Part shown: positions 1-64,000 of the stretch, one piece after another
Position numbering within the stretch: position 1 is the stretch's first letter
How the letters are laid out: each line of letters opens with the position of its first letter
Assembly: GCF_005885635.1 (NCBI RefSeq)
Contig: NZ_VATY01000002.1
Coordinates: 868,001-932,000 of the forward strand
Direction of reading: 5' to 3'
Length of the DNA stretch: 64,000 nucleotides
Source of the DNA: Maribacter algarum (ex Zhang et al. 2020)
GTDB lineage: Bacteria > Bacteroidota > Bacteroidia > Flavobacteriales > Flavobacteriaceae
Position numbers and translations under genes: made by a program
Notes under the pieces: model-generated
What the model saw: the letters and a program-made list of their open reading frames with translations, nothing else
Database searches by the model: none
Told to the model about the DNA's origin: nothing

Positions 1-17
1 GAAGGGGCATAGAAAAT

Positions 18-75
18 GGTTAACCAGTTGGATTCTAAAAATACGAAATTTTAAGAATCCCTAAAAAAGTTAACC
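18..75 (-). terminator. Nested inverted repeat after DUF3052 gene
   Basis: Two nested inverted repeats sit directly after the stop of the DUF3052 gene. The outer arms are GGTTAAC (18-24) and GTTAACC (69-75). The inner arms are GGATTCT (30-36) and AGAATCC (54-60). A transcript of the minus strand would fold here, but no long U-tract follows, so this is only a possible terminator or a small palindromic repeat. Confidence 0.3.
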
Positions 76-488
76 TACTTTCTGTCCTTTATCCGATACA
101 TAAACTTTAATCCACTCCAATCTTTATCAACGGCGCAAACTTTGACATCTACTAATCCGTTTTTCAAAAGATACTCCCGAATATAATCACGATTTAAGTC
201 TGTTTCGATTTTTGAACTGCCCTTAGGCCAACTTACCCAAAACATTCCCGTCATCTTTAGGGCTGGCTTCAACTTTATGGATTGTTTTTCAAAATCCGCT
301 TTTTTCTTGCAGAACAAATGAATAAAATCAACCGATTCTTTTGGTGGATGCGTTACATAATTAACTTCAGGCATATCTTCGAAAAGTAAAATATAATGAG
401 AAGGTTCATTTACTAGAAGTGTGGTATATCCCTCTTTAATTCCTAGCTTCCTTGCCAAAGGAGTAGTCGAATAGCCTGAAGAATTCAT
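75..488 (-). CDS. DUF3052 family protein
   Basis: A 137-residue soluble protein without signal peptide or membrane segment. The N-terminal stretch GYSTTPLARKLGIK and the central WVSWPKGSSK (about residues 84-93) are the conserved blocks of the DUF3052 family as I know it. These are small proteins that no one has characterised biochemically. The ATG at 488 gives the usual family N-terminus. It is followed by a palindromic stretch and stands alone, 47 bases downstream of the ECF sigma/membrane protein pair on the same strand. Function is unknown; the family assignment is from memory of the motif. Confidence 0.75.
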   Translation of the reverse strand: MNSSGYSTTPLARKLGIKEGYTTLLVNEPSHYILLFEDMPEVNYVTHPPKESVDFIHLFCKKKADFEKQSIKLKPALKMTGMFWVSWPKGSSKIETDLNRDYIREYLLKNGLVDVKVCAVDKDWSGLKFMYRIKDRK

Positions 489-535
489 GATAAAATCGTT
501 TTCTCCAAGTTAGTAAATTTTAAAGGGGTAGCGAG

Positions 536-1135
536 CTATTCTAGTTCCTTTAATATATTTTCAGCAGATCTTGTAATACGATTATAACTACGATAACCCC
601 AATAAGAACAGAAAACTACAAAGAAAACGGCAAAAACTATAGATAGGTTTGCCCAGATATTTCTTTCTACCCTAAAGAAATCTTTGTTTGACCATATTTT
701 TGCAAATACTCCAGAGACCGCAAACATCAATATAAAGCTCAGAAAAATACCGAATTGTTGAAGTCTTAGAAGATTTCGTTTGGCCTTAGAATAATTAAGC
801 AAAGTCTCTTTGTAATTCGTATTTGTAATATTCAAGTTCCGTATTTTTTTTAAGGAGTTTAAAACCAAGATTGGAAGAATGAAAAGCACTGACAATGTAA
901 AGACTCCACATGCCTGCAAATACCAAGTATCTAATTTTTCAAAATTAACTATAATGTGAATTGCTATGCCAAAGCAAATTACGGCTCCTACTCTTTCATA
1001 ATTTGAAAGTGTTCTAAACTTATTGGTGTATCGTTCTTGTGTCATACTCATAATGATTTCGCTAGTTAATTTTTTTTGCTGTTCCAATTGGTCACTCATT
1101 TCAGACCACAGCGCTTTCATTTCTTCTATTTCCAT
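536..1135 (-). CDS. Four-span membrane protein paired with ECF sigma factor
   Basis: A 199-residue protein with a hydrophilic, helical N-terminus (residues 1-45) and four predicted membrane spans at about 49-64, 73-93, 128-146 and 162-179. It starts 4 bases after the stop of the ECF sigma factor, so the two are co-transcribed. In Bacteroidota such a membrane protein behind an ECF sigma gene is usually the regulator that binds the sigma factor, here probably through the cytoplasmic N-terminal helix. I see no zinc-binding anti-sigma motif and no FecR domain, so the anti-sigma role rests on position only. Confidence 0.6.
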   Translation of the reverse strand: MEIEEMKALWSEMSDQLEQQKKLTSEIIMSMTQERYTNKFRTLSNYERVGAVICFGIAIHIIVNFEKLDTWYLQACGVFTLSVLFILPILVLNSLKKIRNLNITNTNYKETLLNYSKAKRNLLRLQQFGIFLSFILMFAVSGVFAKIWSNKDFFRVERNIWANLSIVFAVFFVVFCSYWGYRSYNRITRSAENILKELE

Positions 1136-1139
1136 AGTC

Positions 1140-1628
1140 TTATTGATTTACAATTTGTTGTTTTAATTTCTGTTTGATTCTTGAAATCCGAGTCCCTACA
1201 TTGCTGGGAGACAACCCGGTAATCTCCGCTATCTCCTCATATTTCTTCCCTTCCAATAGCAATAACATCAACCCTTTTTCAAGTACATTGAGTTGTTTGA
1301 TATGGGCATACATTAGTCTCAATCTTTCTTCAAATTCCGAGTCGTAGTTTTCTGTCTGTTGGAGAATTACTTTGTCTATTGAAACCGGATTTCCAATTCG
1401 CTTACTTTTCCTTAGTCTTGTGAGAGCTGTATTTAGGGCGATACGGTACATCCAGGTGCTGATTTTAGACTCCGCTCGAAAGGAGCCAAACGATTTCCAC
1501 AATTGGTACACAACATCCTGATACAAATCTTTCTGATCATCACGATTGTCGGTATACATCGTTGTGATTTTGAAAATCACACCTTCGTTTTCCTTAATGA
1601 TGCGAATAAATTCCGCTTCTTTTTGCAT
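1140..1628 (-). CDS. RNA polymerase sigma factor, ECF family
   Basis: A 162-residue sigma-70 family protein of extracytoplasmic-function type. Region 2 lies at about residues 15-80, with the core-binding stretch DQKDLYQDVVYQLW and the -10-recognition stretch KISTWMYRIALNTAL. Region 4 is at about 108-158, with a helix-turn-helix LSPSNVGTRISRIKQKL. Regions 1 and 3 are absent, as expected for ECF sigmas. It is first in a two-gene operon with the membrane protein at 536-1135, its likely regulator. Target genes cannot be read from the window. Confidence 0.92.
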   Translation of the reverse strand: MQKEAEFIRIIKENEGVIFKITTMYTDNRDDQKDLYQDVVYQLWKSFGSFRAESKISTWMYRIALNTALTRLRKSKRIGNPVSIDKVILQQTENYDSEFEERLRLMYAHIKQLNVLEKGLMLLLLEGKKYEEIAEITGLSPSNVGTRISRIKQKLKQQIVNQ

Positions 1629-1718
1629 GCTTGGTTACTAGGTTTATGGTATTAGTATCCCATGCCTTGAAATTATCACAAAGATTTTTGAAAATAATAT
1701 GAAGAAGGATAAAAAAGA

Positions 1719-1985
1719 CTAGTTCCCTTTGGATAGAACGGTGTCAATGAAAGTCCTGATTACTGAAGGTAGATTATGTTCATCATAGACGGACCTTATT
1801 TCCTGGCCCTCTTCAATAATTTTGACATGATAGATAAAGCCATCATGTATCTCTCCTGAAGCTTCTGGTTTTACTTTTAGGGTTTGGAACAACTCTTTTT
1901 TCTCAGAACTTTCCAAACTTATTTCGCCATTGTATTGTTTAGGGATATTGGCGAATCCACCATTTATAAAAATCTCGTACTTCAT
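1719..1985 (-). CDS. Emfourin-like protease inhibitor
   Basis: An 88-residue cytoplasmic-type protein without signal peptide. Its length, its N-terminal beta-strand MKYEIFINGGFA and its C-terminal PSVIRTFIDTVL helix match the emfourin (M4in) family, slow tight-binding inhibitors of protealysin-like M4 peptidases. The gene lies 18 bases downstream of just such a peptidase (2004-3020), and the conserved gene pairing is itself part of the family description. The likely role is to hold the co-expressed protease in check inside the cell, since neither protein has a signal peptide. Assignment is by family recollection plus context. Confidence 0.75.
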   Translation of the reverse strand: MKYEIFINGGFANIPKQYNGEISLESSEKKELFQTLKVKPEASGEIHDGFIYHVKIIEEGQEIRSVYDEHNLPSVIRTFIDTVLSKGN

Positions 1986-2003
1986 CCTCCCCTTCTTTTG
2001 AAA

Positions 2004-3020
2004 TTATGCTACTACTTTGGACAATCCTACAGTGGAAAAGCTATTTTCTACTGCTTGCAAAGCACCATCGCATACCTTTCCTTCATTCTGTAAACCTTCG
2101 GTTACTCGTAGGATAACATCCAACATATCATTAAAATCGGCTGTCCTCCACAGCGCCTTTAAAGTTTCAAACCAAATCATGGCACAGTCATCGATTCCGA
2201 TTTCTAAACAGGATAAATAAAAGGCTTTATTTGGAATTCCGGAGTTGATATGTACGCCTTGATTGTCTGCATTTCCTGAATAATAATTATCCATATGGTC
2301 GGGTTGTGAATCGAAGTCATTTGCAGTCCCTGGCGCCTTCATTGAACGAATTGCCACCCCTGGAAATTCCTCGGTCACAACAGTGTCACCTATCAACCAA
2401 TCTGCTTCAGAAATATCTTGGTTTAAATATTTTTGTTTGATTATTGTTCCAAAGACATCTGAGAAATGTTCGTTCAATGCTCCAGATTGGCTTTGGTATT
2501 CCAGATTGGCCAAGAACTGTGTAATTCCGTGTGCCAATTCATGGGCTACTACATCAATTGCACTGGCAAAATCTTTGAATTCCTTGCCATCACCATCACC
2601 ATAGGTCATTTCATCGCCGTCCCAGAATGCATTGTTATAGTCTTTTCCATAGTGGACATTTGAGATGATATCAAGTCCATTATCATCAATGGAATTCAAT
2701 CCGAAGGTATTTTTAAAATAATCGCGTACGAAGCCTGAAGTTACATAGGCTTTATTTACAGATTCATCATCAGTGGCTTCTCCACCTTCTTGACGAACCA
2801 TTTCTACTCGTTGTTGGTTACGATTTTGACAATCATAAACAAATCGGTCACCATCACCCTCAACTACCTCACGAATTAGTAAATTGTTGAGAATCCCATT
2901 TCTTTTCTGAAGAATTCTATGGGTGTCGTTTAATGTTTTTTTACAGGAAGTATTACCGAGTTTTGCTAATTCCTCCAAGATATGAGGCGGAATGATAAGA
3001 CAATGATGTTTATCGCACAT
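2004..3020 (-). CDS. M4 metallopeptidase, protealysin type
   Basis: A 338-residue thermolysin-family zinc protease. The zinc motif HELAH is at residues 160-164, the third ligand is Glu184 in GALNEHFSD, and the catalytic histidine is His257 in GVHINSG. There is no signal peptide and no long FTP/PepSY propeptide. Instead a short N-terminal segment with IIPPHILEELA (residues 9-19) matches the short propeptide of protealysin, which is removed by self-cleavage. It heads a two-gene operon with the emfourin-like inhibitor. Protealysin relatives are reported to act on cytoskeletal and other intracellular targets; the substrate here is unknown. Confidence 0.9.
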   Translation of the reverse strand: MCDKHHCLIIPPHILEELAKLGNTSCKKTLNDTHRILQKRNGILNNLLIREVVEGDGDRFVYDCQNRNQQRVEMVRQEGGEATDDESVNKAYVTSGFVRDYFKNTFGLNSIDDNGLDIISNVHYGKDYNNAFWDGDEMTYGDGDGKEFKDFASAIDVVAHELAHGITQFLANLEYQSQSGALNEHFSDVFGTIIKQKYLNQDISEADWLIGDTVVTEEFPGVAIRSMKAPGTANDFDSQPDHMDNYYSGNADNQGVHINSGIPNKAFYLSCLEIGIDDCAMIWFETLKALWRTADFNDMLDVILRVTEGLQNEGKVCDGALQAVENSFSTVGLSKVVA

Positions 3021-3112
3021 GATTTTAGATATAGGGTTCCCTTAAATTTCTAACCTTTTACGGCGATTCGCAAATTATATGAGTTAAGCTTTTTCTAAAA
3101 AATCTATGGTGC

Positions 3113-4201
3113 TTATTCTTCTGGAAATAGACTTTTATCTAAGTCCGGAATTAGTTTTAGTGCATTCTTGTAATATACCTTTTTCAGAACTTCATCGGAT
3201 AAATCAAGTCCGTACATCGCCCAGAACGCATGATATTTCTTGTAGTAAGGGAAATATTCATCGTCTGACTCCAGCACCCTAAAATAGGTTGGAAATTCTT
3301 CAGGCTTCCAGCTATCTTTTCCGAAAAGTATACGGTCTTGGTACTTTTCAAAAAATACCTTGGCATTTCTCGGTTGTCTGCCCAACTCAGCGATAACTGC
3401 AGCAATACCTACATTCATATTAGGAATTTCATCTAAAAGTTCACCCAGCTTGCCTAAGTTATTGGCATACCAACCCATGTGGGCATTGATGAAATTAGTA
3501 TTGGGGTGTTTCTTGAACATACGATGTTGCTCTTCAATTATCTGTTCCCACGGTGCTGGGTCGGTGGCTGAACGTTTTCTTCTTGGCCTTGTTTTTAATT
3601 CCAACCAACGTTCATTCTCTCCGTCCATAGGATCCCAGAAGGACTTTGGATCAGCCGCATGAATTAAAACGGGAACACCGAGTTCACCACACTTTGCCCA
3701 TATAGCATCCAATCGGGGGTCATCAATGGCCACACGATTTCCATCTGAATCTTTATATCGAAGCCCAAGACTTTTATAGATTTTCAAGCCTTTAGCCCCA
3801 GCTTTGATGTCCTTTTCCAATTGGGCGGCCGCTTTTTCACTCCATCCCTCCTTACCTACTCCATCAAAATCAACGTTAGCAAAAACTACGAACCGATTCG
3901 GGTAGTTTTTTTGAATGCTTTCAATTTTGGCATTTAAGCTTTCTCCTGAGCCACCACTGAGATTGACCATAATACCCTCGTTCAATTTATCCATATCAGA
4001 AACTAGGCCGCTTAGAGCTGTTGCGTCCATATTTCTTTGGTGGCTATGGACATCTATAAAGGGGAATTTTGCCTTGGTGATTTCCACACCTTCAACGACC
4101 AAAGTAGATTTCGGGTTGTACTCTTCAAAGCCCATTTCCTGTGCTGAAATCGAACTAAGTACAAATAAAGAAAAAATGTGCACTAACTTTTTGATATACA
4201 T
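3113..4201 (-). CDS. Periplasmic amidohydrolase, TIM-barrel
   Basis: A 362-residue metal-dependent hydrolase with an N-terminal signal peptide that ends near SISA-QE (residues 20-21). The metal-binding HxH (FIDVHSHQR, His52 and His54) opens the barrel. Later ligand-like blocks are LIHAADP, INAHMGW and FGKDSW, in the order seen in amidohydrolase_2 family proteins. These enzymes hydrolyse or decarboxylate cyclic or carboxylated substrates; the substrate cannot be inferred here. It is last in an apparent operon with the nucleotidyltransferase (13-base gap) and the DUF5916 protein, though I see no metabolic link between the three. Confidence 0.82.
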   Translation of the reverse strand: MYIKKLVHIFSLFVLSSISAQEMGFEEYNPKSTLVVEGVEITKAKFPFIDVHSHQRNMDATALSGLVSDMDKLNEGIMVNLSGGSGESLNAKIESIQKNYPNRFVVFANVDFDGVGKEGWSEKAAAQLEKDIKAGAKGLKIYKSLGLRYKDSDGNRVAIDDPRLDAIWAKCGELGVPVLIHAADPKSFWDPMDGENERWLELKTRPRRKRSATDPAPWEQIIEEQHRMFKKHPNTNFINAHMGWYANNLGKLGELLDEIPNMNVGIAAVIAELGRQPRNAKVFFEKYQDRILFGKDSWKPEEFPTYFRVLESDDEYFPYYKKYHAFWAMYGLDLSDEVLKKVYYKNALKLIPDLDKSLFPEE

Positions 4202-4214
4202 CTTTTTGTGAATT

Positions 4215-4826
4215 TTATTTAGCCTTTTTATTTAATATTTCCTGATAGGTTTCCCAGCTATCGATATCGATTTCTTTTCCTTCAGGATTCAATGCTAAAA
4301 TAGCATCTTTATGAGAAGCTATAATATCCTTAGCTCCAAAATCTTTGTTAAGTTTTTGTAGTTCCGTGAAGTACTCTTTTCCAAATATGGCTGGTACTCC
4401 CATTCGACTTTCATATTGCGTAGTTATAATTTTGGATGGATTACCTCTCCAATTACCCATCATCTTGTTTAAGTAATTGGAATCGATTAGAGGTTGATCG
4501 GCCAACATAATCAGTAATGCATCGAAAGATAATGCCTTTGATGAAAAATGTTCTATGCCAGCCGCTATAGAGCTTCCCAATCCATCTTTCCAATTATGGT
4601 TTTTAATAATTGCAATGGACTCTAGTTGCACTTCAGCCATTATCTTTTCTTCATAAGCGCCTAAAACAACAAAAATGGCATCTACCATAGAAGTCTTTGC
4701 CTGTTCAAGTGCATTTCCCAGTAAAGTAGTATCCTTCCAAGGAAGTATTTGTTTTACCTTTTCTCCCATACGGGATGATTCGCCAGCAGCAAGAACTAAA
4801 ATTGCAATATTCGATTTCTCATCCAT
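4215..4826 (-). CDS. MocA-like nucleotidyltransferase
   Basis: A 203-residue NTP transferase. The nucleotide-binding signature LAAGESSRMG is at residues 12-21, followed by KQILPW, and the metal-binding aspartate is Asp110 in IMLADQPLI. This is the pattern of the MobA/MocA group, which includes molybdenum cofactor cytidylyl- and guanylyltransferases. No XdhC or molybdoenzyme gene is near, so cofactor cytidylylation is possible but not shown, and a nucleotide-sugar role cannot be excluded. It lies 10 bases after the DUF5916 gene and 13 bases before the amidohydrolase. Confidence 0.8.
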   Translation of the reverse strand: MDEKSNIAILVLAAGESSRMGEKVKQILPWKDTTLLGNALEQAKTSMVDAIFVVLGAYEEKIMAEVQLESIAIIKNHNWKDGLGSSIAAGIEHFSSKALSFDALLIMLADQPLIDSNYLNKMMGNWRGNPSKIITTQYESRMGVPAIFGKEYFTELQKLNKDFGAKDIIASHKDAILALNPEGKEIDIDSWETYQEILNKKAK

Positions 4827-4836
4827 TATTAATTTA

Positions 4837-7014
4837 TTATTTGTTAAACCAATAGGTGAACTTTAGGGTCAATGACCAATCGCGAGGCATGAATGGGTCT
4901 ATAATCTGATTATTTGTATACACTAGGAAGAGGTCTGAGGCTGGAGCATAACGCCATTGAAACCGTGAGTTCAGATTAAAGTTACCCGATTGTTCATTGT
5001 ATTGAAAAAGAGTCGCGAAAAAAAGTTTGTTGGTAAAGGTAATATCCACTTCGCTTCCAATGAGCCAAAATTCATTCGTATTCCAAGGGGCGGGTAACTT
5101 GATGTGATTGTAATTTAAACTAGCATTTAAGCTTAGGTAGGGCTGAAAACGATACCCTAAATCTGTTGAAATACTTGTTCTATTGCCTCCGGCAAAATAG
5201 CCCCCGAACCTGGTATCAAAACCATAAGTGAAAAGGCTTTGAGGTTTAGAGGAAAACGTTCCACCAAATGCATTCCATTGATGTTTTGTCCCTGTTTCCA
5301 ATTCTTGTTTTCCTAATTGCGTAGGATCAAAGGGAAATAGAAGCTCAACATAATCATCAGAAACAAAGAATTCAAAACTACTACGGTTCCTAAAGTCCAA
5401 CTGATACACCAAATAGTTCAGATTATCGGTCCGTCGAAAATTCTGCGTGAAATAGAACTGGGAATTCAATGTAGGTCCATGACTTACTATTTTTCCATTC
5501 TTTGGAAAAAACAAGTGCCCTAAATACCCATTAAAATTGACATAGCCCGTTCTAGGAACAAAACCTACTTCTGCGCTATAATCCTCGCTTACCCACTCCT
5601 CTTGAATGCGCCAACTCCATTTGCGATTTCTATACTCAAGATGCGCTGCTTGTGTAATTCCATTAGCATCATCATTTGGAGAAAAAGATTTTAGAACAAA
5701 GGCCTTTCCATTCCATAAATTATTGGAGGATGCTAGATTGTATTCAATACCAAGATTTCGATTGTATTCTGGATATATCGTCCGCAAAGAGTCGCTTTCA
5801 TTCAGATAATTAAAGGATTGTTTATTAATAAGCATCAATCCAATACTAGATCTGCTGAAAACCTTTTTCTGTAGGGATAAAACACCGAAGTTTTGACTCG
5901 GCAAACCTGTTTCATCAATACTGCCAGTTTGAATGTCCATAAGTCCCACGCGCCAAGAGTCATTAATATTACCACTTATTCGCGCTCCAGCTTGAATGGG
6001 CACTCCTAATCCTATTCGTCGCGAGAAAAAAGGTCGAATAGTCGGATAACCGAAGTTGGCAAACAAATCCCCATTTTCAAGGAAGAACTGACGCCTTTCT
6101 GGAAAGAAGAGCTCGAAGCGATCCAAATTCGTTATTTGACGATCCACTTCTACCTGCGAAAAATCTGGATTTACAGTAACATCAAGATTTAATGAGGGTG
6201 TCAGGCTGAACTTTATATCGCCTCCAATTTTCGGATTATATTCGGGCTCCTCATTGTTCGCTTTGTTTTGAGTCACTTCTCCTAAAACATATGGAATGAC
6301 CGAAAAGTTCAATCTCGGTTTTGGGGGAGCTTCATCCCATACCAGCGTCCCATTATAGGCCATCGAAGATGTCGGAAATTGTCTAGGAACTGGCGTCCAA
6401 CTTGATTTTTCGCTGGATTTTAAATCGAGCCGACTAAAGTTAATCCCCCACTCCTTTACCCCTTCTTCATATCGAATAGATTTAAATGGGACAGCCATTT
6501 CGAAGACCCATTTTTCCTCATCGTGAGTACTGGCCGATACCCATTTACTATCCCAATTTAAATCGATATTGCTACCGTTGAACATCGTTCCATCCCATTG
6601 AGCTCCATAAGCATTGGAACCAAAAGAAAATCCAGTGGTTTGATTATTGAAAGGGTCTAAGAATAAAAGGAAGTTGTCATTTTTCCCGAAGGAAAAATCC
6701 CTTCGCAACGATTCAACAGTATATTTTGCTGAACCGCTATGATAAAAAGTGGCCAATAAATAGAAGCTTTTTTCATCATAGGCCATTCGAATTTCGGTCT
6801 GCTCATTCGCGGGGTCAGTATCCATGGGCAGAACCATATGAAAATCCTTTGCTACATCGGTATCTTTCCAAGCAGCATCATCCCCAATGCCATCTATGTT
6901 TATCGCAGAGCTTACTTTGCGAATTTCTAACCTAAAATCTTGATTCTTCTTTTGTCCATTTGCAGAAATATATAAAAGCAAAAGCAGCGTTGAAAAGACC
7001 GGCGTTTTTTTCAT
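4837..7014 (-). CDS. DUF5916 outer-membrane protein with CBM9-like domain
   Basis: A 725-residue protein with a signal peptide (residues 1-20). Residues about 30-230 form a family-9 carbohydrate-binding-like domain (INIDGIGDDAAWKDTD, then SFYLLATFYH). The rest (about 240-725) is DUF5916, a beta-barrel-like region rich in alternating aromatic strands and ending in LKFTYWFNK, typical of outer-membrane proteins. The motif DVTVNPDFSQVEVD is a hallmark of this family in Bacteroidota. Its function is unknown; the family often sits beside secreted hydrolases. It is the first gene of the minus-strand operon and divergent from the VWA lipoprotein. Confidence 0.85.
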   Translation of the reverse strand: MKKTPVFSTLLLLLYISANGQKKNQDFRLEIRKVSSAINIDGIGDDAAWKDTDVAKDFHMVLPMDTDPANEQTEIRMAYDEKSFYLLATFYHSGSAKYTVESLRRDFSFGKNDNFLLFLDPFNNQTTGFSFGSNAYGAQWDGTMFNGSNIDLNWDSKWVSASTHDEEKWVFEMAVPFKSIRYEEGVKEWGINFSRLDLKSSEKSSWTPVPRQFPTSSMAYNGTLVWDEAPPKPRLNFSVIPYVLGEVTQNKANNEEPEYNPKIGGDIKFSLTPSLNLDVTVNPDFSQVEVDRQITNLDRFELFFPERRQFFLENGDLFANFGYPTIRPFFSRRIGLGVPIQAGARISGNINDSWRVGLMDIQTGSIDETGLPSQNFGVLSLQKKVFSRSSIGLMLINKQSFNYLNESDSLRTIYPEYNRNLGIEYNLASSNNLWNGKAFVLKSFSPNDDANGITQAAHLEYRNRKWSWRIQEEWVSEDYSAEVGFVPRTGYVNFNGYLGHLFFPKNGKIVSHGPTLNSQFYFTQNFRRTDNLNYLVYQLDFRNRSSFEFFVSDDYVELLFPFDPTQLGKQELETGTKHQWNAFGGTFSSKPQSLFTYGFDTRFGGYFAGGNRTSISTDLGYRFQPYLSLNASLNYNHIKLPAPWNTNEFWLIGSEVDITFTNKLFFATLFQYNEQSGNFNLNSRFQWRYAPASDLFLVYTNNQIIDPFMPRDWSLTLKFTYWFNK

Positions 7015-7149
7015 GAATTGATAAACTTCTTGTAAATGAAGATGGAAAACTACGAAAAACCCTTAACAATGTTTAACACTTATTTTAAAAGATCCCTATA
7101 ATTTAAATGGATTTTGACCGTTCTGAGAGGTGAACCCAAAATTTAGAAA

Positions 7150-8241
7150 ATGAAACCATTCACCAAATTAGTTATCCTGCTTTTATCTATTACTTTCTTT
7201 GTTTCCTGCGGGAATGCGGACGATGATGTCAATTTCCGACTGAATACTGGAGACGGACTAGGAAAAGGTAAAGAAGTAGATGAATGCTTGAACTTAGGCG
7301 AGAACGATCTCATACTATCCATTCAAGAACAATTCACTACCCTACCAGGTAAAGTATCCATTCTTTTTAAAGTTTCCGATAGCGATCAAAACCCTATTTC
7401 TGGACTCACGGCCGATCAGTTTACAATTTACGAACAAGGAAGAAACGATGATTGTTTCAATACGATATCCACTTCTGAGTCCTTAGCCAGAATATCACCG
7501 AATTCACAGGTTTTTAGTAATAATACTTTGTTGGTCCTGGATTTAAGTAACAGTGTATTGAGCAGTAGCTTAACTGAGCTTAAAAGCGCCAGCATAAGTT
7601 TTATTGACAATGTGATGCCAGATACCGCTCAGGAATCATTTAAAATGGCTATTTACTGGTTTGATGGGGAAAACGAATTACATCTATTAAATGATTTGAC
7701 GATTTCCAAAGAAGAGTTGACAATGGCAATTAATGGAATAACCGATGATATTAGCAATGACCCTTCAACCGACTTATATGGTGCGGTAATAAAGTCAACA
7801 GATAGAGCAACTGAACTACTAAATGCCAGTACGCAAGGCGACAAAATAGGTGCAGCTTCAGTGGTACTTTTTACCGATGGTACAGATCAGGCATCTCGTT
7901 TTACAAAAGATGCTGCGCAAAAGAAGGTAGATGAAGCAGACCCGAACATTTCCTTCTTCACTATTGGACTAGGCGGTGAAATCGATACCCAGGTACTTAC
8001 CGATATCGGAAAAACTTTTAGTGTATTTGCTGCAAATAAAGAAGAATTGGAAACCACCTTCAACGAAATTTCAACCCGCGTATCCGAACGAGCTAACAGT
8101 TTTTATCTATTTGAATACTGTAGTCCTAAGCGCGATGGTAGTGGTGAAAATAATCTTGCTATTCAAGTCAAGGCAGGTAGTAAGCAAGGCGCTGTACAAA
8201 CGAAATTTGACGCAACAGGATTTACAGGAGGTTGCGAATAG
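7150..8241 (+). CDS. VWA-domain lipoprotein
   Basis: A 363-residue lipoprotein with lipobox FFVSC (acylated Cys20). An immunoglobulin-like segment at about residues 66-100 (LTADQFTIYEQG) precedes a von Willebrand factor A domain at about 125-320. The MIDAS motif is D131-L-S133-N-S135, with FTDGTDQ (Asp243) as the later metal-side loop, so metal-dependent ligand binding should be intact. It sits in the cell envelope facing periplasm or outside; the partner is unknown. It is monocistronic, with a strong terminator just behind it, and divergent from the DUF5916 operon. Confidence 0.85.
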   Translation: MKPFTKLVILLLSITFFVSCGNADDDVNFRLNTGDGLGKGKEVDECLNLGENDLILSIQEQFTTLPGKVSILFKVSDSDQNPISGLTADQFTIYEQGRNDDCFNTISTSESLARISPNSQVFSNNTLLVLDLSNSVLSSSLTELKSASISFIDNVMPDTAQESFKMAIYWFDGENELHLLNDLTISKEELTMAINGITDDISNDPSTDLYGAVIKSTDRATELLNASTQGDKIGAASVVLFTDGTDQASRFTKDAAQKKVDEADPNISFFTIGLGGEIDTQVLTDIGKTFSVFAANKEELETTFNEISTRVSERANSFYLFEYCSPKRDGSGENNLAIQVKAGSKQGAVQTKFDATGFTGGCE

Positions 8242-8261
8242 TCTTAAAAAACAATCATTTT

Positions 8262-8294
8262 AAAGGAGAAACATACCGTTTCTCCTTTTTTTTT
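8262..8294 (+). terminator. Rho-independent terminator of the VWA gene
   Basis: A 9-10 bp stem (AAAGGAGAAA with TTTCTCCTT) and a 7-base loop are followed by a run of nine T. It lies 20 bases after the stop of the VWA lipoprotein gene. Confidence 0.9.
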
Positions 8295-8442
8295 GCATTT
8301 CAACTAATTGTTACAATAAAGGGTAGGGACTTTCTGCGGATAGTTGTTTCTTTACTGAATCCCAAGTCAATGTCCTGCCTACATCCTTAGACTATGTAAT
8401 GTTTAATCCGCTTGTTAGAACCAAGCCTCAAAGAACACTATC

Positions 8443-8610
8443 ATGGATGTAATCAATTCTTTAATTCAAAATTCTTCATTAAACGGAATGCCAAAATGGT
8501 ATAAGTTTATGGCGATTTCTTTATTCTCTGTAATCGTAAGCCTGCTTTTAACAATGATGACTTTATTGTTGATTTATGGGCCAAATGTAAATATTCGTTT
8601 CGGGTATTAA
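8443..8610 (+). CDS. 55-residue single-span membrane protein (copy 1)
   Basis: A short ORF found by reading the gap, ATG at 8443, TAA at 8608-8610, 55 residues. The first 22 residues are polar and end in PKWYKF. Residues 23-45 form one membrane span (AISLFSVIVSLLL and onward), and a short NVNIRFGY tail follows. It aligns without gaps, end to end, with the ORF at 16259-16426: identical at 15 of 55 positions, including YK at 20-21, I25, LFS at 27-29 and IV at 31-32. A shared length and motif in two separate genes argue that both are real. A strong terminator follows 28 bases after its stop, so it is its own transcription unit. Function unknown. Confidence 0.7.
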   Translation: MDVINSLIQNSSLNGMPKWYKFMAISLFSVIVSLLLTMMTLLLIYGPNVNIRFGY

Positions 8611-8637
8611 TAAGTATATCGAAATAAGATAATCTCA

Positions 8638-8670
8638 AACAGCGGCTTTTCAATTGGCCGCTGTTTTTTT
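8638..8670 (+). terminator. Rho-independent terminator of 55-residue gene 1
   Basis: A perfect 9-bp stem AACAGCGGC (8638-8646) with GCCGCTGTT (8657-8665) is followed by a T-run. It separates the small membrane protein gene from the barrel gene that starts at 8800, which must have its own promoter. Confidence 0.92.
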
Positions 8671-8799
8671 GTTTTGTAAATATTGATTTGTGTCTAAGTA
8701 TAGATACCTTCCCTAATCGTACGGGCCACTTCCCTCATTTCACGTTTTATATAATACTATTTGGTTATAGTTTCGTTTTCATAATCAACGACCAAAAGT

Positions 8800-11571
8800 A
8801 TGAAACGACCAATTTTCATTAATAAAGCATTCTTCACCATTCTTTTGTTTTTGACAGGAATACTGTCTCAAGCCCAATCTGGCTTTGTTTCAGGTACTAT
8901 AGAAGATTCCGATGGCGTGCCTATTCCTGGTGTGAATCTAGTGATCAAGGGTCAGACTAAGGGTACTCAAACTGATTTTGATGGTAACTATCGTATCGAA
9001 TGTGAGATCGGAGACGTCATTATCATCAGTTATATTGGGCAACAGACAAGGGAAGTCAAGATTACTGCGGCAATGTTCGGAGAGAAACAACATTCAACTG
9101 CTGTAAAAACCGTTGCTGTAAAAAGCATATTAGATACAACTTACCAAACTTCGGTTCAAAAACACATACCATCTTTTCTTGTAGTTCCTAATATTCAAGA
9201 AAGCTCTAAAACGCATAACGGCAAACAATATCTCAATGTCAATCGATTAAAAGAAATTTCAAAAAAAGGAAATACTGTTAAGTTGACATACTTCAAGCCG
9301 GATATTTTTTTTGAAGTTGGCATTTCCTCACAGTTAGGAATGCAATTTGTACAACAAAGCAACTTACCTGAAATTCAAAAAACATTTGCACAAGGAATTC
9401 CAGTAAACGGAACAAATACATATTTAGGTCCTGAAACCAGCACACAGTTCTCCTATGGACCTAGAATAAACGCCTTAGATTTTGATGGCGTTAGTTATCC
9501 TTTTGATACAAATGGAAGACTGGTTGCAACTGGGGGTGGTACTGGAAAAACCGGGATTATCTACGATAATAATCCTTTTCGAAATGTACTAAAAACCACA
9601 AATAACCTATTCCTTAAAGTATCTACGGACAAGCACTTTTTTGGCCTTGATTACTTGAATAATTCAGGGATGGATATTTATAATGTTGAGCAAAACAATC
9701 TTAATGAGCTGAATCTTAATTACTACAATTCACCTGCGAATGATGGTCTCCAATGGTATATGGATTTAAAACATGTTAAATCAATCGACAATCAACCCAA
9801 CATCAATGGATTTCAAAACAACCTCCTTTTAAATGCTTTGGTTACCCCAATTAGCTTCGATAACGACCAAGGAACCACATTACAAGATGGAAACCAGCGT
9901 AGCTTCAGTACTTCAAGATTTAATAATCCTAAATGGTTACTAAATAGTAATCGAAATCAACTTGAGAATGATTTATGGTTGGCCGTATTACGGAATGAAA
10001 TCTACATTTCAGATAGGGTTAGCATGAATAGCAAATTCGGATACACATTAAGTACAAATAACCAAGAGTTTGGATTGTTTACAAATACGGCAGGTTTCCT
10101 TGATGGCTACACAAGTGATAAAGTAATCACCAAGGACGTTTTCGATTCAACCATTAGTATTGACTGGGATGAATATTTTGGGGGAACTACACTAGAGGTA
10201 TTTTCTTCAATACACTATAACAATGAAAATTTAAAATACCAATTTTCAGAAAGCCATGGATTTGATACAAATACTTTTATCAACCCAATCAATAGCAACA
10301 GCATCAATCGTGATTTGAGTCGAGCAATTTTTCGTTGGGCTACAAGAATCGACTACAGGTTTTTAGACAGAAATGCTAAGTTTTCCTTTGTCAACAACTC
10401 ATTTACTTCAACAAAACAAAACAGTAAATGGTTTTTACCCACCTTTCAACTTGAGTATGAGTTTGGACGTCTTTTTTATTCAGGATTATTAGAAAGGCTT
10501 GACCTTTCATTAGGTTATGGTAATGATATCAATTACCTCAATTTGTTTTATGACAACTTGAGTCATAACAGTTTAAGAGTCAGTCCTGAAGAGAGTTTTG
10601 GCTATACGGCCAACAACGACCTTTTTGCATCAGATGCTGTGAAGTTAGAAGAAAAGAAGAGTTATGAGCTAAACCTTGACCTAGGTATGCGAATAAGCCA
10701 ACAGTACTGGACACTAAACACTACGTATTATTCAAATACTACTAATGGAAGTGTCTTTCCGGTATGGGAAAACAATCAATACCAACTTCAAAACGTAGCG
10801 AATATCAAAAATTCCGGCATTGAATGGTCCCTTGAAGGAAATACCTATAATTACGACGAATTCACGTTTACACCGAAACTAATTTTTTCCTCTTACCGAA
10901 CAAAAGTTCTAGACCTCCTTACCGATGACACTTCAATTCCTATTGCAGGATTTTCTTCTCTTTCAAAAAATCTTATCAAAGGGCAACGCGCAGGAGTGCT
11001 AGTAGGTAGCGTGTATGAAAGGGATGCCCAGAATACTATTATTGTTGATTCCGAAGGATTCCCTGTGATTAGTCCTATACCTGAAATAGTTGGTGACCCC
11101 ACCCCCGATTTCAATTTAGGATTCTCAAGTATTTTCAAATGGAAAGGTTTTCAATTTGATTTTGTGATAGACTACCAGAAAGGTGGAGATATCTGGAACG
11201 GAACGCAAAGTGTTCTAAACTATTTCGGAACCTCTCAACAATCTGCACTAGAGCGGGAATTAGACAACTCCTTCTTTAATAGGGTCCAACGAAATGGGTC
11301 TGAAGGTATTGCCGAAGATGCCATTGTTGATGGGAGTTACGTAAACCTAAAATCAATTCATTTATCCTTTGAAAAAAAACACGAAGATTCAAAACCATTT
11401 TTTCGTCAGCTTAAAATAGGAATATATGGCACCAATCTCTTTATGATTTCAAAGTTTAAAGGGGCCACACCTTATTCAAGCCTATTTGATCAGACATCGA
11501 GTCAGGGTATTCATTTTTTTAACAACCCGACTATCAGCGAGGTGGGAATGAAAATCAATATAAAAATTTAG
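8800..11571 (+). CDS. SusC-like outer-membrane barrel lacking its plug
   Basis: A 923-residue protein with a signal peptide (about 1-26, cleavage near SQAQ). A carboxypeptidase-regulatory-like domain follows (residues 28-90; VSGTIEDSDGVPIPGVNLVI, then GTQTDFDGNYRI), the usual N-terminal extension of SusC/RagA transporters. In normal SusC proteins a Ton box (DEVVV) and a plug of about 120 residues come next. Here there are only about 70 unrelated residues. From about residue 165 the sequence joins directly to typical SusC barrel blocks (GMQFVQQSNLPEIQKTFAQG, FSYGPR, YPFDTNGRLV) and runs to a terminal beta-strand (EVGMKINIKI). The gene is 3 bases before the macroglobulin that carries the missing plug. 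No SusD partner is nearby. I infer a pore whose plug is supplied in trans. Confidence 0.85.
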   Translation: MKRPIFINKAFFTILLFLTGILSQAQSGFVSGTIEDSDGVPIPGVNLVIKGQTKGTQTDFDGNYRIECEIGDVIIISYIGQQTREVKITAAMFGEKQHSTAVKTVAVKSILDTTYQTSVQKHIPSFLVVPNIQESSKTHNGKQYLNVNRLKEISKKGNTVKLTYFKPDIFFEVGISSQLGMQFVQQSNLPEIQKTFAQGIPVNGTNTYLGPETSTQFSYGPRINALDFDGVSYPFDTNGRLVATGGGTGKTGIIYDNNPFRNVLKTTNNLFLKVSTDKHFFGLDYLNNSGMDIYNVEQNNLNELNLNYYNSPANDGLQWYMDLKHVKSIDNQPNINGFQNNLLLNALVTPISFDNDQGTTLQDGNQRSFSTSRFNNPKWLLNSNRNQLENDLWLAVLRNEIYISDRVSMNSKFGYTLSTNNQEFGLFTNTAGFLDGYTSDKVITKDVFDSTISIDWDEYFGGTTLEVFSSIHYNNENLKYQFSESHGFDTNTFINPINSNSINRDLSRAIFRWATRIDYRFLDRNAKFSFVNNSFTSTKQNSKWFLPTFQLEYEFGRLFYSGLLERLDLSLGYGNDINYLNLFYDNLSHNSLRVSPEESFGYTANNDLFASDAVKLEEKKSYELNLDLGMRISQQYWTLNTTYYSNTTNGSVFPVWENNQYQLQNVANIKNSGIEWSLEGNTYNYDEFTFTPKLIFSSYRTKVLDLLTDDTSIPIAGFSSLSKNLIKGQRAGVLVGSVYERDAQNTIIVDSEGFPVISPIPEIVGDPTPDFNLGFSSIFKWKGFQFDFVIDYQKGGDIWNGTQSVLNYFGTSQQSALERELDNSFFNRVQRNGSEGIAEDAIVDGSYVNLKSIHLSFEKKHEDSKPFFRQLKIGIYGTNLFMISKFKGATPYSSLFDQTSSQGIHFFNNPTISEVGMKINIKI

Positions 11572-11574
11572 AGC

Positions 11575-14500
11575 ATGGACACTACACTTAAAACCATTCG
11601 TAAAATAGCAACATTTTTCTTTTTAGGATTACTATTGACTTCATTCAATCGTGATGAACCTAAACTAGATTTGGTTGAGAAAATCTATACCCATACGGAT
11701 AGACCCTTATACTTTCCTGGTGAGACCATTTGGTTTAAGTCATATGTGATGAATAGATCAAATACCATTTCTGCAATTAGTGAGATGATGTATGCCGATT
11801 TAATTTCTCCCAAGGGCTCGGTTGTCAAAACGCTAAGATTACCTGTTCAGAATGGGTATTCATATGGTGATTTTTTCATCAATAAAGAATGGATAGGTGG
11901 TGTATATACACTTAAAATTTATACAAATTGGATGCGTAACTATGGGGAAGAGCTACTCTTCACCAAAAAAATTACGGTTCAAAAAGTAGTACAGCCCAAG
12001 CTTCTGATGAAATTAAAATTCGTAAAGGAAGGTTACGGAAGGTCGTCGGAAGTCACCGCTGATTTTGAAGTCAAAGATTTAAAAAATAATCCCTTGTCAA
12101 ATACTGAGGTTAATCTGGCCGTGATGATAGATGGAAAAAGCTATTTAAACAAAAAACTGCGTACAGATGCTGAAGGCAAGTTAAAACCAAAATTCAAACT
12201 ACCTGATGACCTTGAAACAACAGATGTACTCCTAAATATGCTCATACCACACAAAGGTTCAACGGAATCTATTTCCAGAAATGTTCCTGTGTTTTTAGAA
12301 AATTTAGATGTTCAGTTCTTTCCTGAAAGTGGAAAAATTATTGCCGGAACATCCAATACAATTGCCTTTAAAGCAATCAATGAATATGGTAAACCTGCAG
12401 ATATTTCAGGGGAAGTAGTAGATAATGAAGGAAATCATATTCTGGATTTTGATAGCTATCATGATGGAATGGGCGGGTTTGAATTCGAACCTATTGCAGG
12501 AAAAAAGTACTTTGCCCAAATAACGAAACCTTATGTTTCCGATCGACAATTAAACTTACCAGAGGTATTCGAAAAAGGTGTTCGTTTTTCACTTAAGGAG
12601 GAAAATAAGACTGTAGCGCTATCCCTTTTTTCAAATACAAAAGAAGATTTGCATTTGAAGATATCCAATAGCACTGGTGAAATTTTTAGTCAGCCAATAG
12701 CATCCGAAGATAAAAACATTAAAATAGCTACGGATGAATTCCTTATGGGCATTACGAAGTTTACTATTCTTGGCAAAAAAAAGAGGGTTCTGGCAGAGCG
12801 CCTGATATTCTTAAAACAGGATGAACAACTAAAAATTGATATCCAAATTGAAAAGGAAATTTTCAATACTAGGGAAAAAGTTTCGGTTAAAATACATACT
12901 AAAGATAAGACAGGAACACCCGTTTCCTCCAACATATCGGTTGCTGTTGCGGATAACAAATTACTGTCTTTTGCCGATGACAAACAGGATCATATTTTAT
13001 CATATCTCTTAATGTCATCGGAACTCAAAGGTGAAATTCACAAACCTGTTTTTTACTTTGATAAAGAAGAGTCAAAAGGAAAAAAAGCCCTTGATTATGT
13101 TATGCTGACGCATGGTTGGAGAGATTACATTCAAGAAAAAGAAGTCTCACTTTATAATGCAGCCTATCAGCCTGAGCAATTGGCTATTCAAAATGGTGTG
13201 GTGGTCGACCACAAAGAAAATCCCCGAAAAGCACAATTGTTATTATTCGATAACAATGATAATAAAGTACTTGATTTTGATACCAATGATAAAGGGGAAT
13301 TCTCTTTCAAAATGTCTAAGGGAAGTCGTTTCACCTTAGTCGCATATACCGACGATAATGCCCCTTTACGCATTCGCCCAAAAAGAAGGGCAGATGGTTT
13401 TTCAAGCAGACCTCAAAACAAGAAGGGAATTCCAAACCCAGATACGCCCTTTGATTTTTATGGGGTCGTAAAACCAAATCAGAAACCTATAAACAAGGAA
13501 GCTAAAGCCAGTCTTGTTTTAACGGAAGATACTGCCCAACTAGATGAAGTTGTTGTAACGGCTATGGGAATATCTAGAAAAAGAGATGCAACAGGAAGTG
13601 TTACATATATACAGTCTGAGGAGTTGCAAACAAATGAAAGTATAGCTCAGACACTGCAGGGCAAAGTAGCCGGGGTACAAATCACAAGCTCTTCAGGTAT
13701 ATCTGGTGCCGCTACCAAAATAAACATACGGGGCCATGCATCAGTTTCAGGAAACAATCAACCGTTATTCGTTGTTGATGGCATTCCGATGGATTTTAAG
13801 GGACAAATGACAATAAACCCGGATCAAGTCAATTCAATATCGGTTTTGAAAGACCTTGCTGCTACTACACTTTATGGTTCAGCTGGAAGTAACGGGGTAA
13901 TTCTAATCTCTACAAAAAAAGCGAATTATAACTCCTTTAGTAAGAAAAAATTAAACAATAAAAAGTACAACAACTATGTCTCATATGATTTCTATAACTA
14001 CAACGGAAATACTTTAGATCGTCAAGCCAAATTTTATGTGCCACTGTATGAGGGGGAAAAACTTCCAGAGGAGCGTACCGATTTTAGGTCAACAATTTAT
14101 TGGAATCCCGTAGTACAAACGAATGCAAAAGGAGAGGCCGAATTTGAATTTTATAATTCGGATGCGATAACCTCTTTTAAAATTAGTGCAGAAGGTGTTG
14201 GACACAACGGTCTTTTAGGGCGACAAGAAAAGGACTATAGTACCAAGAAGTTATTGAACCTTGATTTTAAAACTCCTAGCTACATGACACTAAATGATAT
14301 TGTGGTATTGCCAATTACCATCGTAAATGAATCGGACGAAACGCTGTTTTCGGAGCTGCAATTGGATTTGCCGGAAAATCTACAACTGGCCGAAACTATT
14401 GATAAAAATATTACCATTGCCGCACACTCCACTGTGATACGAAATGTAAAGGTTCTTGTAAAGAAAAAGGGGGATGACCTAAAAATAAGGGCTACCATAA

Positions 14501-16140
14501 AATCTGATAAGTATCAGGATTTGGTACACAAGAAAGTTTCTATCCTCAGTCCCTATTTTCCAATGCAAACGGCTATTTCAGGTACGAAAAGTCAATCATT
14601 CGAATTTGAAGTGAATAATGCCGTTCCCAATTCATTGTCTGCTGAATTTACGCTGTACACTGATATAACAGGAGATGTCATGAATGGTATTGCGTCAATG
14701 ATGCGCCAACCCTATGGCTGTTTTGAACAAGTATCTTCTGCGACGTATCCGAATATCTTAATACTCAAATACTTGCAAGAAAAAGGAAAAATCAGACCGA
14801 GAATTGAACGAAGGGCTAAAAAATACATTGCCGATGGTTATCGACGAATGGCCGCCTATGAAACTAAGGAAAATGGTTTTGAATGGTACGGAAGAACACC
14901 CCCGCATGAAGCGCTTTCAGCTTATGGTCTGATGCAGTTTAAAGAAATGGAAGGAGTTTATGACGGTGTGGACAAGAAAATGATTGATAGAACCATTAAC
15001 TGGTTATTGAGCCGCAGGGATAATAAGGGAGGATTTCTTCAAAACAAAGGAAAATATGGATTCTCAAGCGGTCCGAAAGAGGTAAACAACGCATATATCG
15101 TTTATGCGCTCACTGAAACCAATACAAAAGTTGATTTAGAAAAAGAATACCGAACTGCCTATTTTCATGCGCTGGATAGCTTAGATACTTACAAGTTGGC
15201 CTTAACGGCCCTGTCAAGCCATAATCTGAAAAAAGTATCGGATTATGAAAACCTGATGTCCTATGTGAAATTAAACATTAGAAATCATGGTTTTGCAAAT
15301 ATTCCGGTGGAGCATACAATTACAAGGTCTTACGGTGCTGCTAAAAATATAGAGACAACTGCTTACGTATTATTGGCATTGTTGAAAGATTTCGAATCAA
15401 ATGAACTCTTAATTAAAGAAGGCATTGAACATTTATTTAGTAGAAGGTCTTATGGGCGATTTGGTTCCACGCAATCTACCGCAATGGCTCTTAAAGCATT
15501 GATAGCCTATGCCAAGATTCAAAAATCAAGGATTATTGGCAAGGATGATACTATTGAAATACTGTTAAATGGAAAGATAATAAAGGAAAAACTTCAATTG
15601 AACAACTCGGGTAATGTCAAAATCGATAGCCTTGAAAAGTATATAAAGGATGGGAAACAAACTATTAGTATACAGTTCAAAAACCCAAAAGTCACCTTTC
15701 CGTACGACATGAATGTGAGGTGGGATAGCGACCTACCGGATACCTCTGAGAATTGCAAAGTTGATATGCAAACAGAAATCACACCCGGTAATTATAAAGT
15801 CGCTGACATTGTGCGTATGAAAGTTTCCGTCTCAAACAAGAGAGAACATGGCCTGCCGATGACCACAGCTATTGTTGGAATTCCTTCTGGAACATCGGTT
15901 CAACCATGGCAGTTAAAGGAAATCCTTGAGCAAAAGAAAGTTGCCTTCTATGAAATATTCGATAACTATCTGGTCTTCTATTGGCGTGAAATGGGCCCTG
16001 CGGAAACAAAGGTCATCAACTTGGACCTCAAAGCTGAGATAGCAGGTAACTACGTGGCACCTGCAAGTTCAGTTTATTTATACTATGGTGATGAAGAGAA
16101 GTCATGGATAAAAGGTAATCAATTGACGATATCTGACTAG
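11575..16140 (+). CDS. Alpha-2-macroglobulin with inserted SusC-type Ton box and plug
   Basis: A 1521-residue exported protein with an N-terminal hydrophobic segment (about 8-22). Macroglobulin MG domains begin at about residue 36 (THTDRPLYFPGETIWFKSY). Residues about 656-782 are a complete SusC-family Ton box and plug: LDEVVVTAMG, TLQGKVAGVQI, INIRGHASVSGNNQPLFVVD and TLYGSAGSNGVILI. The A2M domain follows (DFRSTIYWNP at about 836-845). Next is the thioester domain with PYGCFEQ (Cys1049 and Gln1052), as in bacterial macroglobulins that carry CLEQ. C-terminal MG-like domains close the protein. Bacterial macroglobulins trap proteases. A plug inside one is odd, and the gene before it encodes a SusC barrel without plug. 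The two probably form one TonB-linked complex in the outer membrane. Confidence 0.9.
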   Translation: MDTTLKTIRKIATFFFLGLLLTSFNRDEPKLDLVEKIYTHTDRPLYFPGETIWFKSYVMNRSNTISAISEMMYADLISPKGSVVKTLRLPVQNGYSYGDFFINKEWIGGVYTLKIYTNWMRNYGEELLFTKKITVQKVVQPKLLMKLKFVKEGYGRSSEVTADFEVKDLKNNPLSNTEVNLAVMIDGKSYLNKKLRTDAEGKLKPKFKLPDDLETTDVLLNMLIPHKGSTESISRNVPVFLENLDVQFFPESGKIIAGTSNTIAFKAINEYGKPADISGEVVDNEGNHILDFDSYHDGMGGFEFEPIAGKKYFAQITKPYVSDRQLNLPEVFEKGVRFSLKEENKTVALSLFSNTKEDLHLKISNSTGEIFSQPIASEDKNIKIATDEFLMGITKFTILGKKKRVLAERLIFLKQDEQLKIDIQIEKEIFNTREKVSVKIHTKDKTGTPVSSNISVAVADNKLLSFADDKQDHILSYLLMSSELKGEIHKPVFYFDKEESKGKKALDYVMLTHGWRDYIQEKEVSLYNAAYQPEQLAIQNGVVVDHKENPRKAQLLLFDNNDNKVLDFDTNDKGEFSFKMSKGSRFTLVAYTDDNAPLRIRPKRRADGFSSRPQNKKGIPNPDTPFDFYGVVKPNQKPINKEAKASLVLTEDTAQLDEVVVTAMGISRKRDATGSVTYIQSEELQTNESIAQTLQGKVAGVQITSSSGISGAATKINIRGHASVSGNNQPLFVVDGIPMDFKGQMTINPDQVNSISVLKDLAATTLYGSAGSNGVILISTKKANYNSFSKKKLNNKKYNNYVSYDFYNYNGNTLDRQAKFYVPLYEGEKLPEERTDFRSTIYWNPVVQTNAKGEAEFEFYNSDAITSFKISAEGVGHNGLLGRQEKDYSTKKLLNLDFKTPSYMTLNDIVVLPITIVNESDETLFSELQLDLPENLQLAETIDKNITIAAHSTVIRNVKVLVKKKGDDLKIRATIKSDKYQDLVHKKVSILSPYFPMQTAISGTKSQSFEFEVNNAVPNSLSAEFTLYTDITGDVMNGIASMMRQPYGCFEQVSSATYPNILILKYLQEKGKIRPRIERRAKKYIADGYRRMAAYETKENGFEWYGRTPPHEALSAYGLMQFKEMEGVYDGVDKKMIDRTINWLLSRRDNKGGFLQNKGKYGFSSGPKEVNNAYIVYALTETNTKVDLEKEYRTAYFHALDSLDTYKLALTALSSHNLKKVSDYENLMSYVKLNIRNHGFANIPVEHTITRSYGAAKNIETTAYVLLALLKDFESNELLIKEGIEHLFSRRSYGRFGSTQSTAMALKALIAYAKIQKSRIIGKDDTIEILLNGKIIKEKLQLNNSGNVKIDSLEKYIKDGKQTISIQFKNPKVTFPYDMNVRWDSDLPDTSENCKVDMQTEITPGNYKVADIVRMKVSVSNKREHGLPMTTAIVGIPSGTSVQPWQLKEILEQKKVAFYEIFDNYLVFYWREMGPAETKVINLDLKAEIAGNYVAPASSVYLYYGDEEKSWIKGNQLTISD

Positions 16141-16215
16141 TATATAAGGCTTTACCCTGTTTTCAGGGAGTGTAATTTCACTTTTGGCAGTGAGATATAA
16201 ATTCGGTTTCTGAAG

Positions 16216-16223
16216 TAATTTTG
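16216..16223 (+). promoter_or_regulatory. Possible -7 element, TAnnTTTG type
   Basis: TAATTTTG fits the Bacteroidota -7 consensus TAnnTTTG exactly and lies 36 bases before the ATG of the second 55-residue gene. A TTTG at 16183-16186 is too far upstream (29 bases) to be a good -33 element, so the call is weak. Confidence 0.35.
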
Positions 16224-16258
16224 GAGTGTAAACAAAACACAACTAAAATTCAGAAATT

Positions 16259-16426
16259 ATGAAAACGATTAAAAACATTATCAAAGAGAGTCCAGTAGGA
16301 ACATTATCTAATTCTTATAAATATGCAGTTATCTGCCTATTCTCAGGAATTGTTGTAACCGTAGCCTCACTTTTAGTCTTTATGCTGAATAATATGGACT
16401 ACGTAAGCACAAGCTTTAACTTCTAA
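16259..16426 (+). CDS. 55-residue single-span membrane protein (copy 2)
   Basis: A short ORF found by reading the gap, ATG at 16259, TAA at 16424-16426, 55 residues. A polar, lysine-rich N-terminus (MKTIKNIIKE) leads to YKY at 20-22, one membrane span at about 23-44, and an aromatic tail ending in SFNF. It is the gapless homologue of the 8443-8610 product (15 of 55 identical, same length). It lies 118 bases downstream of the macroglobulin gene and just before a strong terminator. It may be read from its own promoter (TAnnTTTG at 16216) or as the tail of the barrel-macroglobulin transcript. Function unknown. Position suggests a membrane factor tied to the barrel-macroglobulin pair. Confidence 0.72.
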   Translation: MKTIKNIIKESPVGTLSNSYKYAVICLFSGIVVTVASLLVFMLNNMDYVSTSFNF

Positions 16427-16432
16427 TACTGA

Positions 16433-16462
16433 GCCCCAATAGTAATATTGGGGCTTCTTTTT
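16433..16462 (+). terminator. Rho-independent terminator of 55-residue gene 2
   Basis: A perfect 9-bp stem GCCCCAATA (16433-16441) with TATTGGGGC (16446-16454) has a 4-base loop and is followed by a T-rich tract. It closes the plus-strand cluster that begins at 8800 and abuts the stop of the convergent M14 carboxypeptidase gene. Confidence 0.9.
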
Positions 16463-17924
16463 ATCTATAAATCATGGAATTCTTGAAATTTCCCTCACCG
16501 TTTTTGAGGTCAATTAGAAAACCATTAATTATTGCATATTCGTAAAGCCCATTTTTTTCAAGTAGGAAAGTGGGGTTTATACCTACCTCCAAGTTGAGTT
16601 CTGGGAGTTCGTATCCTGGGGAAATCAAATGCATGGGCATTTTGAAATCCAGCCAATCTGAAGGAATATTTTTTGAACGCGCATAGGCATAGCCTTTTTG
16701 CAATAATTCCAGAGCCTCATTGGCTTTAAGTTCAGAAGGCATTTTAAGAATTTCGGGAGCAGCTTTGCCTGCTCGTATAGTATATCCGCTAGCATCGAAA
16801 GTTTCATAGCCGTAATACGTGGATAAATCACCTTGGTCGATAACTCGACTACTGTACCAAAAATCAGTACTTTCTTCGATTGGAACTTCCAATCGGTTCA
16901 TTCCGATATCAAGTATATAAGGCTTCCCGTTAATTTCGTAAGTAGCGTTGGTAATCTTTAAATCAAACAATTTTCGGTCGTTTTCAGGAATCTTCTCATA
17001 ATCCTCTAACGGAATATCCGCATAATTCCCTTTGGCAATTGTATAAATCGCTGAGAGGATGGATACATAGTTTAACTTTCGAATCTCTTGTTTTTCGATA
17101 TCATTGGCATATCCCCCGGATTCAATCAGAATAGTGCTTGTCCCCCATTTTTGAATATTATCGCCAAAAGCCCTAGGCTCAAAGTCATCATTATAGCGAC
17201 CTACTTGTCCTGGCGCATATTTCTGAATAATATTGTTCATAAAAACAATCACCTTCATAGCATTTCCGCGCTTCTCATTGATATCCTTTTCATAATTATA
17301 GGCAGGAGCCAGATAAGATATTGTAGCCGGTTTTTCTGTGCGTTCTGCATTGTAGTAGGTGCTTTGATCGTGCAGATTGAATCCAAAATCAGCATTGAGA
17401 CTATCACGGACACGTTTTAAAGTTTGACTTTCTGGGGACTGTAAACGCAAGGCATCTCGATTGATATCTACTCCTAAAACATTCCTTCGCTGAAATCGCT
17501 CCGCCCCATCAGGATTCAACATTGGGAGAAAATGTAAAGTTAAATTATCTAATATTTCCTTTTTTTCATCCTTGAAATCGTCGCTTGATAGGAAATTGAA
17601 AATATCAAAAATGGCCTGCGTGGCTGTAGGTTCATTACCGTGCATTTGCGACCACAAATAAACATTGGTCTTCCCCCGCCCTATGCTCACTAGGGACAAA
17701 TCACGCCCTTCGATGGACTTTCCAACAACCTTTACAGTAAAAAACGGATTCGCTCTAAACTTTGCCAATAAAGGCTGTAGCTGGTGATGCTTGATTCTTC
17801 GTTTATCTAGACTCGGCTCTTTGTAGTTTTCGTAAGTCTCAAAGAGTTGTTCAGTGATATCGCTTTCTTGGGAAAAAGAGACAGCAGCTACTAGGAGCAT
17901 GAGTGTAAAAAATTTAATTTTCAT
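16461..17924 (-). CDS. M14 family zinc carboxypeptidase, exported
   Basis: A 487-residue protein with a signal peptide (residues 1-18). The M14 zinc ligands are His95 and Glu98 in QMHGNEPT and His185 in NLHDQST. The substrate-binding stretch NPDGAERFQRRN is at about 137-148, and the catalytic glutamate is Glu267 in ILIESGGY. The full active site implies a working periplasmic or surface carboxypeptidase that removes C-terminal residues from peptides, or possibly from cell-wall peptides. A C-terminal region of about 180 residues follows the catalytic domain. It stands alone, convergent with the macroglobulin cluster. Confidence 0.9.
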   Translation of the reverse strand: MKIKFFTLMLLVAAVSFSQESDITEQLFETYENYKEPSLDKRRIKHHQLQPLLAKFRANPFFTVKVVGKSIEGRDLSLVSIGRGKTNVYLWSQMHGNEPTATQAIFDIFNFLSSDDFKDEKKEILDNLTLHFLPMLNPDGAERFQRRNVLGVDINRDALRLQSPESQTLKRVRDSLNADFGFNLHDQSTYYNAERTEKPATISYLAPAYNYEKDINEKRGNAMKVIVFMNNIIQKYAPGQVGRYNDDFEPRAFGDNIQKWGTSTILIESGGYANDIEKQEIRKLNYVSILSAIYTIAKGNYADIPLEDYEKIPENDRKLFDLKITNATYEINGKPYILDIGMNRLEVPIEESTDFWYSSRVIDQGDLSTYYGYETFDASGYTIRAGKAAPEILKMPSELKANEALELLQKGYAYARSKNIPSDWLDFKMPMHLISPGYELPELNLEVGINPTFLLEKNGLYEYAIINGFLIDLKNGEGNFKNSMIYR

Positions 17925-18010
17925 AGTTTTTGTAAGTGTTATAGTGTTTTAAGAAAAGAGAATATGGAAAAGAGAATATCAGTTTTAATCTCTGGTCTTT
18001 TCTTTTTTCT

Positions 18011-18691
18011 CTATTCTATTTTCTCTGTTCTAATTTTAGGTAAAGGTTGAAACTCTTTCTTTTTTATGGCTTCTCGGACTTTTCCCATAAAATCTTCTCC
18101 AGGATCGGTCTTCTCAGTACGATAGCCATCATCTTTTTCCAACCAGAGTTCATGGCCCTCGAAAAGCGTGTATTCATAGTGCCCGATGAGATAGTCAATA
18201 GCATACTTTTTCGAAAGATAATTTACCAACCAAATATTAGACTTTAGTTGCGCCTCTGTCAATGGTAAATCTTCCGTCCCGCCAATATTTTCGACCCCTA
18301 TAGAACAATGGTTTAGACCGATGACATGTCTAGCCATAGTTGTTTCTGGAAGTAAACGATAAATAGTCCCGTCTCTGTCTACCATAAATTGTGAACTAAC
18401 ATTTAAAGTACTTGCTGCTTTGATATCTGGTCTGCTGGGCAGTGTTGACGAATTAAAAGTTTCGAAAGATTCCTCAAAAGTAGGGATGACCGTCCAGTGT
18501 AGAACTATCATCTTGGGGTCGATAGTTGGTTCGCTTTGCTTTAAACCATACCTATCCTCCAAGTACTGTAATGTCAATTGTTTTCGCTCTTCGTCAAAGA
18601 TTATAGGTTTGTCAATGATTTTATATTCCGTTTTGCAAGCAAAAAATAGTATAATGGACAGACCGGCAAATACTGATTTCAAGTAGCGCAT
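18011..18691 (-). CDS. N-acetylmuramoyl-L-alanine amidase, lipoprotein
   Basis: A 226-residue lipoprotein (lipobox FFAC, Cys19) with an Amidase_2 domain at about residues 58-205. Zinc ligands of the family are His65 in VLHWT, His128 in GLNHCS and Asp196 in TDPG, with the catalytic-side glutamate in IGVEN (Glu134). It cleaves the bond between N-acetylmuramic acid and L-alanine in peptidoglycan. It is the last gene of a tight pirin / 3D-domain / amidase operon (1-base gap to the 3D gene), which links it to cell-wall turnover or recycling. Confidence 0.9.
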   Translation of the reverse strand: MRYLKSVFAGLSIILFFACKTEYKIIDKPIIFDEERKQLTLQYLEDRYGLKQSEPTIDPKMIVLHWTVIPTFEESFETFNSSTLPSRPDIKAASTLNVSSQFMVDRDGTIYRLLPETTMARHVIGLNHCSIGVENIGGTEDLPLTEAQLKSNIWLVNYLSKKYAIDYLIGHYEYTLFEGHELWLEKDDGYRTEKTDPGEDFMGKVREAIKKKEFQPLPKIRTEKIE

Positions 18692-18692
18692 A

Positions 18693-19109
18693 TTACTCTT
18701 TTACGGAATGGGTTAGCGTATCTTTTTCAATGGCATAAACGATTTCCAGGTCTTGAACACCCCATTTTTTAGCTTTCTCCACCTTTTCACCCATATAAAT
18801 ATCAATCCTTTTTGTCCATCGTTTGGCCATTTTATCCTTTACCAAATAAACTCCTGGCAGCCCTTTTATCATTACTTTGGTATTGTGTTTTAATCCTAAG
18901 GCCAATAGATCCCGGGATACAGCGATAGCCTTCATTCGAGGTTTTAGCGTATCTCCCCAAGCCGCAATATTAGGCTCACCATCCGTTTGCGAAGGCACTG
19001 AATTATAGGCCGAAACCTTTACCTGCATTGATTTCCAGATGAATTTGTCCTCCTTGTCATTCGCACAACTCAAAAATAGTACTGCTACCAGAAGGACCTT
19101 CGCTCTCAT
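18693..19109 (-). CDS. 3D-domain lipoprotein
   Basis: A 138-residue lipoprotein (lipobox LFLSC, Cys15). Its 3D domain, named for three conserved aspartates, covers about residues 28-115: Asp53 in WGDTLKP, Asp92 in LVKDKM and Asp103 in RIDIY. The domain forms a double-psi beta-barrel as in MltA and Rpf-type enzymes and occurs in peptidoglycan-active proteins. The gene abuts pirin (no gap) and lies 1 base before the amidase, so a role in wall remodelling together with the amidase is likely. Whether it is catalytic alone is not known. Confidence 0.8.
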   Translation of the reverse strand: MRAKVLLVAVLFLSCANDKEDKFIWKSMQVKVSAYNSVPSQTDGEPNIAAWGDTLKPRMKAIAVSRDLLALGLKHNTKVMIKGLPGVYLVKDKMAKRWTKRIDIYMGEKVEKAKKWGVQDLEIVYAIEKDTLTHSVKE

Positions 19110-19994
19110 TTAACTTAATTTTTGCCCAGGAAGTGGAACATAGGTGTCATCATCATCCATCATGGGAAAGGTTTTCGCCTCCCAAGCGGATTTTGCCTTT
19201 TCAATTTTTTCTTGGTCCGAAGAAACAAAATTCCAGTAAATATGTCGTTTTTCAGGAAAAGGTACGCCCCCGAATAATAACAGATGGGTGTTGGGTTTTA
19301 AAATCGTTTGACAAGTATCCTCAACTTTGGAAACTAAAATATTTCCTTTCCCTATAGCTTCTCCACATGCCTCAATTCCCCCTTCTACAATACAAATTCC
19401 GATTTCACCTTTCAAGTTATCCTTGGTATTTAGTTGGTACTCTTCCGTAGTTTTAATTTCAACCATAAATAGGGGTGAATGGACAGGAACCGGGGATTTT
19501 CTATTGTATCCCTCACCTGCCACCAAAGTAAATTCCGTAGAACCATCTTTCCATCTTGGTAATTCTTCGGCGGAAATATGATGGAATTCCGGTTCGATTT
19601 CTTCTAAATCCTTAGGCAAAGCCACCCAAATCTGGTATCCATGTGCCGTAAACTGTTTGCCATTCCGCAAGTCCCTTGGAGTGCGCTCCGTGTGTGAAAC
19701 TCCTTTTCCGGCCACCATCCAATTGACAGAACCGGGTTGAATGCGTTGTTTTGTACCAATACCGTCCTCATGCATCAATTCCCCTTCAAGCATATAAGTT
19801 AGCGTTGACAATCCGATATGTGGGTGTTGGTCAACATCCATATAATTTTTCGGACCTAAAGTAGTAGGTCCCATATGGTCAATAAAAATAAAGGGACCTA
19901 TCATCCGCTTTTTACGAAAGGGAATCAACCTACCTACCAAAAAATCACCAATATCCCTACTGCGCTCTTCTATTATCAATCCGATGTTAGACAT
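19110..19994 (-). CDS. Pirin family protein
   Basis: A 294-residue bicupin. The N-terminal cupin has the pirin metal site blocks FIFIDHMGP, DVDQHPHIGLSTLTYMLEGE and HTERTP, and the C-terminal half has the pirin_C block ending LLLFGGVPFPEKRHIYWNFV. Bacterial pirins bind one metal ion, and some have quercetin dioxygenase or redox-regulatory activity; the role here is open. No signal peptide. It is the first gene of the operon with the 3D-domain lipoprotein and the amidase. I see no obvious functional link between pirin and the wall enzymes. Confidence 0.9.
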   Translation of the reverse strand: MSNIGLIIEERSRDIGDFLVGRLIPFRKKRMIGPFIFIDHMGPTTLGPKNYMDVDQHPHIGLSTLTYMLEGELMHEDGIGTKQRIQPGSVNWMVAGKGVSHTERTPRDLRNGKQFTAHGYQIWVALPKDLEEIEPEFHHISAEELPRWKDGSTEFTLVAGEGYNRKSPVPVHSPLFMVEIKTTEEYQLNTKDNLKGEIGICIVEGGIEACGEAIGKGNILVSKVEDTCQTILKPNTHLLLFGGVPFPEKRHIYWNFVSSDQEKIEKAKSAWEAKTFPMMDDDDTYVPLPGQKLS

Positions 19995-20050
19995 AAAACT
20001 ATTGGTTATATTCGTTCTTAAAAGTACTTTAAATTAAATAGAAATCCATC

Positions 20051-21385
20051 TTGAAAATCTTTAAACGAATACTTCTCGCCCTCCTGGTAATACTTGCTAT
20101 TGCAATTTTTTTCAATTACCCGAAACTCAATATTGTATCAGGTTATGCTTCTAAAAATCTAGCATCAACCCATTTTATTGCAGATAGATTGTATTCTGAT
20201 ATCGTCGAAAGTGATAATAATATGGAACTCATAGAACTCGCAGAAATGGAAAGCGCAGATGAAAAAAGTGTTATCACCTCTGTTTTTGGACTAATGGAAC
20301 GTGAAACCGTTTGCCGGGATGGATTAGGTTGTGTCCTAATTAACAAAGATTATGACAAGACCCAAAAGCTTTTAAAACCAACTCGCACAAAGTCCCTTCA
20401 TGACTCTTTGCCTTTTCCATATGGAAACAACGGAAAGAAGGACACGGTTTTTGCGAACATAGATTATGAGCAGTTAAATTCAGCGGTTCGCGGAGCATTC
20501 GAAAATTATGAGGTTCAAAAGACAAGAACAGTACTGGTGACTTACAAAGGACAAATTGTTGCAGAAGAATATATTGAAGGTTTCTCCAAGGATACTCCCA
20601 TTCTAGGCTGGTCAATGACTAAAAGTGTTTTGGCAACCTTGTACGGTATTCTCCAACATGAAGAAGGGTTGAATTTAGATTTAAGACCTTTCGATACAAT
20701 TCCTGTTATTAATACTAAAACTATTATTACGTTGAATGATTTATTACGTATGCAAAGCGGATTGGAATGGGATGAGGACTATGGGTCTATTTCTGACGTG
20801 ACCGAAATGTTGTTTCTAGATACTGATATGACTGCGAAGCAAGGTGCTAAAAAACGGATTGCTGCTCCCGCAGAAGTTTGGAATTATTCATCAGGAACTA
20901 CAAATCTTCTTTCAGGAATCCTTAGAAAGGAATTCCAAACCCATCAAGATTACCTAAACTTTCCCTACACAGCATTAATAGATAAAATCGGCATGCATTC
21001 CATGTTGATAGAAACCGATATGGCCGGGAATTTCGTTGGTTCTTCATATGGATGGGCCACAACACGAGATTGGGCCAAATTCGGAATATTACACCTAAAT
21101 AAAGGCAATTGGAACGGAGAACAGCTCTTTGCTCCCAAATGGATTGATTATATCACCAAACCTACTGAAGGCTCAGACGGAGTCTACGGCGCTCATTGGT
21201 GGCTCAATGCCGGAGGAAAATACCCTGATGTACCTCGAGATTTGTATTCTGCCAATGGTTTTCAAGGGCAACGGGTATTTATAATTCCCTCAAAAGACCT
21301 CGTCATCGTCAGAACCGGACTAGCGGGAGGCGATGCTTTTGATGCGAATACTTTTTTGAAGGAAGTTGTTGCGGCTATAGAGTAG
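20051..21385 (+). CDS. Serine hydrolase, beta-lactamase-related, membrane-anchored
   Basis: A 444-residue protein of the beta-lactamase/DD-peptidase fold. An N-terminal span (about 7-22) anchors or exports it. The nucleophile motif SMTK is at 188-191 and the tyrosine motif is NYSSG (Tyr279). The third motif is probably around HWWLNAGG. The start is TTG at 20051: an in-frame TAG lies 12 bases upstream, and the first ATG (residue 58) would remove the signal segment. These enzymes hydrolyse esters or D-amino peptides; true beta-lactamase activity cannot be claimed. Its 3' end overlaps the convergent alpha/beta hydrolase gene by 11 bases. Confidence 0.85.
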   Translation: MKIFKRILLALLVILAIAIFFNYPKLNIVSGYASKNLASTHFIADRLYSDIVESDNNMELIELAEMESADEKSVITSVFGLMERETVCRDGLGCVLINKDYDKTQKLLKPTRTKSLHDSLPFPYGNNGKKDTVFANIDYEQLNSAVRGAFENYEVQKTRTVLVTYKGQIVAEEYIEGFSKDTPILGWSMTKSVLATLYGILQHEEGLNLDLRPFDTIPVINTKTIITLNDLLRMQSGLEWDEDYGSISDVTEMLFLDTDMTAKQGAKKRIAAPAEVWNYSSGTTNLLSGILRKEFQTHQDYLNFPYTALIDKIGMHSMLIETDMAGNFVGSSYGWATTRDWAKFGILHLNKGNWNGEQLFAPKWIDYITKPTEGSDGVYGAHWWLNAGGKYPDVPRDLYSANGFQGQRVFIIPSKDLVIVRTGLAGGDAFDANTFLKEVVAAIE

Positions 21386-22286
21386 TTGATTCAGCCTTGA
21401 TGTTTCTATCAATAAAACTGAACAAGGCTTTTCTGTAAGCCTGTCCTCCTTTTTTTGATAAATTCATGTGGGTACCACCTTTTATTGGATACCAAGTTTT
21501 ATCTTTTGCTTTCAAATTATCAAAAAGAGCTTTTCCATAAGAGAAGGAAATTCTTTTGTCAGCATCTCCGTGCGCAATAAAAATGGGTTGTTCTATAGCT
21601 TTGACGGATTCAATGGGTTGAACAGCATAAGGGTCAAAATCTGCAATTTGGGCGGCTCTTTTTAAAGCATAATCAGAGACAAAACGAATTCCAAATCCCT
21701 TCATAAATCGCTTCTTATAATCAAAAGCCACTTGGTGTAAGTCGGTAAATGTACTTTCGATGATTCCGAATTCTATTCTATTATCATTTTCCAGCGCCTG
21801 AATTGCAACTGCACCACCCAAAGAATTACCCCAAATTCCCAATGGAATGTCCCCATATTCATCCTTTATATAATCGACAATTTTACTGATATCGTTCTTT
21901 TCATAATACCCATAAGTGCAGTACTCACCATCACTTTCACCATGTGCCCTTTCATCAAAAACCATTGTCGCAATTCCTATTTTGGCTAGTTTGGTACCGA
22001 GTTCCACAAAATGTTCTTTGCAACCACCTACTCCGTGAACCAATATCATGACACCGGTAGTTTCATTTTTTTGTGAAGGTATATGGTAACCCACTAATTC
22101 GAGTTGGTCATCAGTGGTTAACGTTATGCACTTATTAGTAATACCAAAGTCTTCAGGAGAAGTTTTAAGAGAGACCCTAGCTGGCTGTATAATGATATAG
22201 GGAGCAACGAAATGCACCCCAACAAAGGCAGGGATTATGGTTAGTAGCAATACTGCAAGAGCGAAACGTTTTAGTTTTTTCTTCAA
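21375..22286 (-). CDS. Alpha/beta hydrolase, membrane-anchored
   Basis: A 303-residue hydrolase with an N-terminal span (about 8-28). The core fold has LVHGVGG (82-88, oxyanion side), the nucleophile elbow GNSLGG (Ser155), an acid loop GDADKRIS and the catalytic histidine in GGTHMN near the C-terminus. It belongs to the serine aminopeptidase S33-like / BEM46-like group, whose substrates are mostly unknown. It is monocistronic and its stop codon lies inside the 3' end of the convergent serine hydrolase gene. Confidence 0.85.
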   Translation of the reverse strand: MKKKLKRFALAVLLLTIIPAFVGVHFVAPYIIIQPARVSLKTSPEDFGITNKCITLTTDDQLELVGYHIPSQKNETTGVMILVHGVGGCKEHFVELGTKLAKIGIATMVFDERAHGESDGEYCTYGYYEKNDISKIVDYIKDEYGDIPLGIWGNSLGGAVAIQALENDNRIEFGIIESTFTDLHQVAFDYKKRFMKGFGIRFVSDYALKRAAQIADFDPYAVQPIESVKAIEQPIFIAHGDADKRISFSYGKALFDNLKAKDKTWYPIKGGTHMNLSKKGGQAYRKALFSFIDRNIKAESTTL

Positions 22287-22516
22287 TGAGGAGTTTTATG
22301 ATAAGTAGACTTAACTCAAGATTTGTTACAAGTGAAGCATAGGAACTCATTTACAGGTCTTTACTACACGGGTTTTAAACCCAAATAACAGAATTCTGGC
22401 CTTTCACCACAAAAAAACCCGCGCTCACAACAATAATTTAGAAAAACGCTAGAAGGACACTAAGTTTGAAGTGTAATTAAGAAGTAAATTTTTTCATTTT
22501 CATATAGTGTTCTCGT
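22287..22516. other. Non-coding stretch upstream of the alpha/beta hydrolase
   Basis: Together with the palindromic block that follows, this makes a gap of about 630 bases between the hydrolase and menB. In this first part I see no credible ORF, RNA gene or strong hairpin. Several in-frame stops interrupt all frames, and it may include the promoter of the minus-strand hydrolase. Confidence 0.5.
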
Positions 22517-22553
22517 AAAAGAGCTTGGTCCAAAAGGGTTGAGCTCTTTTTAG
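22517..22553 (+). terminator. Terminator-like hairpin
   Basis: AAAAGAGCT (22517-22525) pairs with AGCTCTTTT (22542-22550) and is followed by T-rich sequence on the plus strand. No plus-strand gene precedes it within 1.1 kb, so it may be a relic or the end of a non-coding transcript. Confidence 0.5.
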
Positions 22554-22570
22554 TTTAAATAGGTTTTACT

Positions 22571-22596
22571 GTCATTCCCGCGAAGGCGGGAATCCG
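22571..22596. repeat. REP-like palindrome
   Basis: ATTCCCGC (22574-22581) and GCGGGAAT (22586-22593) form a perfect 8-bp stem with a 4-base loop. It is the common interspersed CATTCCCGC-GCGGGAATCC palindrome found between genes in many bacteria. Its high GC content contrasts with the surroundings. Confidence 0.75.
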
Positions 22597-22654
22597 TTGA
22601 AACTATCTTTTAACTCCCATTCAAATCCAATCGCCCAAAAAATACTAAGGAAGC

Positions 22655-22872
22655 TCCTTTCCCTAGCAGGGGAAGGTGTCCGCTTGCGGACGGAAGGGGT
22701 TGAAGCCCGAACCTTAGAACAAACACATAACATTATTAAAGTGCCAAACCATTGTTTTCGTTCTTTTCTAAGGTGTTGTGATCGAGATGAGGGTAAGCGC
22801 TCTACCCCTTCCGTCTTGCTATCCGCCCAGTTGGCGGATGCAATCCACCTTCCCCTGCATGGGGAAGGAACA
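22655..22872. repeat. Nested inverted repeat, REP/MITE-like
   Basis: A left arm at 22655-22703 and a right arm at 22800-22872 are imperfect inverted copies. Both share the cores CAGGGGAAGGTG and GACGGAAGGGGT in opposite orientation. Each arm also holds its own small palindrome: GTCCGC-TTGCGGAC on the left, ATCCGCC-GGCGGAT on the right. About 100 bases of unrelated sequence lie between. The GC-rich block lies directly behind menB and looks like a non-coding mobile or REP element, not a gene, although one frame is open across it. Confidence 0.75.
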
Positions 22873-22919
22873 GGTAAGTTCTTAAATCATCTAAAAATCC
22901 AGCAATCCAAGAACCCAAT

Positions 22920-23762
22920 TCAAGGTATCCACTTATCCTTACCAAAATCAGGCTTACGCTTTTCTAAAAAGGCATTACGCCCTTCTTTTGCCTCTTCGGT
23001 ACCATAGGCCAAACGTGTAGCTTCACCGGCAAATACCTGTTGCCCGACCATACCGTCATCGGTAAGGTTCATGGCGAATTTTAACATTTTAATGGAGGTC
23101 GGGGACTTTTCCAATACTTCCTGCGCCCATTGGTAAGCTGTTCCTTCCAACTCGTCATGTGGTACAACCGCATTGACCATACCCATGTCATAGGCTTCTT
23201 GTGCGGAATAATTTCTACCTAAGAAAAAGATTTCTCGCGCTTTCTTTTGCCCCACCATTTTAGCCAAATAGGCAGACCCATAACCCCCGTCAAAACTGGT
23301 GACATCGGCATCGGTTTGTTTGAAGATGGCGTGTTCTTTACTGGCCAAGGTCATATCACAGACCACGTGCAAGCTATGACCGCCACCAACAGCCCAACCG
23401 GGTACAACGGCGATGACTACTTTAGGCATAAAACGAATCAGTCGCTGGACTTCCAATATATTCAAACGATGATAGCCATCTTCACCTACATAACCTTGGT
23501 CTCCTCGAGCCTTTTGGTCTCCACCACTACAGAACGAATAGACACCATCTTTGGTCGACGGACCTTCAGCGGAAAGTAAAACCACCCCTATAGAAGTGTC
23601 TTCTTGTGCATCATAAAAGGCATCATACAATTCGCTTGTGGTCTTTGGGCGAAAGGCATTTCGAATATTAGGGCGATTAAAAGCGATACGGGCTACGCCG
23701 TCGCTTTTTTGATAGGTGATATCGGTGTATTTTTTGGCTGTTTGCCAGTTGGGTGATTTCAT
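22920..23762 (-). CDS. menB: 1,4-dihydroxy-2-naphthoyl-CoA synthase
   Basis: A 280-residue crotonase-fold enzyme that closes the second ring of menaquinone by converting o-succinylbenzoyl-CoA to 1,4-dihydroxy-2-naphthoyl-CoA. MenB-typical blocks are NRPNIRNAFRPKT, the oxyanion loop CSGGDQKARGD, PGWAVGGGHSLHVVCD, and the C-terminal KRKPDFGKDKW. Length matches E. coli MenB (285). No other men gene is in the window. A REP-like repeat block follows the stop. The gene is monocistronic. Confidence 0.95.
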   Translation of the reverse strand: MKSPNWQTAKKYTDITYQKSDGVARIAFNRPNIRNAFRPKTTSELYDAFYDAQEDTSIGVVLLSAEGPSTKDGVYSFCSGGDQKARGDQGYVGEDGYHRLNILEVQRLIRFMPKVVIAVVPGWAVGGGHSLHVVCDMTLASKEHAIFKQTDADVTSFDGGYGSAYLAKMVGQKKAREIFFLGRNYSAQEAYDMGMVNAVVPHDELEGTAYQWAQEVLEKSPTSIKMLKFAMNLTDDGMVGQQVFAGEATRLAYGTEEAKEGRNAFLEKRKPDFGKDKWIP

Positions 23763-23865
23763 TTAATTATTTTTAACAAACTTAAAGATAAGTTTATTTG
23801 AATAGTTAAATTACAAAGAAGTTATTGCACAAATTTCTAATTGTCAAAACTGTCAAAATTGTCAA

Positions 23866-24417
23866 ATGAAGATATTGTATTCACTATTTTTATTTTTAGT
23901 CATGATTACCAGATATTTAAATTCAATAGATGAAAATCACAATATAGCTAATTCATCAGAATATAGCTTTTCCTCATCTGACCTATTGATTCAAACTGAT
24001 AACTATCCCTGTGAACTTAAATTAAGACTCTTCGACGAATCAAATAAGGAAGAAATAACCAATGGAGTCGACAATTTAAAATTAGAGTCCTTAATTATTA
24101 AATATGAAATACATTTTCCCCTAACGATTGGATTAAAAAATTTTAAAATTGTTGGACCTACCCAGAATAACGGTTATACTAGCAATTTGATAGGTCCCAA
24201 AGAATATAATTCTGAAATTGTTTGTCCATCGGATAATTGTAGAAATACCGTAATCGTCTATGAGCAGTTGTTAAGGAAAAATAACCTGGTAAACCCACAA
24301 ATTGGGCCTCTTGAAATTGAACTTTTGGCTGAGATACCCACATTGGAGTATAATTTCGAAGGTAGACGAATTTATAATGACACAATCATCAGAGTAAAAT
24401 CCGATTCGATATATTAA
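23866..24417 (+). CDS. Hypothetical exported protein
   Basis: A 183-residue protein I do not recognise. Residues about 3-20 are hydrophobic (ILYSLFLFLVMITRYL) and could be a signal peptide or anchor. The rest is polar and strand-rich, with a cysteine pair in CPSDNCR. The base composition is more AT-rich than that of its neighbours. It stands alone between menB (divergent) and a lipoprotein (convergent) and could be a recent acquisition. Confidence 0.55.
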   Translation: MKILYSLFLFLVMITRYLNSIDENHNIANSSEYSFSSSDLLIQTDNYPCELKLRLFDESNKEEITNGVDNLKLESLIIKYEIHFPLTIGLKNFKIVGPTQNNGYTSNLIGPKEYNSEIVCPSDNCRNTVIVYEQLLRKNNLVNPQIGPLEIELLAEIPTLEYNFEGRRIYNDTIIRVKSDSIY

Positions 24418-24479
24418 TTAACTTTCTCAAGCACTACCTTGGCTAGAGCTCGTCTGCCACGAGTACCGTAGTAAGTAAC

Positions 24480-25328
24480 TCAATCCTTTATCTGAATCGC
24501 ATCACAAGTCCCAACAAACGGTACACCCGTCTGACCATAGGCATAGGTAATCAAGCCCACATAAACCTCTTCGCCATAAGCAGGCGTTGCACCAGGTAAG
24601 TCACCAGTATCTCGGTAGAGATTCCAATTATCTTCTGTAGTGGAATAGTTCAAATTTGGGGTTTGCCAGTATACGATTAGTTCTCGTTCTGTTGTACCGA
24701 CAATTCTGATATCTGCTCTTCCCTCTGGAGCGGTATTGGCCCCGATATCATTAACGCTTGACGAACCGTTGACCGTGTTTTTTCCTTCAATGGTAAATTC
24801 CGCGCCACCTCGGTGCCCTACTACGACGTGTGATGAATTGATGGAATTAAAATCTATATCATGTACTTGAACACCTGAAAACAAATAGGGGTTTCCGTTG
24901 GGTGATGGTGCTGTTTGAGAATCGGCTAAGGTGCCTATTCCAATATTTCGAGCGATAAACTCAAAGGGGAATGTGACTGGTTTCGCATCAATGCGTCCTT
25001 GGTCCTCATGAAAATGGAGGGTGATATTGTTGGTGTTATCGTCTAAAACTGCCCTATATCGTCCTGAAACGCTAGATATATTGGGTAAAGCAGATTCGTT
25101 GTTCGTTACATAATCTATTAGGTCCCCGTCAGTGTCGAAGCTGTCTTCAAAAAAGTCATCCGGATTTTCATTACTGGGACTTTCGTCACTGGGATCGTCA
25201 TCTGAGCCGTTTTCATCGTCGGATAGTTCAACGGACTCATCCAAAGCATCTTCAATGGCATCGACTTTATCTGTCGAACAAGAATGTAAAATGAATACGA
25301 TTAGAAATAACGGGACTAGCTTTTTCAT
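24480..25328 (-). CDS. Hypothetical lipoprotein with acidic linker
   Basis: A 282-residue lipoprotein (lipobox LHSC, Cys17). Residues about 20-70 are a low-complexity acidic linker (many D, E, S and N). The C-terminal 200 residues form an unrecognised, probably beta-rich domain that includes FHFEDQGRIDAKP-like strands and ends in VPFVGTCDAIQIKD. The acidic linker behind the lipid anchor resembles the export signal that sends Bacteroidota lipoproteins to the cell surface. Function unknown. Confidence 0.7.
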   Translation of the reverse strand: MKKLVPLFLIVFILHSCSTDKVDAIEDALDESVELSDDENGSDDDPSDESPSNENPDDFFEDSFDTDGDLIDYVTNNESALPNISSVSGRYRAVLDDNTNNITLHFHEDQGRIDAKPVTFPFEFIARNIGIGTLADSQTAPSPNGNPYLFSGVQVHDIDFNSINSSHVVVGHRGGAEFTIEGKNTVNGSSSVNDIGANTAPEGRADIRIVGTTERELIVYWQTPNLNYSTTEDNWNLYRDTGDLPGATPAYGEEVYVGLITYAYGQTGVPFVGTCDAIQIKD

Positions 25329-25445
25329 ACTTCAAGATTGAATTTATAAAACGGAATTTGAGCTGTTGTATTGTTTATTACAAAAGCCTAGGCAACAAAA
25401 GCACAAGTAGTTGCGTCTATTAGTAAACCATCAACACTCCTAAAA

Positions 25446-25841
25446 ATGACCGACGTAAAAGGTATATCCAAAACTTCAAAGCTATTTTGTATCATAGGAA
25501 GCTCGTTTCTTTTAATCATGGGCCTCTTTCACGGTAGCGGTTTCTTCTATGTCAGTGAAACCATAGAAAAATCAAATGCTGAAGGGTTCTTGAAGGATAT
25601 CGTACCTGCCTTATTCGCGCATCCCTCAATACATCTGATAGGATTAGCTGCTTTTGGTATTTTGGCGCTATTCCTTAAACAGGATTTGCGCAAAGTAACC
25701 TGGTTATTGGCAGTGTTGATTGCATTAGATGCTGCGCTCGGGTTCTATTTAGGAGGCATGATTCCGGGTATTCTTCTATTGTTGGCGGCCATCTGTTTTG
25801 TGGTGTCGGGGTTAAGGGATAAATCCCAAATACTCATCTAA
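25446..25841 (+). CDS. Four-span membrane protein
   Basis: A 131-residue hydrophobic protein with about four membrane spans (roughly residues 10-32, 55-74, 80-97 and 100-122). No catalytic motif is visible. The layout recalls small four-helix DoxX-like membrane proteins, but I cannot place it firmly in a family. It stands alone on the plus strand, 107 bases before the M24 peptidase gene. Confidence 0.6.
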   Translation: MTDVKGISKTSKLFCIIGSSFLLIMGLFHGSGFFYVSETIEKSNAEGFLKDIVPALFAHPSIHLIGLAAFGILALFLKQDLRKVTWLLAVLIALDAALGFYLGGMIPGILLLLAAICFVVSGLRDKSQILI

Positions 25842-25948
25842 GGTTCCCTCCTATTTTATGCATTCTCATAAGTTTCTCCTTGCTAGCATATCCTGAGTAG
25901 CAATCTCTATTATATTGCCTATTTTTAGTCTTCAACAAATTACCAACT

Positions 25949-27247
25949 ATGAAAAAGGCAATTTTCTTTTTAGCAATACTTGTTTGCGCCCAAACCTTTG
26001 GCCAAGAAGCCATGCGACGTTGGCGCAAACTGAATCAAGTCCGTCAAGATAAATTTGATTTGGTTCTACCTGAAGCCATGCGCGAAAACAATATTGCCAT
26101 GTGGATCGTGACCAATCGCGAAGGCAATCTTGATCCACTCTATACCGATATGGGCGAAGGCTACGTAGGCCAAAATGCTTACTACATTTTCACTGACATA
26201 GGTAAAGAACGTATCGAACGTGCGGCACTAGGTGTTGGCGGATATTTATTGAAAGAAGGCGGTACCTATGATTATTTCGGCTCCGCTGATGAGCTCAAAG
26301 AGTTTGTCGCTAAACGTGACCCAAAAACCATTGGGTTGAATATTTCCAAGAATTTTGGTGGTGCAGACGGACTCACCCATTCTGCTTATTTAGAACTTTC
26401 CGAAATTCTCGGTGAGAAATATGCAAAACGCTTTGTATCCGCTGAAAAATTGGTTTCTGATTTTAGGTCCAGACGGGTGGCTAGTGAAATTGCCATCTAT
26501 GGAGAAGCCGGAGAATTTTCGTATACCATTGCTGAAAGAGCCTTTTCTAACGAGGTGATTACTTCAGGAGTAACGACACTTGAAGATGTCGCTTGGTTTA
26601 TGAAAGACCAACAATTCAAGAACAACCTTGGTTCGTCTTTCGGAATGCCTTCCGTTTACATTACAGGTCCTGATGGTGTTGAAGCTACTTCGAGCGACCG
26701 AATTATTCAACGTGGTGATGTCTTGATGTTGGATTGGGGCGTGGGACTCATGAATATGTTCACCGATATGAAACGTATGGCCTATGTATTGAAAGAAGGA
26801 GAGACCGATGTGCCGGCGGGAATTCAAAATGCCTTTGAGCAAGGGGTGAAAGTCCGTGATATCATCAAAAAAACCATCAAACCGGGAGTCACGGCTCAAA
26901 AAGCAGAAGATGCGGTCTATGCAGCGTTGACCAAGGCAGGATTCAACAAAATGAAGGGTTTCAATAAATTCACCGATTTGGATAAGACCGATGTAATCAT
27001 TGGTTGTCACTCCGTTGGGAATTGGGGGCATGGTATTGGTCCTTCTGTAGCATTTTTCAATCCTGTTCGTCTTACTTATGAACTGAAACCTTCGAATTTG
27101 ATTTCCATTGAGCTATTTGCCTATACCAAAGTCCCAGAATGGGGTGGCAAAAAACTACGTGTTCCCTTGGAAGACGATGCGGTGATTACCGAGAGAGGTG
27201 TTGAGTGGTTGTACCCTATCAATCCTAAAGTTTTAGTGATTAAATAA
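25949..27247 (+). CDS. M24 family metallopeptidase, exported
   Basis: A 432-residue protein with a signal peptide (about 1-18, TFG-QEA). The C-terminal pita-bread domain of Xaa-Pro aminopeptidases/prolidases carries the metal ligands in order: two Asp in LDWGVGLMNMFTDMKR, His in GHGIGP, Glu in SIELFAYT and Glu in PLEDDAVITERG. The N-terminal half is the creatinase-like domain. All five ligands are present, so it should be active on peptides in the periplasm. It heads a three-gene run with an M28 peptidase and a membrane protein. Confidence 0.88.
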   Translation: MKKAIFFLAILVCAQTFGQEAMRRWRKLNQVRQDKFDLVLPEAMRENNIAMWIVTNREGNLDPLYTDMGEGYVGQNAYYIFTDIGKERIERAALGVGGYLLKEGGTYDYFGSADELKEFVAKRDPKTIGLNISKNFGGADGLTHSAYLELSEILGEKYAKRFVSAEKLVSDFRSRRVASEIAIYGEAGEFSYTIAERAFSNEVITSGVTTLEDVAWFMKDQQFKNNLGSSFGMPSVYITGPDGVEATSSDRIIQRGDVLMLDWGVGLMNMFTDMKRMAYVLKEGETDVPAGIQNAFEQGVKVRDIIKKTIKPGVTAQKAEDAVYAALTKAGFNKMKGFNKFTDLDKTDVIIGCHSVGNWGHGIGPSVAFFNPVRLTYELKPSNLISIELFAYTKVPEWGGKKLRVPLEDDAVITERGVEWLYPINPKVLVIK

Positions 27248-27256
27248 GTATTATCA

Positions 27257-28150
27257 ATGATAAAAACGGCTATTTTTCTGATGCTTTCGCTCTTCGTTCA
27301 ACAAACGATGGCCCAAGAAAACAATGAGCTACTGGAAGCACAGAAAAAAGTCATTGCTGAATTGAGTGGTCATCAAATTCCAGAAGATGGTAGAAGGATT
27401 CCGCATCGGAGTACCAAAGAAGAACGTGAACTTACCAGGGACTACTTATCGAAGGTAATCGAATCCCTTGACCTTACACCTCAATTGCAAGAATATACCC
27501 GTCCGAATGTGAATCCGATTATAGATTTGCTTTTTGAACCTTATAGAGGTGCCAATGTGTACACCACCTTACCTTCAACGAATGAAAGTGATGCCTATCT
27601 AGTGATTGGAGCCCACTTTGATACGGAGCGAAACTGCCCGGGAGCTATAGATAATGCCTCTGGAATCGCAATAGGATTTGGGGTACTTAGAAAACTTACA
27701 ATGCTGAAAGAAAGAAATGCAAATGTGATTTTGGTCTATTTTGATCAGGAGGAAGAAGATCTTGTAGGAAGCCAAGCTTTTGCACAAAAACTGAAAAAAG
27801 AGGAGTTCAATGTCCATTCCGTGCACAGCATGGATACCATGGGCTGGGACCGCGATGGTGATAATGCCGTAGAATTGGGATTACCGAGCGACCTTTTAGA
27901 AAAAACGTATGTAGAAGTTGGTAAAGAATTGAATATTCCCATTGTTATTACTAGCGTTGGTTCAAGCGACCATGTACCATTTTTAGATTTAGGTTTTAAC
28001 GCTGTAGGATTGACCGATGAACTTACCTCAGGTGACTATGCACCCTACAAAGACACTGAAAACGATACCTATGAGACGGTAAATTTTGATTACATCACGA
28101 CATCGACTGAGTTGGTGTACGAGGTTCTAAAAAAATTAATGGAAGAATGA
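27257..28150 (+). CDS. M28 family aminopeptidase, exported
   Basis: A 297-residue protein with a signal peptide (about 1-19, TMA-QEN). The two-zinc M28 site is complete: GAHFDT (His, Asp), PGAIDNASG (bridging Asp), DQEEED (catalytic Glu and zinc Glu), SMDTMGWD and DHVPFLDLG (His). It removes N-terminal residues from peptides. It starts 9 bases after the M24 peptidase, and together they can degrade imported or periplasmic peptides, including those with proline. Its stop overlaps the start of the next gene (ATGA). Confidence 0.9.
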   Translation: MIKTAIFLMLSLFVQQTMAQENNELLEAQKKVIAELSGHQIPEDGRRIPHRSTKEERELTRDYLSKVIESLDLTPQLQEYTRPNVNPIIDLLFEPYRGANVYTTLPSTNESDAYLVIGAHFDTERNCPGAIDNASGIAIGFGVLRKLTMLKERNANVILVYFDQEEEDLVGSQAFAQKLKKEEFNVHSVHSMDTMGWDRDGDNAVELGLPSDLLEKTYVEVGKELNIPIVITSVGSSDHVPFLDLGFNAVGLTDELTSGDYAPYKDTENDTYETVNFDYITTSTELVYEVLKKLMEE

Positions 28151-28536
28151 GTGTTTTAAAACAAATGGCTTCTTCTAAAGTGCTGTATTCACTTCTAGGC
28201 CTTTCAGTGCTGTTCTTTTTAGTCAAGGGGGTTACCTATGCTTCCATTGGTAGTTACGTGCCCATCCTTTTTATAACTATTGCAATCATTATTTTGGGTT
28301 GGAGTTTTACAAGATGTAATAAAGTCCATCGACATATCATACGTTTTTGGGCAATACTAATTATTCTTTGGGCTAGCATTAGATTGGTTTTATGGATAGT
28401 TTTAGAAATAGATACTACCCTCACTGAATCGCATTTACGTGAACAATTCGGAATAGTTCAAAATATTATTTCCTTACTAATGCTGCTTATCGGTATTAAA
28501 ATCATTAGGGAAGTAAAACAAAGAAAACTGAATTAG
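28147..28536 (+). CDS. Small membrane protein in peptidase operon
   Basis: A 129-residue protein with about four membrane spans (roughly 13-31, 36-54, 64-86 and 102-120) and no recognised domain. Its ATG overlaps the TGA of the M28 peptidase gene (ATGA), so translation is probably coupled. Its stop is only 4 bases from the stop of the convergent glycosyltransferase. Function unknown. Confidence 0.65.
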   Translation: MSVLKQMASSKVLYSLLGLSVLFFLVKGVTYASIGSYVPILFITIAIIILGWSFTRCNKVHRHIIRFWAILIILWASIRLVLWIVLEIDTTLTESHLREQFGIVQNIISLLMLLIGIKIIREVKQRKLN

Positions 28537-28540
28537 TTTA

Positions 28541-29779
28541 TCATATGTTTTTCTCCTCAATCCATTTGGACATATACTTCGTACTTGCCATGGTTTGGTG
28601 CCCAAGTATTGCGCCAACAAAGTTGTTTTTACGGTGGGTTTCTAAATCTTTTTGAACCGAACCTATTTTTGCATCTAACTTTTCAATCCAAACGGATTTG
28701 TCGTAAAGCGTATTGATGATTTCAAATCCATTGGTTTGTGCTTCCTCCCAAAGGCTTTGATTTTTATATAGCTCAATTGCGGAAGCAGCGATATTTTCTG
28801 ATGTTTCCGCAATTTGACCGTTAAAATCTAAATCGCCGTGCATGCCCTCTGCTCCTACTGAAGTTGTTACACTAGGAGTCCCGTTCTGCATAGCATCTAT
28901 TAGTTTTCCTTTGAGTCCGGCCCCAAATCGTAAAGGCGCCAAATTAACTCTGGCTTGATTGAAAACTTCGTTTACATTTTCTGCCCAACCTTTTACTAAA
29001 AAGCCTTCATTTTCAGTATGCATTTGTCGAATACGCTCAGGTAAATAAGCACCGTAGATTTTTAGATTGGCTTTTGGCAATTGCTTTCGAATCAAAGGCC
29101 AGATTTCGGACTTTAACCAAACTATCGCATCTACATTTGGAGCATGTTTCCCGTTTCCTACACAACTGAAATCTACTCGGTTTTCGAAGCTATTCCAAGT
29201 TTGTTCTTCTTCCTTAGAAATGGGGTCCAATAGAAAAGGTAAGTATATCAAAATAGACTCATCCATACGAAGTACATCCTTTAATAAATACATCTCATAG
29301 AGAGATATAATTAACGATATATCAGAACGATAGATACTTGAAATTTCCCGTTTCGTAATACCCTCATTCAGCCAAGCATCAGTAGAAAAGGGAATACTAT
29401 TCTTAAAACACTTTTCACGTGTTTGTCTTAAGGAATGTAGGTCTTCGGTATCGAGAATTCGGAGTGCATTGGGGGCGAACTCAGCAACCCGCCAACCGAA
29501 TTGCTCTTCCGTTAAGAATCTGTCGAACAAAACAACTTCAGGATTCAACTGGGTCACAAATTCATCAAAACTGGAATGGTTTAGTTGTATGGATGCTTTT
29601 TGAATACCCAGAGTATCTAAATCAATGGAAAGTTCAGATTCGATTGCTGTACTTGCCATTGTAATTTGATAATTCTTACGCAGAAAATATTGAATGAGCT
29701 GTAGCATTCGGTTCCCCGCTGCTGTGGAAGAGGGTTCAGGCCAGACTAGTGCTATTATGAGGAGATGTTTTTTAGTCAT
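28541..29779 (-). CDS. Glycosyltransferase family 4 protein
   Basis: A 412-residue GT-B fold glycosyltransferase. The C-terminal donor-binding half is clear: the block VDAIVWLKSEIWPLIRKQ, then NLAPLRFGAGLKGKLIDAMQ (glycine/lysine-rich donor loop) and GTPSVTTSVGAEGM. The N-terminal acceptor half begins LIIALVWPEPSSTAAGNRM. No signal peptide or membrane span, so it acts in the cytoplasm, probably on a lipid-linked or surface glycan. It is monocistronic and not part of a glycan cluster. The sugar cannot be told from the sequence. Confidence 0.82.
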   Translation of the reverse strand: MTKKHLLIIALVWPEPSSTAAGNRMLQLIQYFLRKNYQITMASTAIESELSIDLDTLGIQKASIQLNHSSFDEFVTQLNPEVVLFDRFLTEEQFGWRVAEFAPNALRILDTEDLHSLRQTREKCFKNSIPFSTDAWLNEGITKREISSIYRSDISLIISLYEMYLLKDVLRMDESILIYLPFLLDPISKEEEQTWNSFENRVDFSCVGNGKHAPNVDAIVWLKSEIWPLIRKQLPKANLKIYGAYLPERIRQMHTENEGFLVKGWAENVNEVFNQARVNLAPLRFGAGLKGKLIDAMQNGTPSVTTSVGAEGMHGDLDFNGQIAETSENIAASAIELYKNQSLWEEAQTNGFEIINTLYDKSVWIEKLDAKIGSVQKDLETHRKNNFVGAILGHQTMASTKYMSKWIEEKNI

Positions 29780-29839
29780 TTGCTAGTAAGCAGTCTTTTG
29801 AAAGCCAAAATAGTGAATATTGAAGTTCGATGTTTCTAA

Positions 29840-29875
29840 GATCTCAACTCCGCTCGATATGACAGCAGTAGTTGT
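29840..29875. repeat. Interspersed short repeat, degraded copy
   Basis: The stretch around GATCTCAACTCCGCTCGATATGAC resembles the 'CGACTGCGCTCG' interspersed palindrome seen again at 36180-36262. It lies between the glycosyltransferase and helicase genes. The match is partial. Confidence 0.35.
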
Positions 29876-29920
29876 TTCAGAATAACTGCCTACTTCCTAC
29901 TACTAACGGCATACTGACAT

Positions 29921-31432
29921 CTACATCCTAGCCGCAAACTTCTTTGAGATATTTGAACGCAGTTTACGTTCATAATCCTCCTCGAGCCATTCCTTGTAAT
30001 TCTTTGTATTGTTCATGATACAATAGGAATATTGGCGAACGCGATACTGAATTTCTTCTTTCAGCTGTTTGGCTAGAATACGTGCATCAAAGACATCTTC
30101 GGCATTTTCAACACAGATTTGAGCATGCTGTTCGATACTATTTTCAAGCACGGTTTTAGACTTCTGTCCTAAAGCAAAAATTCTCTTATACTCTGCCTTT
30201 ACGTCGTATTCAATATTATCTGACTTTGAGAATTTTTCACGTAATGAAGCTGGCATTTCATATATAAACTCCCGTTCAATATCCTCGTCATTCTTGATAT
30301 TCTCCAAAAAGAAATCCGGGAAATGGAAAATTTCTTGCCAATCGATGGGCGCATCCCACATACCGAAACGTGCAACATTATTCCCCATATCCACCACTGT
30401 AAATTCCTTTTTATTTGGAAGTACACGCGAACCACGACCAATCATTTGAAAGTACAAAGTGAGTGAGCGGGTAGCTCGGTTTAGGATGATGGTTTCTACA
30501 GTTGGTTCATCAAAGCCTGTAGTTAAAATACTCACAGAGGTTAATATTGCATTGGGCGTATTCGAAAACCAATCCAATATTTCACGACGCTCTGCAGCAC
30601 TATTTTTATTGTCTAAATGACGGATAGGAAGCTCTGCTTTCTTAAAGGTCTCGTAAACGTAACGGGAGGTGTTAATCCCGTTATTGAAAATCAAGGTTTT
30701 GGTTCCCTTGGCAATTTCATTATACGCCGTCATTAGCTTGCTCAGCATGTTTTGATTGCCGTATAGCTCGTCAGACGACTTTACCGTATAATCCCCATTG
30801 ATACCTAACTTTAAGTTCTGAAGGCTTACATCATAATTGTAAACGTTGGCTTTTGAAAGGAAATTCCGCTTTATCAAAGCAGCGATAGACTCACCAACTA
30901 TCAACTTCTGATAGTTGTCCTTCATGGGTAACTTGATGTTCGAACTCAAGGGAGTTGCTGTCACTCCTAAAATGAATGAGTTTTCAAAGTATTTGAAAAG
31001 CTTTCGGAAGGAATTGTAATGTGCTTCATCAATGATGACAAGACCAATATTATTGATTTCAACTTTCTCCTCTTGTAGGCGATTATTAAGCGTTTCTACC
31101 ATTGCTACAAAGCAAGCAAATTCATCTTGGTCCTGAAGTTCTTTGACTTCACTATTGATAATTTTATTATTTACCCCAAAACCGCTAAGCATGTTAGAGG
31201 TCTGAATGCTTAATTCAATACGATGGGTCAGTACAACTACCTTTTTACCGGTTTGTTCGATATATCTTCGAGCGATTTCGGAAAAAACAACTGTTTTTCC
31301 TCCCCCAGTAGGTAATTGATATAATATATTGGAACCTGCTTCGGACTCATCAAGTGCTTTGAAAATTTTATTTAAATCTTCAATCTGATAGTCGTATAAG
31401 GTTTTTTCCTTTGTCTCCTTTTGTACTTCCAA
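29921..31432 (-). CDS. DEAD/DEAH-box superfamily 2 helicase
   Basis: A 503-residue superfamily 2 helicase of the type III restriction-subunit/RadD-like group. Walker A is LPTGGGKT (about residues 40-47), motif II is IDEAH, motif III region is GVTATPL, and motif VI is QMIGRGSR. The C-terminal 120 residues are a unique helical region. The start is TTG at 31432, as no ATG or GTG lies between it and the upstream in-frame stop. No restriction or modification partner is adjacent, so a repair or nucleic-acid remodelling role is more likely. Confidence 0.88.
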   Translation of the reverse strand: MEVQKETKEKTLYDYQIEDLNKIFKALDESEAGSNILYQLPTGGGKTVVFSEIARRYIEQTGKKVVVLTHRIELSIQTSNMLSGFGVNNKIINSEVKELQDQDEFACFVAMVETLNNRLQEEKVEINNIGLVIIDEAHYNSFRKLFKYFENSFILGVTATPLSSNIKLPMKDNYQKLIVGESIAALIKRNFLSKANVYNYDVSLQNLKLGINGDYTVKSSDELYGNQNMLSKLMTAYNEIAKGTKTLIFNNGINTSRYVYETFKKAELPIRHLDNKNSAAERREILDWFSNTPNAILTSVSILTTGFDEPTVETIILNRATRSLTLYFQMIGRGSRVLPNKKEFTVVDMGNNVARFGMWDAPIDWQEIFHFPDFFLENIKNDEDIEREFIYEMPASLREKFSKSDNIEYDVKAEYKRIFALGQKSKTVLENSIEQHAQICVENAEDVFDARILAKQLKEEIQYRVRQYSYCIMNNTKNYKEWLEEDYERKLRSNISKKFAARM

Positions 31433-31576
31433 GTAGTTCTCTTTTCTTTTGAATTCTTGTTAAAAATTTGATGCGGGGGGAATTTTGCAAAACTAACAGA
31501 TTTTTACACTTGGACGAAATTTAATATTGGGATTTCTACAATTTTAATGAATTATGTTGCTAAGGCAACACCATTT

Positions 31577-32506
31577 TCAATAGCCCTTTTCAGTAGAAAC
31601 TAAATTCAACAAGCTCTCTCCCCTTTGCATTCTATGATAGTTTTCGATAATCTGCGGGACTACAGATGCTGTATCTGAAACACTGGCGTAGTGCGGTGTG
31701 ATGTGTATTTTTTCATGTTTCCAAAAGGGGTGTCCTGAGGACAAAGGTTCTTGATGGAAAACATCTAAAGTCGCCCCTGATAAATGTTCATTGTCCAACA
31801 TTTCTATTAAGTCTTTATCCACCAAATGCCCGCCCCTAGCGGCATTGATGACAAATGCACCTTTTGGTAATTGTTTGAAGAGTTCCTTATTTAAAATACC
31901 TGAGGTTTCATCGGTCAAGGGAAGCAAACAAACCAGGATTTCCGACATTGCCAAAAACTCACCAAGTTCTTCCTGTCCAGCAAATGCTGTTACTTCGGGA
32001 ATTTCTTTTCTGGAATTTGACCAACCCTGTGTCTTGAATCCAAACCGGACTAAATCCTTAGCTAATACAGCCCCCAAAGCACCTAGACCCAAAATTCCAA
32101 CCGTATAATCAGCAATGCGGTGGTATTGCTTAGGGTTCCAAAGGGATTTTATTTGATTGATTTTATACTCGTAAAACCGCTTTATGTGGCTAAAGATGGC
32201 TGCAATGACATATTCGGACATGTCACTTGCCAGCATTGTATCTACAACCCGTGTAATGGGAATATTTGTAGGAGCCGTTTCATCCTCAAAAATAAAGTCC
32301 ACCCCTGCACCACTACAGGCAATGTATTTGAGATTGGGATATTTTGCTATTGTTCCTTTCGGATGCTTCCAGACTAATACTACATCAATTTCATCAACCG
32401 GATGCTCCTCCAAATAACTATACACTTTGATATCTGGAGCAGCTTCTTGCAGTGCTTTTTTCCAAAGTTCAATTTTATCGTCTTGCCGTATGATTACTAT
32501 GCTCAT
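31577..32506 (-). CDS. D-2-hydroxyacid dehydrogenase, GhrA-like
   Basis: A 309-residue NAD(P)-dependent dehydrogenase close to glyoxylate/hydroxypyruvate reductase A. The dinucleotide-binding loop is GILGLGALGAVLAKDL. Catalytic blocks are INAARGGHLVDKDL (Arg), LDVFHQEPL (Glu) and ITPHYASVSD (His). It reduces glyoxylate, hydroxypyruvate or a similar 2-keto acid. Cytoplasmic, monocistronic. A short palindrome (GTTGC-TAAG-GCAAC at 31556-31569) lies just behind the stop. Confidence 0.87.
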   Translation of the reverse strand: MSIVIIRQDDKIELWKKALQEAAPDIKVYSYLEEHPVDEIDVVLVWKHPKGTIAKYPNLKYIACSGAGVDFIFEDETAPTNIPITRVVDTMLASDMSEYVIAAIFSHIKRFYEYKINQIKSLWNPKQYHRIADYTVGILGLGALGAVLAKDLVRFGFKTQGWSNSRKEIPEVTAFAGQEELGEFLAMSEILVCLLPLTDETSGILNKELFKQLPKGAFVINAARGGHLVDKDLIEMLDNEHLSGATLDVFHQEPLSSGHPFWKHEKIHITPHYASVSDTASVVPQIIENYHRMQRGESLLNLVSTEKGY

Positions 32507-32550
32507 AAAAATAAGTTCAAGTTCAAGCGCAAGCTCAAACGAAAGTTAGA

Positions 32551-33060
32551 CTAATCAATGATATCCAGAGCCCTATTAAACTCTTCCTCAAACAACCAAT
32601 TTTGCTCTTGTGTTATGGTATATACTTTTACGATTCTTTCCTTAAAATCCGGCAGCAATCCGTTTATGGAAATGAACTGAACAGCTTCCGTAAAACTATT
32701 GGCCATGCTTTTAAAAAAGGCATCAGGCACGTTTCTATCCATTGAGAAAGACTGTGCGATTTCAAGGTTAAAAAGCATTACATCAGCCACTAAATTCGGT
32801 TCAACTCCAAGTTTATTAAAATGTTTGATAAACTTTTGTGCAACAGAACGTCGTGCCTTAGGGCGTTTTCGCTTAATTGGAAAATACTCGTTTGAGATTT
32901 TGGTCTTCGCTTGCTGAATCAACTTATCTTCTTTCGGATTAAATACAAAGTCATAGTATTCCTTTACCAAAGGGAAGCGTTGGTACAAATCCATCAACTG
33001 TTCTTCCAGTTCTTTTTTCTTTAGTTCTGCTAAATATTTCTGTAAAGCTCTTTTACTCAT
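32551..33060 (-). CDS. DUF6155 family protein
   Basis: A 169-residue, highly charged helical protein without signal or span. The N-terminal SKRALQKYLAELKKKELEEQ and the central KFIKHFNKLGVEPNLVADVMLFN are the conserved blocks of the DUF6155 family as I recall it. Function unknown. It is followed by a short tract with repeated TTCAAG/CAAGCT units (32512-32540) before the dehydrogenase gene on the same strand. Confidence 0.65.
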   Translation of the reverse strand: MSKRALQKYLAELKKKELEEQLMDLYQRFPLVKEYYDFVFNPKEDKLIQQAKTKISNEYFPIKRKRPKARRSVAQKFIKHFNKLGVEPNLVADVMLFNLEIAQSFSMDRNVPDAFFKSMANSFTEAVQFISINGLLPDFKERIVKVYTITQEQNWLFEEEFNRALDIID

Positions 33061-33286
33061 CTCATGAATTTGTCTTTCAAAAATAGCTTTTGCGTTTCAA
33101 TTATTCATCATGCTCAAAACGCTTTAGACTGTTCATCCAAATCCAAAACACCGCCAACGCAATGAAGTAGAGGTTTAACAAGGTTTTGTAATAAATTATG
33201 TATAAGATTATCTATATGTCTTTGGAAAAGAGGGGATAAAAATGTATTATGATGTCTTGTAGAACACCGAAACACCAAAAACATAT

Positions 33287-34150
33287 ATGAGGCAACTAAA
33301 GATTATCAAGCAGGTAACGAACAGAGAATCAAAATCACTCGACAAGTACTTGCAAGATATCAGCAAAATCGATTTAATAAATGCTGCGGAAGAAGTTGAA
33401 TTAGCGCAGCGCATTCGTGAGGGTGACCAATGGGCCCTTGAAAAACTAACTACAGCTAACCTACGATTCGTCGTTTCAGTAGCAAAACAATATCAGAATC
33501 AGGGATTGAAACTTCCCGACTTAATAAATGAAGGTAACTTAGGTTTGGTAAAAGCTGCCAAACGTTTTGATGAAACTAGAGGATTTAAATTTATCTCTTA
33601 TGCCGTATGGTGGATTCGTCAATCCATTCTCCAAGCTTTGGCGGAACAATCAAGAGTAGTTCGATTGCCATTGAACAAGATTGGTTCGATCAATAAAATC
33701 AAGAAAACCTTTTCATATTTAGAGCAAGCCAATGAACGCCCACCTTCTGCAGAGGAAATCGCTAAGGAATTGGAGATGACCGTTAGTGAGGTAAAACAGT
33801 CAATGAAAAACTCCGGAAGACACGTATCAATGGATGCACCACTTCGTGAAGGGGAAGATTCGAACTTATACGATGTATTGAGATCAGGAGAATCACCAAG
33901 ACCAGATAAAGATTTAATGCAACAATCATTGAACATTGAGATTGTTCGTGCTTTGGAAACTTTGTCTCCACGGGAGGCTGATGTAGTAAAATTGTACTAT
34001 GGAATTGGAGATCAACAATCGATGACTTTGGCTGAGATTGGACAAACCTTCGACCTGACTCGTGAGCGCGTGCGTCAGATTCGTGAAAAAGCGATTCGTA
34101 AATTGCGTCACAATTCAAGAAGTAAATTATTGAAGACCTATTTGGGATAA
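33287..34150 (+). CDS. rpoD: Primary RNA polymerase sigma factor RpoD/SigA
   Basis: A 287-residue sigma-70 factor. Region 1.2 is at about residues 13-50, region 2 at about 55-125 ([20 protein letters not shown], then [13 protein letters not shown]), region 3 at about 135-205 and region 4 at about 222-283 ([26 protein letters not shown]). It lacks the long region 1.1 and non-conserved insert of the E. coli protein, which is normal for the primary sigma factor of Bacteroidota, where it reads TTTG/TAnnTTTG promoters. It is monocistronic with its own strong terminator. Confidence 0.95.
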
Positions 34151-34170
34151 CTTCAAACTAACCATAAAAA

Positions 34171-34204
34171 AAGCGCCTTAACACTAATGTTGAGGCGCTT
34201 TTGT
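34171..34204 (+). terminator. Rho-independent terminator of rpoD
   Basis: A 13-bp stem with one G-T pair (AAGCGCCTTAACA at 34171-34183 with TGTTGAGGCGCTT at 34189-34201) has a 5-base loop and is followed by TTT. On the minus strand it could also end the micropeptide transcript that arrives from the right. Confidence 0.9.
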
Positions 34205-34221
34205 ATAAAGGGAACTACCGT

Positions 34222-34320
34222 TTAAGAATAGTTCAATTTATTGATTTCGTAATCGGTTAAGATTTCATTTAAACTTTCAATGAAGTTTAAATACGCTGCG
34301 TTGTCTGAATTCTGTGCCAT
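34222..34320 (-). CDS. 32-residue acidic peptide (copy 1)
   Basis: A short ORF found by reading the gap: ATG at 34318-34320, TAA at 34222-34224, 32 residues. It aligns without gaps with the peptide at 34353-34451 (12 of 32 identical). The shared core is YLxF(I/L)xxLNEIL(T/S) at residues 10-22, and E25, L29 and Y31 are also shared. It is acidic, amphipathic and helical in character, with no leader/cleavage motif, no cysteine and no signal peptide. The pair lies 32 bases apart and ends at the shared rpoD terminator. It may be a regulatory, signalling or toxin-like micropeptide; function unknown. Confidence 0.65.
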   Translation of the reverse strand: MAQNSDNAAYLNFIESLNEILTDYEINKLNYS

Positions 34321-34352
34321 GATTTGGGGTTTTTAATTTTGTGAAAAGTAAA

Positions 34353-34451
34353 CTACATATAGTCTAACTCTGCTAATTCGTTTACACTTAAAATTTCATT
34401 TAATTCTTGTAGGAAGGTTAGGTACTCCTCGCCGTAAGTATCGTAAAGCAT
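34353..34451 (-). CDS. 32-residue acidic peptide (copy 2)
   Basis: A short ORF found by reading the gap: ATG at 34449-34451, TAG at 34353-34355, 32 residues. It is the paralogue of the 34222-34320 peptide, with the same length and the core YLTFLQELNEILS. It carries five glutamates before residue 20. It starts 22 bases after the stop of the basic ORF at 34474-34704, so the three may be one transcript. The conservation of protein sequence at full length, with different codons, is the main reason to believe it is translated. Confidence 0.65.
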   Translation of the reverse strand: MLYDTYGEEYLTFLQELNEILSVNELAELDYM

Positions 34452-34473
34452 AGTAGTTTAGTTTTGGTTAAGT

Positions 34474-34704
34474 TTATTGCGTTTGGGTTTTCAATAATTC
34501 TTTCTCAATATCTCTATAACGTTCAGGGAAAACAATTAATTGTGGTGAACGCTTTAATTTTTGTTGCGAAACAAGGGAATTAAATAGAAAAGATTTTAAA
34601 AGCCACAAATATGGAGTGTAGTTCGTCGATGTTTTTGACAGCTTTGATTTAATCACATGTTGATTTCGTATAACTGGTAACTTCATTATACAGAGATTGA
34701 TCAT
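34474..34704 (-). CDS. Small basic hypothetical protein
   Basis: A 76-residue ORF (70 residues if the second ATG at 34686 is used, which gives MKLPVIRNQH). It is strongly basic, with a central aromatic stretch YLWLLKSFLF and no recognised domain. It lies directly upstream of the two 32-residue paralogous peptides on the same strand. It could be a partner, a processing or immunity factor, or a chance ORF. I do not recognise it. Confidence 0.4.
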   Translation of the reverse strand: MINLCIMKLPVIRNQHVIKSKLSKTSTNYTPYLWLLKSFLFNSLVSQQKLKRSPQLIVFPERYRDIEKELLKTQTQ

Positions 34705-34852
34705 TTATCCAAGAGTTTATTCAGCTGTTAAATGTAGCTCCTGCCTCATTTTTAAAGGTGTTGACGGATAATAAGAAACACTTAAATACGTTATTTACTT
34801 ATTCAAGTCCGAGGAAGTTGAAACTAGGCTTTCTCCCAAATTGAATTCCCAA

Positions 34853-36157
34853 ATGAAAATAGCAAGACAATCTTTCCTTCAAAGCATATCAAAAGGTCTG
34901 CTGTATTTTTTAATAAGTTTCAGTTTTATACATACGGCGACTGCAGCAGAGACTAATAAACATACTACTGTTCTTATAGAATCGCCTATTGTTGAATTGA
35001 ATAGCAATAGTTTTAATGCAAAGAAACGAAGTGGATTTACCATTGCCGGACAATCGGAAGACACAGGGCGCGGATTGACAATTATCCATTTTAATTCTTC
35101 CAAAAAATTTGAACACAGGACTTTCGATACACATTCCAATATAGAGGCCTCGGAAAAAATGGTTGAAGTTTTAGAGAAAATGCTAAGCTCGAATTCAAAG
35201 TTTGCCATTTTAGCTCATGATTCTGCAGCGAAGAGTTTGATACAGCAATCCGGAAAATTAGCCGAATTGGGATTCCTGAAACTTAGTACATTGAAAAGTA
35301 GGCAAGCCTACATCATGCATAATTTCAAAGGTCAAATTTTTGAAAGTGTAGATGATATCACAGCAACTGCCAAATTGAATATTCCGGAAAATATATCGGA
35401 CAACGAAATTTACTTTCCCAGAATACGCTACGAATTTGAACCGAACAACAATCGGTATATCGCTCATGCAGGTGGTGAGGTAAACGGAATCAAGTCTACG
35501 AACACCAAGGATGCTTTAGACCAGAACTACAAAAAAGGCTTTCGTCTTTTCGAATTGGACATTATTGAGACTTCGGATGGAAAGCTCGTCGCTGCACACG
35601 ACTGGAAAATGTGGGCGCGATTTACGGATTACTCTGGAGCACTTCCACCTAGTCATGCGGAATTCATGAAGCATAAAATATACGGTGATTATACAACGCT
35701 TGATTTAAAGGGAATCAATGCCTGGTTTGCGGCGCATCCAGATGCCACACTTGTTACCGATAAGGTAAACGATCCTATAGCTTTCGCCAATCAGTTTGTA
35801 GACAAAGACAGACTTGTTATGGAACTCTTTAGTCAAATGGCCATTGAAGAAGCCTCAAGGAATGGTATTCAACCCATGATTTCGCAAACTCCTTTGATGA
35901 AATTAAAAGGTAATAAAATCAATTATCTTCAAGTCAACAACGTAAAGTACGTTGCGCTTTCCAGAAGAATTATTGCTAACGAAACGAAGTTGATGTTGCA
36001 ATTAAAAGAAGCTGGAATTAAAGTTTACGTCTACAATGTCAACTTTGATCCAGGTAAGGACGAAAAATACGTTCAGGAGAACGAAATCGGACTCGTTTAT
36101 GGGATGTATGCTGATAAGTGGGTGTTTGATTCTGAAGAAAAGAAGTTGTCGAAATAG
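34853..36157 (+). CDS. GDPD-type phosphodiesterase, exported
   Basis: A 434-residue protein from the ATG at 34853, chosen because it gives a clean signal peptide (SFSFIHTATA-AET); a TTG 12 bases upstream is the alternative. The C-terminal half is a glycerophosphodiester phosphodiesterase TIM barrel: AHAGG (His205), ELD (Glu234, Asp236) and HD (His249, Asp250) form the expected acid-base and metal site. The N-terminal 170 residues are an extra domain I do not recognise. It probably releases glycerol-3-phosphate from deacylated phospholipids or a phosphodiester-linked polymer in the periplasm. Monocistronic. Confidence 0.8.
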   Translation: MKIARQSFLQSISKGLLYFLISFSFIHTATAAETNKHTTVLIESPIVELNSNSFNAKKRSGFTIAGQSEDTGRGLTIIHFNSSKKFEHRTFDTHSNIEASEKMVEVLEKMLSSNSKFAILAHDSAAKSLIQQSGKLAELGFLKLSTLKSRQAYIMHNFKGQIFESVDDITATAKLNIPENISDNEIYFPRIRYEFEPNNNRYIAHAGGEVNGIKSTNTKDALDQNYKKGFRLFELDIIETSDGKLVAAHDWKMWARFTDYSGALPPSHAEFMKHKIYGDYTTLDLKGINAWFAAHPDATLVTDKVNDPIAFANQFVDKDRLVMELFSQMAIEEASRNGIQPMISQTPLMKLKGNKINYLQVNNVKYVALSRRIIANETKLMLQLKEAGIKVYVYNVNFDPGKDEKYVQENEIGLVYGMYADKWVFDSEEKKLSK

Positions 36158-36179
36158 CCCTAAATTTTATTGGAAACAT

Positions 36180-36262
36180 CTTGGTCTCCTCGCGCACAGT
36201 CGAGAGGTCCTTTCTTAGATAAAATACAGGTAATTAGGTCACGACTGCGCTCGACCAGACAA
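36180..36262. repeat. Interspersed inverted repeat, REP-like
   Basis: Two GC-richer arms, GGTCTCCTCGCGCACAGTCG (from 36183) and GTCACGACTGCGCTCGACC (from 36238), are imperfect inverted copies about 35 bases apart. They fill the gap between two convergent genes, so the hairpin may serve as a terminator. A decayed relative is at 29840-29875. Confidence 0.55.
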
Positions 36263-36263
36263 C

Positions 36264-37610
36264 CTAAAACTTCACTTGATAGGTCAACCCGGCTGAAACG
36301 CCAAAAAAGTATTCACCAGCCGCAAATGCAAATTCTTGACGCGTTACACCCATGTTAGCGCGATACGAATTTGTATTGCTCTTACCAGTAAATTGGTATT
36401 CAAGACTTAAACGTTGGGATTCAACATATAGTAGTGTTTCTGCCAACAATTCATCCCCCGAAATCAACTGACGTAGTTCTGGAGAATAGCCCATACCGAC
36501 GTTAATTCCAAAGAAGTTCTCGGCGTCTTTCAGATATTTACGAACGAGTAGATTACCAGATATTCCGATTAAATCGTTTTCTTTTGGGCGAACATATGAG
36601 CGTAGGGAAAAATAATAATTACCTCTGTAATGCCCAATTGAATTGGCATACACGGTTACATTTCGGGAAGCGAAGCTAATATATCTAGCTCCAGCTGAAA
36701 ACTCCATGGCACCAGGTAGGTTTACGTACAAGTCTCCTCCGAATTTGTGCTTTGGGAAAATAGTAGCATTTGAATACCCATAATTCAAGTACGCGTAAAA
36801 ACGTTTTGAGAACTTAGGGTAGAAGTCCAAATCGTATTGTACTCCATGTTGTCCATTGCGATTATTGTAGTTGATTCTTGGAATCAAGCTGCCTGCTTGG
36901 GTCTGCCGTCTTAGTGACACACTTGAATATATTGCAGGGTCATAGCGTTGGTCGAATACAGTAAATGCATTCCGAATGGCAATTCGATTGTTCAATACTT
37001 CTTTGGCAACCGGTGTTTTAGCTTCATTTGCATTTTCAGGTTTTGTATCTTTTATTTCTGGTTTTACTTCTTTCTCCTCTGGCGTATTTTTTTTCTTTGC
37101 TTTCTTTTTAGAAACTTTTGTTTTAAGTGGTGATTTTGTGTTGTGCCATCCCAACTCCGGATATTTCTTGTTCTGAATTCGTTCTATTGCCATTTTGCGT
37201 AGCCTTTCGACTTCCGTATTGCTTTTTAGATAGAACAAAGCTTTATTTGCCAATCCCAAAGCTGTGGGGTTTTGGTTGGCATATAATTCGTTCTTGATGG
37301 ATGAAATCCAAACGGCACTATTGGTTCGTTCAACAGAGGTAACTTTGTTAAATTCATCCCTCGCTTTGGTATATTGGCCATTCCAGCTATAGGTACTAGC
37401 TAATAGAGTACGTGCATCTAGATCTTCCGAATTTTTAGCGACCAACTGCACAAGTATATCTTTTGCATTCTTATGCTTGCCCTCATAAGCGAGCTTATGC
37501 GCCTTGGTATAAGGGGTGTCATTCACATCATGATAGGCGATATCTTGACTTCTGCCAATAAAGCAAAGCAACCCGAAGAACAGAACACTATGTAGTTTTT
37601 TTAGGGACAT
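36264..37610 (-). CDS. YaiO family outer-membrane protein with TPR domain
   Basis: A 448-residue protein with a signal peptide (about 1-21). TPR-like repeats span about residues 30-150 (AYEGKHKNAKDIL, then ARTLLASTYSWNGQYTKARDEF). A lysine-rich linker at about 158-190 is followed by a YaiO-type beta-barrel of about 240 residues ending FGVSAGLTYQVKF. Barrel-plus-TPR proteins of this kind serve as the outer-membrane export port of polysaccharide systems (compare PgaA). It is the last gene of the six-gene operon; its start overlaps the stop of the sulfatase-fold gene by 1 base. Confidence 0.82.
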   Translation of the reverse strand: MSLKKLHSVLFFGLLCFIGRSQDIAYHDVNDTPYTKAHKLAYEGKHKNAKDILVQLVAKNSEDLDARTLLASTYSWNGQYTKARDEFNKVTSVERTNSAVWISSIKNELYANQNPTALGLANKALFYLKSNTEVERLRKMAIERIQNKKYPELGWHNTKSPLKTKVSKKKAKKKNTPEEKEVKPEIKDTKPENANEAKTPVAKEVLNNRIAIRNAFTVFDQRYDPAIYSSVSLRRQTQAGSLIPRINYNNRNGQHGVQYDLDFYPKFSKRFYAYLNYGYSNATIFPKHKFGGDLYVNLPGAMEFSAGARYISFASRNVTVYANSIGHYRGNYYFSLRSYVRPKENDLIGISGNLLVRKYLKDAENFFGINVGMGYSPELRQLISGDELLAETLLYVESQRLSLEYQFTGKSNTNSYRANMGVTRQEFAFAAGEYFFGVSAGLTYQVKF

Positions 37611-39994
37611 TATTCTTCAAATACTAATTCTGCGGTTTCTTTTGTTTGTTCTTTGGGCACTTTTTTGGTCAAGCTTACTCCATTCTTTCTTGCCTGTCTT
37701 TTTGCCCGAGCAATTTTATCTGAAATTTCATTTACGCTAGAACTGTTTTGCTGTGCAAGATCAACTAGTTCTAAAGCCTCCAAATGCCTGTCAGACCAAA
37801 AGTATACGTCAAAAAGTGCGGCGTACGAATCGATATAATTTGGATTCATTTTAATACATTCCTGTAAAATACCTATAGAGGTTTTATAATTCCCTTGCCA
37901 AACATTAACCCTTCCGGTAAGTATCTTGGTATCAATATGGCTCGGAGCCATGGATAAGATATATCTGCATAACAATAAGGCTTTATCAAATTCTTTGTCA
38001 AAGGCAAAGTCTCTTGCAATGAAATAACCTCGGTCTGAATCTTGTCCATCATAAACACTATTCAACCAAATGATTTCACTATCGGTGAATTTTTCTTCCT
38101 TTACTGCAAAGACAGCCATGTCTTTAGGTATAATCTTATCGTTTGTCGTGACATAGGCGTTCATAGCCTTGAAGTTCTTTAACTTAGACTCTCCTTTTGA
38201 ACCACCAAAAGAAGTGCCTAAATCCATATTTTCATCGATATCATAAACCGAACCATCGGAAAAGAGTTTTTCTCCATCAACAAATTCCTTAAGTTCATTT
38301 TTGTTACGCATTAAGGGAATGTCTTTGATAGACCTATACCCTTCATTCATGTCAAGTGCACTCCCCATCCAGGCCACTTTTTTAGGAGTTTTGAGTTCAT
38401 ACTTTCCTTCGAGTAAAGCCAATAGTGTTGGGGTGACATCAAAATGAGAGTTCAAAGCACTCATCTTTCTGGTTTTCTTCAACATCGGACTATAAATCAT
38501 CAAAGGCACATGAAAACGACTCAGATTGTTTCGCTGCGGAATGGGAATCAATCTATGATCACCGGTAACAACAAAAATCGTATTGTCATAGTTGGGTTGC
38601 CTTTTGTATTCTTCAAAAAGATATTTCAAGGCGTCGTCTGTATAGAGTAAGGTTGCAAAAACATTGTCATTTTTCTCAATTACCTTCTTGATTTTTCCTT
38701 GGTGCTTTCCTTTTGCCAATATTTTTTCCACCTCATTCTCAAAGTAGTCCTGTCTAGGTGGCAAGAAAGGTTCATGAGTGCTAATAGTCATATAGACTTC
38801 CATACGAGGCTGGTTGGCATCTCTTGGGATACTCATACTTTTCTTGAATAGTTCTTTATCAGGATATCCCCATGTGGAACCTGCTGCATCTTCTTCTTGT
38901 AAAGTGTATTGGTTTCCGAATCCGGATTTGTCCAATACGTAATCCACATTTTCGCTGAGTAGAAATCTATCTACATTATCAAAAGAACTATTGGTTCCTT
39001 GTAGAAAGGATGTATGATATCCATTATTTTTCAAAATACTGTAGAGCGTAAGTTTGTTTGGATACTTCTCCAACTCCATAAAGCCACTCTTTCCAAAAGG
39101 AAGTGAACCCATTAGGGATGGTAATACACCGAAAGTTCTTCCTGTGTTACTTAAACAGTTTTCCCAATACAAGGATTTGGTGCTTAAGTCGTCTAAAAAG
39201 GGAGTGAATCCCCCATACTCTGCTCCTTCTCCTACAAAATCCCTTCCTAAACCTTCAACCATGACAAATACGATATTGGGTTTCTCCTCTTTGAGTTCAA
39301 AATATTCTCCAAGCACATTTTCTATCTGCTGGGATTTTATCAGAGGATATTCAACATCGGCCTTATAAGAAGTATCTTCCGTTGAGGTATCGTATAAATT
39401 CAGCGCTAAGTACTGTGTCTTATTCTGGTTAATCGGCTTCCCTTCCATGAAAAGCGTCATGATAAATAGACTGAACAGAATAATCGTAAACGGATACATC
39501 TTACTTATAAAGTGATAGTATTTCGAAGTCACTTTGTACAATCCGAAGAACATCCCCACGATTACCACCACTCCTACGAACAATGAAATAGACATACCAC
39601 CCGAATTGGCAATCGTCATTTTAATATCCGAAAAACTATAGCCTAATAAATCTGACCCTAAAGGAACCAAAGCTGTGCAATAGTAACTTATCAGCATCGC
39701 CTCAATAATCAGCAGAAGAATCAGAACGACGAAAACCAAGTTAAACCCATATCTGGGTCTTAGGTTTTCCCAAAAGTTAAAGGGAAAAGCAAGAATTACA
39801 CCAATCAAAGAGGCATACCCAATTTGATGTACAGCAGCATTGAAAAAACTGGAGCCAAATATGATATCCACGACTCCTTTGAAATATAGTGTCGTGTATT
39901 GATAGGTCGTCAGTACCAACAAAACCACAAAGAATGAGATAATCAATCTTGTGTATTGTTTTAAGGTATATCTATCTAATTTACTTGTATTCAT
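37610..39994 (-). CDS. LTA-synthase-like sulfatase-fold membrane enzyme with TPRs
   Basis: A 794-residue inner-membrane protein. About five spans lie in residues 15-190. The alkaline-phosphatase/sulfatase fold follows at about 235-540: the first metal block is NIVFVMVEGLGRD, the likely nucleophile is the threonine in SNTGRTFGVLPSLMG, and the late metal block is VVTGDHR. This is the arrangement of lipoteichoic acid synthases and phosphoglycerol or phosphoethanolamine transferases. A TPR tail (about 660-760) ends the protein. In this operon it most likely adds a phospho-substituent to the glycan made by the GT2 enzyme. That is inference. Confidence 0.82.
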   Translation of the reverse strand: MNTSKLDRYTLKQYTRLIISFFVVLLVLTTYQYTTLYFKGVVDIIFGSSFFNAAVHQIGYASLIGVILAFPFNFWENLRPRYGFNLVFVVLILLLIIEAMLISYYCTALVPLGSDLLGYSFSDIKMTIANSGGMSISLFVGVVVIVGMFFGLYKVTSKYYHFISKMYPFTIILFSLFIMTLFMEGKPINQNKTQYLALNLYDTSTEDTSYKADVEYPLIKSQQIENVLGEYFELKEEKPNIVFVMVEGLGRDFVGEGAEYGGFTPFLDDLSTKSLYWENCLSNTGRTFGVLPSLMGSLPFGKSGFMELEKYPNKLTLYSILKNNGYHTSFLQGTNSSFDNVDRFLLSENVDYVLDKSGFGNQYTLQEEDAAGSTWGYPDKELFKKSMSIPRDANQPRMEVYMTISTHEPFLPPRQDYFENEVEKILAKGKHQGKIKKVIEKNDNVFATLLYTDDALKYLFEEYKRQPNYDNTIFVVTGDHRLIPIPQRNNLSRFHVPLMIYSPMLKKTRKMSALNSHFDVTPTLLALLEGKYELKTPKKVAWMGSALDMNEGYRSIKDIPLMRNKNELKEFVDGEKLFSDGSVYDIDENMDLGTSFGGSKGESKLKNFKAMNAYVTTNDKIIPKDMAVFAVKEEKFTDSEIIWLNSVYDGQDSDRGYFIARDFAFDKEFDKALLLCRYILSMAPSHIDTKILTGRVNVWQGNYKTSIGILQECIKMNPNYIDSYAALFDVYFWSDRHLEALELVDLAQQNSSSVNEISDKIARAKRQARKNGVSLTKKVPKEQTKETAELVFEE

Positions 39995-40003
39995 GGTTGA
40001 GTT

Positions 40004-41434
40004 TTAAGTTGCTTTCGCAAAACCTTTACGTACTTGTGAACCCCAACCGGACTTCACTCGGAACAATTTTTTATAATTTCCGCGCACCGCGGCCCATACC
40101 ACAACTGGGTGGAAAACTATAGGTTCGATTATAGCACAAAACATGAGCGTTAAAATGTCTTTGGTTTTCTTGTATTCGTTGTAAGAATAAGTGTCCCAGA
40201 GAATTGCATAAAAAGAGAACATGATTGAATACAGGTAAACGGTTGCTGTAATCGCTATAAAGAAATCCCAATTCAAAATTCCCAAATACCAGAATAAAAC
40301 GATGGTAATCAGTCCGAAAAACTCTAAAAGTGGAGCGAGCCACTCATAGAAAAACCAATAAGGATAACTCAATAAACCTAGTCTCCCATATTTGGAATTG
40401 AAGAACATATCTTTATGCTTGAACAGTGTTTCTAGGTTGCCCCTCGCCCATCGGTCTCTTTGATTGACCAATATTTTAAGGTCCTCAGGAACTTCTGTCC
40501 AGCATAATGGGTCCGGAATATATTCAATAGTGTACGGAATTTTTTGGTCATGCATATGACGACGCATTTTGAAAATAATTTCCATATCCTCTCCTACAGT
40601 TGCGGTGTCGTATCCACCAACCTCTAGGGCTATTTCACGGTCGAAAAAGCCGAAGGCACCTGAAATAATCAATAGGCTATCGATTCTTCCCCAAGCCATT
40701 CTACCCAGTATGAAGGAACGTGTATATTCTAAAAGCTGGAATTTAGCCAGCCAGTTTTTTGGCAAACGAATTTCTTCAAGTCGACCTCCATCAATAACAC
40801 AAGAATTTGCGACACGAATTACACCACCAACCGCAATTACTTTTTTCTCAGAACGACGGTAGAAAGACTTTACCACATGTAGCAAGGCATCTGGTAATAA
40901 TAAACAATCAACATCAATACAACCGACATATTTGCTTGATGACAGCGCCATCCCCGTATTAAGAGCATCCGATTTTCCTCCGTTTTCTTTATCGATTACC
41001 GTAAGTTTTGAAAAAGCCTTGTGAGGTGATTTATAAATTCCTCGAATGGGCTTACTCTTCCAATCCGGGTCAATTTCTTGTTCAATTTTCACCAAATCGT
41101 AGGCGTCAATCATCTTCTGTAAAGTGTCATCTTTACTCCCATCGTTCACTACCATTACCTCGTAGTTCACGTACTTTAAAGACATTAAAGAACGAATGTT
41201 CTCAACTATGGTAAGCCCTTCGTTATAAGCAGGAGCGATAATCGTTATGCTCGGTGCTAAGGGTGAAGCCATTACCTTTGAAAGTTCATTAAAGCTGTTC
41301 TTATTTCTATAATGAATTGAATTTCGGGTAGAAAAATAGGCCATTGCCGTAAACATGGTAAACAACACTAGCGTAAACAAAAAGAAGACAATGTTTATAT
41401 AATCTAAAACGATATTTGAAATACCACTATCCAT
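40004..41434 (-). CDS. GT2 polysaccharide synthase, membrane-bound
   Basis: A 476-residue processive family-2 glycosyltransferase with one N-terminal span (about 9-32) and several C-terminal spans (about 345-445). Catalytic blocks are IIAPAYNEG and VVNDGSKDDT (nucleotide-sugar binding), DVDCLLLPDA (DxD), VGEDMEI (catalytic base) and QRDRWARGN (the QxxRW motif of processive synthases). It is closest in layout to PgaC and hyaluronan-synthase types and probably polymerises and extrudes a beta-linked sugar. It overlaps the HEAT gene by 8 bases and lies 9 bases before the sulfatase-fold gene. Confidence 0.88.
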   Translation of the reverse strand: MDSGISNIVLDYINIVFFLFTLVLFTMFTAMAYFSTRNSIHYRNKNSFNELSKVMASPLAPSITIIAPAYNEGLTIVENIRSLMSLKYVNYEVMVVNDGSKDDTLQKMIDAYDLVKIEQEIDPDWKSKPIRGIYKSPHKAFSKLTVIDKENGGKSDALNTGMALSSSKYVGCIDVDCLLLPDALLHVVKSFYRRSEKKVIAVGGVIRVANSCVIDGGRLEEIRLPKNWLAKFQLLEYTRSFILGRMAWGRIDSLLIISGAFGFFDREIALEVGGYDTATVGEDMEIIFKMRRHMHDQKIPYTIEYIPDPLCWTEVPEDLKILVNQRDRWARGNLETLFKHKDMFFNSKYGRLGLLSYPYWFFYEWLAPLLEFFGLITIVLFWYLGILNWDFFIAITATVYLYSIMFSFYAILWDTYSYNEYKKTKDILTLMFCAIIEPIVFHPVVVWAAVRGNYKKLFRVKSGWGSQVRKGFAKAT

Positions 41435-44312
41435 TCAACTTTTCGATGATTTTGCTTGAGAATGCGCAGATTTGTCCGAAAAGTGACTCCTGATTACTGC
41501 TTTTCTGAGTTTGCATGTTCTTTTTTTCTTTAACTATCGTTGTCAAAGGTTCTGTTAGCTCAAAAGTCAAATCAAAAATTTCTGAAGTTTGAGGTGGTTG
41601 AATTTGTAGTTCCTCCATCAAAGAATCGTATTCGGCAAGTGTTTCCTCCTCAATTAAAACCTCAATTTTCTCGACCGTTTTTTTATCAATAGGCATTGAA
41701 GGAGTTTCAACTGAACTATTTTCATCAGAAACGATTAGCTTGGCTTTAAGCTCTTCGAGTACTTGGGCAGCCTTATTACTAATTTCTTTTTCTTGATTCT
41801 CCAAAAGACCTTCTAAAAAATCTATTTCGCCCTCATCGCCTACAGCAACTATTTCATCCATAAGAATAAGTTTGGCTTCGGTATCGCATGTTCGAAATAA
41901 ATCCTCGAACACATTGAAAGGCTTTAATAAAGTATCTGGTTCTGGTTTTTCTTCTTGCGCAGAAAATTTTTCGATAAGACTTTTTACCCGGTCCTTTACG
42001 GTTGTGTACTTCTCATTTACCAGCATTTCATTTAAAAGTGGAAGCTCACGTTCATCACCCATTTCAGCTAAATCGTCAAGCAATTGCATACGAGATTCCT
42101 CTGTGTTATCTGTTAAATCAATAATTTCATCGAAAATCTCATCACTTAAAATTGCTTTGGGAATGGTCAGTTTCACCTTGGCCGAAACTTCTTCAATTTC
42201 TGCATCGGAAACTTTTTCACCTTCTTTCGAATTTTCTTCGGAATTGGTTTCAGAAGTTTTACTTGTATCCACAAATTCATCTCCAAATTCTAGCAAAGGC
42301 CAATCGTGCGTTTCCATATCCGTTTCTTCGGAAGGTTCGCTAACATTAAAATCGATGAGGTCCTTGATGATCTTTTTAAAATTTTGCTCCTCTTGAGATT
42401 CCATCTTGTCATAGGGTTGTAATGGTTCATGATCTACATTGGATTTTGAATCCATAGTATCTTCTTGGGGGCTATCAGGTGAAACTGATAGAAAATACGG
42501 GTCGATTTGGTCCTCGTTGTCACTTACTAAAATTTCATCGTAGACAACGGTGGTATCTAAAATCTTAGCTGTGCTATATTCTGAATAGTCTAATAGTGGT
42601 ATTTTTGTCAAATCTTTAGAAGTAATTATGATTTCTTCAAATGTGATTTCAATGTTGTTAACAAAGGCTATATGTTCGGATTGGTCTTTAATAGAGTCAA
42701 CTACATATGATTCTTCAATCATTTCAGTAACAATGGGTAGGAAAGCAATTTCTTCCGCTGTGATTTCCAAAGAAGGCTTCTCTTTTTGAATAATGACCTC
42801 TTCAAAATGCACAACCATATCATTCAAATCAATCTTTGCGTCATTTTCAACATTATTCATTTCGGTTTCTAAAAGCTCTTCCACAACAAGTGGCAAGAAG
42901 TCAAAAGACAAGGTTTCATTATTATTTAATGAGGGTTCTTCAAAAATGGGTTCTCCATTTTCTTGATTTGAAGAATCTTGATTTTCCATCATGGCATCGG
43001 TCTTAACTTCATTATCAATTGTTACGTGTATTGGGTCTATGGTCTCATTTATGGGATTCCATTCTAGATTTGCAACTTCTTCTATTTCCTGTTTTTTAGT
43101 ATCATTTACCAGTTCAATATCTTCAATGCTATTATTTGAAATTCCAATTTCTAAATTCGCATCAATATTGATTTCTCCCAGTTCTTCCTCCTCCACTTCT
43201 TTTATTTTGATATCTGCAGGAATGGTATATTTCGCTGAGTTTACAACACCTTTTGAAGGCATAATGCTATCTGGTACTATGGCATTGATACTGCTATGTG
43301 CTTTGCTTCGAACTGAAAAATTTGCTTCTTTTTTTTCAATGAGTTGTAGAAACTCAATATCCGAATCATCTCCTAAATCCCCGATTGCGCCTAGAATTGA
43401 AATTTTCACATCTATGGAGCTTTTCCAGAAAACCAACTTTAAAGTCGGAAGTGCTTCAACAATTCGAAACTCCCTAATACAGGCAATTGCTTCCTCTTTT
43501 ATCTGATTGTTCTTGTGTCTTACTAACTCGATTAGTGCTGCATCGGCATCATTCTGATTGTAAAACTTTATCAAACGCAAGGCAAACAGCACAACATGAC
43601 GGTTTGTTGACGTCAACCATGCCTTGAATCGTGGAGGTTGATAATCCTCCATATTCCGCAATACGTCCATCAATTTTAGTTGTTGCCATTCAGAAATTTT
43701 ATATTTCGTCGTATCCAAAAAATAATTGATTCCCTCTGGTTTTAGGGTAACAATGGCTATTTCTGCCTGTTTGCGAATAGTAGCTCTTTTATCATTAATG
43801 AATTTCGTAACAAAAGTATAGGCCTCGGCAACCTGCATTTGAGTAAGATTAAGAATGGCTTTGGAAACAACTTCCCAACGCCAACTCTTTAATTTTCTAA
43901 AATCATCATTATGCAAGCCCAAATCTTGATACAACTTGAAAAGTCTTTTTTGAGTATTACCTGAGACGTCCTTTCTTAGGTCGAGCAATACTTCGGATAG
44001 TACCTTGCGATTAAAATCATCTTTTAGCAATTGACGGATTTCAATCTTTAGATTTACATAGTTGCTTTTCTCATCTTTAGATGCTTCATCTTCATAAAAA
44101 AGAAATTCACTTATCATGGGTGAAAGCTCTCTTTTTCGCTCTTTTACTTGCCAAGAACGTTTGGAAAGAAGATTACGGTAGAAGAAAACAAAAATGAAGT
44201 ACACGGCAGCCAAACCAATAAACAGGAATGATAGGTCCCACAAAAGATCCGTATGGATTTGCGGGGCGGTTATCAAGGGTAATTGGTTATATGTTTGGCT
44301 GTATAAAATCAA
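41427..44312 (-). CDS. Membrane-anchored HEAT-repeat scaffold protein
   Basis: A 961-residue protein with one N-terminal span (about 27-47). HEAT repeats occupy about residues 130-340 (FALRLIKFYNQNDADAALIE, then ILGAIGDLGDDSDIEFL) and again about 745-870. Between them lies an extremely acidic, low-complexity stretch of roughly 350 residues. The start is TTG at 44312, directly behind the response regulator. HEAT arrays are protein-binding scaffolds. Its place between a response regulator and a polysaccharide synthase suggests that it passes the signal to, or assembles, the synthase complex at the inner membrane. That is inference from position. Confidence 0.78.
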   Translation of the reverse strand: MILYSQTYNQLPLITAPQIHTDLLWDLSFLFIGLAAVYFIFVFFYRNLLSKRSWQVKERKRELSPMISEFLFYEDEASKDEKSNYVNLKIEIRQLLKDDFNRKVLSEVLLDLRKDVSGNTQKRLFKLYQDLGLHNDDFRKLKSWRWEVVSKAILNLTQMQVAEAYTFVTKFINDKRATIRKQAEIAIVTLKPEGINYFLDTTKYKISEWQQLKLMDVLRNMEDYQPPRFKAWLTSTNRHVVLFALRLIKFYNQNDADAALIELVRHKNNQIKEEAIACIREFRIVEALPTLKLVFWKSSIDVKISILGAIGDLGDDSDIEFLQLIEKKEANFSVRSKAHSSINAIVPDSIMPSKGVVNSAKYTIPADIKIKEVEEEELGEINIDANLEIGISNNSIEDIELVNDTKKQEIEEVANLEWNPINETIDPIHVTIDNEVKTDAMMENQDSSNQENGEPIFEEPSLNNNETLSFDFLPLVVEELLETEMNNVENDAKIDLNDMVVHFEEVIIQKEKPSLEITAEEIAFLPIVTEMIEESYVVDSIKDQSEHIAFVNNIEITFEEIIITSKDLTKIPLLDYSEYSTAKILDTTVVYDEILVSDNEDQIDPYFLSVSPDSPQEDTMDSKSNVDHEPLQPYDKMESQEEQNFKKIIKDLIDFNVSEPSEETDMETHDWPLLEFGDEFVDTSKTSETNSEENSKEGEKVSDAEIEEVSAKVKLTIPKAILSDEIFDEIIDLTDNTEESRMQLLDDLAEMGDERELPLLNEMLVNEKYTTVKDRVKSLIEKFSAQEEKPEPDTLLKPFNVFEDLFRTCDTEAKLILMDEIVAVGDEGEIDFLEGLLENQEKEISNKAAQVLEELKAKLIVSDENSSVETPSMPIDKKTVEKIEVLIEEETLAEYDSLMEELQIQPPQTSEIFDLTFELTEPLTTIVKEKKNMQTQKSSNQESLFGQICAFSSKIIEKLNG

Positions 44313-44313
44313 A

Positions 44314-44685
44314 TTATACTTTTTGTAATTCTCTTTCTATTCGTACTAGCAATTCCGAAGGACTAATCGGTTTTGATATAAAATCGTTTGCGCCTAATTC
44401 AAAGGCTGTTAATACATTCTCTTCATTACCTGCCGACGATATGATAATTATCGGAGTGCTAAGATTCAATTCGTTACGTACATAATCAATAAGCTCCATT
44501 CCCGAGAAATAGGGCATCATAATATCACTAATAATCAAGTCGGGCGAATACGCGTCAAGGTGTTCTTTTACCTCTCTACCATCACTGCTCAGCTTAACTT
44601 CGTATCCACCTTTTTTAAGGCGGAAGTTTAGTAGCTCGGCCAGCAATTCATCGTCCTCAGCAAGTAAAAGCCTTTTCTTATTCAT
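44314..44685 (-). CDS. Single-domain response regulator, CheY-like
   Basis: A 123-residue receiver domain with no output domain. The acidic pocket is DDE near residue 11, the phosphorylation site is Asp54 in LIISDIMMP, and the conserved lysine is in FISKPIS near the C-terminus. It starts 4 bases after the hybrid kinase gene and ends 1 base before the HEAT gene. It is the natural acceptor for the kinase's Hpt domain and must act by protein contact, most likely on the HEAT protein or the synthase. Confidence 0.9.
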   Translation of the reverse strand: MNKKRLLLAEDDELLAELLNFRLKKGGYEVKLSSDGREVKEHLDAYSPDLIISDIMMPYFSGMELIDYVRNELNLSTPIIIISSAGNEENVLTAFELGANDFISKPISPSELLVRIERELQKV

Positions 44686-44689
44686 TATA

Positions 44690-46474
44690 TTAATTGTTCT
44701 TCAGTGCTTTGATTTGTTCGTCGATGGCATTTTCTACTAACGGATATTCTTCAACAAAACAATTATGTAAAAAATTCAAATGTTTACGGTCACCATTGGT
44801 TTTACATATTTTCTGAATTTGCTCAACAAGGGTGTATAAACTTTTGGACTGCATCATCGCTAGTCCTGATTTAATCTTATGCGCTGCAAAAGCGACCTCC
44901 TCTAAATTTTCATTATCCAGATTTAGTTTGACAATACCGATAAACTCCAAGGCATTTTGCTTGTAAAGCATTACTAATTCTTCTAGTAAGTCCATTTGGC
45001 CCAGGCAATCTTCCAATATGATAGAAAGATTGATTTTGGTAGCATCGGAATACACCTCTATTTCTGGATTGATAGTTTGCGATTCTAATGTGAGTGTTGT
45101 TTTCATACGATTTTTGTGTTTTACCAATTTGGTTAACAATTCATCAGGACTGTAAGGTTTTAAAATAAAATCGTTGATTTTATGTTGTAGACACTTTTCG
45201 CGGTCTTGAGCTGTAAAGTCAGCAGAGACGGCGATTACAGGCATCTGTTTAACAGATTCAATTTCACTTTTGCGAATCAAGCGGGTCACTTCAAAACCGC
45301 TCATTTCAGGCATTTTTAAATCCATCAAAACCATGTCAATCTGATTGGTTTCGAGAAGATTCAAGCCATATAGGGCATTGTCGGTCACATAGGTTTTGCA
45401 TTGCCATGATTTCAAACGTTGGGCAATCAACTTTTGATTGATTACATTATCCTCGAAAACAAGAATACGTAGACCTTTAACAGCTAACAGTTCATCACTG
45501 TTGATTGAAATGGTCGAATCTCTTTTGACGATATTTTCGATGCTTCCCTTTTTATAGGGAAGCATGAAACGAAATATCGTTCCTTCTCCAAGCTTACTAT
45601 CCACTGATATGTCCCCCCCGAGATTATCAATGATTTGCTTGACTATGCTTAGGCCCAATCCGGAACCCCCGTACTTTGCCTTTGTATCATATTCAGCTTG
45701 CTTGTAAGAATCGAAAATATGATCTAAACTATTTTTAGAAATTCCAATACCTGTATCGGCAATTGAAAATGCTAGAAATAGCTGATTTCCTCGTTGTTTC
45801 CTTAATTCAATAGTTAAATGAATACTACCCTCTTCGACAAACTTTACAGCATTACCTAACAGGTTTAGTAGTATTTGTGATAGTTTGGATGGATCACCAA
45901 TTAAACCTTCCGGGACTTCATTGTCAATAGTGGTTAACAGTTCAACATTTTTGTCCGTTATAAGGGTATCACATAAATACACGACGTTATCGACAACACT
46001 GTTTAGGTTAAAATCGACGGATTCGAACTGCTCTAAACCAGCGGACAGTTTAGAATATTCAAGTAATTCATTGATGATTTCCATCAAACCGTACGAAGCG
46101 GTTTGAATTGCGTTAACACGTTCTAACTGTGTTTTGGTTAGTTTATCTTCCTTAAGTAGGTCGGCAAACCCTATAATACCATTAAGTGGTGTTCTAATTT
46201 CGTGGCTAACCTTAGCTACTAGCATGTCAGCATTTGGAGATTGTATATTGTTTTTCTTCAGATTCTTAGATCTTGAATCTTCCTGAATATCAATTTCAGC
46301 AGGCTCTACGATATAATTTGAAGGGGTGAAAATTTTATTTTCTAGGCTAACCCTAAAGGTTTGGAAAGATTTCTTTAGGTGAGCAGCTTCTGCAGCTGTT
46401 AATTCTTCAAATGAGAAATCATTCAGCGTGTGCTCTAAACGAGTTAGTTGGGAAAGTAGGTCTTTTGGGTTCAA
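44690..46474 (-). CDS. Soluble hybrid histidine kinase with receiver and Hpt domains
   Basis: A 594-residue cytosolic kinase without membrane span or recognisable sensor domain. A helical N-terminus (about 1-80) precedes the HisKA domain with the phospho-histidine in KVSHEIRTPLNG, then the HATPase domain (about 195-315; DTGIGIS, GGSGLGLSI). A receiver follows (about 335-455; DMVLMDLKMPEMSG) and then an Hpt domain (about 490-585; FAAHKIKSGLA). The phosphorelay can thus run His-Asp-His to the separate regulator next door. The start is TTG at 46474, since no ATG lies before the catalytic core. It is the first gene of the six-gene operon. Confidence 0.9.
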   Translation of the reverse strand: MNPKDLLSQLTRLEHTLNDFSFEELTAAEAAHLKKSFQTFRVSLENKIFTPSNYIVEPAEIDIQEDSRSKNLKKNNIQSPNADMLVAKVSHEIRTPLNGIIGFADLLKEDKLTKTQLERVNAIQTASYGLMEIINELLEYSKLSAGLEQFESVDFNLNSVVDNVVYLCDTLITDKNVELLTTIDNEVPEGLIGDPSKLSQILLNLLGNAVKFVEEGSIHLTIELRKQRGNQLFLAFSIADTGIGISKNSLDHIFDSYKQAEYDTKAKYGGSGLGLSIVKQIIDNLGGDISVDSKLGEGTIFRFMLPYKKGSIENIVKRDSTISINSDELLAVKGLRILVFEDNVINQKLIAQRLKSWQCKTYVTDNALYGLNLLETNQIDMVLMDLKMPEMSGFEVTRLIRKSEIESVKQMPVIAVSADFTAQDREKCLQHKINDFILKPYSPDELLTKLVKHKNRMKTTLTLESQTINPEIEVYSDATKINLSIILEDCLGQMDLLEELVMLYKQNALEFIGIVKLNLDNENLEEVAFAAHKIKSGLAMMQSKSLYTLVEQIQKICKTNGDRKHLNFLHNCFVEEYPLVENAIDEQIKALKNN

Positions 46475-46669
46475 TTTATCTGGGGGGACGATTGGTTAAA
46501 AAAATAGTTTGATACTTTTCTTACATTAAAATGTGGTGTTGGTTTATAAAATTCTGTTAACGGTTCTACGTAAAAGTCTTGAAATAAAGGAGTTTATACA
46601 ATTAAATGTTATCTAGGTTTCCATTATTGTTGTCAAATGGCTTTATTTGTATGTATAAACTCTTACAAA

Positions 46670-47950
46670 ATGAAAAATTACCTTTTAGTATTGACTTTAA
46701 TAGTAGCCTATTCTTGCGGTGAATCTCAACAAAAAACAGAGATGAGCATGGAAGACCGTGCCAAAATGATTCACGAAAAAGTGATTACAATTGACACTCA
46801 TGATGATATTAATGTGAAGAATTTTACAGATAGTATTAACTATACCCAAAGATTGGATACGCAGGTAAATCTTCCAAAGATGGAAGAAGGAGGTTTAGAC
46901 GTTGCCTGGCTGATTGTTTACACCGGTCAAGATTCTTTGACTGACTCAGGGTATGCGAAAGCAAAGCATAACGCTATTTCTAAATTTGATGCGATTCATA
47001 AGCTCTGCGAGGATATTGCACCCGATAAAATTGAGATAGCACTTACTTCTGCAGATGTTAAGCGTATTGATGCTGCCGGAAAGAAAGTCGCCATGATTGG
47101 TGTAGAAAATGCCTACCCCATCGGAACCGATATGTCAAACTTTCAAAAGTACTATGACCTTGGAGCTCGTTACATCTCCCTAGCACATAATGGACATAGC
47201 CAATTTTCAGATTCAAATACTGGAGAGACGGATAGTATATGGTTACATAACGGTTTAAGTGATTTGGGTAAAGATGCTGTAAAAGAGATGAATAGACTCG
47301 GAATAATGATTGATGTTTCACATCCATCCAAAGAAGCTTTTAATCAAATGATCGCACTTTCAAAAGCACCCCTTATTGCTTCTCATTCTTCTGCCCGAGC
47401 ACTTTGTGACCATAGTAGAAATCTAGATGATGACCAGTTGCAATTGCTAAAAGAGAATGGCGGCGTAGTACAAACGGTTGCTTTCAGTTCGTATTTGAAT
47501 ACCGAAAAACATGAGGCACGGGCAGAGAAAATTAAAGAGATTGAAAAAGTAGTAATGGATTCTATGGGAATGGAATCTATATCCCGTCAAGAAGTTATGG
47601 CGTTGCCTACAGATGAGCGTGATGAATATATTATGGGATATATGAAAGTGAGAGGCCTGGTAAAAGAAAAGACTAAAACCATGAGGGGGCTGCCTCCTGC
47701 CGTAGACGTTGGTGATTTCGTGAATCATATCGATTATATGGTCAAACTCATTGGCATTGATCACGTAGGCATCAGTTCGGACTTTGATGGTGGCGGCGGA
47801 ATAGAAGGCTGGTCAGATGCCTCCGAAACCTTTAATGTGACCCTTGAGCTTGTAAAACGCGGTTATACCGAAGATGAAATCGCTCAACTTTGGGGCGGAA
47901 ACCTAATGCGGGTTTTAGACGAGGTTCAAGAAGTAGCTAAAAGTATGTAA
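46670..47950 (+). CDS. Membrane dipeptidase, M19 family, lipoprotein
   Basis: A 426-residue lipoprotein. The ATG at 46670 is preferred over the one at 46637 because it gives a proper lipoprotein signal (VAYSCGE). The M19 (renal dipeptidase-like) TIM barrel carries the zinc motif TIDTHDD (HxD), a bridging glutamate in GVENAYP, and zinc histidines in LAHNGH-type and DVSHPS blocks. Later come SHSSAR and GISSDFDGGGG. It hydrolyses dipeptides, including some with a C-terminal D-residue, in the periplasm. Monocistronic and divergent from the hybrid kinase operon. Confidence 0.9.
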   Translation: MKNYLLVLTLIVAYSCGESQQKTEMSMEDRAKMIHEKVITIDTHDDINVKNFTDSINYTQRLDTQVNLPKMEEGGLDVAWLIVYTGQDSLTDSGYAKAKHNAISKFDAIHKLCEDIAPDKIEIALTSADVKRIDAAGKKVAMIGVENAYPIGTDMSNFQKYYDLGARYISLAHNGHSQFSDSNTGETDSIWLHNGLSDLGKDAVKEMNRLGIMIDVSHPSKEAFNQMIALSKAPLIASHSSARALCDHSRNLDDDQLQLLKENGGVVQTVAFSSYLNTEKHEARAEKIKEIEKVVMDSMGMESISRQEVMALPTDERDEYIMGYMKVRGLVKEKTKTMRGLPPAVDVGDFVNHIDYMVKLIGIDHVGISSDFDGGGGIEGWSDASETFNVTLELVKRGYTEDEIAQLWGGNLMRVLDEVQEVAKSM

Positions 47951-47961
47951 AAGGGCTAAAC

Positions 47962-48351
47962 CTACTTGTCCAAGCGGTCCTTTACGAATTCAATTTCAGT
48001 TTTGCCATGTGGAGTCGGTTTACCATCTGCTCCTAGATTTACCATGATAATATTGTCAACCGTAATAATAGGCTCTCGGGTCATCTTGTTTCGGACTTCA
48101 CAATTTAAGATGAGTGAGGTTTTTCCAAATTTGACTACTTCGATACCTATTTCGATAATATCTCCTTTTCGAGCTGAACTCATAAAGTTTATTTCGGACA
48201 TATATTTGGTAACTACTCTATTATTTTCTAATTGGATGATACTATATAAGGCCGCTTCTTCATCAATCCATGCCAATAGTTTACCGCCAAATAAGGTTTC
48301 ATTGGCATTTAAATCTTCTGGTTTTACCCATTTTCTGGTATGAAATCTCAT
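47962..48351 (-). CDS. Acyl-CoA thioesterase, hotdog fold
   Basis: A 129-residue protein from the ATG at 48351; an upstream TTG at 48372 would add 7 residues. The hotdog-fold hallmarks of the YciA/BFIT group are visible: the substrate loop NANETLFGGKLLAWIDEEAALYS is interrupted here for length, with Asn and Asp/Glu at the active site, then EINFMSSARKGDII and NCEVRN. It hydrolyses acyl-CoA thioesters in the cytoplasm. Monocistronic, 11 bases from the convergent dipeptidase stop. Confidence 0.85.
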   Translation of the reverse strand: MRFHTRKWVKPEDLNANETLFGGKLLAWIDEEAALYSIIQLENNRVVTKYMSEINFMSSARKGDIIEIGIEVVKFGKTSLILNCEVRNKMTREPIITVDNIIMVNLGADGKPTPHGKTEIEFVKDRLDK

Positions 48352-48392
48352 AGTCTCTGAATTAGGAGGCAAAATTAGTTAAGAAAATCACT

Positions 48393-49289
48393 TTAGAACA
48401 AGGTTGGACCAGAATCGTGAAGCGTTTTAGGAATATGTAGATTACAGCCTAATTTTTTGTTCAATTTTTCAATAAACTTGACGGAAAGTAGCGGAGACTC
48501 CAATTCCATATTTTGGTGAACGAAGAAATGAATATTTTTTAGGCCTTTGTCCGTCCAGTCGGCAAGTTTTTCTACCCAATCATCCAACCGAGAATAATCT
48601 GTAGTATGGTTTGCACCTACATAGCGAATGAATGCTTCATTATTGGTTAAACGCATGTGCATGATATCGCGCCTACCAGCAGTATCGACCAATGTGTTTG
48701 ATATATTGTTCTCCTGTAATAGATAATAAAGTTCTTGTGCTACTTTTTCGTCATTAAACCAATCGGTGTGACGAAACTCCATAGACAATTGAAATTCCTT
48801 TGGCCAATACTCAACAAAGCGCACTACTCTGTCCCAATTTTTAGGCCCGAAGTTTCCATGCATTTGGAGGAAGATTGTACCTAACTTATCCTTTAAGTTT
48901 GAAGTGACCTTAAGGTACTCATCAAGAATGGGATAGGCTTGATCATTTAAACGTCTTAAATGGCTCACGTTCTGAACGATTTTTGGAAAAAATTTAAAAT
49001 TTTCTGGAGTCTTATTATACCACTTTTGATAGGTTTCAGCTGGAAAGATTCGATAAAAAGTTGCATTTAATTCAATGCAATTGAACTGCGTTGCATAATA
49101 CGCTAACTCATCTTTTGTACCTCGAGGATAGAATTGCTTAAGGTCTTGGCGATTCCATTTTGCGCATCCTACGAAAATACTGGGCGATCCATCATCCTTA
49201 GTCTTAGCCAAGATCACTTCGGTATCCGGATGGTCATCAGGCATAGTAAAATCAATTCGTTCAGGTTGTTCTACTTTTCCGAATTTCAT
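48393..49289 (-). CDS. DUF72 (YecE) family protein
   Basis: A 298-residue TIM-barrel-like protein from the ATG at 49289, which matches the family N-terminus MKFGKVEQPE; the upstream ATG at 49304 adds 5 residues. The DUF72 blocks are IFVGCAKWNR, YATQFNCIELNATFYR, FKFFPKIVQNVSHLRRL and FSLSMEFRH-like strands, then HFFVHQNME. Cytoplasmic, function unknown despite wide distribution. It is divergent from the 49420 gene. Confidence 0.87.
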   Translation of the reverse strand: MKFGKVEQPERIDFTMPDDHPDTEVILAKTKDDGSPSIFVGCAKWNRQDLKQFYPRGTKDELAYYATQFNCIELNATFYRIFPAETYQKWYNKTPENFKFFPKIVQNVSHLRRLNDQAYPILDEYLKVTSNLKDKLGTIFLQMHGNFGPKNWDRVVRFVEYWPKEFQLSMEFRHTDWFNDEKVAQELYYLLQENNISNTLVDTAGRRDIMHMRLTNNEAFIRYVGANHTTDYSRLDDWVEKLADWTDKGLKNIHFFVHQNMELESPLLSVKFIEKLNKKLGCNLHIPKTLHDSGPTLF

Positions 49290-49419
49290 GCTTCCAATTT
49301 GCACTAAAAATACTCATTATCAAGACAGTATCAAACCCCTGTTCATAACCCCGTTAAAAACTAAAATTGAACTTCCAATACGTGCACACCTAAATACCTA
49401 CCTTTATGTAAAACCTGAC

Positions 49420-49830
49420 ATGATGAATGAAAGATCCCATAGTCTTAAGAAGATCCGTCCCCAAATTTCATCCGCAAAGATTACCGACAATATGAGTCAT
49501 GAAGAGCGTTTTCAGAATGAAACCCTCCGCCCTATTATCAAGCTACAGAATGATTTGTTCCTTTTTGCCTTTCAAAATTATATCGCGAAGCGCAAGAATA
49601 CCTTTTATGAGTTAACTCTTCAGAAACGGCTTGATTATGTCACACATGCGATTCAAAAAGACCTTAAACTTCGTAATTCTCTTAAGGGAATGGTCATTGG
49701 GCAATTTACTGTAGAAGAATACGAAATGTACACTGGAAATTCATCCGCATTAAATAAGCGTATGATGAATATGGTTATTAAAAGAATTCAAGATCAAATT
49801 CAATTTTTTGAAAAGGTAGTCTTAGTCTAA
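49420..49830 (+). CDS. Conserved flavobacterial protein (often labelled glyoxalase)
   Basis: A 136-residue charged helical protein. The open frame begins at 49288, but that part overlaps the start of the divergent DUF72 gene and lacks family sequence, so the ATG at 49420 (MMNERSHS) is preferred. The blocks HEERFQNETLRPIIKLQ, LKGMVIGQFTVEEYEMY and SSALNKRMMNMVIKRI are conserved in Flavobacteriaceae. The common label 'glyoxalase' has no visible support: no vicinal-oxygen-chelate motif is present. Its 3' end overlaps the convergent DUF2461 gene by 9 bases. Function unknown. Confidence 0.65.
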   Translation: MMNERSHSLKKIRPQISSAKITDNMSHEERFQNETLRPIIKLQNDLFLFAFQNYIAKRKNTFYELTLQKRLDYVTHAIQKDLKLRNSLKGMVIGQFTVEEYEMYTGNSSALNKRMMNMVIKRIQDQIQFFEKVVLV

Positions 49831-50505
49831 AAGCGATTCCCCGTTTAAATTGGTCGTCAAAACGTCGCTCATTAAATCAAAATACGAACGTATAGCTTTA
49901 AATGAATTGCTTACTTCCTGAAGAAAACTTGGATCTAAGACTTCTTTGTCTGTAAACTTCCTTGTGAAAATAAACTGCTTTTTTCTAATTAAATCAATGT
50001 TTGGATGTTCTTTGTCAAAACCTTTTGGTGCTGTTTTTACTTCATCACCAATTAAATCTCCCCAAATATTTTTGATTTTTCTATTTCCAATTACTGCTCT
50101 AAATTCAGAGGCATCTAATTCTAACTCTTTACGAATACGAAGTAAATCTTCCTTTTCAGGACCCCAAAACCCGGCTGCTATAAAACTAGCATTTCTTGGT
50201 TCTATATGCGTATAATAACCACCTCTGAGCTTTGCTCCAGCTCTTGCCAAAGAACTTGAAAAATTGATTTTGTAGGGTGTCTTGTTTTTAGAAAAACGGA
50301 TATCCCTGTAAATTCTAAAAACCTTTATCTTTTCAATTTTGTCGTGCGTACTTACCTCTTCACCCAAAGTATTAAAAAACGATTTCATTTCTGTTTCTAA
50401 AGATTTGAACTCTTTTTTATTCTCTGTAAACCAGTCTCGATTATTATTCTTTTCTAACTCTTTTAAAAAAGAGAAAACTGCGGGAGTAATTACACTGTTT
50501 TGCAT
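49822..50505 (-). CDS. DUF2461 family protein
   Basis: A 227-residue protein from the ATG at 50505, which gives the family start with FSFLKELEKNNNRDWFTENK; an upstream in-frame ATG at 50544 adds 13 residues. Family blocks include FRIYRDIRFSKNKTPYK, GGYYTHIEP and AAGFWGPEKEDLLRIR. Cytoplasmic, function unknown. It is divergent from the cysE-cysM operon. Confidence 0.85.
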   Translation of the reverse strand: MQNSVITPAVFSFLKELEKNNNRDWFTENKKEFKSLETEMKSFFNTLGEEVSTHDKIEKIKVFRIYRDIRFSKNKTPYKINFSSSLARAGAKLRGGYYTHIEPRNASFIAAGFWGPEKEDLLRIRKELELDASEFRAVIGNRKIKNIWGDLIGDEVKTAPKGFDKEHPNIDLIRKKQFIFTRKFTDKEVLDPSFLQEVSNSFKAIRSYFDLMSDVLTTNLNGESLLD

Positions 50506-50599
50506 GCGACTTAATTGGTATAAATTTGAGTTAAAGTTAACCATTAAAAAAAACCAATCTTGTAATATTGATGATTATTAGAAATAACCTAGTAAGTCT

Positions 50600-51394
50600 A
50601 TGGATAAAAAGTTAATAATTCAAAAGATACGAGAACACAAAAAACAGCCTAACCTAAGATATAAGCTAAAAGAGCGGACGGAAGTGTTCACCAACCTCTT
50701 ATTCTATACCTTATTTGATATTGAAACTCCAGTAGAAACTAATCTAGACAAACTAGAAACTGAATTTGATTCCTTGGTGCACCTTGCTTGTTGGGACACC
50801 GAGAGGCCTTGTAAAAAAGTTTGGGAAAACTATGTAGCGAAGCTGCCGACTATTTTGGAACTCTTAAATCTAGATGCAGAAGCCACGGTAAATTGTGATC
50901 CAGCTTCCTTGTCTATTGAGGAGGTTTATATGGCCTACCCCGGGTTCTACGCAATTGCTATATATAGATTAGCGCATGAATTGTATCAAGTAGGATTTCC
51001 ATTGGTTCCGAGATTAATGACTGAATATGCGCATAGGCAAACCGGTGTAGATATTAATCCAGGTGCAGTAATCGGAAATTCTTTCCATATAGATCATGGT
51101 ACAGGGGTGGTGATTGGTGAAACGGCCATCATTAAAGACGATGTGAAGATCTATCAAGGAGTTACATTAGGGGGGCTTTTCGTTGCAAAGAACCTTCAAA
51201 AGACAAAACGCCATCCCACGATTGAAAATAACGTGACCATTTATGCAAATGCTACTATTTTAGGAGGTGAAACTATTATAGGCGAAAACTCCATTATTGG
51301 CGGAAATGCTTGGTTAACAGATTCTGTCCCTGCAAATTCTACCGTTTTTCATACTCCCGAAATCAAAATCAAAACCCAAGTAAATGCCTCATAG
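50600..51394 (+). CDS. cysE: Serine O-acetyltransferase
   Basis: A 264-residue hexapeptide-repeat acetyltransferase. The N-terminal half is helical. From about residue 145 the left-handed beta-helix begins ([36 protein letters not shown]), with the catalytic Asp/His pair in DHGTG. It makes O-acetylserine from serine and acetyl-CoA, the first step of cysteine synthesis. It is the longer form common in Bacteroidota. Its 3' end overlaps cysM by 11 bases, so the two enzymes of the pathway are translated together. Confidence 0.93.
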
Positions 51395-52262
51395 TTTATT
51401 AGATTTAATAGGAAATACGCCTTTGGTAGAATCAAAGGTTTTGAACACCAATACAAATGTTAGATTGCTTTTTAAACTAGAGGGTCATAACCCTGGAGGA
51501 AGCGTAAAAGATCGCGCCGCTTACAACATGATTAGAAGCGGGCTCGAACGCGGAGATTTTGATAAAAACTCAAAACTTATAGAAGCAACAAGCGGGAATA
51601 CAGGTATTGCCCTTGCAATGATTGCTGGAATCTACGGATTGAACATAGAACTAGTAATGCCCGAAAAGGCTACTAAAGAGCGGGTTCAAACGATGCGTGC
51701 ATACGGTGCTAAAGTCACATTGACACCTGATGGAATCGAAGGAGCGCGTGATTATGCGGAAAGTAAGGTGAAAAACGAAGGTTGTATTATGATGAACCAA
51801 TTTGCCAACAACGACAACTGGAAAGCGCATTATAAGTCGACAGGACCTGAAATCTGGAAGGACACCAAAGGTGAAATCACACATTTCGTATCTTCTATGG
51901 GAACTACAGGAACTATAATGGGTACTTCAACCTATTTGAAAGAACAGTCCTCAAATGTTCAGATAGTCGGAGTACAGCCCACAGATGGATCCAGGATTCC
52001 TGGAATACGTAAATGGCCAAAGGAATACTTACCGAAGATTTTTAATGCTAGCAAAGTAGACAAAGTGTTGGAAGTAAGTGAAACAGAAGCTCGCGATATG
52101 GCCCGAAGACTAGCTAAAGAAGAAGGTATTTTTTCCGGCATGAGCAGTGGCGGTGCGGCTACTGCAGCGCTTCGACTAGCAGAAACCTTAAATAGTGGTA
52201 CCATCGTTTCTATTGTTTGTGACCGCGGGGACCGTTATCTATCCTCTGGCTTGTTTGACTAA
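51384..52262 (+). CDS. cysM: Cysteine synthase B
   Basis: A 292-residue fold-type II PLP enzyme. The PLP lysine lies in GGSVKDRAA, the substrate loop is EATSGNTG, and the phosphate loop is [11 protein letters not shown]. It joins O-acetylserine and sulfide (or thiosulfate) to give cysteine. The short length and the [11 protein letters not shown] block fit CysM better than CysK. It follows cysE with an 11-base overlap; together they form a complete cysteine operon. The stop lies 3 bases from that of the convergent hydrolase gene. Confidence 0.92.
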
Positions 52263-52265
52263 GCC

Positions 52266-53063
52266 TTACTTTAAAGCTTCATTCATACCCGTTTTAAAGA
52301 CTTCGTAATCTTGCAAGTAATTATGACCAACACCTTCGATGGTATAGAATTTTTTTCCGTCACCGGGAATGGATTCGTATAATTTTTGAGCAAATTTATA
52401 GGGAATTACTTTGTCATCGGTACCATGGAAAATATAAATAGGGCATTTTACCTCTTTCATGTATTCCGTTGAAGGAAACCGGAATTCAGACAACCATGAT
52501 ACTGGTAAAATAGGAAAACGGTGGTTTCCCAAATCTACGGCACTAGAAAAAGGAGATTCCAATATCAACCGACACGGATTGTTCTTTGCTGCCAATCGAG
52601 AGGCAATACCAGTGCCGAAAGAACGCCCATACAATACTATTTCATTTTCATCGTATTGCTTTGTCGCATACTCATAAAACAGTTGTGCATCAGCATTTAA
52701 TGCTTCTTCGCTTAATTCTCCGGTACTTTTTCCATAAGTCCTATAATCCACCAAAATAGCATCATACCCTTTACTGGTCAGCAGATTTGCAACATGACCA
52801 AGATGTGATACGTTTCCTGAATTTCCGTGAAAATACAGGGCCACTCCTTTTGAAGAATTATTTTGAATATGCACCGCATTGAGTTTTGCGCCGTCTTTTG
52901 TTTCGAGAAAGAACTCTTCAAAGGGCTGACAGAATTCATATTCATGCTGCATTGGCATTTTAGAGGGGAAAAATATAAGTCTTTCTTGAAAAAAATATAT
53001 CGAAACGACCAGTAACAAGTAAAGTACACCGAGTACAATACCAATTTTTTTTAATCTACGCAT
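52266..53063 (-). CDS. Alpha/beta hydrolase, tandem copy 2
   Basis: A 265-residue hydrolase with an N-terminal span (about 7-25). Core motifs are YFHGNSGNVSH (oxyanion), VDYRTYGKSTG, nucleophile elbow GRSFG, acid loop HGTDDKVI and catalytic His in GVGHN. It matches the ABHD13/BEM46 group of membrane-anchored serine hydrolases with unknown substrates. It is a clear paralogue of the gene just upstream (53056-53925), with which it overlaps by 8 bases. Confidence 0.87.
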   Translation of the reverse strand: MRRLKKIGIVLGVLYLLLVVSIYFFQERLIFFPSKMPMQHEYEFCQPFEEFFLETKDGAKLNAVHIQNNSSKGVALYFHGNSGNVSHLGHVANLLTSKGYDAILVDYRTYGKSTGELSEEALNADAQLFYEYATKQYDENEIVLYGRSFGTGIASRLAAKNNPCRLILESPFSSAVDLGNHRFPILPVSWLSEFRFPSTEYMKEVKCPIYIFHGTDDKVIPYKFAQKLYESIPGDGKKFYTIEGVGHNYLQDYEVFKTGMNEALK

Positions 53064-53925
53064 TAGCTGTTTTCGAGGAATGTTTTACGTGAATACTTGA
53101 GCCTTCTAAGTTAATCTTTTTTGGTTTTGAAGTAATGATTTCATCTAGAACTTTATGGTAGTATTCAAATGTATTTAAGTTTTTATGTCCACCGCCAATA
53201 ATGGAATGTAGCGTAGTCAACTTGGGTTTGATTTTTGAAAGTTTTACACTTGTTTTATAAGGAATCAGTTTATCATCAGTTCCATGAATAATGTGAATCG
53301 GACATTGCACATACTTCAACCATTTATAGGTAGGCATCGGAAATTTAATGAGAATAGATAGTGGCATAAAGGGCACGTAACGCTTGGCCACTTTACTTAA
53401 ACTATAGTAGGGAGCGTCTAAAATCAACATTCTCGGATTGTTCATAGAAGCCAATTTGGTGGCAAAACCAGACCCCAAAGATCTACCATAAAGAATCACA
53501 TACTTTTCATCAACATTTTCTTTTATTTTATTGTAAACAACTTGAAGGTCACGCTTGACGGCCTTTTGGGTTCGGCGTCCTGTACTTTTACCAAAGCCCC
53601 TGTAATCGACCATAATAACGTCAAACCCATGTCTGGTGAAATCGACGGCGAATTTGCCCCAGCCTTTCATACTTTTAGAATTCCCCTTCAAATAAAACAC
53701 TACGCCCTTAGGCTCTTTTGATTTGAAATGAAGTCCATTAATTGTAGCTCCATCCCGTGTTTCAACATTGTATTCCTCTATTTCTTGGTTTTCATAATGA
53801 AATTGGAAGTCCTTGTCCAGTTTTTCAGGTTTGAACATCAAATAATCTTGCAAGAAATAAAGTAAAACACTTATTCCCACATAAATGCCTAGTACTAGTA
53901 ATACGATATAGAGCCAATAGGACAT
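53056..53925 (-). CDS. Alpha/beta hydrolase, tandem copy 1
   Basis: A 289-residue hydrolase with an N-terminal span (about 5-24). The same motif order as its neighbour is seen: YLKGNSKSMKGW, VDYRGFGKSTG, nucleophile elbow GRSLG, acid loop HGTDDKLI and His in GGGHKN. A lysine-rich C-terminal tail is unique to this copy. The two genes overlap by 8 bases and arose by tandem duplication. The shared HGTDD and GKSTG blocks suggest a common chemistry. Substrate unknown. Confidence 0.87.
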   Translation of the reverse strand: MSYWLYIVLLVLGIYVGISVLLYFLQDYLMFKPEKLDKDFQFHYENQEIEEYNVETRDGATINGLHFKSKEPKGVVFYLKGNSKSMKGWGKFAVDFTRHGFDVIMVDYRGFGKSTGRRTQKAVKRDLQVVYNKIKENVDEKYVILYGRSLGSGFATKLASMNNPRMLILDAPYYSLSKVAKRYVPFMPLSILIKFPMPTYKWLKYVQCPIHIIHGTDDKLIPYKTSVKLSKIKPKLTTLHSIIGGGHKNLNTFEYYHKVLDEIITSKPKKINLEGSSIHVKHSSKTANA

Positions 53926-53974
53926 TGTAGCTGGTTTAATAACAATTTACAAAAATTACCAAGACTACAAGAGG

Positions 53975-54760
53975 CTAATGTTCAAAATGAAGCTCGTTTA
54001 GCAATAGTCCCGAGCCTGGTGCCACATAGTTTAGTTGCATTGAATTATTATTCAGAAGAGAATTTTCAATATCTGAAATACAAAGTTCTCCCTTGCCTAG
54101 CTGTATCAAAGCTCCCATCATCATGCGAATTTGATACCGCATAAATCCCTTTCCTTTTACATGCAATACGTATGAAGTTTTAGGAAAAAAGTTAGCGTGA
54201 AGAATTCTATTTGGACGGATTTCACAAAGCTCTAGTCGTCGAATGGATTGTGTATTTTCTTGAATACGTGCCGTATAGCTTGAAAAATCATGCTCCCCTT
54301 CAAATAATTTAGCAGCCTTCATCATTAGATCAATATCCAATTCATCGATGAGATTCGCAATAAAAGGGGCAGCAAACGGATGGTTTTTTGCTCCAAAGGA
54401 AAACAAATACGCATACTCTTTCACCTTACTGTTTTGGATAATATTAAACTTTTCATTTGTTTCTGAAATACCTGTAATCCTTATGTCGGGCGGCAGGTTC
54501 TTATTGAAAAGTTTTTGAAACCCATTCAAATCTGAAATGGGTTCATCGATAAAAAGTTCGAATGCAGCGTCGAGAGCAGAAACTTTGGCATCGGTACGAC
54601 CAGCGCCAAGAATCTTAAAATTCACGCCTGATGTAATATATTTTAAGGTTTTTAAGAGCATTTGCTCTATAGTCTTCTGTTCAGGCTGCTTTTGCCAACC
54701 ACTATAGCGAAAGCCCAAATATTGTAACCGTATTAGATAGTAAAAACGTCTCCTTTGCAT
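53975..54760 (-). CDS. truA: tRNA pseudouridine synthase A
   Basis: A 261-residue protein from the ATG at 54760; the longer frame begins with TTG at 54793. It converts uridines 38-40 in the tRNA anticodon stem to pseudouridine. The N-terminal RNA-binding strand is YLIRLQYLGFRYSGWQKQP, and the catalytic aspartate is in GAGRTDAKVSA. The usual DAGVHA reads DAKVSA here, as in some Bacteroidota. The C-terminal FMRYQIRMMMGALIQLGKGE block is conserved. Monocistronic. Confidence 0.9.
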   Translation of the reverse strand: MQRRRFYYLIRLQYLGFRYSGWQKQPEQKTIEQMLLKTLKYITSGVNFKILGAGRTDAKVSALDAAFELFIDEPISDLNGFQKLFNKNLPPDIRITGISETNEKFNIIQNSKVKEYAYLFSFGAKNHPFAAPFIANLIDELDIDLMMKAAKLFEGEHDFSSYTARIQENTQSIRRLELCEIRPNRILHANFFPKTSYVLHVKGKGFMRYQIRMMMGALIQLGKGELCISDIENSLLNNNSMQLNYVAPGSGLLLNELHFEH

Positions 54761-54870
54761 TCTTAAGACATATGGTTTATGGATGTTTGTCAAAACTAGA
54801 TATAAAATTGGTGCGGCGACAAAAGAAAATTTTTGTAATTTAAAAAACGAATCAACTAAACCAATTCAAT

Positions 54871-55311
54871 ATGTCAACTAATGTAAAAACAAAGCCACCT
54901 GTTTGGTTTTGGATTGTAAGTGTTTTAGCCCTGCTGTGGAATTTAATGGGTGTAGGAGCATATCTCGCAGATGCTTACATGAAAGATGAAATGATGGCGG
55001 CCTTTACAGAGGCGCAGAAAAGTATTTTTGAAAACCAACCAGCATGGGTTACTGGTGCATATGCCATTGCGGTTTTTGCTGGTGCTTTGGGTTGTATTGC
55101 CCTTTTATTGCGTAAAAAATGGGCCAAACCCTTATTTTGGTTATCAATCATAGCAGTAATATCTAGAACGATTTACTATTTCTTTCGGACAAATGCCACG
55201 GAAGTTTTCGATATGTTTCAAGGAACAATTATGCCGATTCTTGTAATTGTCATTGCTGGTCTATTACTAATAATAACTAAAATTGCCTCCGAGCGTAATT
55301 GGATTTCATAG
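54871..55311 (+). CDS. Four-span membrane protein
   Basis: A 146-residue protein with four membrane spans (about 10-32, 60-81, 86-104 and 115-136). The start MSTNVKTKPPVWFW and the aromatic PVWFWIVSVLALLWNLMGV first span recur in flavobacterial proteins that databases sometimes label 'sugar transporter', without visible evidence for transport. Function unknown. Monocistronic. Confidence 0.7.
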   Translation: MSTNVKTKPPVWFWIVSVLALLWNLMGVGAYLADAYMKDEMMAAFTEAQKSIFENQPAWVTGAYAIAVFAGALGCIALLLRKKWAKPLFWLSIIAVISRTIYYFFRTNATEVFDMFQGTIMPILVIVIAGLLLIITKIASERNWIS

Positions 55312-55474
55312 AATTATCAATATGAAATCTAAACAAATAAGAATCGTTTCACAACGTATTTAGAGCAATACCCAACATTCGTTGCGCTTCATCGAATTTT
55401 TTAAATAAAACAGAGTTGAGTTGCGTTCTTTACCACCAAATGGGAATCATTTAAACCCCCGAAGGTCCTATATA

Positions 55475-55954
55475 ATGAAGTCTATCTTAAAATTATTTAC
55501 TTTAAAACGTACGTATATACTATCAATATTTATATTGGTTTTACTGATTATTTTTAACTTTTATGGACCATATACTAGCCAATTTTACTTTTTTAAGCCG
55601 GCGAATTATATTTTTCCAATTTTGAGTGTTGGCCATTTCATATTTCTATATGTACTCTGGTTTAAAATAAAAGAGGATGAAATGACAGATCCTCAAATGC
55701 GGAATTTAGAATATGTACTTTATATTATTTTCCTAGTTTATGTTTATAAGGCTTTTGAGAGCATATACATATTATCAACTTACTGGGACTATGAGTTTCA
55801 TTTGTTGCCAGGCGCTTTTTTACCTATCGGTATATTACTTATGATATGCTATTTATTGCTCATAGGTACTACCCTTTTGCTTTTTAAATATAGAAAGGAC
55901 CGTGTTGGAGCATATAATTTCGATGATATGAATCATATCGATTCTTGGGAATAA
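55475..55954 (+). CDS. Hypothetical membrane protein
   Basis: A 159-residue protein from the ATG at 55475; a TTG at 55421 in the same frame would add 18 polar residues and is less likely. It has about four membrane spans (roughly 12-30, 42-60, 78-96 and 115-135) and a charged tail. No family recognised. It is very AT-rich. It ends 22 bases before a strong bidirectional terminator. Confidence 0.6.
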   Translation: MKSILKLFTLKRTYILSIFILVLLIIFNFYGPYTSQFYFFKPANYIFPILSVGHFIFLYVLWFKIKEDEMTDPQMRNLEYVLYIIFLVYVYKAFESIYILSTYWDYEFHLLPGAFLPIGILLMICYLLLIGTTLLLFKYRKDRVGAYNFDDMNHIDSWE

Positions 55955-55976
55955 ATAATTTAGTTACAGTCAAAAC

Positions 55977-56012
55977 AAAATGCCCTATGAAGAAATTCAT
56001 AGGGCATTTTCA
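55977..56012. terminator. Bidirectional rho-independent terminator
   Basis: A perfect 15-bp stem AAAATGCCCTATGAA (55977-55991) with TTCATAGGGCATTTT (55996-56010) and a GAAA tetraloop has A-rich and T-rich flanks. It lies between two convergent genes and can serve both. Confidence 0.95.
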
Positions 56013-56041
56013 TCTAAACAAAACAAACACCAACCTAAACC

Positions 56042-57937
56042 TTAATTTACCGTTATAGTTACTTTAACCAAGTTGTACCCACCTCTAGGGTCTGCATAGC
56101 CAACTACACCGGCAGGAGAAGAAATCACGCCTTTTCCAAATTGAATATCTTCAAGCTCGGAAACTCTTCGAATTGATGTATTCTCATCTGCTGCACCGGT
56201 GTTAGGCCCTACTTGTCTCATAGGCTGGTCAGCTCCGAATCCAATTACTTGGTCTACTTCTGTACCAGCATCATATAGATATGATTTTTCAGTCGCACCA
56301 TTTCCACTTTTTGGTGTTCCATTCGAATCAAACAATGGATAGCCAGCATTATTATAGGCTAAGAACCAATCGTTTGTGTTTACGAGCATTGTATTATAAC
56401 CGAATTTATACCCCGCAGGAACATCTTCTAAAGTAAATGTAAAACTCTGGCCCGGGGCTATCGGCATGGCCTCATTACTTTTAGCAACAGGAATTCCTAA
56501 AGTAGTATTGATGTAATCAAAAATGATTTGATTGTTTCCATCCTCCGCACTTTCTTCGATTCCGCTTCCAGGAACTGCAGCTTCTCCTTGAGTGAACACT
56601 GGATCACTTTCAGCATCGAAAGCATAAACCACTGCTGGCGCAAATACACTGTACGAAGAAGATAATCGTAATGGAGCGCCTGTACTCCCTGTTTCAGTAA
56701 ACCATCCATATAAATCGGAAGGGTCTCCTTGTACAGCAATTTTTGCTAAGCCTAGTTCTCTCTCAGCCTCACCTTCTGTAAATAAAGGATTGTCTAATGC
56801 GTGAACCACAGCGATACCTGGCGCTAAAATTACCGGTTCATTTGCATCCATTGCACCTCTTAGGTTTTTAATTAATAATCGGAATGTTCTTGTATTTTCA
56901 TCATATTCCAAGGTAACTTTTACCATTGATGTAACATCCGTCGTTATTATTCTAACAGTATTGTCATCATCAGGTTCGCCCGCTTCAGCACCACCGGGAA
57001 CAGATGTAATGGTCGCAGGATCTTCTTCTTCCGTTCCCGAATCCCATAAATAGATTTGATTTGTAATATCTCCTGTAACAGGATTTCCATTTTCAAATAA
57101 ATTAACACCTACACCTGCAGGAGCGTAAAACCAGTCATTTGAAACTACTTGCATCGTTGCAAAACTCAACTTGGTTCCTGGTGTAGCTTGAAAATCAAAC
57201 CAATAAGAACCGTTTTGATTTGCAACTGGTCCTGGAGTATCTGCCCCGTCAGGTGTATTGAATACCTGTACTGCTAAATAGTTGATAATGTTTGTAATGG
57301 TCACATTAAAACTGCTTGTTACGAATTCGGTGATTTGGTTAACCGCACCGAAGGTCAAAGTAGTGGTTTCGTTCCAGTCGGTAGCTACATCTCCTTCGCC
57401 ATCATAAGCAATTGAATTGTTTGGACTTCCAACAACCGCGACAAAATCTCCAGCAACCCATTGACCTGCAGTAACAGCTACATTCTCTCTAGCGCTTCCA
57501 GCAGCTCCCCATTGTACGAAATCAACAAGGGCATCTGGATTGGTAAACTCATTTGTGTTGTAAAGACCTAACCCGCCTTCATCATCAGGTAGACCATAGC
57601 TAACAACAAGATATTCCGCAGAAGCCAATTCAATACTCCCGCTAATAGGAGTAAGCGTTCCTATCTGAACATATTGACCAGGACCAAGACATAGCCAATA
57701 GTCAGCCAAATCTAAGCTTCCTGTTCCATTGTTTAGAATTTCAATTGTATCCTCTCCTTGATATCTAACCTCATTAATTACGACTGATACTTCCTCAGTT
57801 GTCATAGGTTGTTCTTGGGGTTGTTCCTCTTGCTGTTCTTCAGCAATTAAATTTGGAGTATCATCATTTTCACATGACATTAAACCTATTACTAGCAAAG
57901 CTGCTAGTGCACTCTTAACAAAATTTACTTTTTTCAT
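56042..57937 (-). CDS. Lipoprotein with lamin-tail and two spondin-like domains
   Basis: A 631-residue lipoprotein (lipobox LMSC, near residue 22) with a Glu/Gln-rich linker. A lamin-tail domain follows (about 50-200; VVINEVRYQGEDTIEI, then LASAEYLVVSYG). Next come two spondin-N-like domains: the first at about 205-370 (LAVQVFNTPDGADTPGPV, FDFQATPGTKLSFATMQ, SNDWFYAP, YLWDSGTEEE), the second at about 480-620 (FTFTLEDVPAG, NTNDWFLAY, YLYDAGTEVDQ). It is probably exposed at the cell surface; adhesion or matrix binding is plausible but unproven. The 3' end faces the bidirectional terminator. Confidence 0.82.
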   Translation of the reverse strand: MKKVNFVKSALAALLVIGLMSCENDDTPNLIAEEQQEEQPQEQPMTTEEVSVVINEVRYQGEDTIEILNNGTGSLDLADYWLCLGPGQYVQIGTLTPISGSIELASAEYLVVSYGLPDDEGGLGLYNTNEFTNPDALVDFVQWGAAGSARENVAVTAGQWVAGDFVAVVGSPNNSIAYDGEGDVATDWNETTTLTFGAVNQITEFVTSSFNVTITNIINYLAVQVFNTPDGADTPGPVANQNGSYWFDFQATPGTKLSFATMQVVSNDWFYAPAGVGVNLFENGNPVTGDITNQIYLWDSGTEEEDPATITSVPGGAEAGEPDDDNTVRIITTDVTSMVKVTLEYDENTRTFRLLIKNLRGAMDANEPVILAPGIAVVHALDNPLFTEGEAERELGLAKIAVQGDPSDLYGWFTETGSTGAPLRLSSSYSVFAPAVVYAFDAESDPVFTQGEAAVPGSGIEESAEDGNNQIIFDYINTTLGIPVAKSNEAMPIAPGQSFTFTLEDVPAGYKFGYNTMLVNTNDWFLAYNNAGYPLFDSNGTPKSGNGATEKSYLYDAGTEVDQVIGFGADQPMRQVGPNTGAADENTSIRRVSELEDIQFGKGVISSPAGVVGYADPRGGYNLVKVTITVN

Positions 57938-58083
57938 AATAATTATTTATGTTGTTTTTATTTAACACCACAAATTAACGGCCATGAAGTAACAGGTGAA
58001 TCACGAAGAAATAAACTTTACGAGAGAATTGTTTATAGTTCCGTTAGAAGTATTATGATTTCATTTGGATTTTAAAAAAGCAT

Positions 58084-58119
58084 AAAAAAAACACCTTAGA
58101 GTTTAGCCTAAGGTGTTTT
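58084..58119 (-). terminator. Rho-independent terminator of the repeat protein gene
   Basis: AAAACACCTTAG (58088-58099) pairs with CTAAGGTGTTTT (58108-58119), a perfect 12-bp stem. On the minus strand a run of eight T follows. It ends transcription of the gene that stops at 58141. Confidence 0.93.
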
Positions 58120-58140
58120 CAACACTAAACAATACTAGAA

Positions 58141-61100
58141 CTACCTAATTATCACTTTTTTCGAAACGAATTTGCCTTCTCCATTTGATATATTCAGAAT
58201 GTACAATCCTGAAGGCACAGATTGAATATCTAGAGAGATACCTTTCTGTACGACTTTCTGAATGTCTCTTTTAACAGAATTTCCTGCTAAATCTACCATG
58301 TTGACTTGAACATCGCTATTTCCAAATGACTTTAAGGAAACATTCAATATATCACTGGCTGGTAAAGGAAATACAGTCGCACTGGATTTTCCGCCTACGC
58401 TGGTTTCTTCCAAACGAACTACTTCAATTGCATTTGACAAGTCGAAGCAACCTTGTAAATCGTTGGCATTTAAATCGGGTTCGAGACCAACTAAGCCATC
58501 TTCGTAACGCAGGTACCATATCAAACAAGTACCTACTCCAGCAGCATTGAAGTCTACACCTTCTACAGCTTCCATAGTTGGAGGTAGTCCAAGAATCTTC
58601 CCTTGGTCATCAGTGATAACAAATGTGCTGTTGGTTCCAGAACGTTCTCCTGTTAGTTCTATTCCAGAAACATTATCAACTTCATCGTCGACAACAAATT
58701 CGAACGGTCCTCCAACGAGTGTACCCCCTTCAGTAACTATGCGAACCACGCTCACTGGATTGGAAAGGTCAAAGTTTCCTTTCAGGTCATTTGCATTTAG
58801 GTCTGGTGCTAGCCCTTTAAGACCTTCCTCATAACGCAAATACCAAATCAAGCATGTACCAGCTCCTGCACCGTCAAAGTCAACTCCTTCAACTGCTTCC
58901 AGTGTTGGAGGCAGACCAAGAATCTTTCCTTGATCATCGGTGATTACCCAAGAACTCATACTTCCAACGCGGTCTCCAGTTAATGAAAGACCTGAAACCA
59001 TATCGGGTGTACCATCTACACAGAACTCGAAAGGTCCTCCAACGATTTCTCCAGCTTCTACCATTACCTCTTCTGAACGTATCACCTCTACTCTATTTGA
59101 CAAATCGAAACAACCTTCAAGGTTACCGAGGTTGCCCTCTGCTTCCAATCCGGTAAGTCCGTCCTCATAACGCAAGTGATAGATAAAGCAAGTACCCGCT
59201 CCTGCACCGTCGAAATCTACTCCTTCTACTGCCGCCAAAGACGGAGGGGTTCCCAGGATGTTCCTGTCCTCATCGGTAATGACCCAGATACTATTTGTAC
59301 CGGCCCTTCTTCCGGTTAATTCAATTCCAGATACCATATCCGGCGTACCATCAACCGTAAAGTAGAACGGTCCTCCTACGAGGGTTCCCCCTTCGGTCTC
59401 CCTACGTACCACTTCTACGGGGTTCGATAAATCGAACGTTCCTTTGAGGTCATGGGCGTTCATTCCCATTTCAGCACCTTCCAGTCCATCCTCATAACGT
59501 AAGTACCAGATCAAACAAGTACCAGCTCCAGCTCCATCGAAGTTCACACCTTCCACTGCATCCAGTGTTGGTGGCAAACCAAGGATCTTTCCTTGATCAT
59601 CAGTAATCACCCAAGAACTGTTGGTTCCAACGCGATTACCTGTCAATGAAAGACCTGAAACCATATCGGGTGTACCATCTACACAGAATTCGAAAGGTCC
59701 GCCAACGATTTCTCCAGCTTCTGGAGCTGCTAAACGGTTTACCTCTACTCTGTTCGATAGATCGAAACAACCTTCAAGGTTACCGAGGTTGCCCTCTGCT
59801 TCCAATCCGGTAAGTCCGTCCTCATAACGCAAGTGATAGATAAAGCAAGTACCCGCTCCTGCACCGTCAAAATCAACACCTTCTACTGCTGCTAAAGACG
59901 GAGGGGTTCCCAGGATGTTCCTGTCCTCATCGGTAATGACCCAGATACTATTGGATCCTGCTCTTCTTCCTGTTAATTCAATTCCAGATACCATATCCGG
60001 CGTACCATCTACCGTAAAGTAGAACGGTCCTCCTACGAGGGTTCCCCCTTCGGTCTCCCTACGTACCACCTCTACGGGGTTCGATAAATCGAACGTTCCT
60101 TTCAGGTCATGGGCGTTCATCTCTGGTGCCAAGCCTTCAAGACCTTCTTCATATCGTAAATACCAGATCAAACAAGTTCCAGCTCCTGCACCGTCGAAGT
60201 TCACACCTTCCACTGCCTCCAGTGTCGGGGGAAGACCTAATATCTTGCCCTGGTCATCAGTAATTACCCAAGAGCGCATGCTCCCTGCACGGTCTCCGGT
60301 CAATGAAAGACCTGAAACCATATCTGGTGTACCATCTACACAGAATTCGAAAGGTCCGCCGACGATCTCACCGGCTTGCGGTGCACTTAATCTGTTTACC
60401 TCTACTCTATTTGACAAATCGAAACAACCTTCAAGGTTACCGAGGTTGCCCTCTGCTTCCAATCCGGTAAGTCCGTCCTCATAACGCAAGTGATAGATAA
60501 AGCAAGTACCAGCTCCTGCACCGTCAAAATCGACTCCTTCTACTGCCGCCAAAGACGGAGGGGTTCCCAGGATGTTCCTGTCCTCATCGGTAATGACCCA
60601 GATACTGTTGGTTCCAGCTCTTCTTCCTGTTAATTCAATTCCAGATACCATATCCGGCGTACCATCAACCGTAAAGTAGAACGGTCCTCCTACGAGGGTT
60701 CCCCCTTCGGTCTCCCTACGTACCACTTCTACGGGGTTCGATAAATCGAACGTTCCTTTCAGGTCATGGGCGTTCATTCCCATTTCAGCACCTTCCAGTC
60801 CATCCTCATAACGTAAGTACCAGATCAAACAAGTTCCAGCTCCTGCACCATCAAAGTCAACTCCTTCCACTGCCTCCAGTGTTGGTGGCAAACCAAGGAT
60901 CTTTCCTTGATCATCAGTAATCACCCAAGAACTGTTGGTTCCAACGCGGTCTCCAGTCAATGAAAGACCTGAAACCATATCGGGTGAACCATCTACACAG
61001 AACTCAAATGGACCACCAACGATTTCTCCAGCTTCTACCATTACTCCTTCAGAACGAATAACCTCTACTCCATTTGACAAATCAAAGCAGCCTTCCAGGT

Positions 61101-61833
61101 TACCAAGGTTAGCTTCTGCTTCTAGTCCAGTGAGTCCGTCCTCATATCGTAAATGATAGATGAAACATGTTCCGGCACCAGCACCATCGAAGTTTACACC
61201 TTCAACAGCTTCTAAACTTGGTGGGATACCTAAAATCTTTCCTTGATCATCCGTAATTACCCATGTGCTGTTCTTACCTGACCTTTTTCCCGTCAAGGAA
61301 ATACCAGATACCATATCGGGTGTACCATCAACGACAAAGTTGTAAGGCCCACCTACTAGCGTACCTCCATCAGGTTGATTTCGGTATACTCTAATTTCAT
61401 TTGAAAAGTCGAACTCCCCTTTCAGCGCTGATACATTGTTTCCTGCATCAAGTCCTTCAAGACCTGCTGCATAGCTCAGATGCCAAATCAGACAAACTCC
61501 AGCACCGGCGCCATCAAAGTTTACAGCTTCCGGATTTGGCGGTAAGCCCAATATTTTTCCATCCAAATCGGTAACAACCCACTGAGAGTTTTCGGTATTG
61601 TTGCATTCAAGTTGAATTCCCGACACATGGTCGGCTTGGCCATCACCAACGCAAAATTCGAAGGGTCCTCCTGTAATGGTACCGCCATCAATCGTAAAGA
61701 GCGCATCATTTGCATGAACAGATTGCCCCAAGAACAATGCCATACAAATAAGTGCAAACAAAGGCCAGTATATCCTTTGAGGGCTTTTGTTCGCATCATT
61801 AATTAATAGTAATTTTTTTTCCATCTTTTTCAT
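58141..61833 (-). CDS. T9SS-exported repeat protein, ten units of about 110 residues
   Basis: A 1230-residue secreted protein. A signal peptide lies at about residues 20-41 (LFLGQSVHA). Ten tandem units follow, the first starting near residue 51, at spacings of 106-112 residues. Each unit has GGPF-F-VDG, DMVSG, a WVITDDQGKILGLPP strand pair, DGAGAGTC and a closing FDLSN. Units 3-9 alternate between a CLIWYLRYE type with FEFCVDG and a CFIYHLRYE type with FYFTVDG. Two to three cysteines per unit may form disulphides. The last 80 residues are a T9SS type A sorting domain (VFPLPASDILNVSL, PSGLYILNIS, KKVIIR). It is likely a surface fibre or adhesin. A second ATG (residue 4) is an alternative start. 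Confidence 0.88.
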   Translation of the reverse strand: MKKMEKKLLLINDANKSPQRIYWPLFALICMALFLGQSVHANDALFTIDGGTITGGPFEFCVGDGQADHVSGIQLECNNTENSQWVVTDLDGKILGLPPNPEAVNFDGAGAGVCLIWHLSYAAGLEGLDAGNNVSALKGEFDFSNEIRVYRNQPDGGTLVGGPYNFVVDGTPDMVSGISLTGKRSGKNSTWVITDDQGKILGIPPSLEAVEGVNFDGAGAGTCFIYHLRYEDGLTGLEAEANLGNLEGCFDLSNGVEVIRSEGVMVEAGEIVGGPFEFCVDGSPDMVSGLSLTGDRVGTNSSWVITDDQGKILGLPPTLEAVEGVDFDGAGAGTCLIWYLRYEDGLEGAEMGMNAHDLKGTFDLSNPVEVVRRETEGGTLVGGPFYFTVDGTPDMVSGIELTGRRAGTNSIWVITDEDRNILGTPPSLAAVEGVDFDGAGAGTCFIYHLRYEDGLTGLEAEGNLGNLEGCFDLSNRVEVNRLSAPQAGEIVGGPFEFCVDGTPDMVSGLSLTGDRAGSMRSWVITDDQGKILGLPPTLEAVEGVNFDGAGAGTCLIWYLRYEEGLEGLAPEMNAHDLKGTFDLSNPVEVVRRETEGGTLVGGPFYFTVDGTPDMVSGIELTGRRAGSNSIWVITDEDRNILGTPPSLAAVEGVDFDGAGAGTCFIYHLRYEDGLTGLEAEGNLGNLEGCFDLSNRVEVNRLAAPEAGEIVGGPFEFCVDGTPDMVSGLSLTGNRVGTNSSWVITDDQGKILGLPPTLDAVEGVNFDGAGAGTCLIWYLRYEDGLEGAEMGMNAHDLKGTFDLSNPVEVVRRETEGGTLVGGPFYFTVDGTPDMVSGIELTGRRAGTNSIWVITDEDRNILGTPPSLAAVEGVDFDGAGAGTCFIYHLRYEDGLTGLEAEGNLGNLEGCFDLSNRVEVIRSEEVMVEAGEIVGGPFEFCVDGTPDMVSGLSLTGDRVGSMSSWVITDDQGKILGLPPTLEAVEGVDFDGAGAGTCLIWYLRYEEGLKGLAPDLNANDLKGNFDLSNPVSVVRIVTEGGTLVGGPFEFVVDDEVDNVSGIELTGERSGTNSTFVITDDQGKILGLPPTMEAVEGVDFNAAGVGTCLIWYLRYEDGLVGLEPDLNANDLQGCFDLSNAIEVVRLEETSVGGKSSATVFPLPASDILNVSLKSFGNSDVQVNMVDLAGNSVKRDIQKVVQKGISLDIQSVPSGLYILNISNGEGKFVSKKVIIR
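58960..61020. repeat. Tandem DNA repeat of about 330 / 660 bases in the adhesin gene
   Basis: The coding repeats are also very similar as DNA. Identical stretches such as TCGTAAGTACCAGATCAAAC-type and AGGTTACCGAGGTTGCCCTC recur every two units; one landmark (GTAAAGTAGAACGGTCCTCC) is found near 59359, 60020 and 60674, spacings of about 654-661 bases. The two-unit period means that A+B pairs were duplicated as blocks and probably still recombine. Confidence 0.8.
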
Positions 61834-62068
61834 TTTTTAGATTATCTAAACAAACTAAGCCATATATTATCAGGGAAAAGTCACGAAATCATAAACTTTA
61901 GTGCAAATCCTGTTAGGGTTTTGTGATACTTTCGACTAGTAGAAGGTTATTTCTCGAAACAGAACCAAAGAACAAAGCTGTTCACAGATAATTTTTAATA
62001 TTTATTTTTTTTGAATTGTCCGTGATATTTATGTGATACTTTTTAACTTCTTTCGTAACTTATTAATT

Positions 62069-62767
62069 ATGAAACAAATACTTATCATAGAAGATGATCC
62101 AGAAATCATAAAATTACTGGAGATACATCTCACCGACCTTATTTATTCCACCTCAAAAGCGATGGACGGAGAAGTTGGGCTCCGCATGGCGTTGGAAAAC
62201 GATTATGACCTTATTTTACTCGATCTTACACTGCCTACTTTGGACGGTGTTACTATTTGTAAAAGGTTAAGGGAGAAAAAGAACACCCCTATTATAATGC
62301 TCACCGCTAAATCAGAAGAAATTGATCGTGTCTTAGGATTGGAAATGGGCGCGGATGATTATATCACCAAACCTTTTAGCATTAGAGAATTACTTGCTCG
62401 AGTTAAAGCAGTGATGCGAAGAACCGATTCCACAAAGATGGACAAACAAAATTCTTCTGCAATATCTGCCGAAGGTTTGCTTATTGATATAGACCGTAGA
62501 AAGGTAGTTTTGGATGATAAAAAGGTTGAACTCTCACCTAAGGAATTTGAGCTTTTAGTGCTAATGGCATCAAATCCCGGAAGGAATTACAGTAGAACTG
62601 AACTATTAGATATGATTTGGGGCTACAATTTTGAAGGTTATGAGCACACTGTAAATTCACATATCAATAGATTACGTGCCAAAATCGAATCAGATATGGC
62701 AAACCCAACCTATATATTGACCACTTGGGGTGTAGGATATAAGTTTAATGAAGACATTGCCGTATGA
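62069..62767 (+). CDS. Response regulator, OmpR/PhoB family
   Basis: A 232-residue two-component regulator from the ATG at 62069 (MKQILIIEDDPE); the GTG at 62033 is rejected because it adds an unrelated hydrophobic stretch. The receiver (about 1-120) has the acidic pair EDD, the phospho-acceptor in LILLDLTLP and the lysine in YITKPFS. The winged-helix DNA-binding domain (about 132-230) has LSPKEFELLVLMASNPGR and VNSHINRLRAKIE. It overlaps the sensor kinase start (ATGA) and is divergent from the adhesin gene, which it might control. Confidence 0.93.
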   Translation: MKQILIIEDDPEIIKLLEIHLTDLIYSTSKAMDGEVGLRMALENDYDLILLDLTLPTLDGVTICKRLREKKNTPIIMLTAKSEEIDRVLGLEMGADDYITKPFSIRELLARVKAVMRRTDSTKMDKQNSSAISAEGLLIDIDRRKVVLDDKKVELSPKEFELLVLMASNPGRNYSRTELLDMIWGYNFEGYEHTVNSHINRLRAKIESDMANPTYILTTWGVGYKFNEDIAV

Positions 62768-64000
62768 GCACAACACCAAAAACACTTACTCCAAAACTAG
62801 TTAAGAAATTATGGCTGGCTTTCATTGTATTGGTCTTAATGATGGGGATATCCTATATAGGTATCACGGGCTATTTCGCCAATAAGCATAATCAAGAAAC
62901 GACCCAGCGTCTCAATGCCGAAGTGGCTAATCATGTTATCGCTGAAAAGTTTCAAAACGCCTCCCCTTTTTTAGAAGACGGCAGTGTCAACAAGCCCCTT
63001 TTTGGTGATTTGATGCACGATATGATGGCCGTAAATCGAGGAATTGAAGTTTATCTTTTGAATGAAGGAGGTGAAATTTTATATTCCGTAGTACTTGATC
63101 CTAATGACCAGGATGCTACTAAAAGTGTTTCCTTAGGGCCGATTGACTCTTTCATCGCTGACAAAGGAGAAAATTTCATATTAGGTGATGATCCGAGATC
63201 TCCTGGTGAACAAAAAATATTTTCTGCAGCGCCTTATTCCGTAGATGGTAGAAACGGTTTTATTTATATTATTCTCGCAGGAAAGCGGTTTCAGGAAGTT
63301 AGTAGTACTCTGATGGGGCAGTATTTTGCGCGTCTCGGACTCGGCGCAACCTTACTCACCACTATTTTCGCGGCACTCATAGGGCTTTTGGCCATATGGT
63401 TTTTGACGAAAAACCTTCGTGTTATTACGAGTACAGTACGTCGTTTTAACGAAGGTGATTTAACCGCTCGTATTGAGAACCCGGATTCATCGGATATCTC
63501 AATATTTGCAAATTCTTTTAATGAAATGGCCGATACAATTACGGGAAATATTGATAAAATGCAATCCGTAGATTTATTGCGAAGAGAACTGATTGCAAAC
63601 GTTTCACACGATTTGAGAACTCCTCTAGCAATTCTGAAAGGATATATTGAAACCCTTCAGATAAAAAGAGAATCATTAACTGAAGCTGAAAAACAGGAAT
63701 ACCTTCAAATAACACATGATAACGTCGACAAGCTTTCAAAGCTTATTAATCAGTTATTTGAATATTCAAAATTGGAGGCTGAACAGGTTACACCAGTAAA
63801 AGAACCTTTTTCAATTACTGAGCTTTCGCACGATCTTATTGCCAAATTCAAAGTATTGGCGGAACAGAAGCAGATAGAATTACAATTGGACAATCCAAAA
63901 GAAAACAATATGGTTTTTGCGGATGTCAGCTTGGTAGAGAGAGCATTGCAAAATCTTATTGAGAATGCCATAAAATATACCGAACCCAAGGGTAAGGTTA
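62764..64000 (+). CDS. Sensor histidine kinase, 3' end beyond window
   Basis: Open from the ATG at 62764 to the window edge, 412 residues so far. A first membrane span lies at about residues 15-37, an extracytoplasmic sensor region at about 38-185, a second span at about 193-218, and a HAMP linker at about 219-265. The HisKA domain has the phospho-histidine in NVSHDLRTPLA (about 280-290). The N-box of the ATPase domain, LIENAIKYTEP, is reached just before the edge; the G boxes are cut off. Its start overlaps the regulator's stop by 4 bases (ATGA), so they are a cognate pair. Confidence 0.93.
   Translation, partial: MSTTPKTLTPKLVKKLWLAFIVLVLMMGISYIGITGYFANKHNQETTQRLNAEVANHVIAEKFQNASPFLEDGSVNKPLFGDLMHDMMAVNRGIEVYLLNEGGEILYSVVLDPNDQDATKSVSLGPIDSFIADKGENFILGDDPRSPGEQKIFSAAPYSVDGRNGFIYIILAGKRFQEVSSTLMGQYFARLGLGATLLTTIFAALIGLLAIWFLTKNLRVITSTVRRFNEGDLTARIENPDSSDISIFANSFNEMADTITGNIDKMQSVDLLRRELIANVSHDLRTPLAILKGYIETLQIKRESLTEAEKQEYLQITHDNVDKLSKLINQLFEYSKLEAEQVTPVKEPFSITELSHDLIAKFKVLAEQKQIELQLDNPKENNMVFADVSLVERALQNLIENAIKYTEPKGKV

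Follow-up and report, generated by a model that had tools for sequence, protein, structure and literature searches.

Two adjacent genes in the window, that is, the whole 64,000-nucleotide stretch of Maribacter algarum DNA that was analysed, very probably encode a single TonB-dependent transporter split between two chains: a SusC-type outer-membrane barrel and a periplasmic macroglobulin that would plug this barrel in trans. The preliminary description had proposed that the macroglobulin closes the barrel in this way and that TonB pulls on it. The first part of this proposal is strongly supported, since loss of the plug from one protein is matched by its gain in the other, the two genes co-occur exactly, the model of the barrel protein is free of a plug, and the Ton box is conserved. 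The pull by TonB stands as a prediction.

The open reading frames at 8800-11571 and 11575-16140 both lie on the + strand, 3 bases apart, and their coordinates, sizes, strand and spacing agreed with those initially given. The features of the pair are collected in Table 1. The terminator-like stem-loops found on both sides of the pair would fit a two-gene unit, for which they give a weak indication.

Table 1. Features of the barrel-macroglobulin gene pair, and the locus of a second, long alpha-2-macroglobulin (A2M) family.
Feature	Position	Strand	Residues	Basis or remark
Terminator-like stem-loop 5' of the pair	8637..8666	+		Pattern scan only
Plugless SusC-family outer-membrane barrel, 923 aa	8800..11571	+		Profile matches, model, Foldseek
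Carboxypeptidase-regulatory-like (CPD) domain of the barrel protein	8878..9078	+	27-93	Pfam PF13715, E 2e-12; model strands
Linker of the barrel protein, in the place of the Ton box and plug of SusCs	9082..9246	+	95-149	pLDDT about 36-63
22-strand beta-barrel	9307..11565	+	170-922	Strands counted in the model; Foldseek
A2M-family protein with TonB plug, 1521 aa	11575..16140	+		Signal peptide, no lipobox
N-terminal macroglobulin (MG) domains	11665..13374	+	31-600	Pfam MG2 (36-119), model
Ton box LDEVVV	13540..13557	+	656-661	By pattern in 78/79 homologues
Ton box and TonB plug domain, in the bait-region position	13540..13920	+	656-782	Pfam Plug, E 6e-16
A2M (MG7) domain	14092..14355	+	840-927	Pfam PF00207, E 2e-9
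Thioester-containing domain (TED)	14650..15510	+	1026-1312	Pfam PF07678, E 3e-30
Predicted thioester motif CFEQ	14719..14730	+	1049-1052	Invariant in 49 homologues
Terminator-like stem-loop 3' of the pair	16431..16456	+		Pattern scan only
Long A2M family, locus L292	G000:C1:344613-350558			

The 923-residue protein carries a signal peptide. Pfam recognised a CarboxypepD_reg domain in it and gave no match to Plug. The match to the NCBIfam SusC profile TIGR04056 started only at profile position 280 of 981 and covered residues 258-922, and its score of 146.5 bits was below the cut-off of 368, as expected for a barrel protein without a plug. The AlphaFold2 model, built from an alignment of 50 sequences, had a mean pLDDT of 87.7 and consisted of the CPD domain, a mostly disordered linker and 22 strands beginning at residue 170. 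The top Foldseek match of this model was the SusC of the BT2261-2264 complex (5fq7, TM 0.68), and comparison of the plugless barrel family with ordinary SusCs by hhalign gave a probability of 100% over 902 aligned columns. Thus, the SusC profile, the model, Foldseek and hhalign all point to a 22-strand barrel of the SusC type.

No plug was found in the same chain as this barrel by Pfam, in the model or by hhalign, and no Ton box motif was present in the barrel protein of the window. None of 50 barrel homologues matched Pfam Plug even at an E value of 0.1. When the barrel family was compared with the plug by hhalign, the probability was 0.5% for the N-terminal region and 7% for the whole protein, while ordinary SusC controls gave 100%. 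A Ton-box-like pattern was detected in 3 of 79 barrels, that of the window not being among them, as against 78 of 79 macroglobulins; the Ton box has therefore been retained in essentially all macroglobulins and is missing from nearly all barrels. The initial reading of the 923-residue protein as a SusC-like protein without Ton box and plug was borne out by these results, and neither the model nor the profile comparison revealed the cryptic plug that would have contradicted it. The barrels of the family vary at their N-termini and in length: no CPD domain was found on those of the Chitinophaga homologues, and at five loci, mostly from Dokdonia (L114, L117, L120, L129 and L133), the plugless barrels were 780-817 aa long, about 140 residues below the rest.

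The 1521-residue protein has the domains of an A2M (MG domains, A2M and TED) and a CxEQ-type motif, CFEQ, which is predicted to form a thioester. It also contains a complete plug module of the SusC type. The Ton box LDEVVVTA begins at residue 656, the Plug profile PF07715 matched residues 669-775 (E 6e-16), a SusC/RagA signature was found at residues 752-781, and the closest solved plug was that of the SusC BT_2264 (E 6e-27). Both the plug and the invariant thioester motif were thus confirmed where they had first been described. The plug follows the N-terminal MG domains and precedes MG7, in the position of the bait region of A2Ms. In a model of residues 1-1190, the N-terminal domains and MG7 had pLDDT values mostly of 80-94, in contrast to about 20-58 for residues 613-795, and the bait-region slot before MG7 was filled by a low-confidence linker and the plug. 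Modelled in this way, in the absence of the barrel, the plug could not be placed with confidence on the macroglobulin that carries it.

In known transporters, both ends of the TonB plug are on the periplasmic side. The N-termini of the macroglobulins, judged by eye, look like plain signal peptides without a lipobox. For these two reasons, the macroglobulin is most probably periplasmic, and the earlier suggestion that a tethered trap might be fired to the cell surface is unlikely.

The distribution of the two genes was studied in several sets of genomes. Among 149 genomes of the window's family, a full-length plug-bearing macroglobulin was found in 9, one of which, that of G079, was broken by a contig end. 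An independent search of these genomes for the barrel family yielded plugless barrels in the same 9; its weaker matches lay in reading frames that encode 1015-1083 residues, a length typical of ordinary SusCs. Among 395 genomes of the phylum, both genes were present in the same 4, and all next-best barrels examined had kept their own plug. These two samples are without the bias of the GTDB-wide scan, in which the nearest 80 of 512 relatives were taken and which is thus weighted towards near relatives. The set used for studying adjacency comprised the GTDB-wide relatives, the window and seven loci from the family search, three records being seen twice. It contained 80 intact plug-carrying macroglobulin genes, three of which start at a contig end, leaving 77 that could be checked. 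A plugless barrel gene was located directly upstream on the same strand in all 77, at a distance of -152 to +50 bases (mostly 2-6). Such adjacent pairs were found in Flavobacteriaceae, Cytophagales, Bacteroidales and Chitinophagales, and a Saprospiraceae record (L134) had the same gene order with a frameshifted macroglobulin. No plugless barrel was found next to any of 11 proteins that have no clear plug, namely three related macroglobulins (L144, L152, L202) and eight canonical A2Ms from other genomes. Therefore, barrel, plug and Ton box are held jointly by the two chains and are inherited together, and the survey proposed in the preliminary description came out in favour of its reading. Chance or an assembly error was rejected as the origin of the pair because the same pair was found in dozens of genomes.

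The origin of the two parts was addressed by phylogenetic analysis. The barrels formed a single clade (FastTree support 1.0), and the macroglobulin plugs were scattered among SusC plugs, with well-supported branches forcing five or more switches between the split and the ordinary type of plug. A single clade of macroglobulin plugs was rejected (AU test, p 0.024). At L083, where the TED is 68% identical to that of the window, the plug grouped with that of an ordinary SusC (L245) of the window's own genome; placing the L083 plug beside the window's plug by constraint was not rejected (p 0.39). These trees are suggestive, and only suggestive, of repeated replacement of the macroglobulin plug by plugs of ordinary SusCs, the domain being short. 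Such replacement would make sense if the domain has to work as a plug, and the macroglobulin plugs seem to stay under plug-like constraint. Descent of the plug and the barrel from the same SusC was considered and found unsupported, since the barrels form one clade and the plugs are scattered; the plug and barrel lineages seem to be different. The correlation between plug and barrel scores is biased by the choice of sequences. In a mutual-information analysis of 73 non-redundant pairs, couplings between plug and barrel did not exceed the barrel-macroglobulin background, and in this analysis even adjacent barrel strands, the positive control, were hardly recovered, so that it lacks power.

On the trans-plugging reading, the SusC-type barrel would sit in the outer membrane, its lumen unoccupied, and the macroglobulin would be exported to the periplasm. 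The plug would enter the barrel from the periplasmic side and close it in trans. TonB-ExbBD would then pull on the macroglobulin by the Ton box that precedes the plug, and the plug would move; TonB proteins are encoded in the genome of the window. Further steps are more speculative. The other ideas of the preliminary description, that protease trapping or the sensing of an attack might be coupled to opening of the pore, are conjectural. In human A2M, the cleaved bait region retracts from a channel, which leads to a conformational change (PMC9352918). Because the plug occupies the bait-region position, a pull on it might act as the counterpart of bait cleavage, so that the macroglobulin would shift and its thioester would become accessible to a polypeptide coming in through the pore. 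The pair might thus be a force-activated thioester trap driven by TonB, in which withdrawal of the plug opens the pore and at the same time arms the macroglobulin for covalent binding of the incoming polypeptide. This extension is tentative and rather doubtful, and that the pull of TonB arms the thioester is something we only infer.

No third conserved gene was found beside the pair across the loci, and neighbours common to several loci look like lineage synteny. Two of them, a VWA lipoprotein gene upstream (7150-8241 in the window) and an M14 carboxypeptidase gene downstream (16461-17924), each adjoin the pair in nine loci, apparently in the clade of the window only. Directly upstream of the pair in a genome outside the family (G352, L203:2891-5206), a 771-aa protein is encoded that combines a plug with a VWA domain and also carries a T9SS sorting tail.

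Another way to read the pair is as an export system, in which the macroglobulin would hold a periplasmic client and the pull of TonB on the plug would release this client outwards through the barrel. The trans-plug step is common to this explanation and the preferred one, and the direction of transport differs. The SusCs characterised so far are importers, and a conserved gene for a client is lacking beside the pair, both of which speak against export. That no SusD lid gene was recognised beside the pair would fit it, and there is a precedent in Myxococcus, in which the TonB-dependent transporter Oar is needed for secretion of PopC (PMC6434023). On balance, export is improbable.

Even less probable is that the macroglobulin plug is a mere module for docking to TonB, as plugs of other proteins without a barrel in Bacteroidota may be, and stays out of the adjacent barrel, for which its own loops or a different protein would then provide the closure. 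Plug domains were also found in DUF4139, TPR, M56/TonB_C and VWA proteins of Bacteroidota and in a second A2M family, and for these no plugless partner was recognised, although one plug-bearing VWA protein, that of L203, adjoins the barrel-macroglobulin pair itself. The second A2M family, of about 2000-2200 aa, is present in 79 of 148 family genomes and is often encoded beside a Mur-ligase-like gene. In some Flavobacteriaceae genomes (L281-L291, L293) the corresponding slot is occupied by a plug module, which is missing in other genomes, including that of the window; next to the plug-bearing members, no SusC barrel without a plug was recognised. Considering the long A2M family and the DUF4139, TPR, M56 and VWA proteins, a plug by itself is no proof of a barrel partner. 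However, among the plug-bearing proteins examined, an adjacent barrel lacking a plug was found only in the family of the window, and there always, and a 22-strand SusC barrel without a plug needs a stopper. Plugs occurring apart from a barrel are not uncommon in Bacteroidota; what is special here is the adjacent barrel without a plug of its own.

A diverged plug folded by residues 95-165 of the barrel protein would make the macroglobulin plug redundant, and a stretch of 70 residues with no assigned role does lie between CPD domain and barrel. Such a plug is scarcely credible and largely refuted, since this stretch is short, mostly disordered and without a Ton box, and neither the hhalign probability, which was no higher than 7% when SusC controls gave 100%, nor any Pfam Plug match among the 50 homologues supports it.

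The trans-plugged pair was compared with known systems. With SusC/RagA transporters (BT_2264, 5fq6/5fq7; RagA, 6sli) it shares the 22-strand fold, the N-terminal CPD domain and the SusC-type Ton box and plug. It differs from them in having plug and barrel on two chains, in the fusion of the plug into a macroglobulin, and in the absence of a recognised adjoining SusD gene; none was recognised among the neighbours in the window, and no neighbour beyond the pair was conserved across loci. The MG domains, A2M/MG7, TED and CxEQ motif are shared with E. coli ECAM (5a42), Salmonella A2M (4u48) and animal CD109/A2M, whereas the macroglobulin of the window has a plug and Ton box at the expected bait region and is paired with an outer-membrane barrel. 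For E. coli FhuA, reconstitution from plug and barrel expressed separately has been reported; a plug could thus serve a barrel in trans, but that split was artificial, whereas the one described here occurs naturally, with the plug built into a different, large protein. The T9SS translocon SprA has a separate Plug protein. In the outer membrane of Bacteroidota, BamP inserts in the pore of BamA (PMC12611786). In both systems a barrel is filled by a separate protein, as would be the case here, but their barrels and plugs are unrelated to those of the pair, and no macroglobulin is known in them.

No account of a barrel-macroglobulin system was found in the open-access literature searched, and the pair appears to be a gated pore of two parts, of a kind not described so far. 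To our knowledge, all structurally known transporters of this class have the plug in the same chain as the barrel. The extent to which the plug is displaced by the pull of TonB has long been debated. If the plug of a natural transporter belongs to a separate protein, its withdrawal would be directly visible, since the partner could either leave or stay. The system would also link TonB energy with a complement-like thioester protein; such a link was not found in the papers searched, and we know of none. In addition, it would suggest functions for the plug proteins without barrels that recur in Bacteroidota.

The occurrence of plugs in other macroglobulin-like proteins, which had been mentioned in the preliminary description, was evident from the long A2M family and from a group of short MG-plug proteins. 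The latter (L050-L062, L066 and L068-L072) are widespread, about 815-950 aa long (some about 1230-1340), and contain MG domains together with, in most cases, a Ton box and a plug that is only partial. They lack a TED, are sometimes encoded in tandem, and no plugless barrel was recognised nearby; they were therefore rejected as members of the macroglobulin family. In two plug-free relatives of the macroglobulin (L140 and L145), the slot contained a CPD domain and a motif resembling a Ton box, along with a TonB C-terminal-like domain that was assigned by Pfam in L140 and by eye in L145. A weak match to a different plug (E 5e-4) was obtained in the slot of L144.

An ordinary SusC in two reading frames (L266) was rejected as a split receptor because the break is within the barrel and it looks frameshifted. 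A DUF4140/DUF4139 protein (L063) has a CPD domain and a TonB plug inserted according to Pfam, and L265 resembles it by CPD and plug matches only. In the genome of the window, four tandem proteins of 580-593 aa with CPD-like N-termini are encoded at L064:8219-15754; plug matches were obtained in three of them, and both of those examined by Pfam gave weak TPR matches. The same genome encodes, at L067:9473-12571, an M56 peptidase of the BlaR1 type that contains two stretches of TonB_C and, at its C-terminus, a partial plug.
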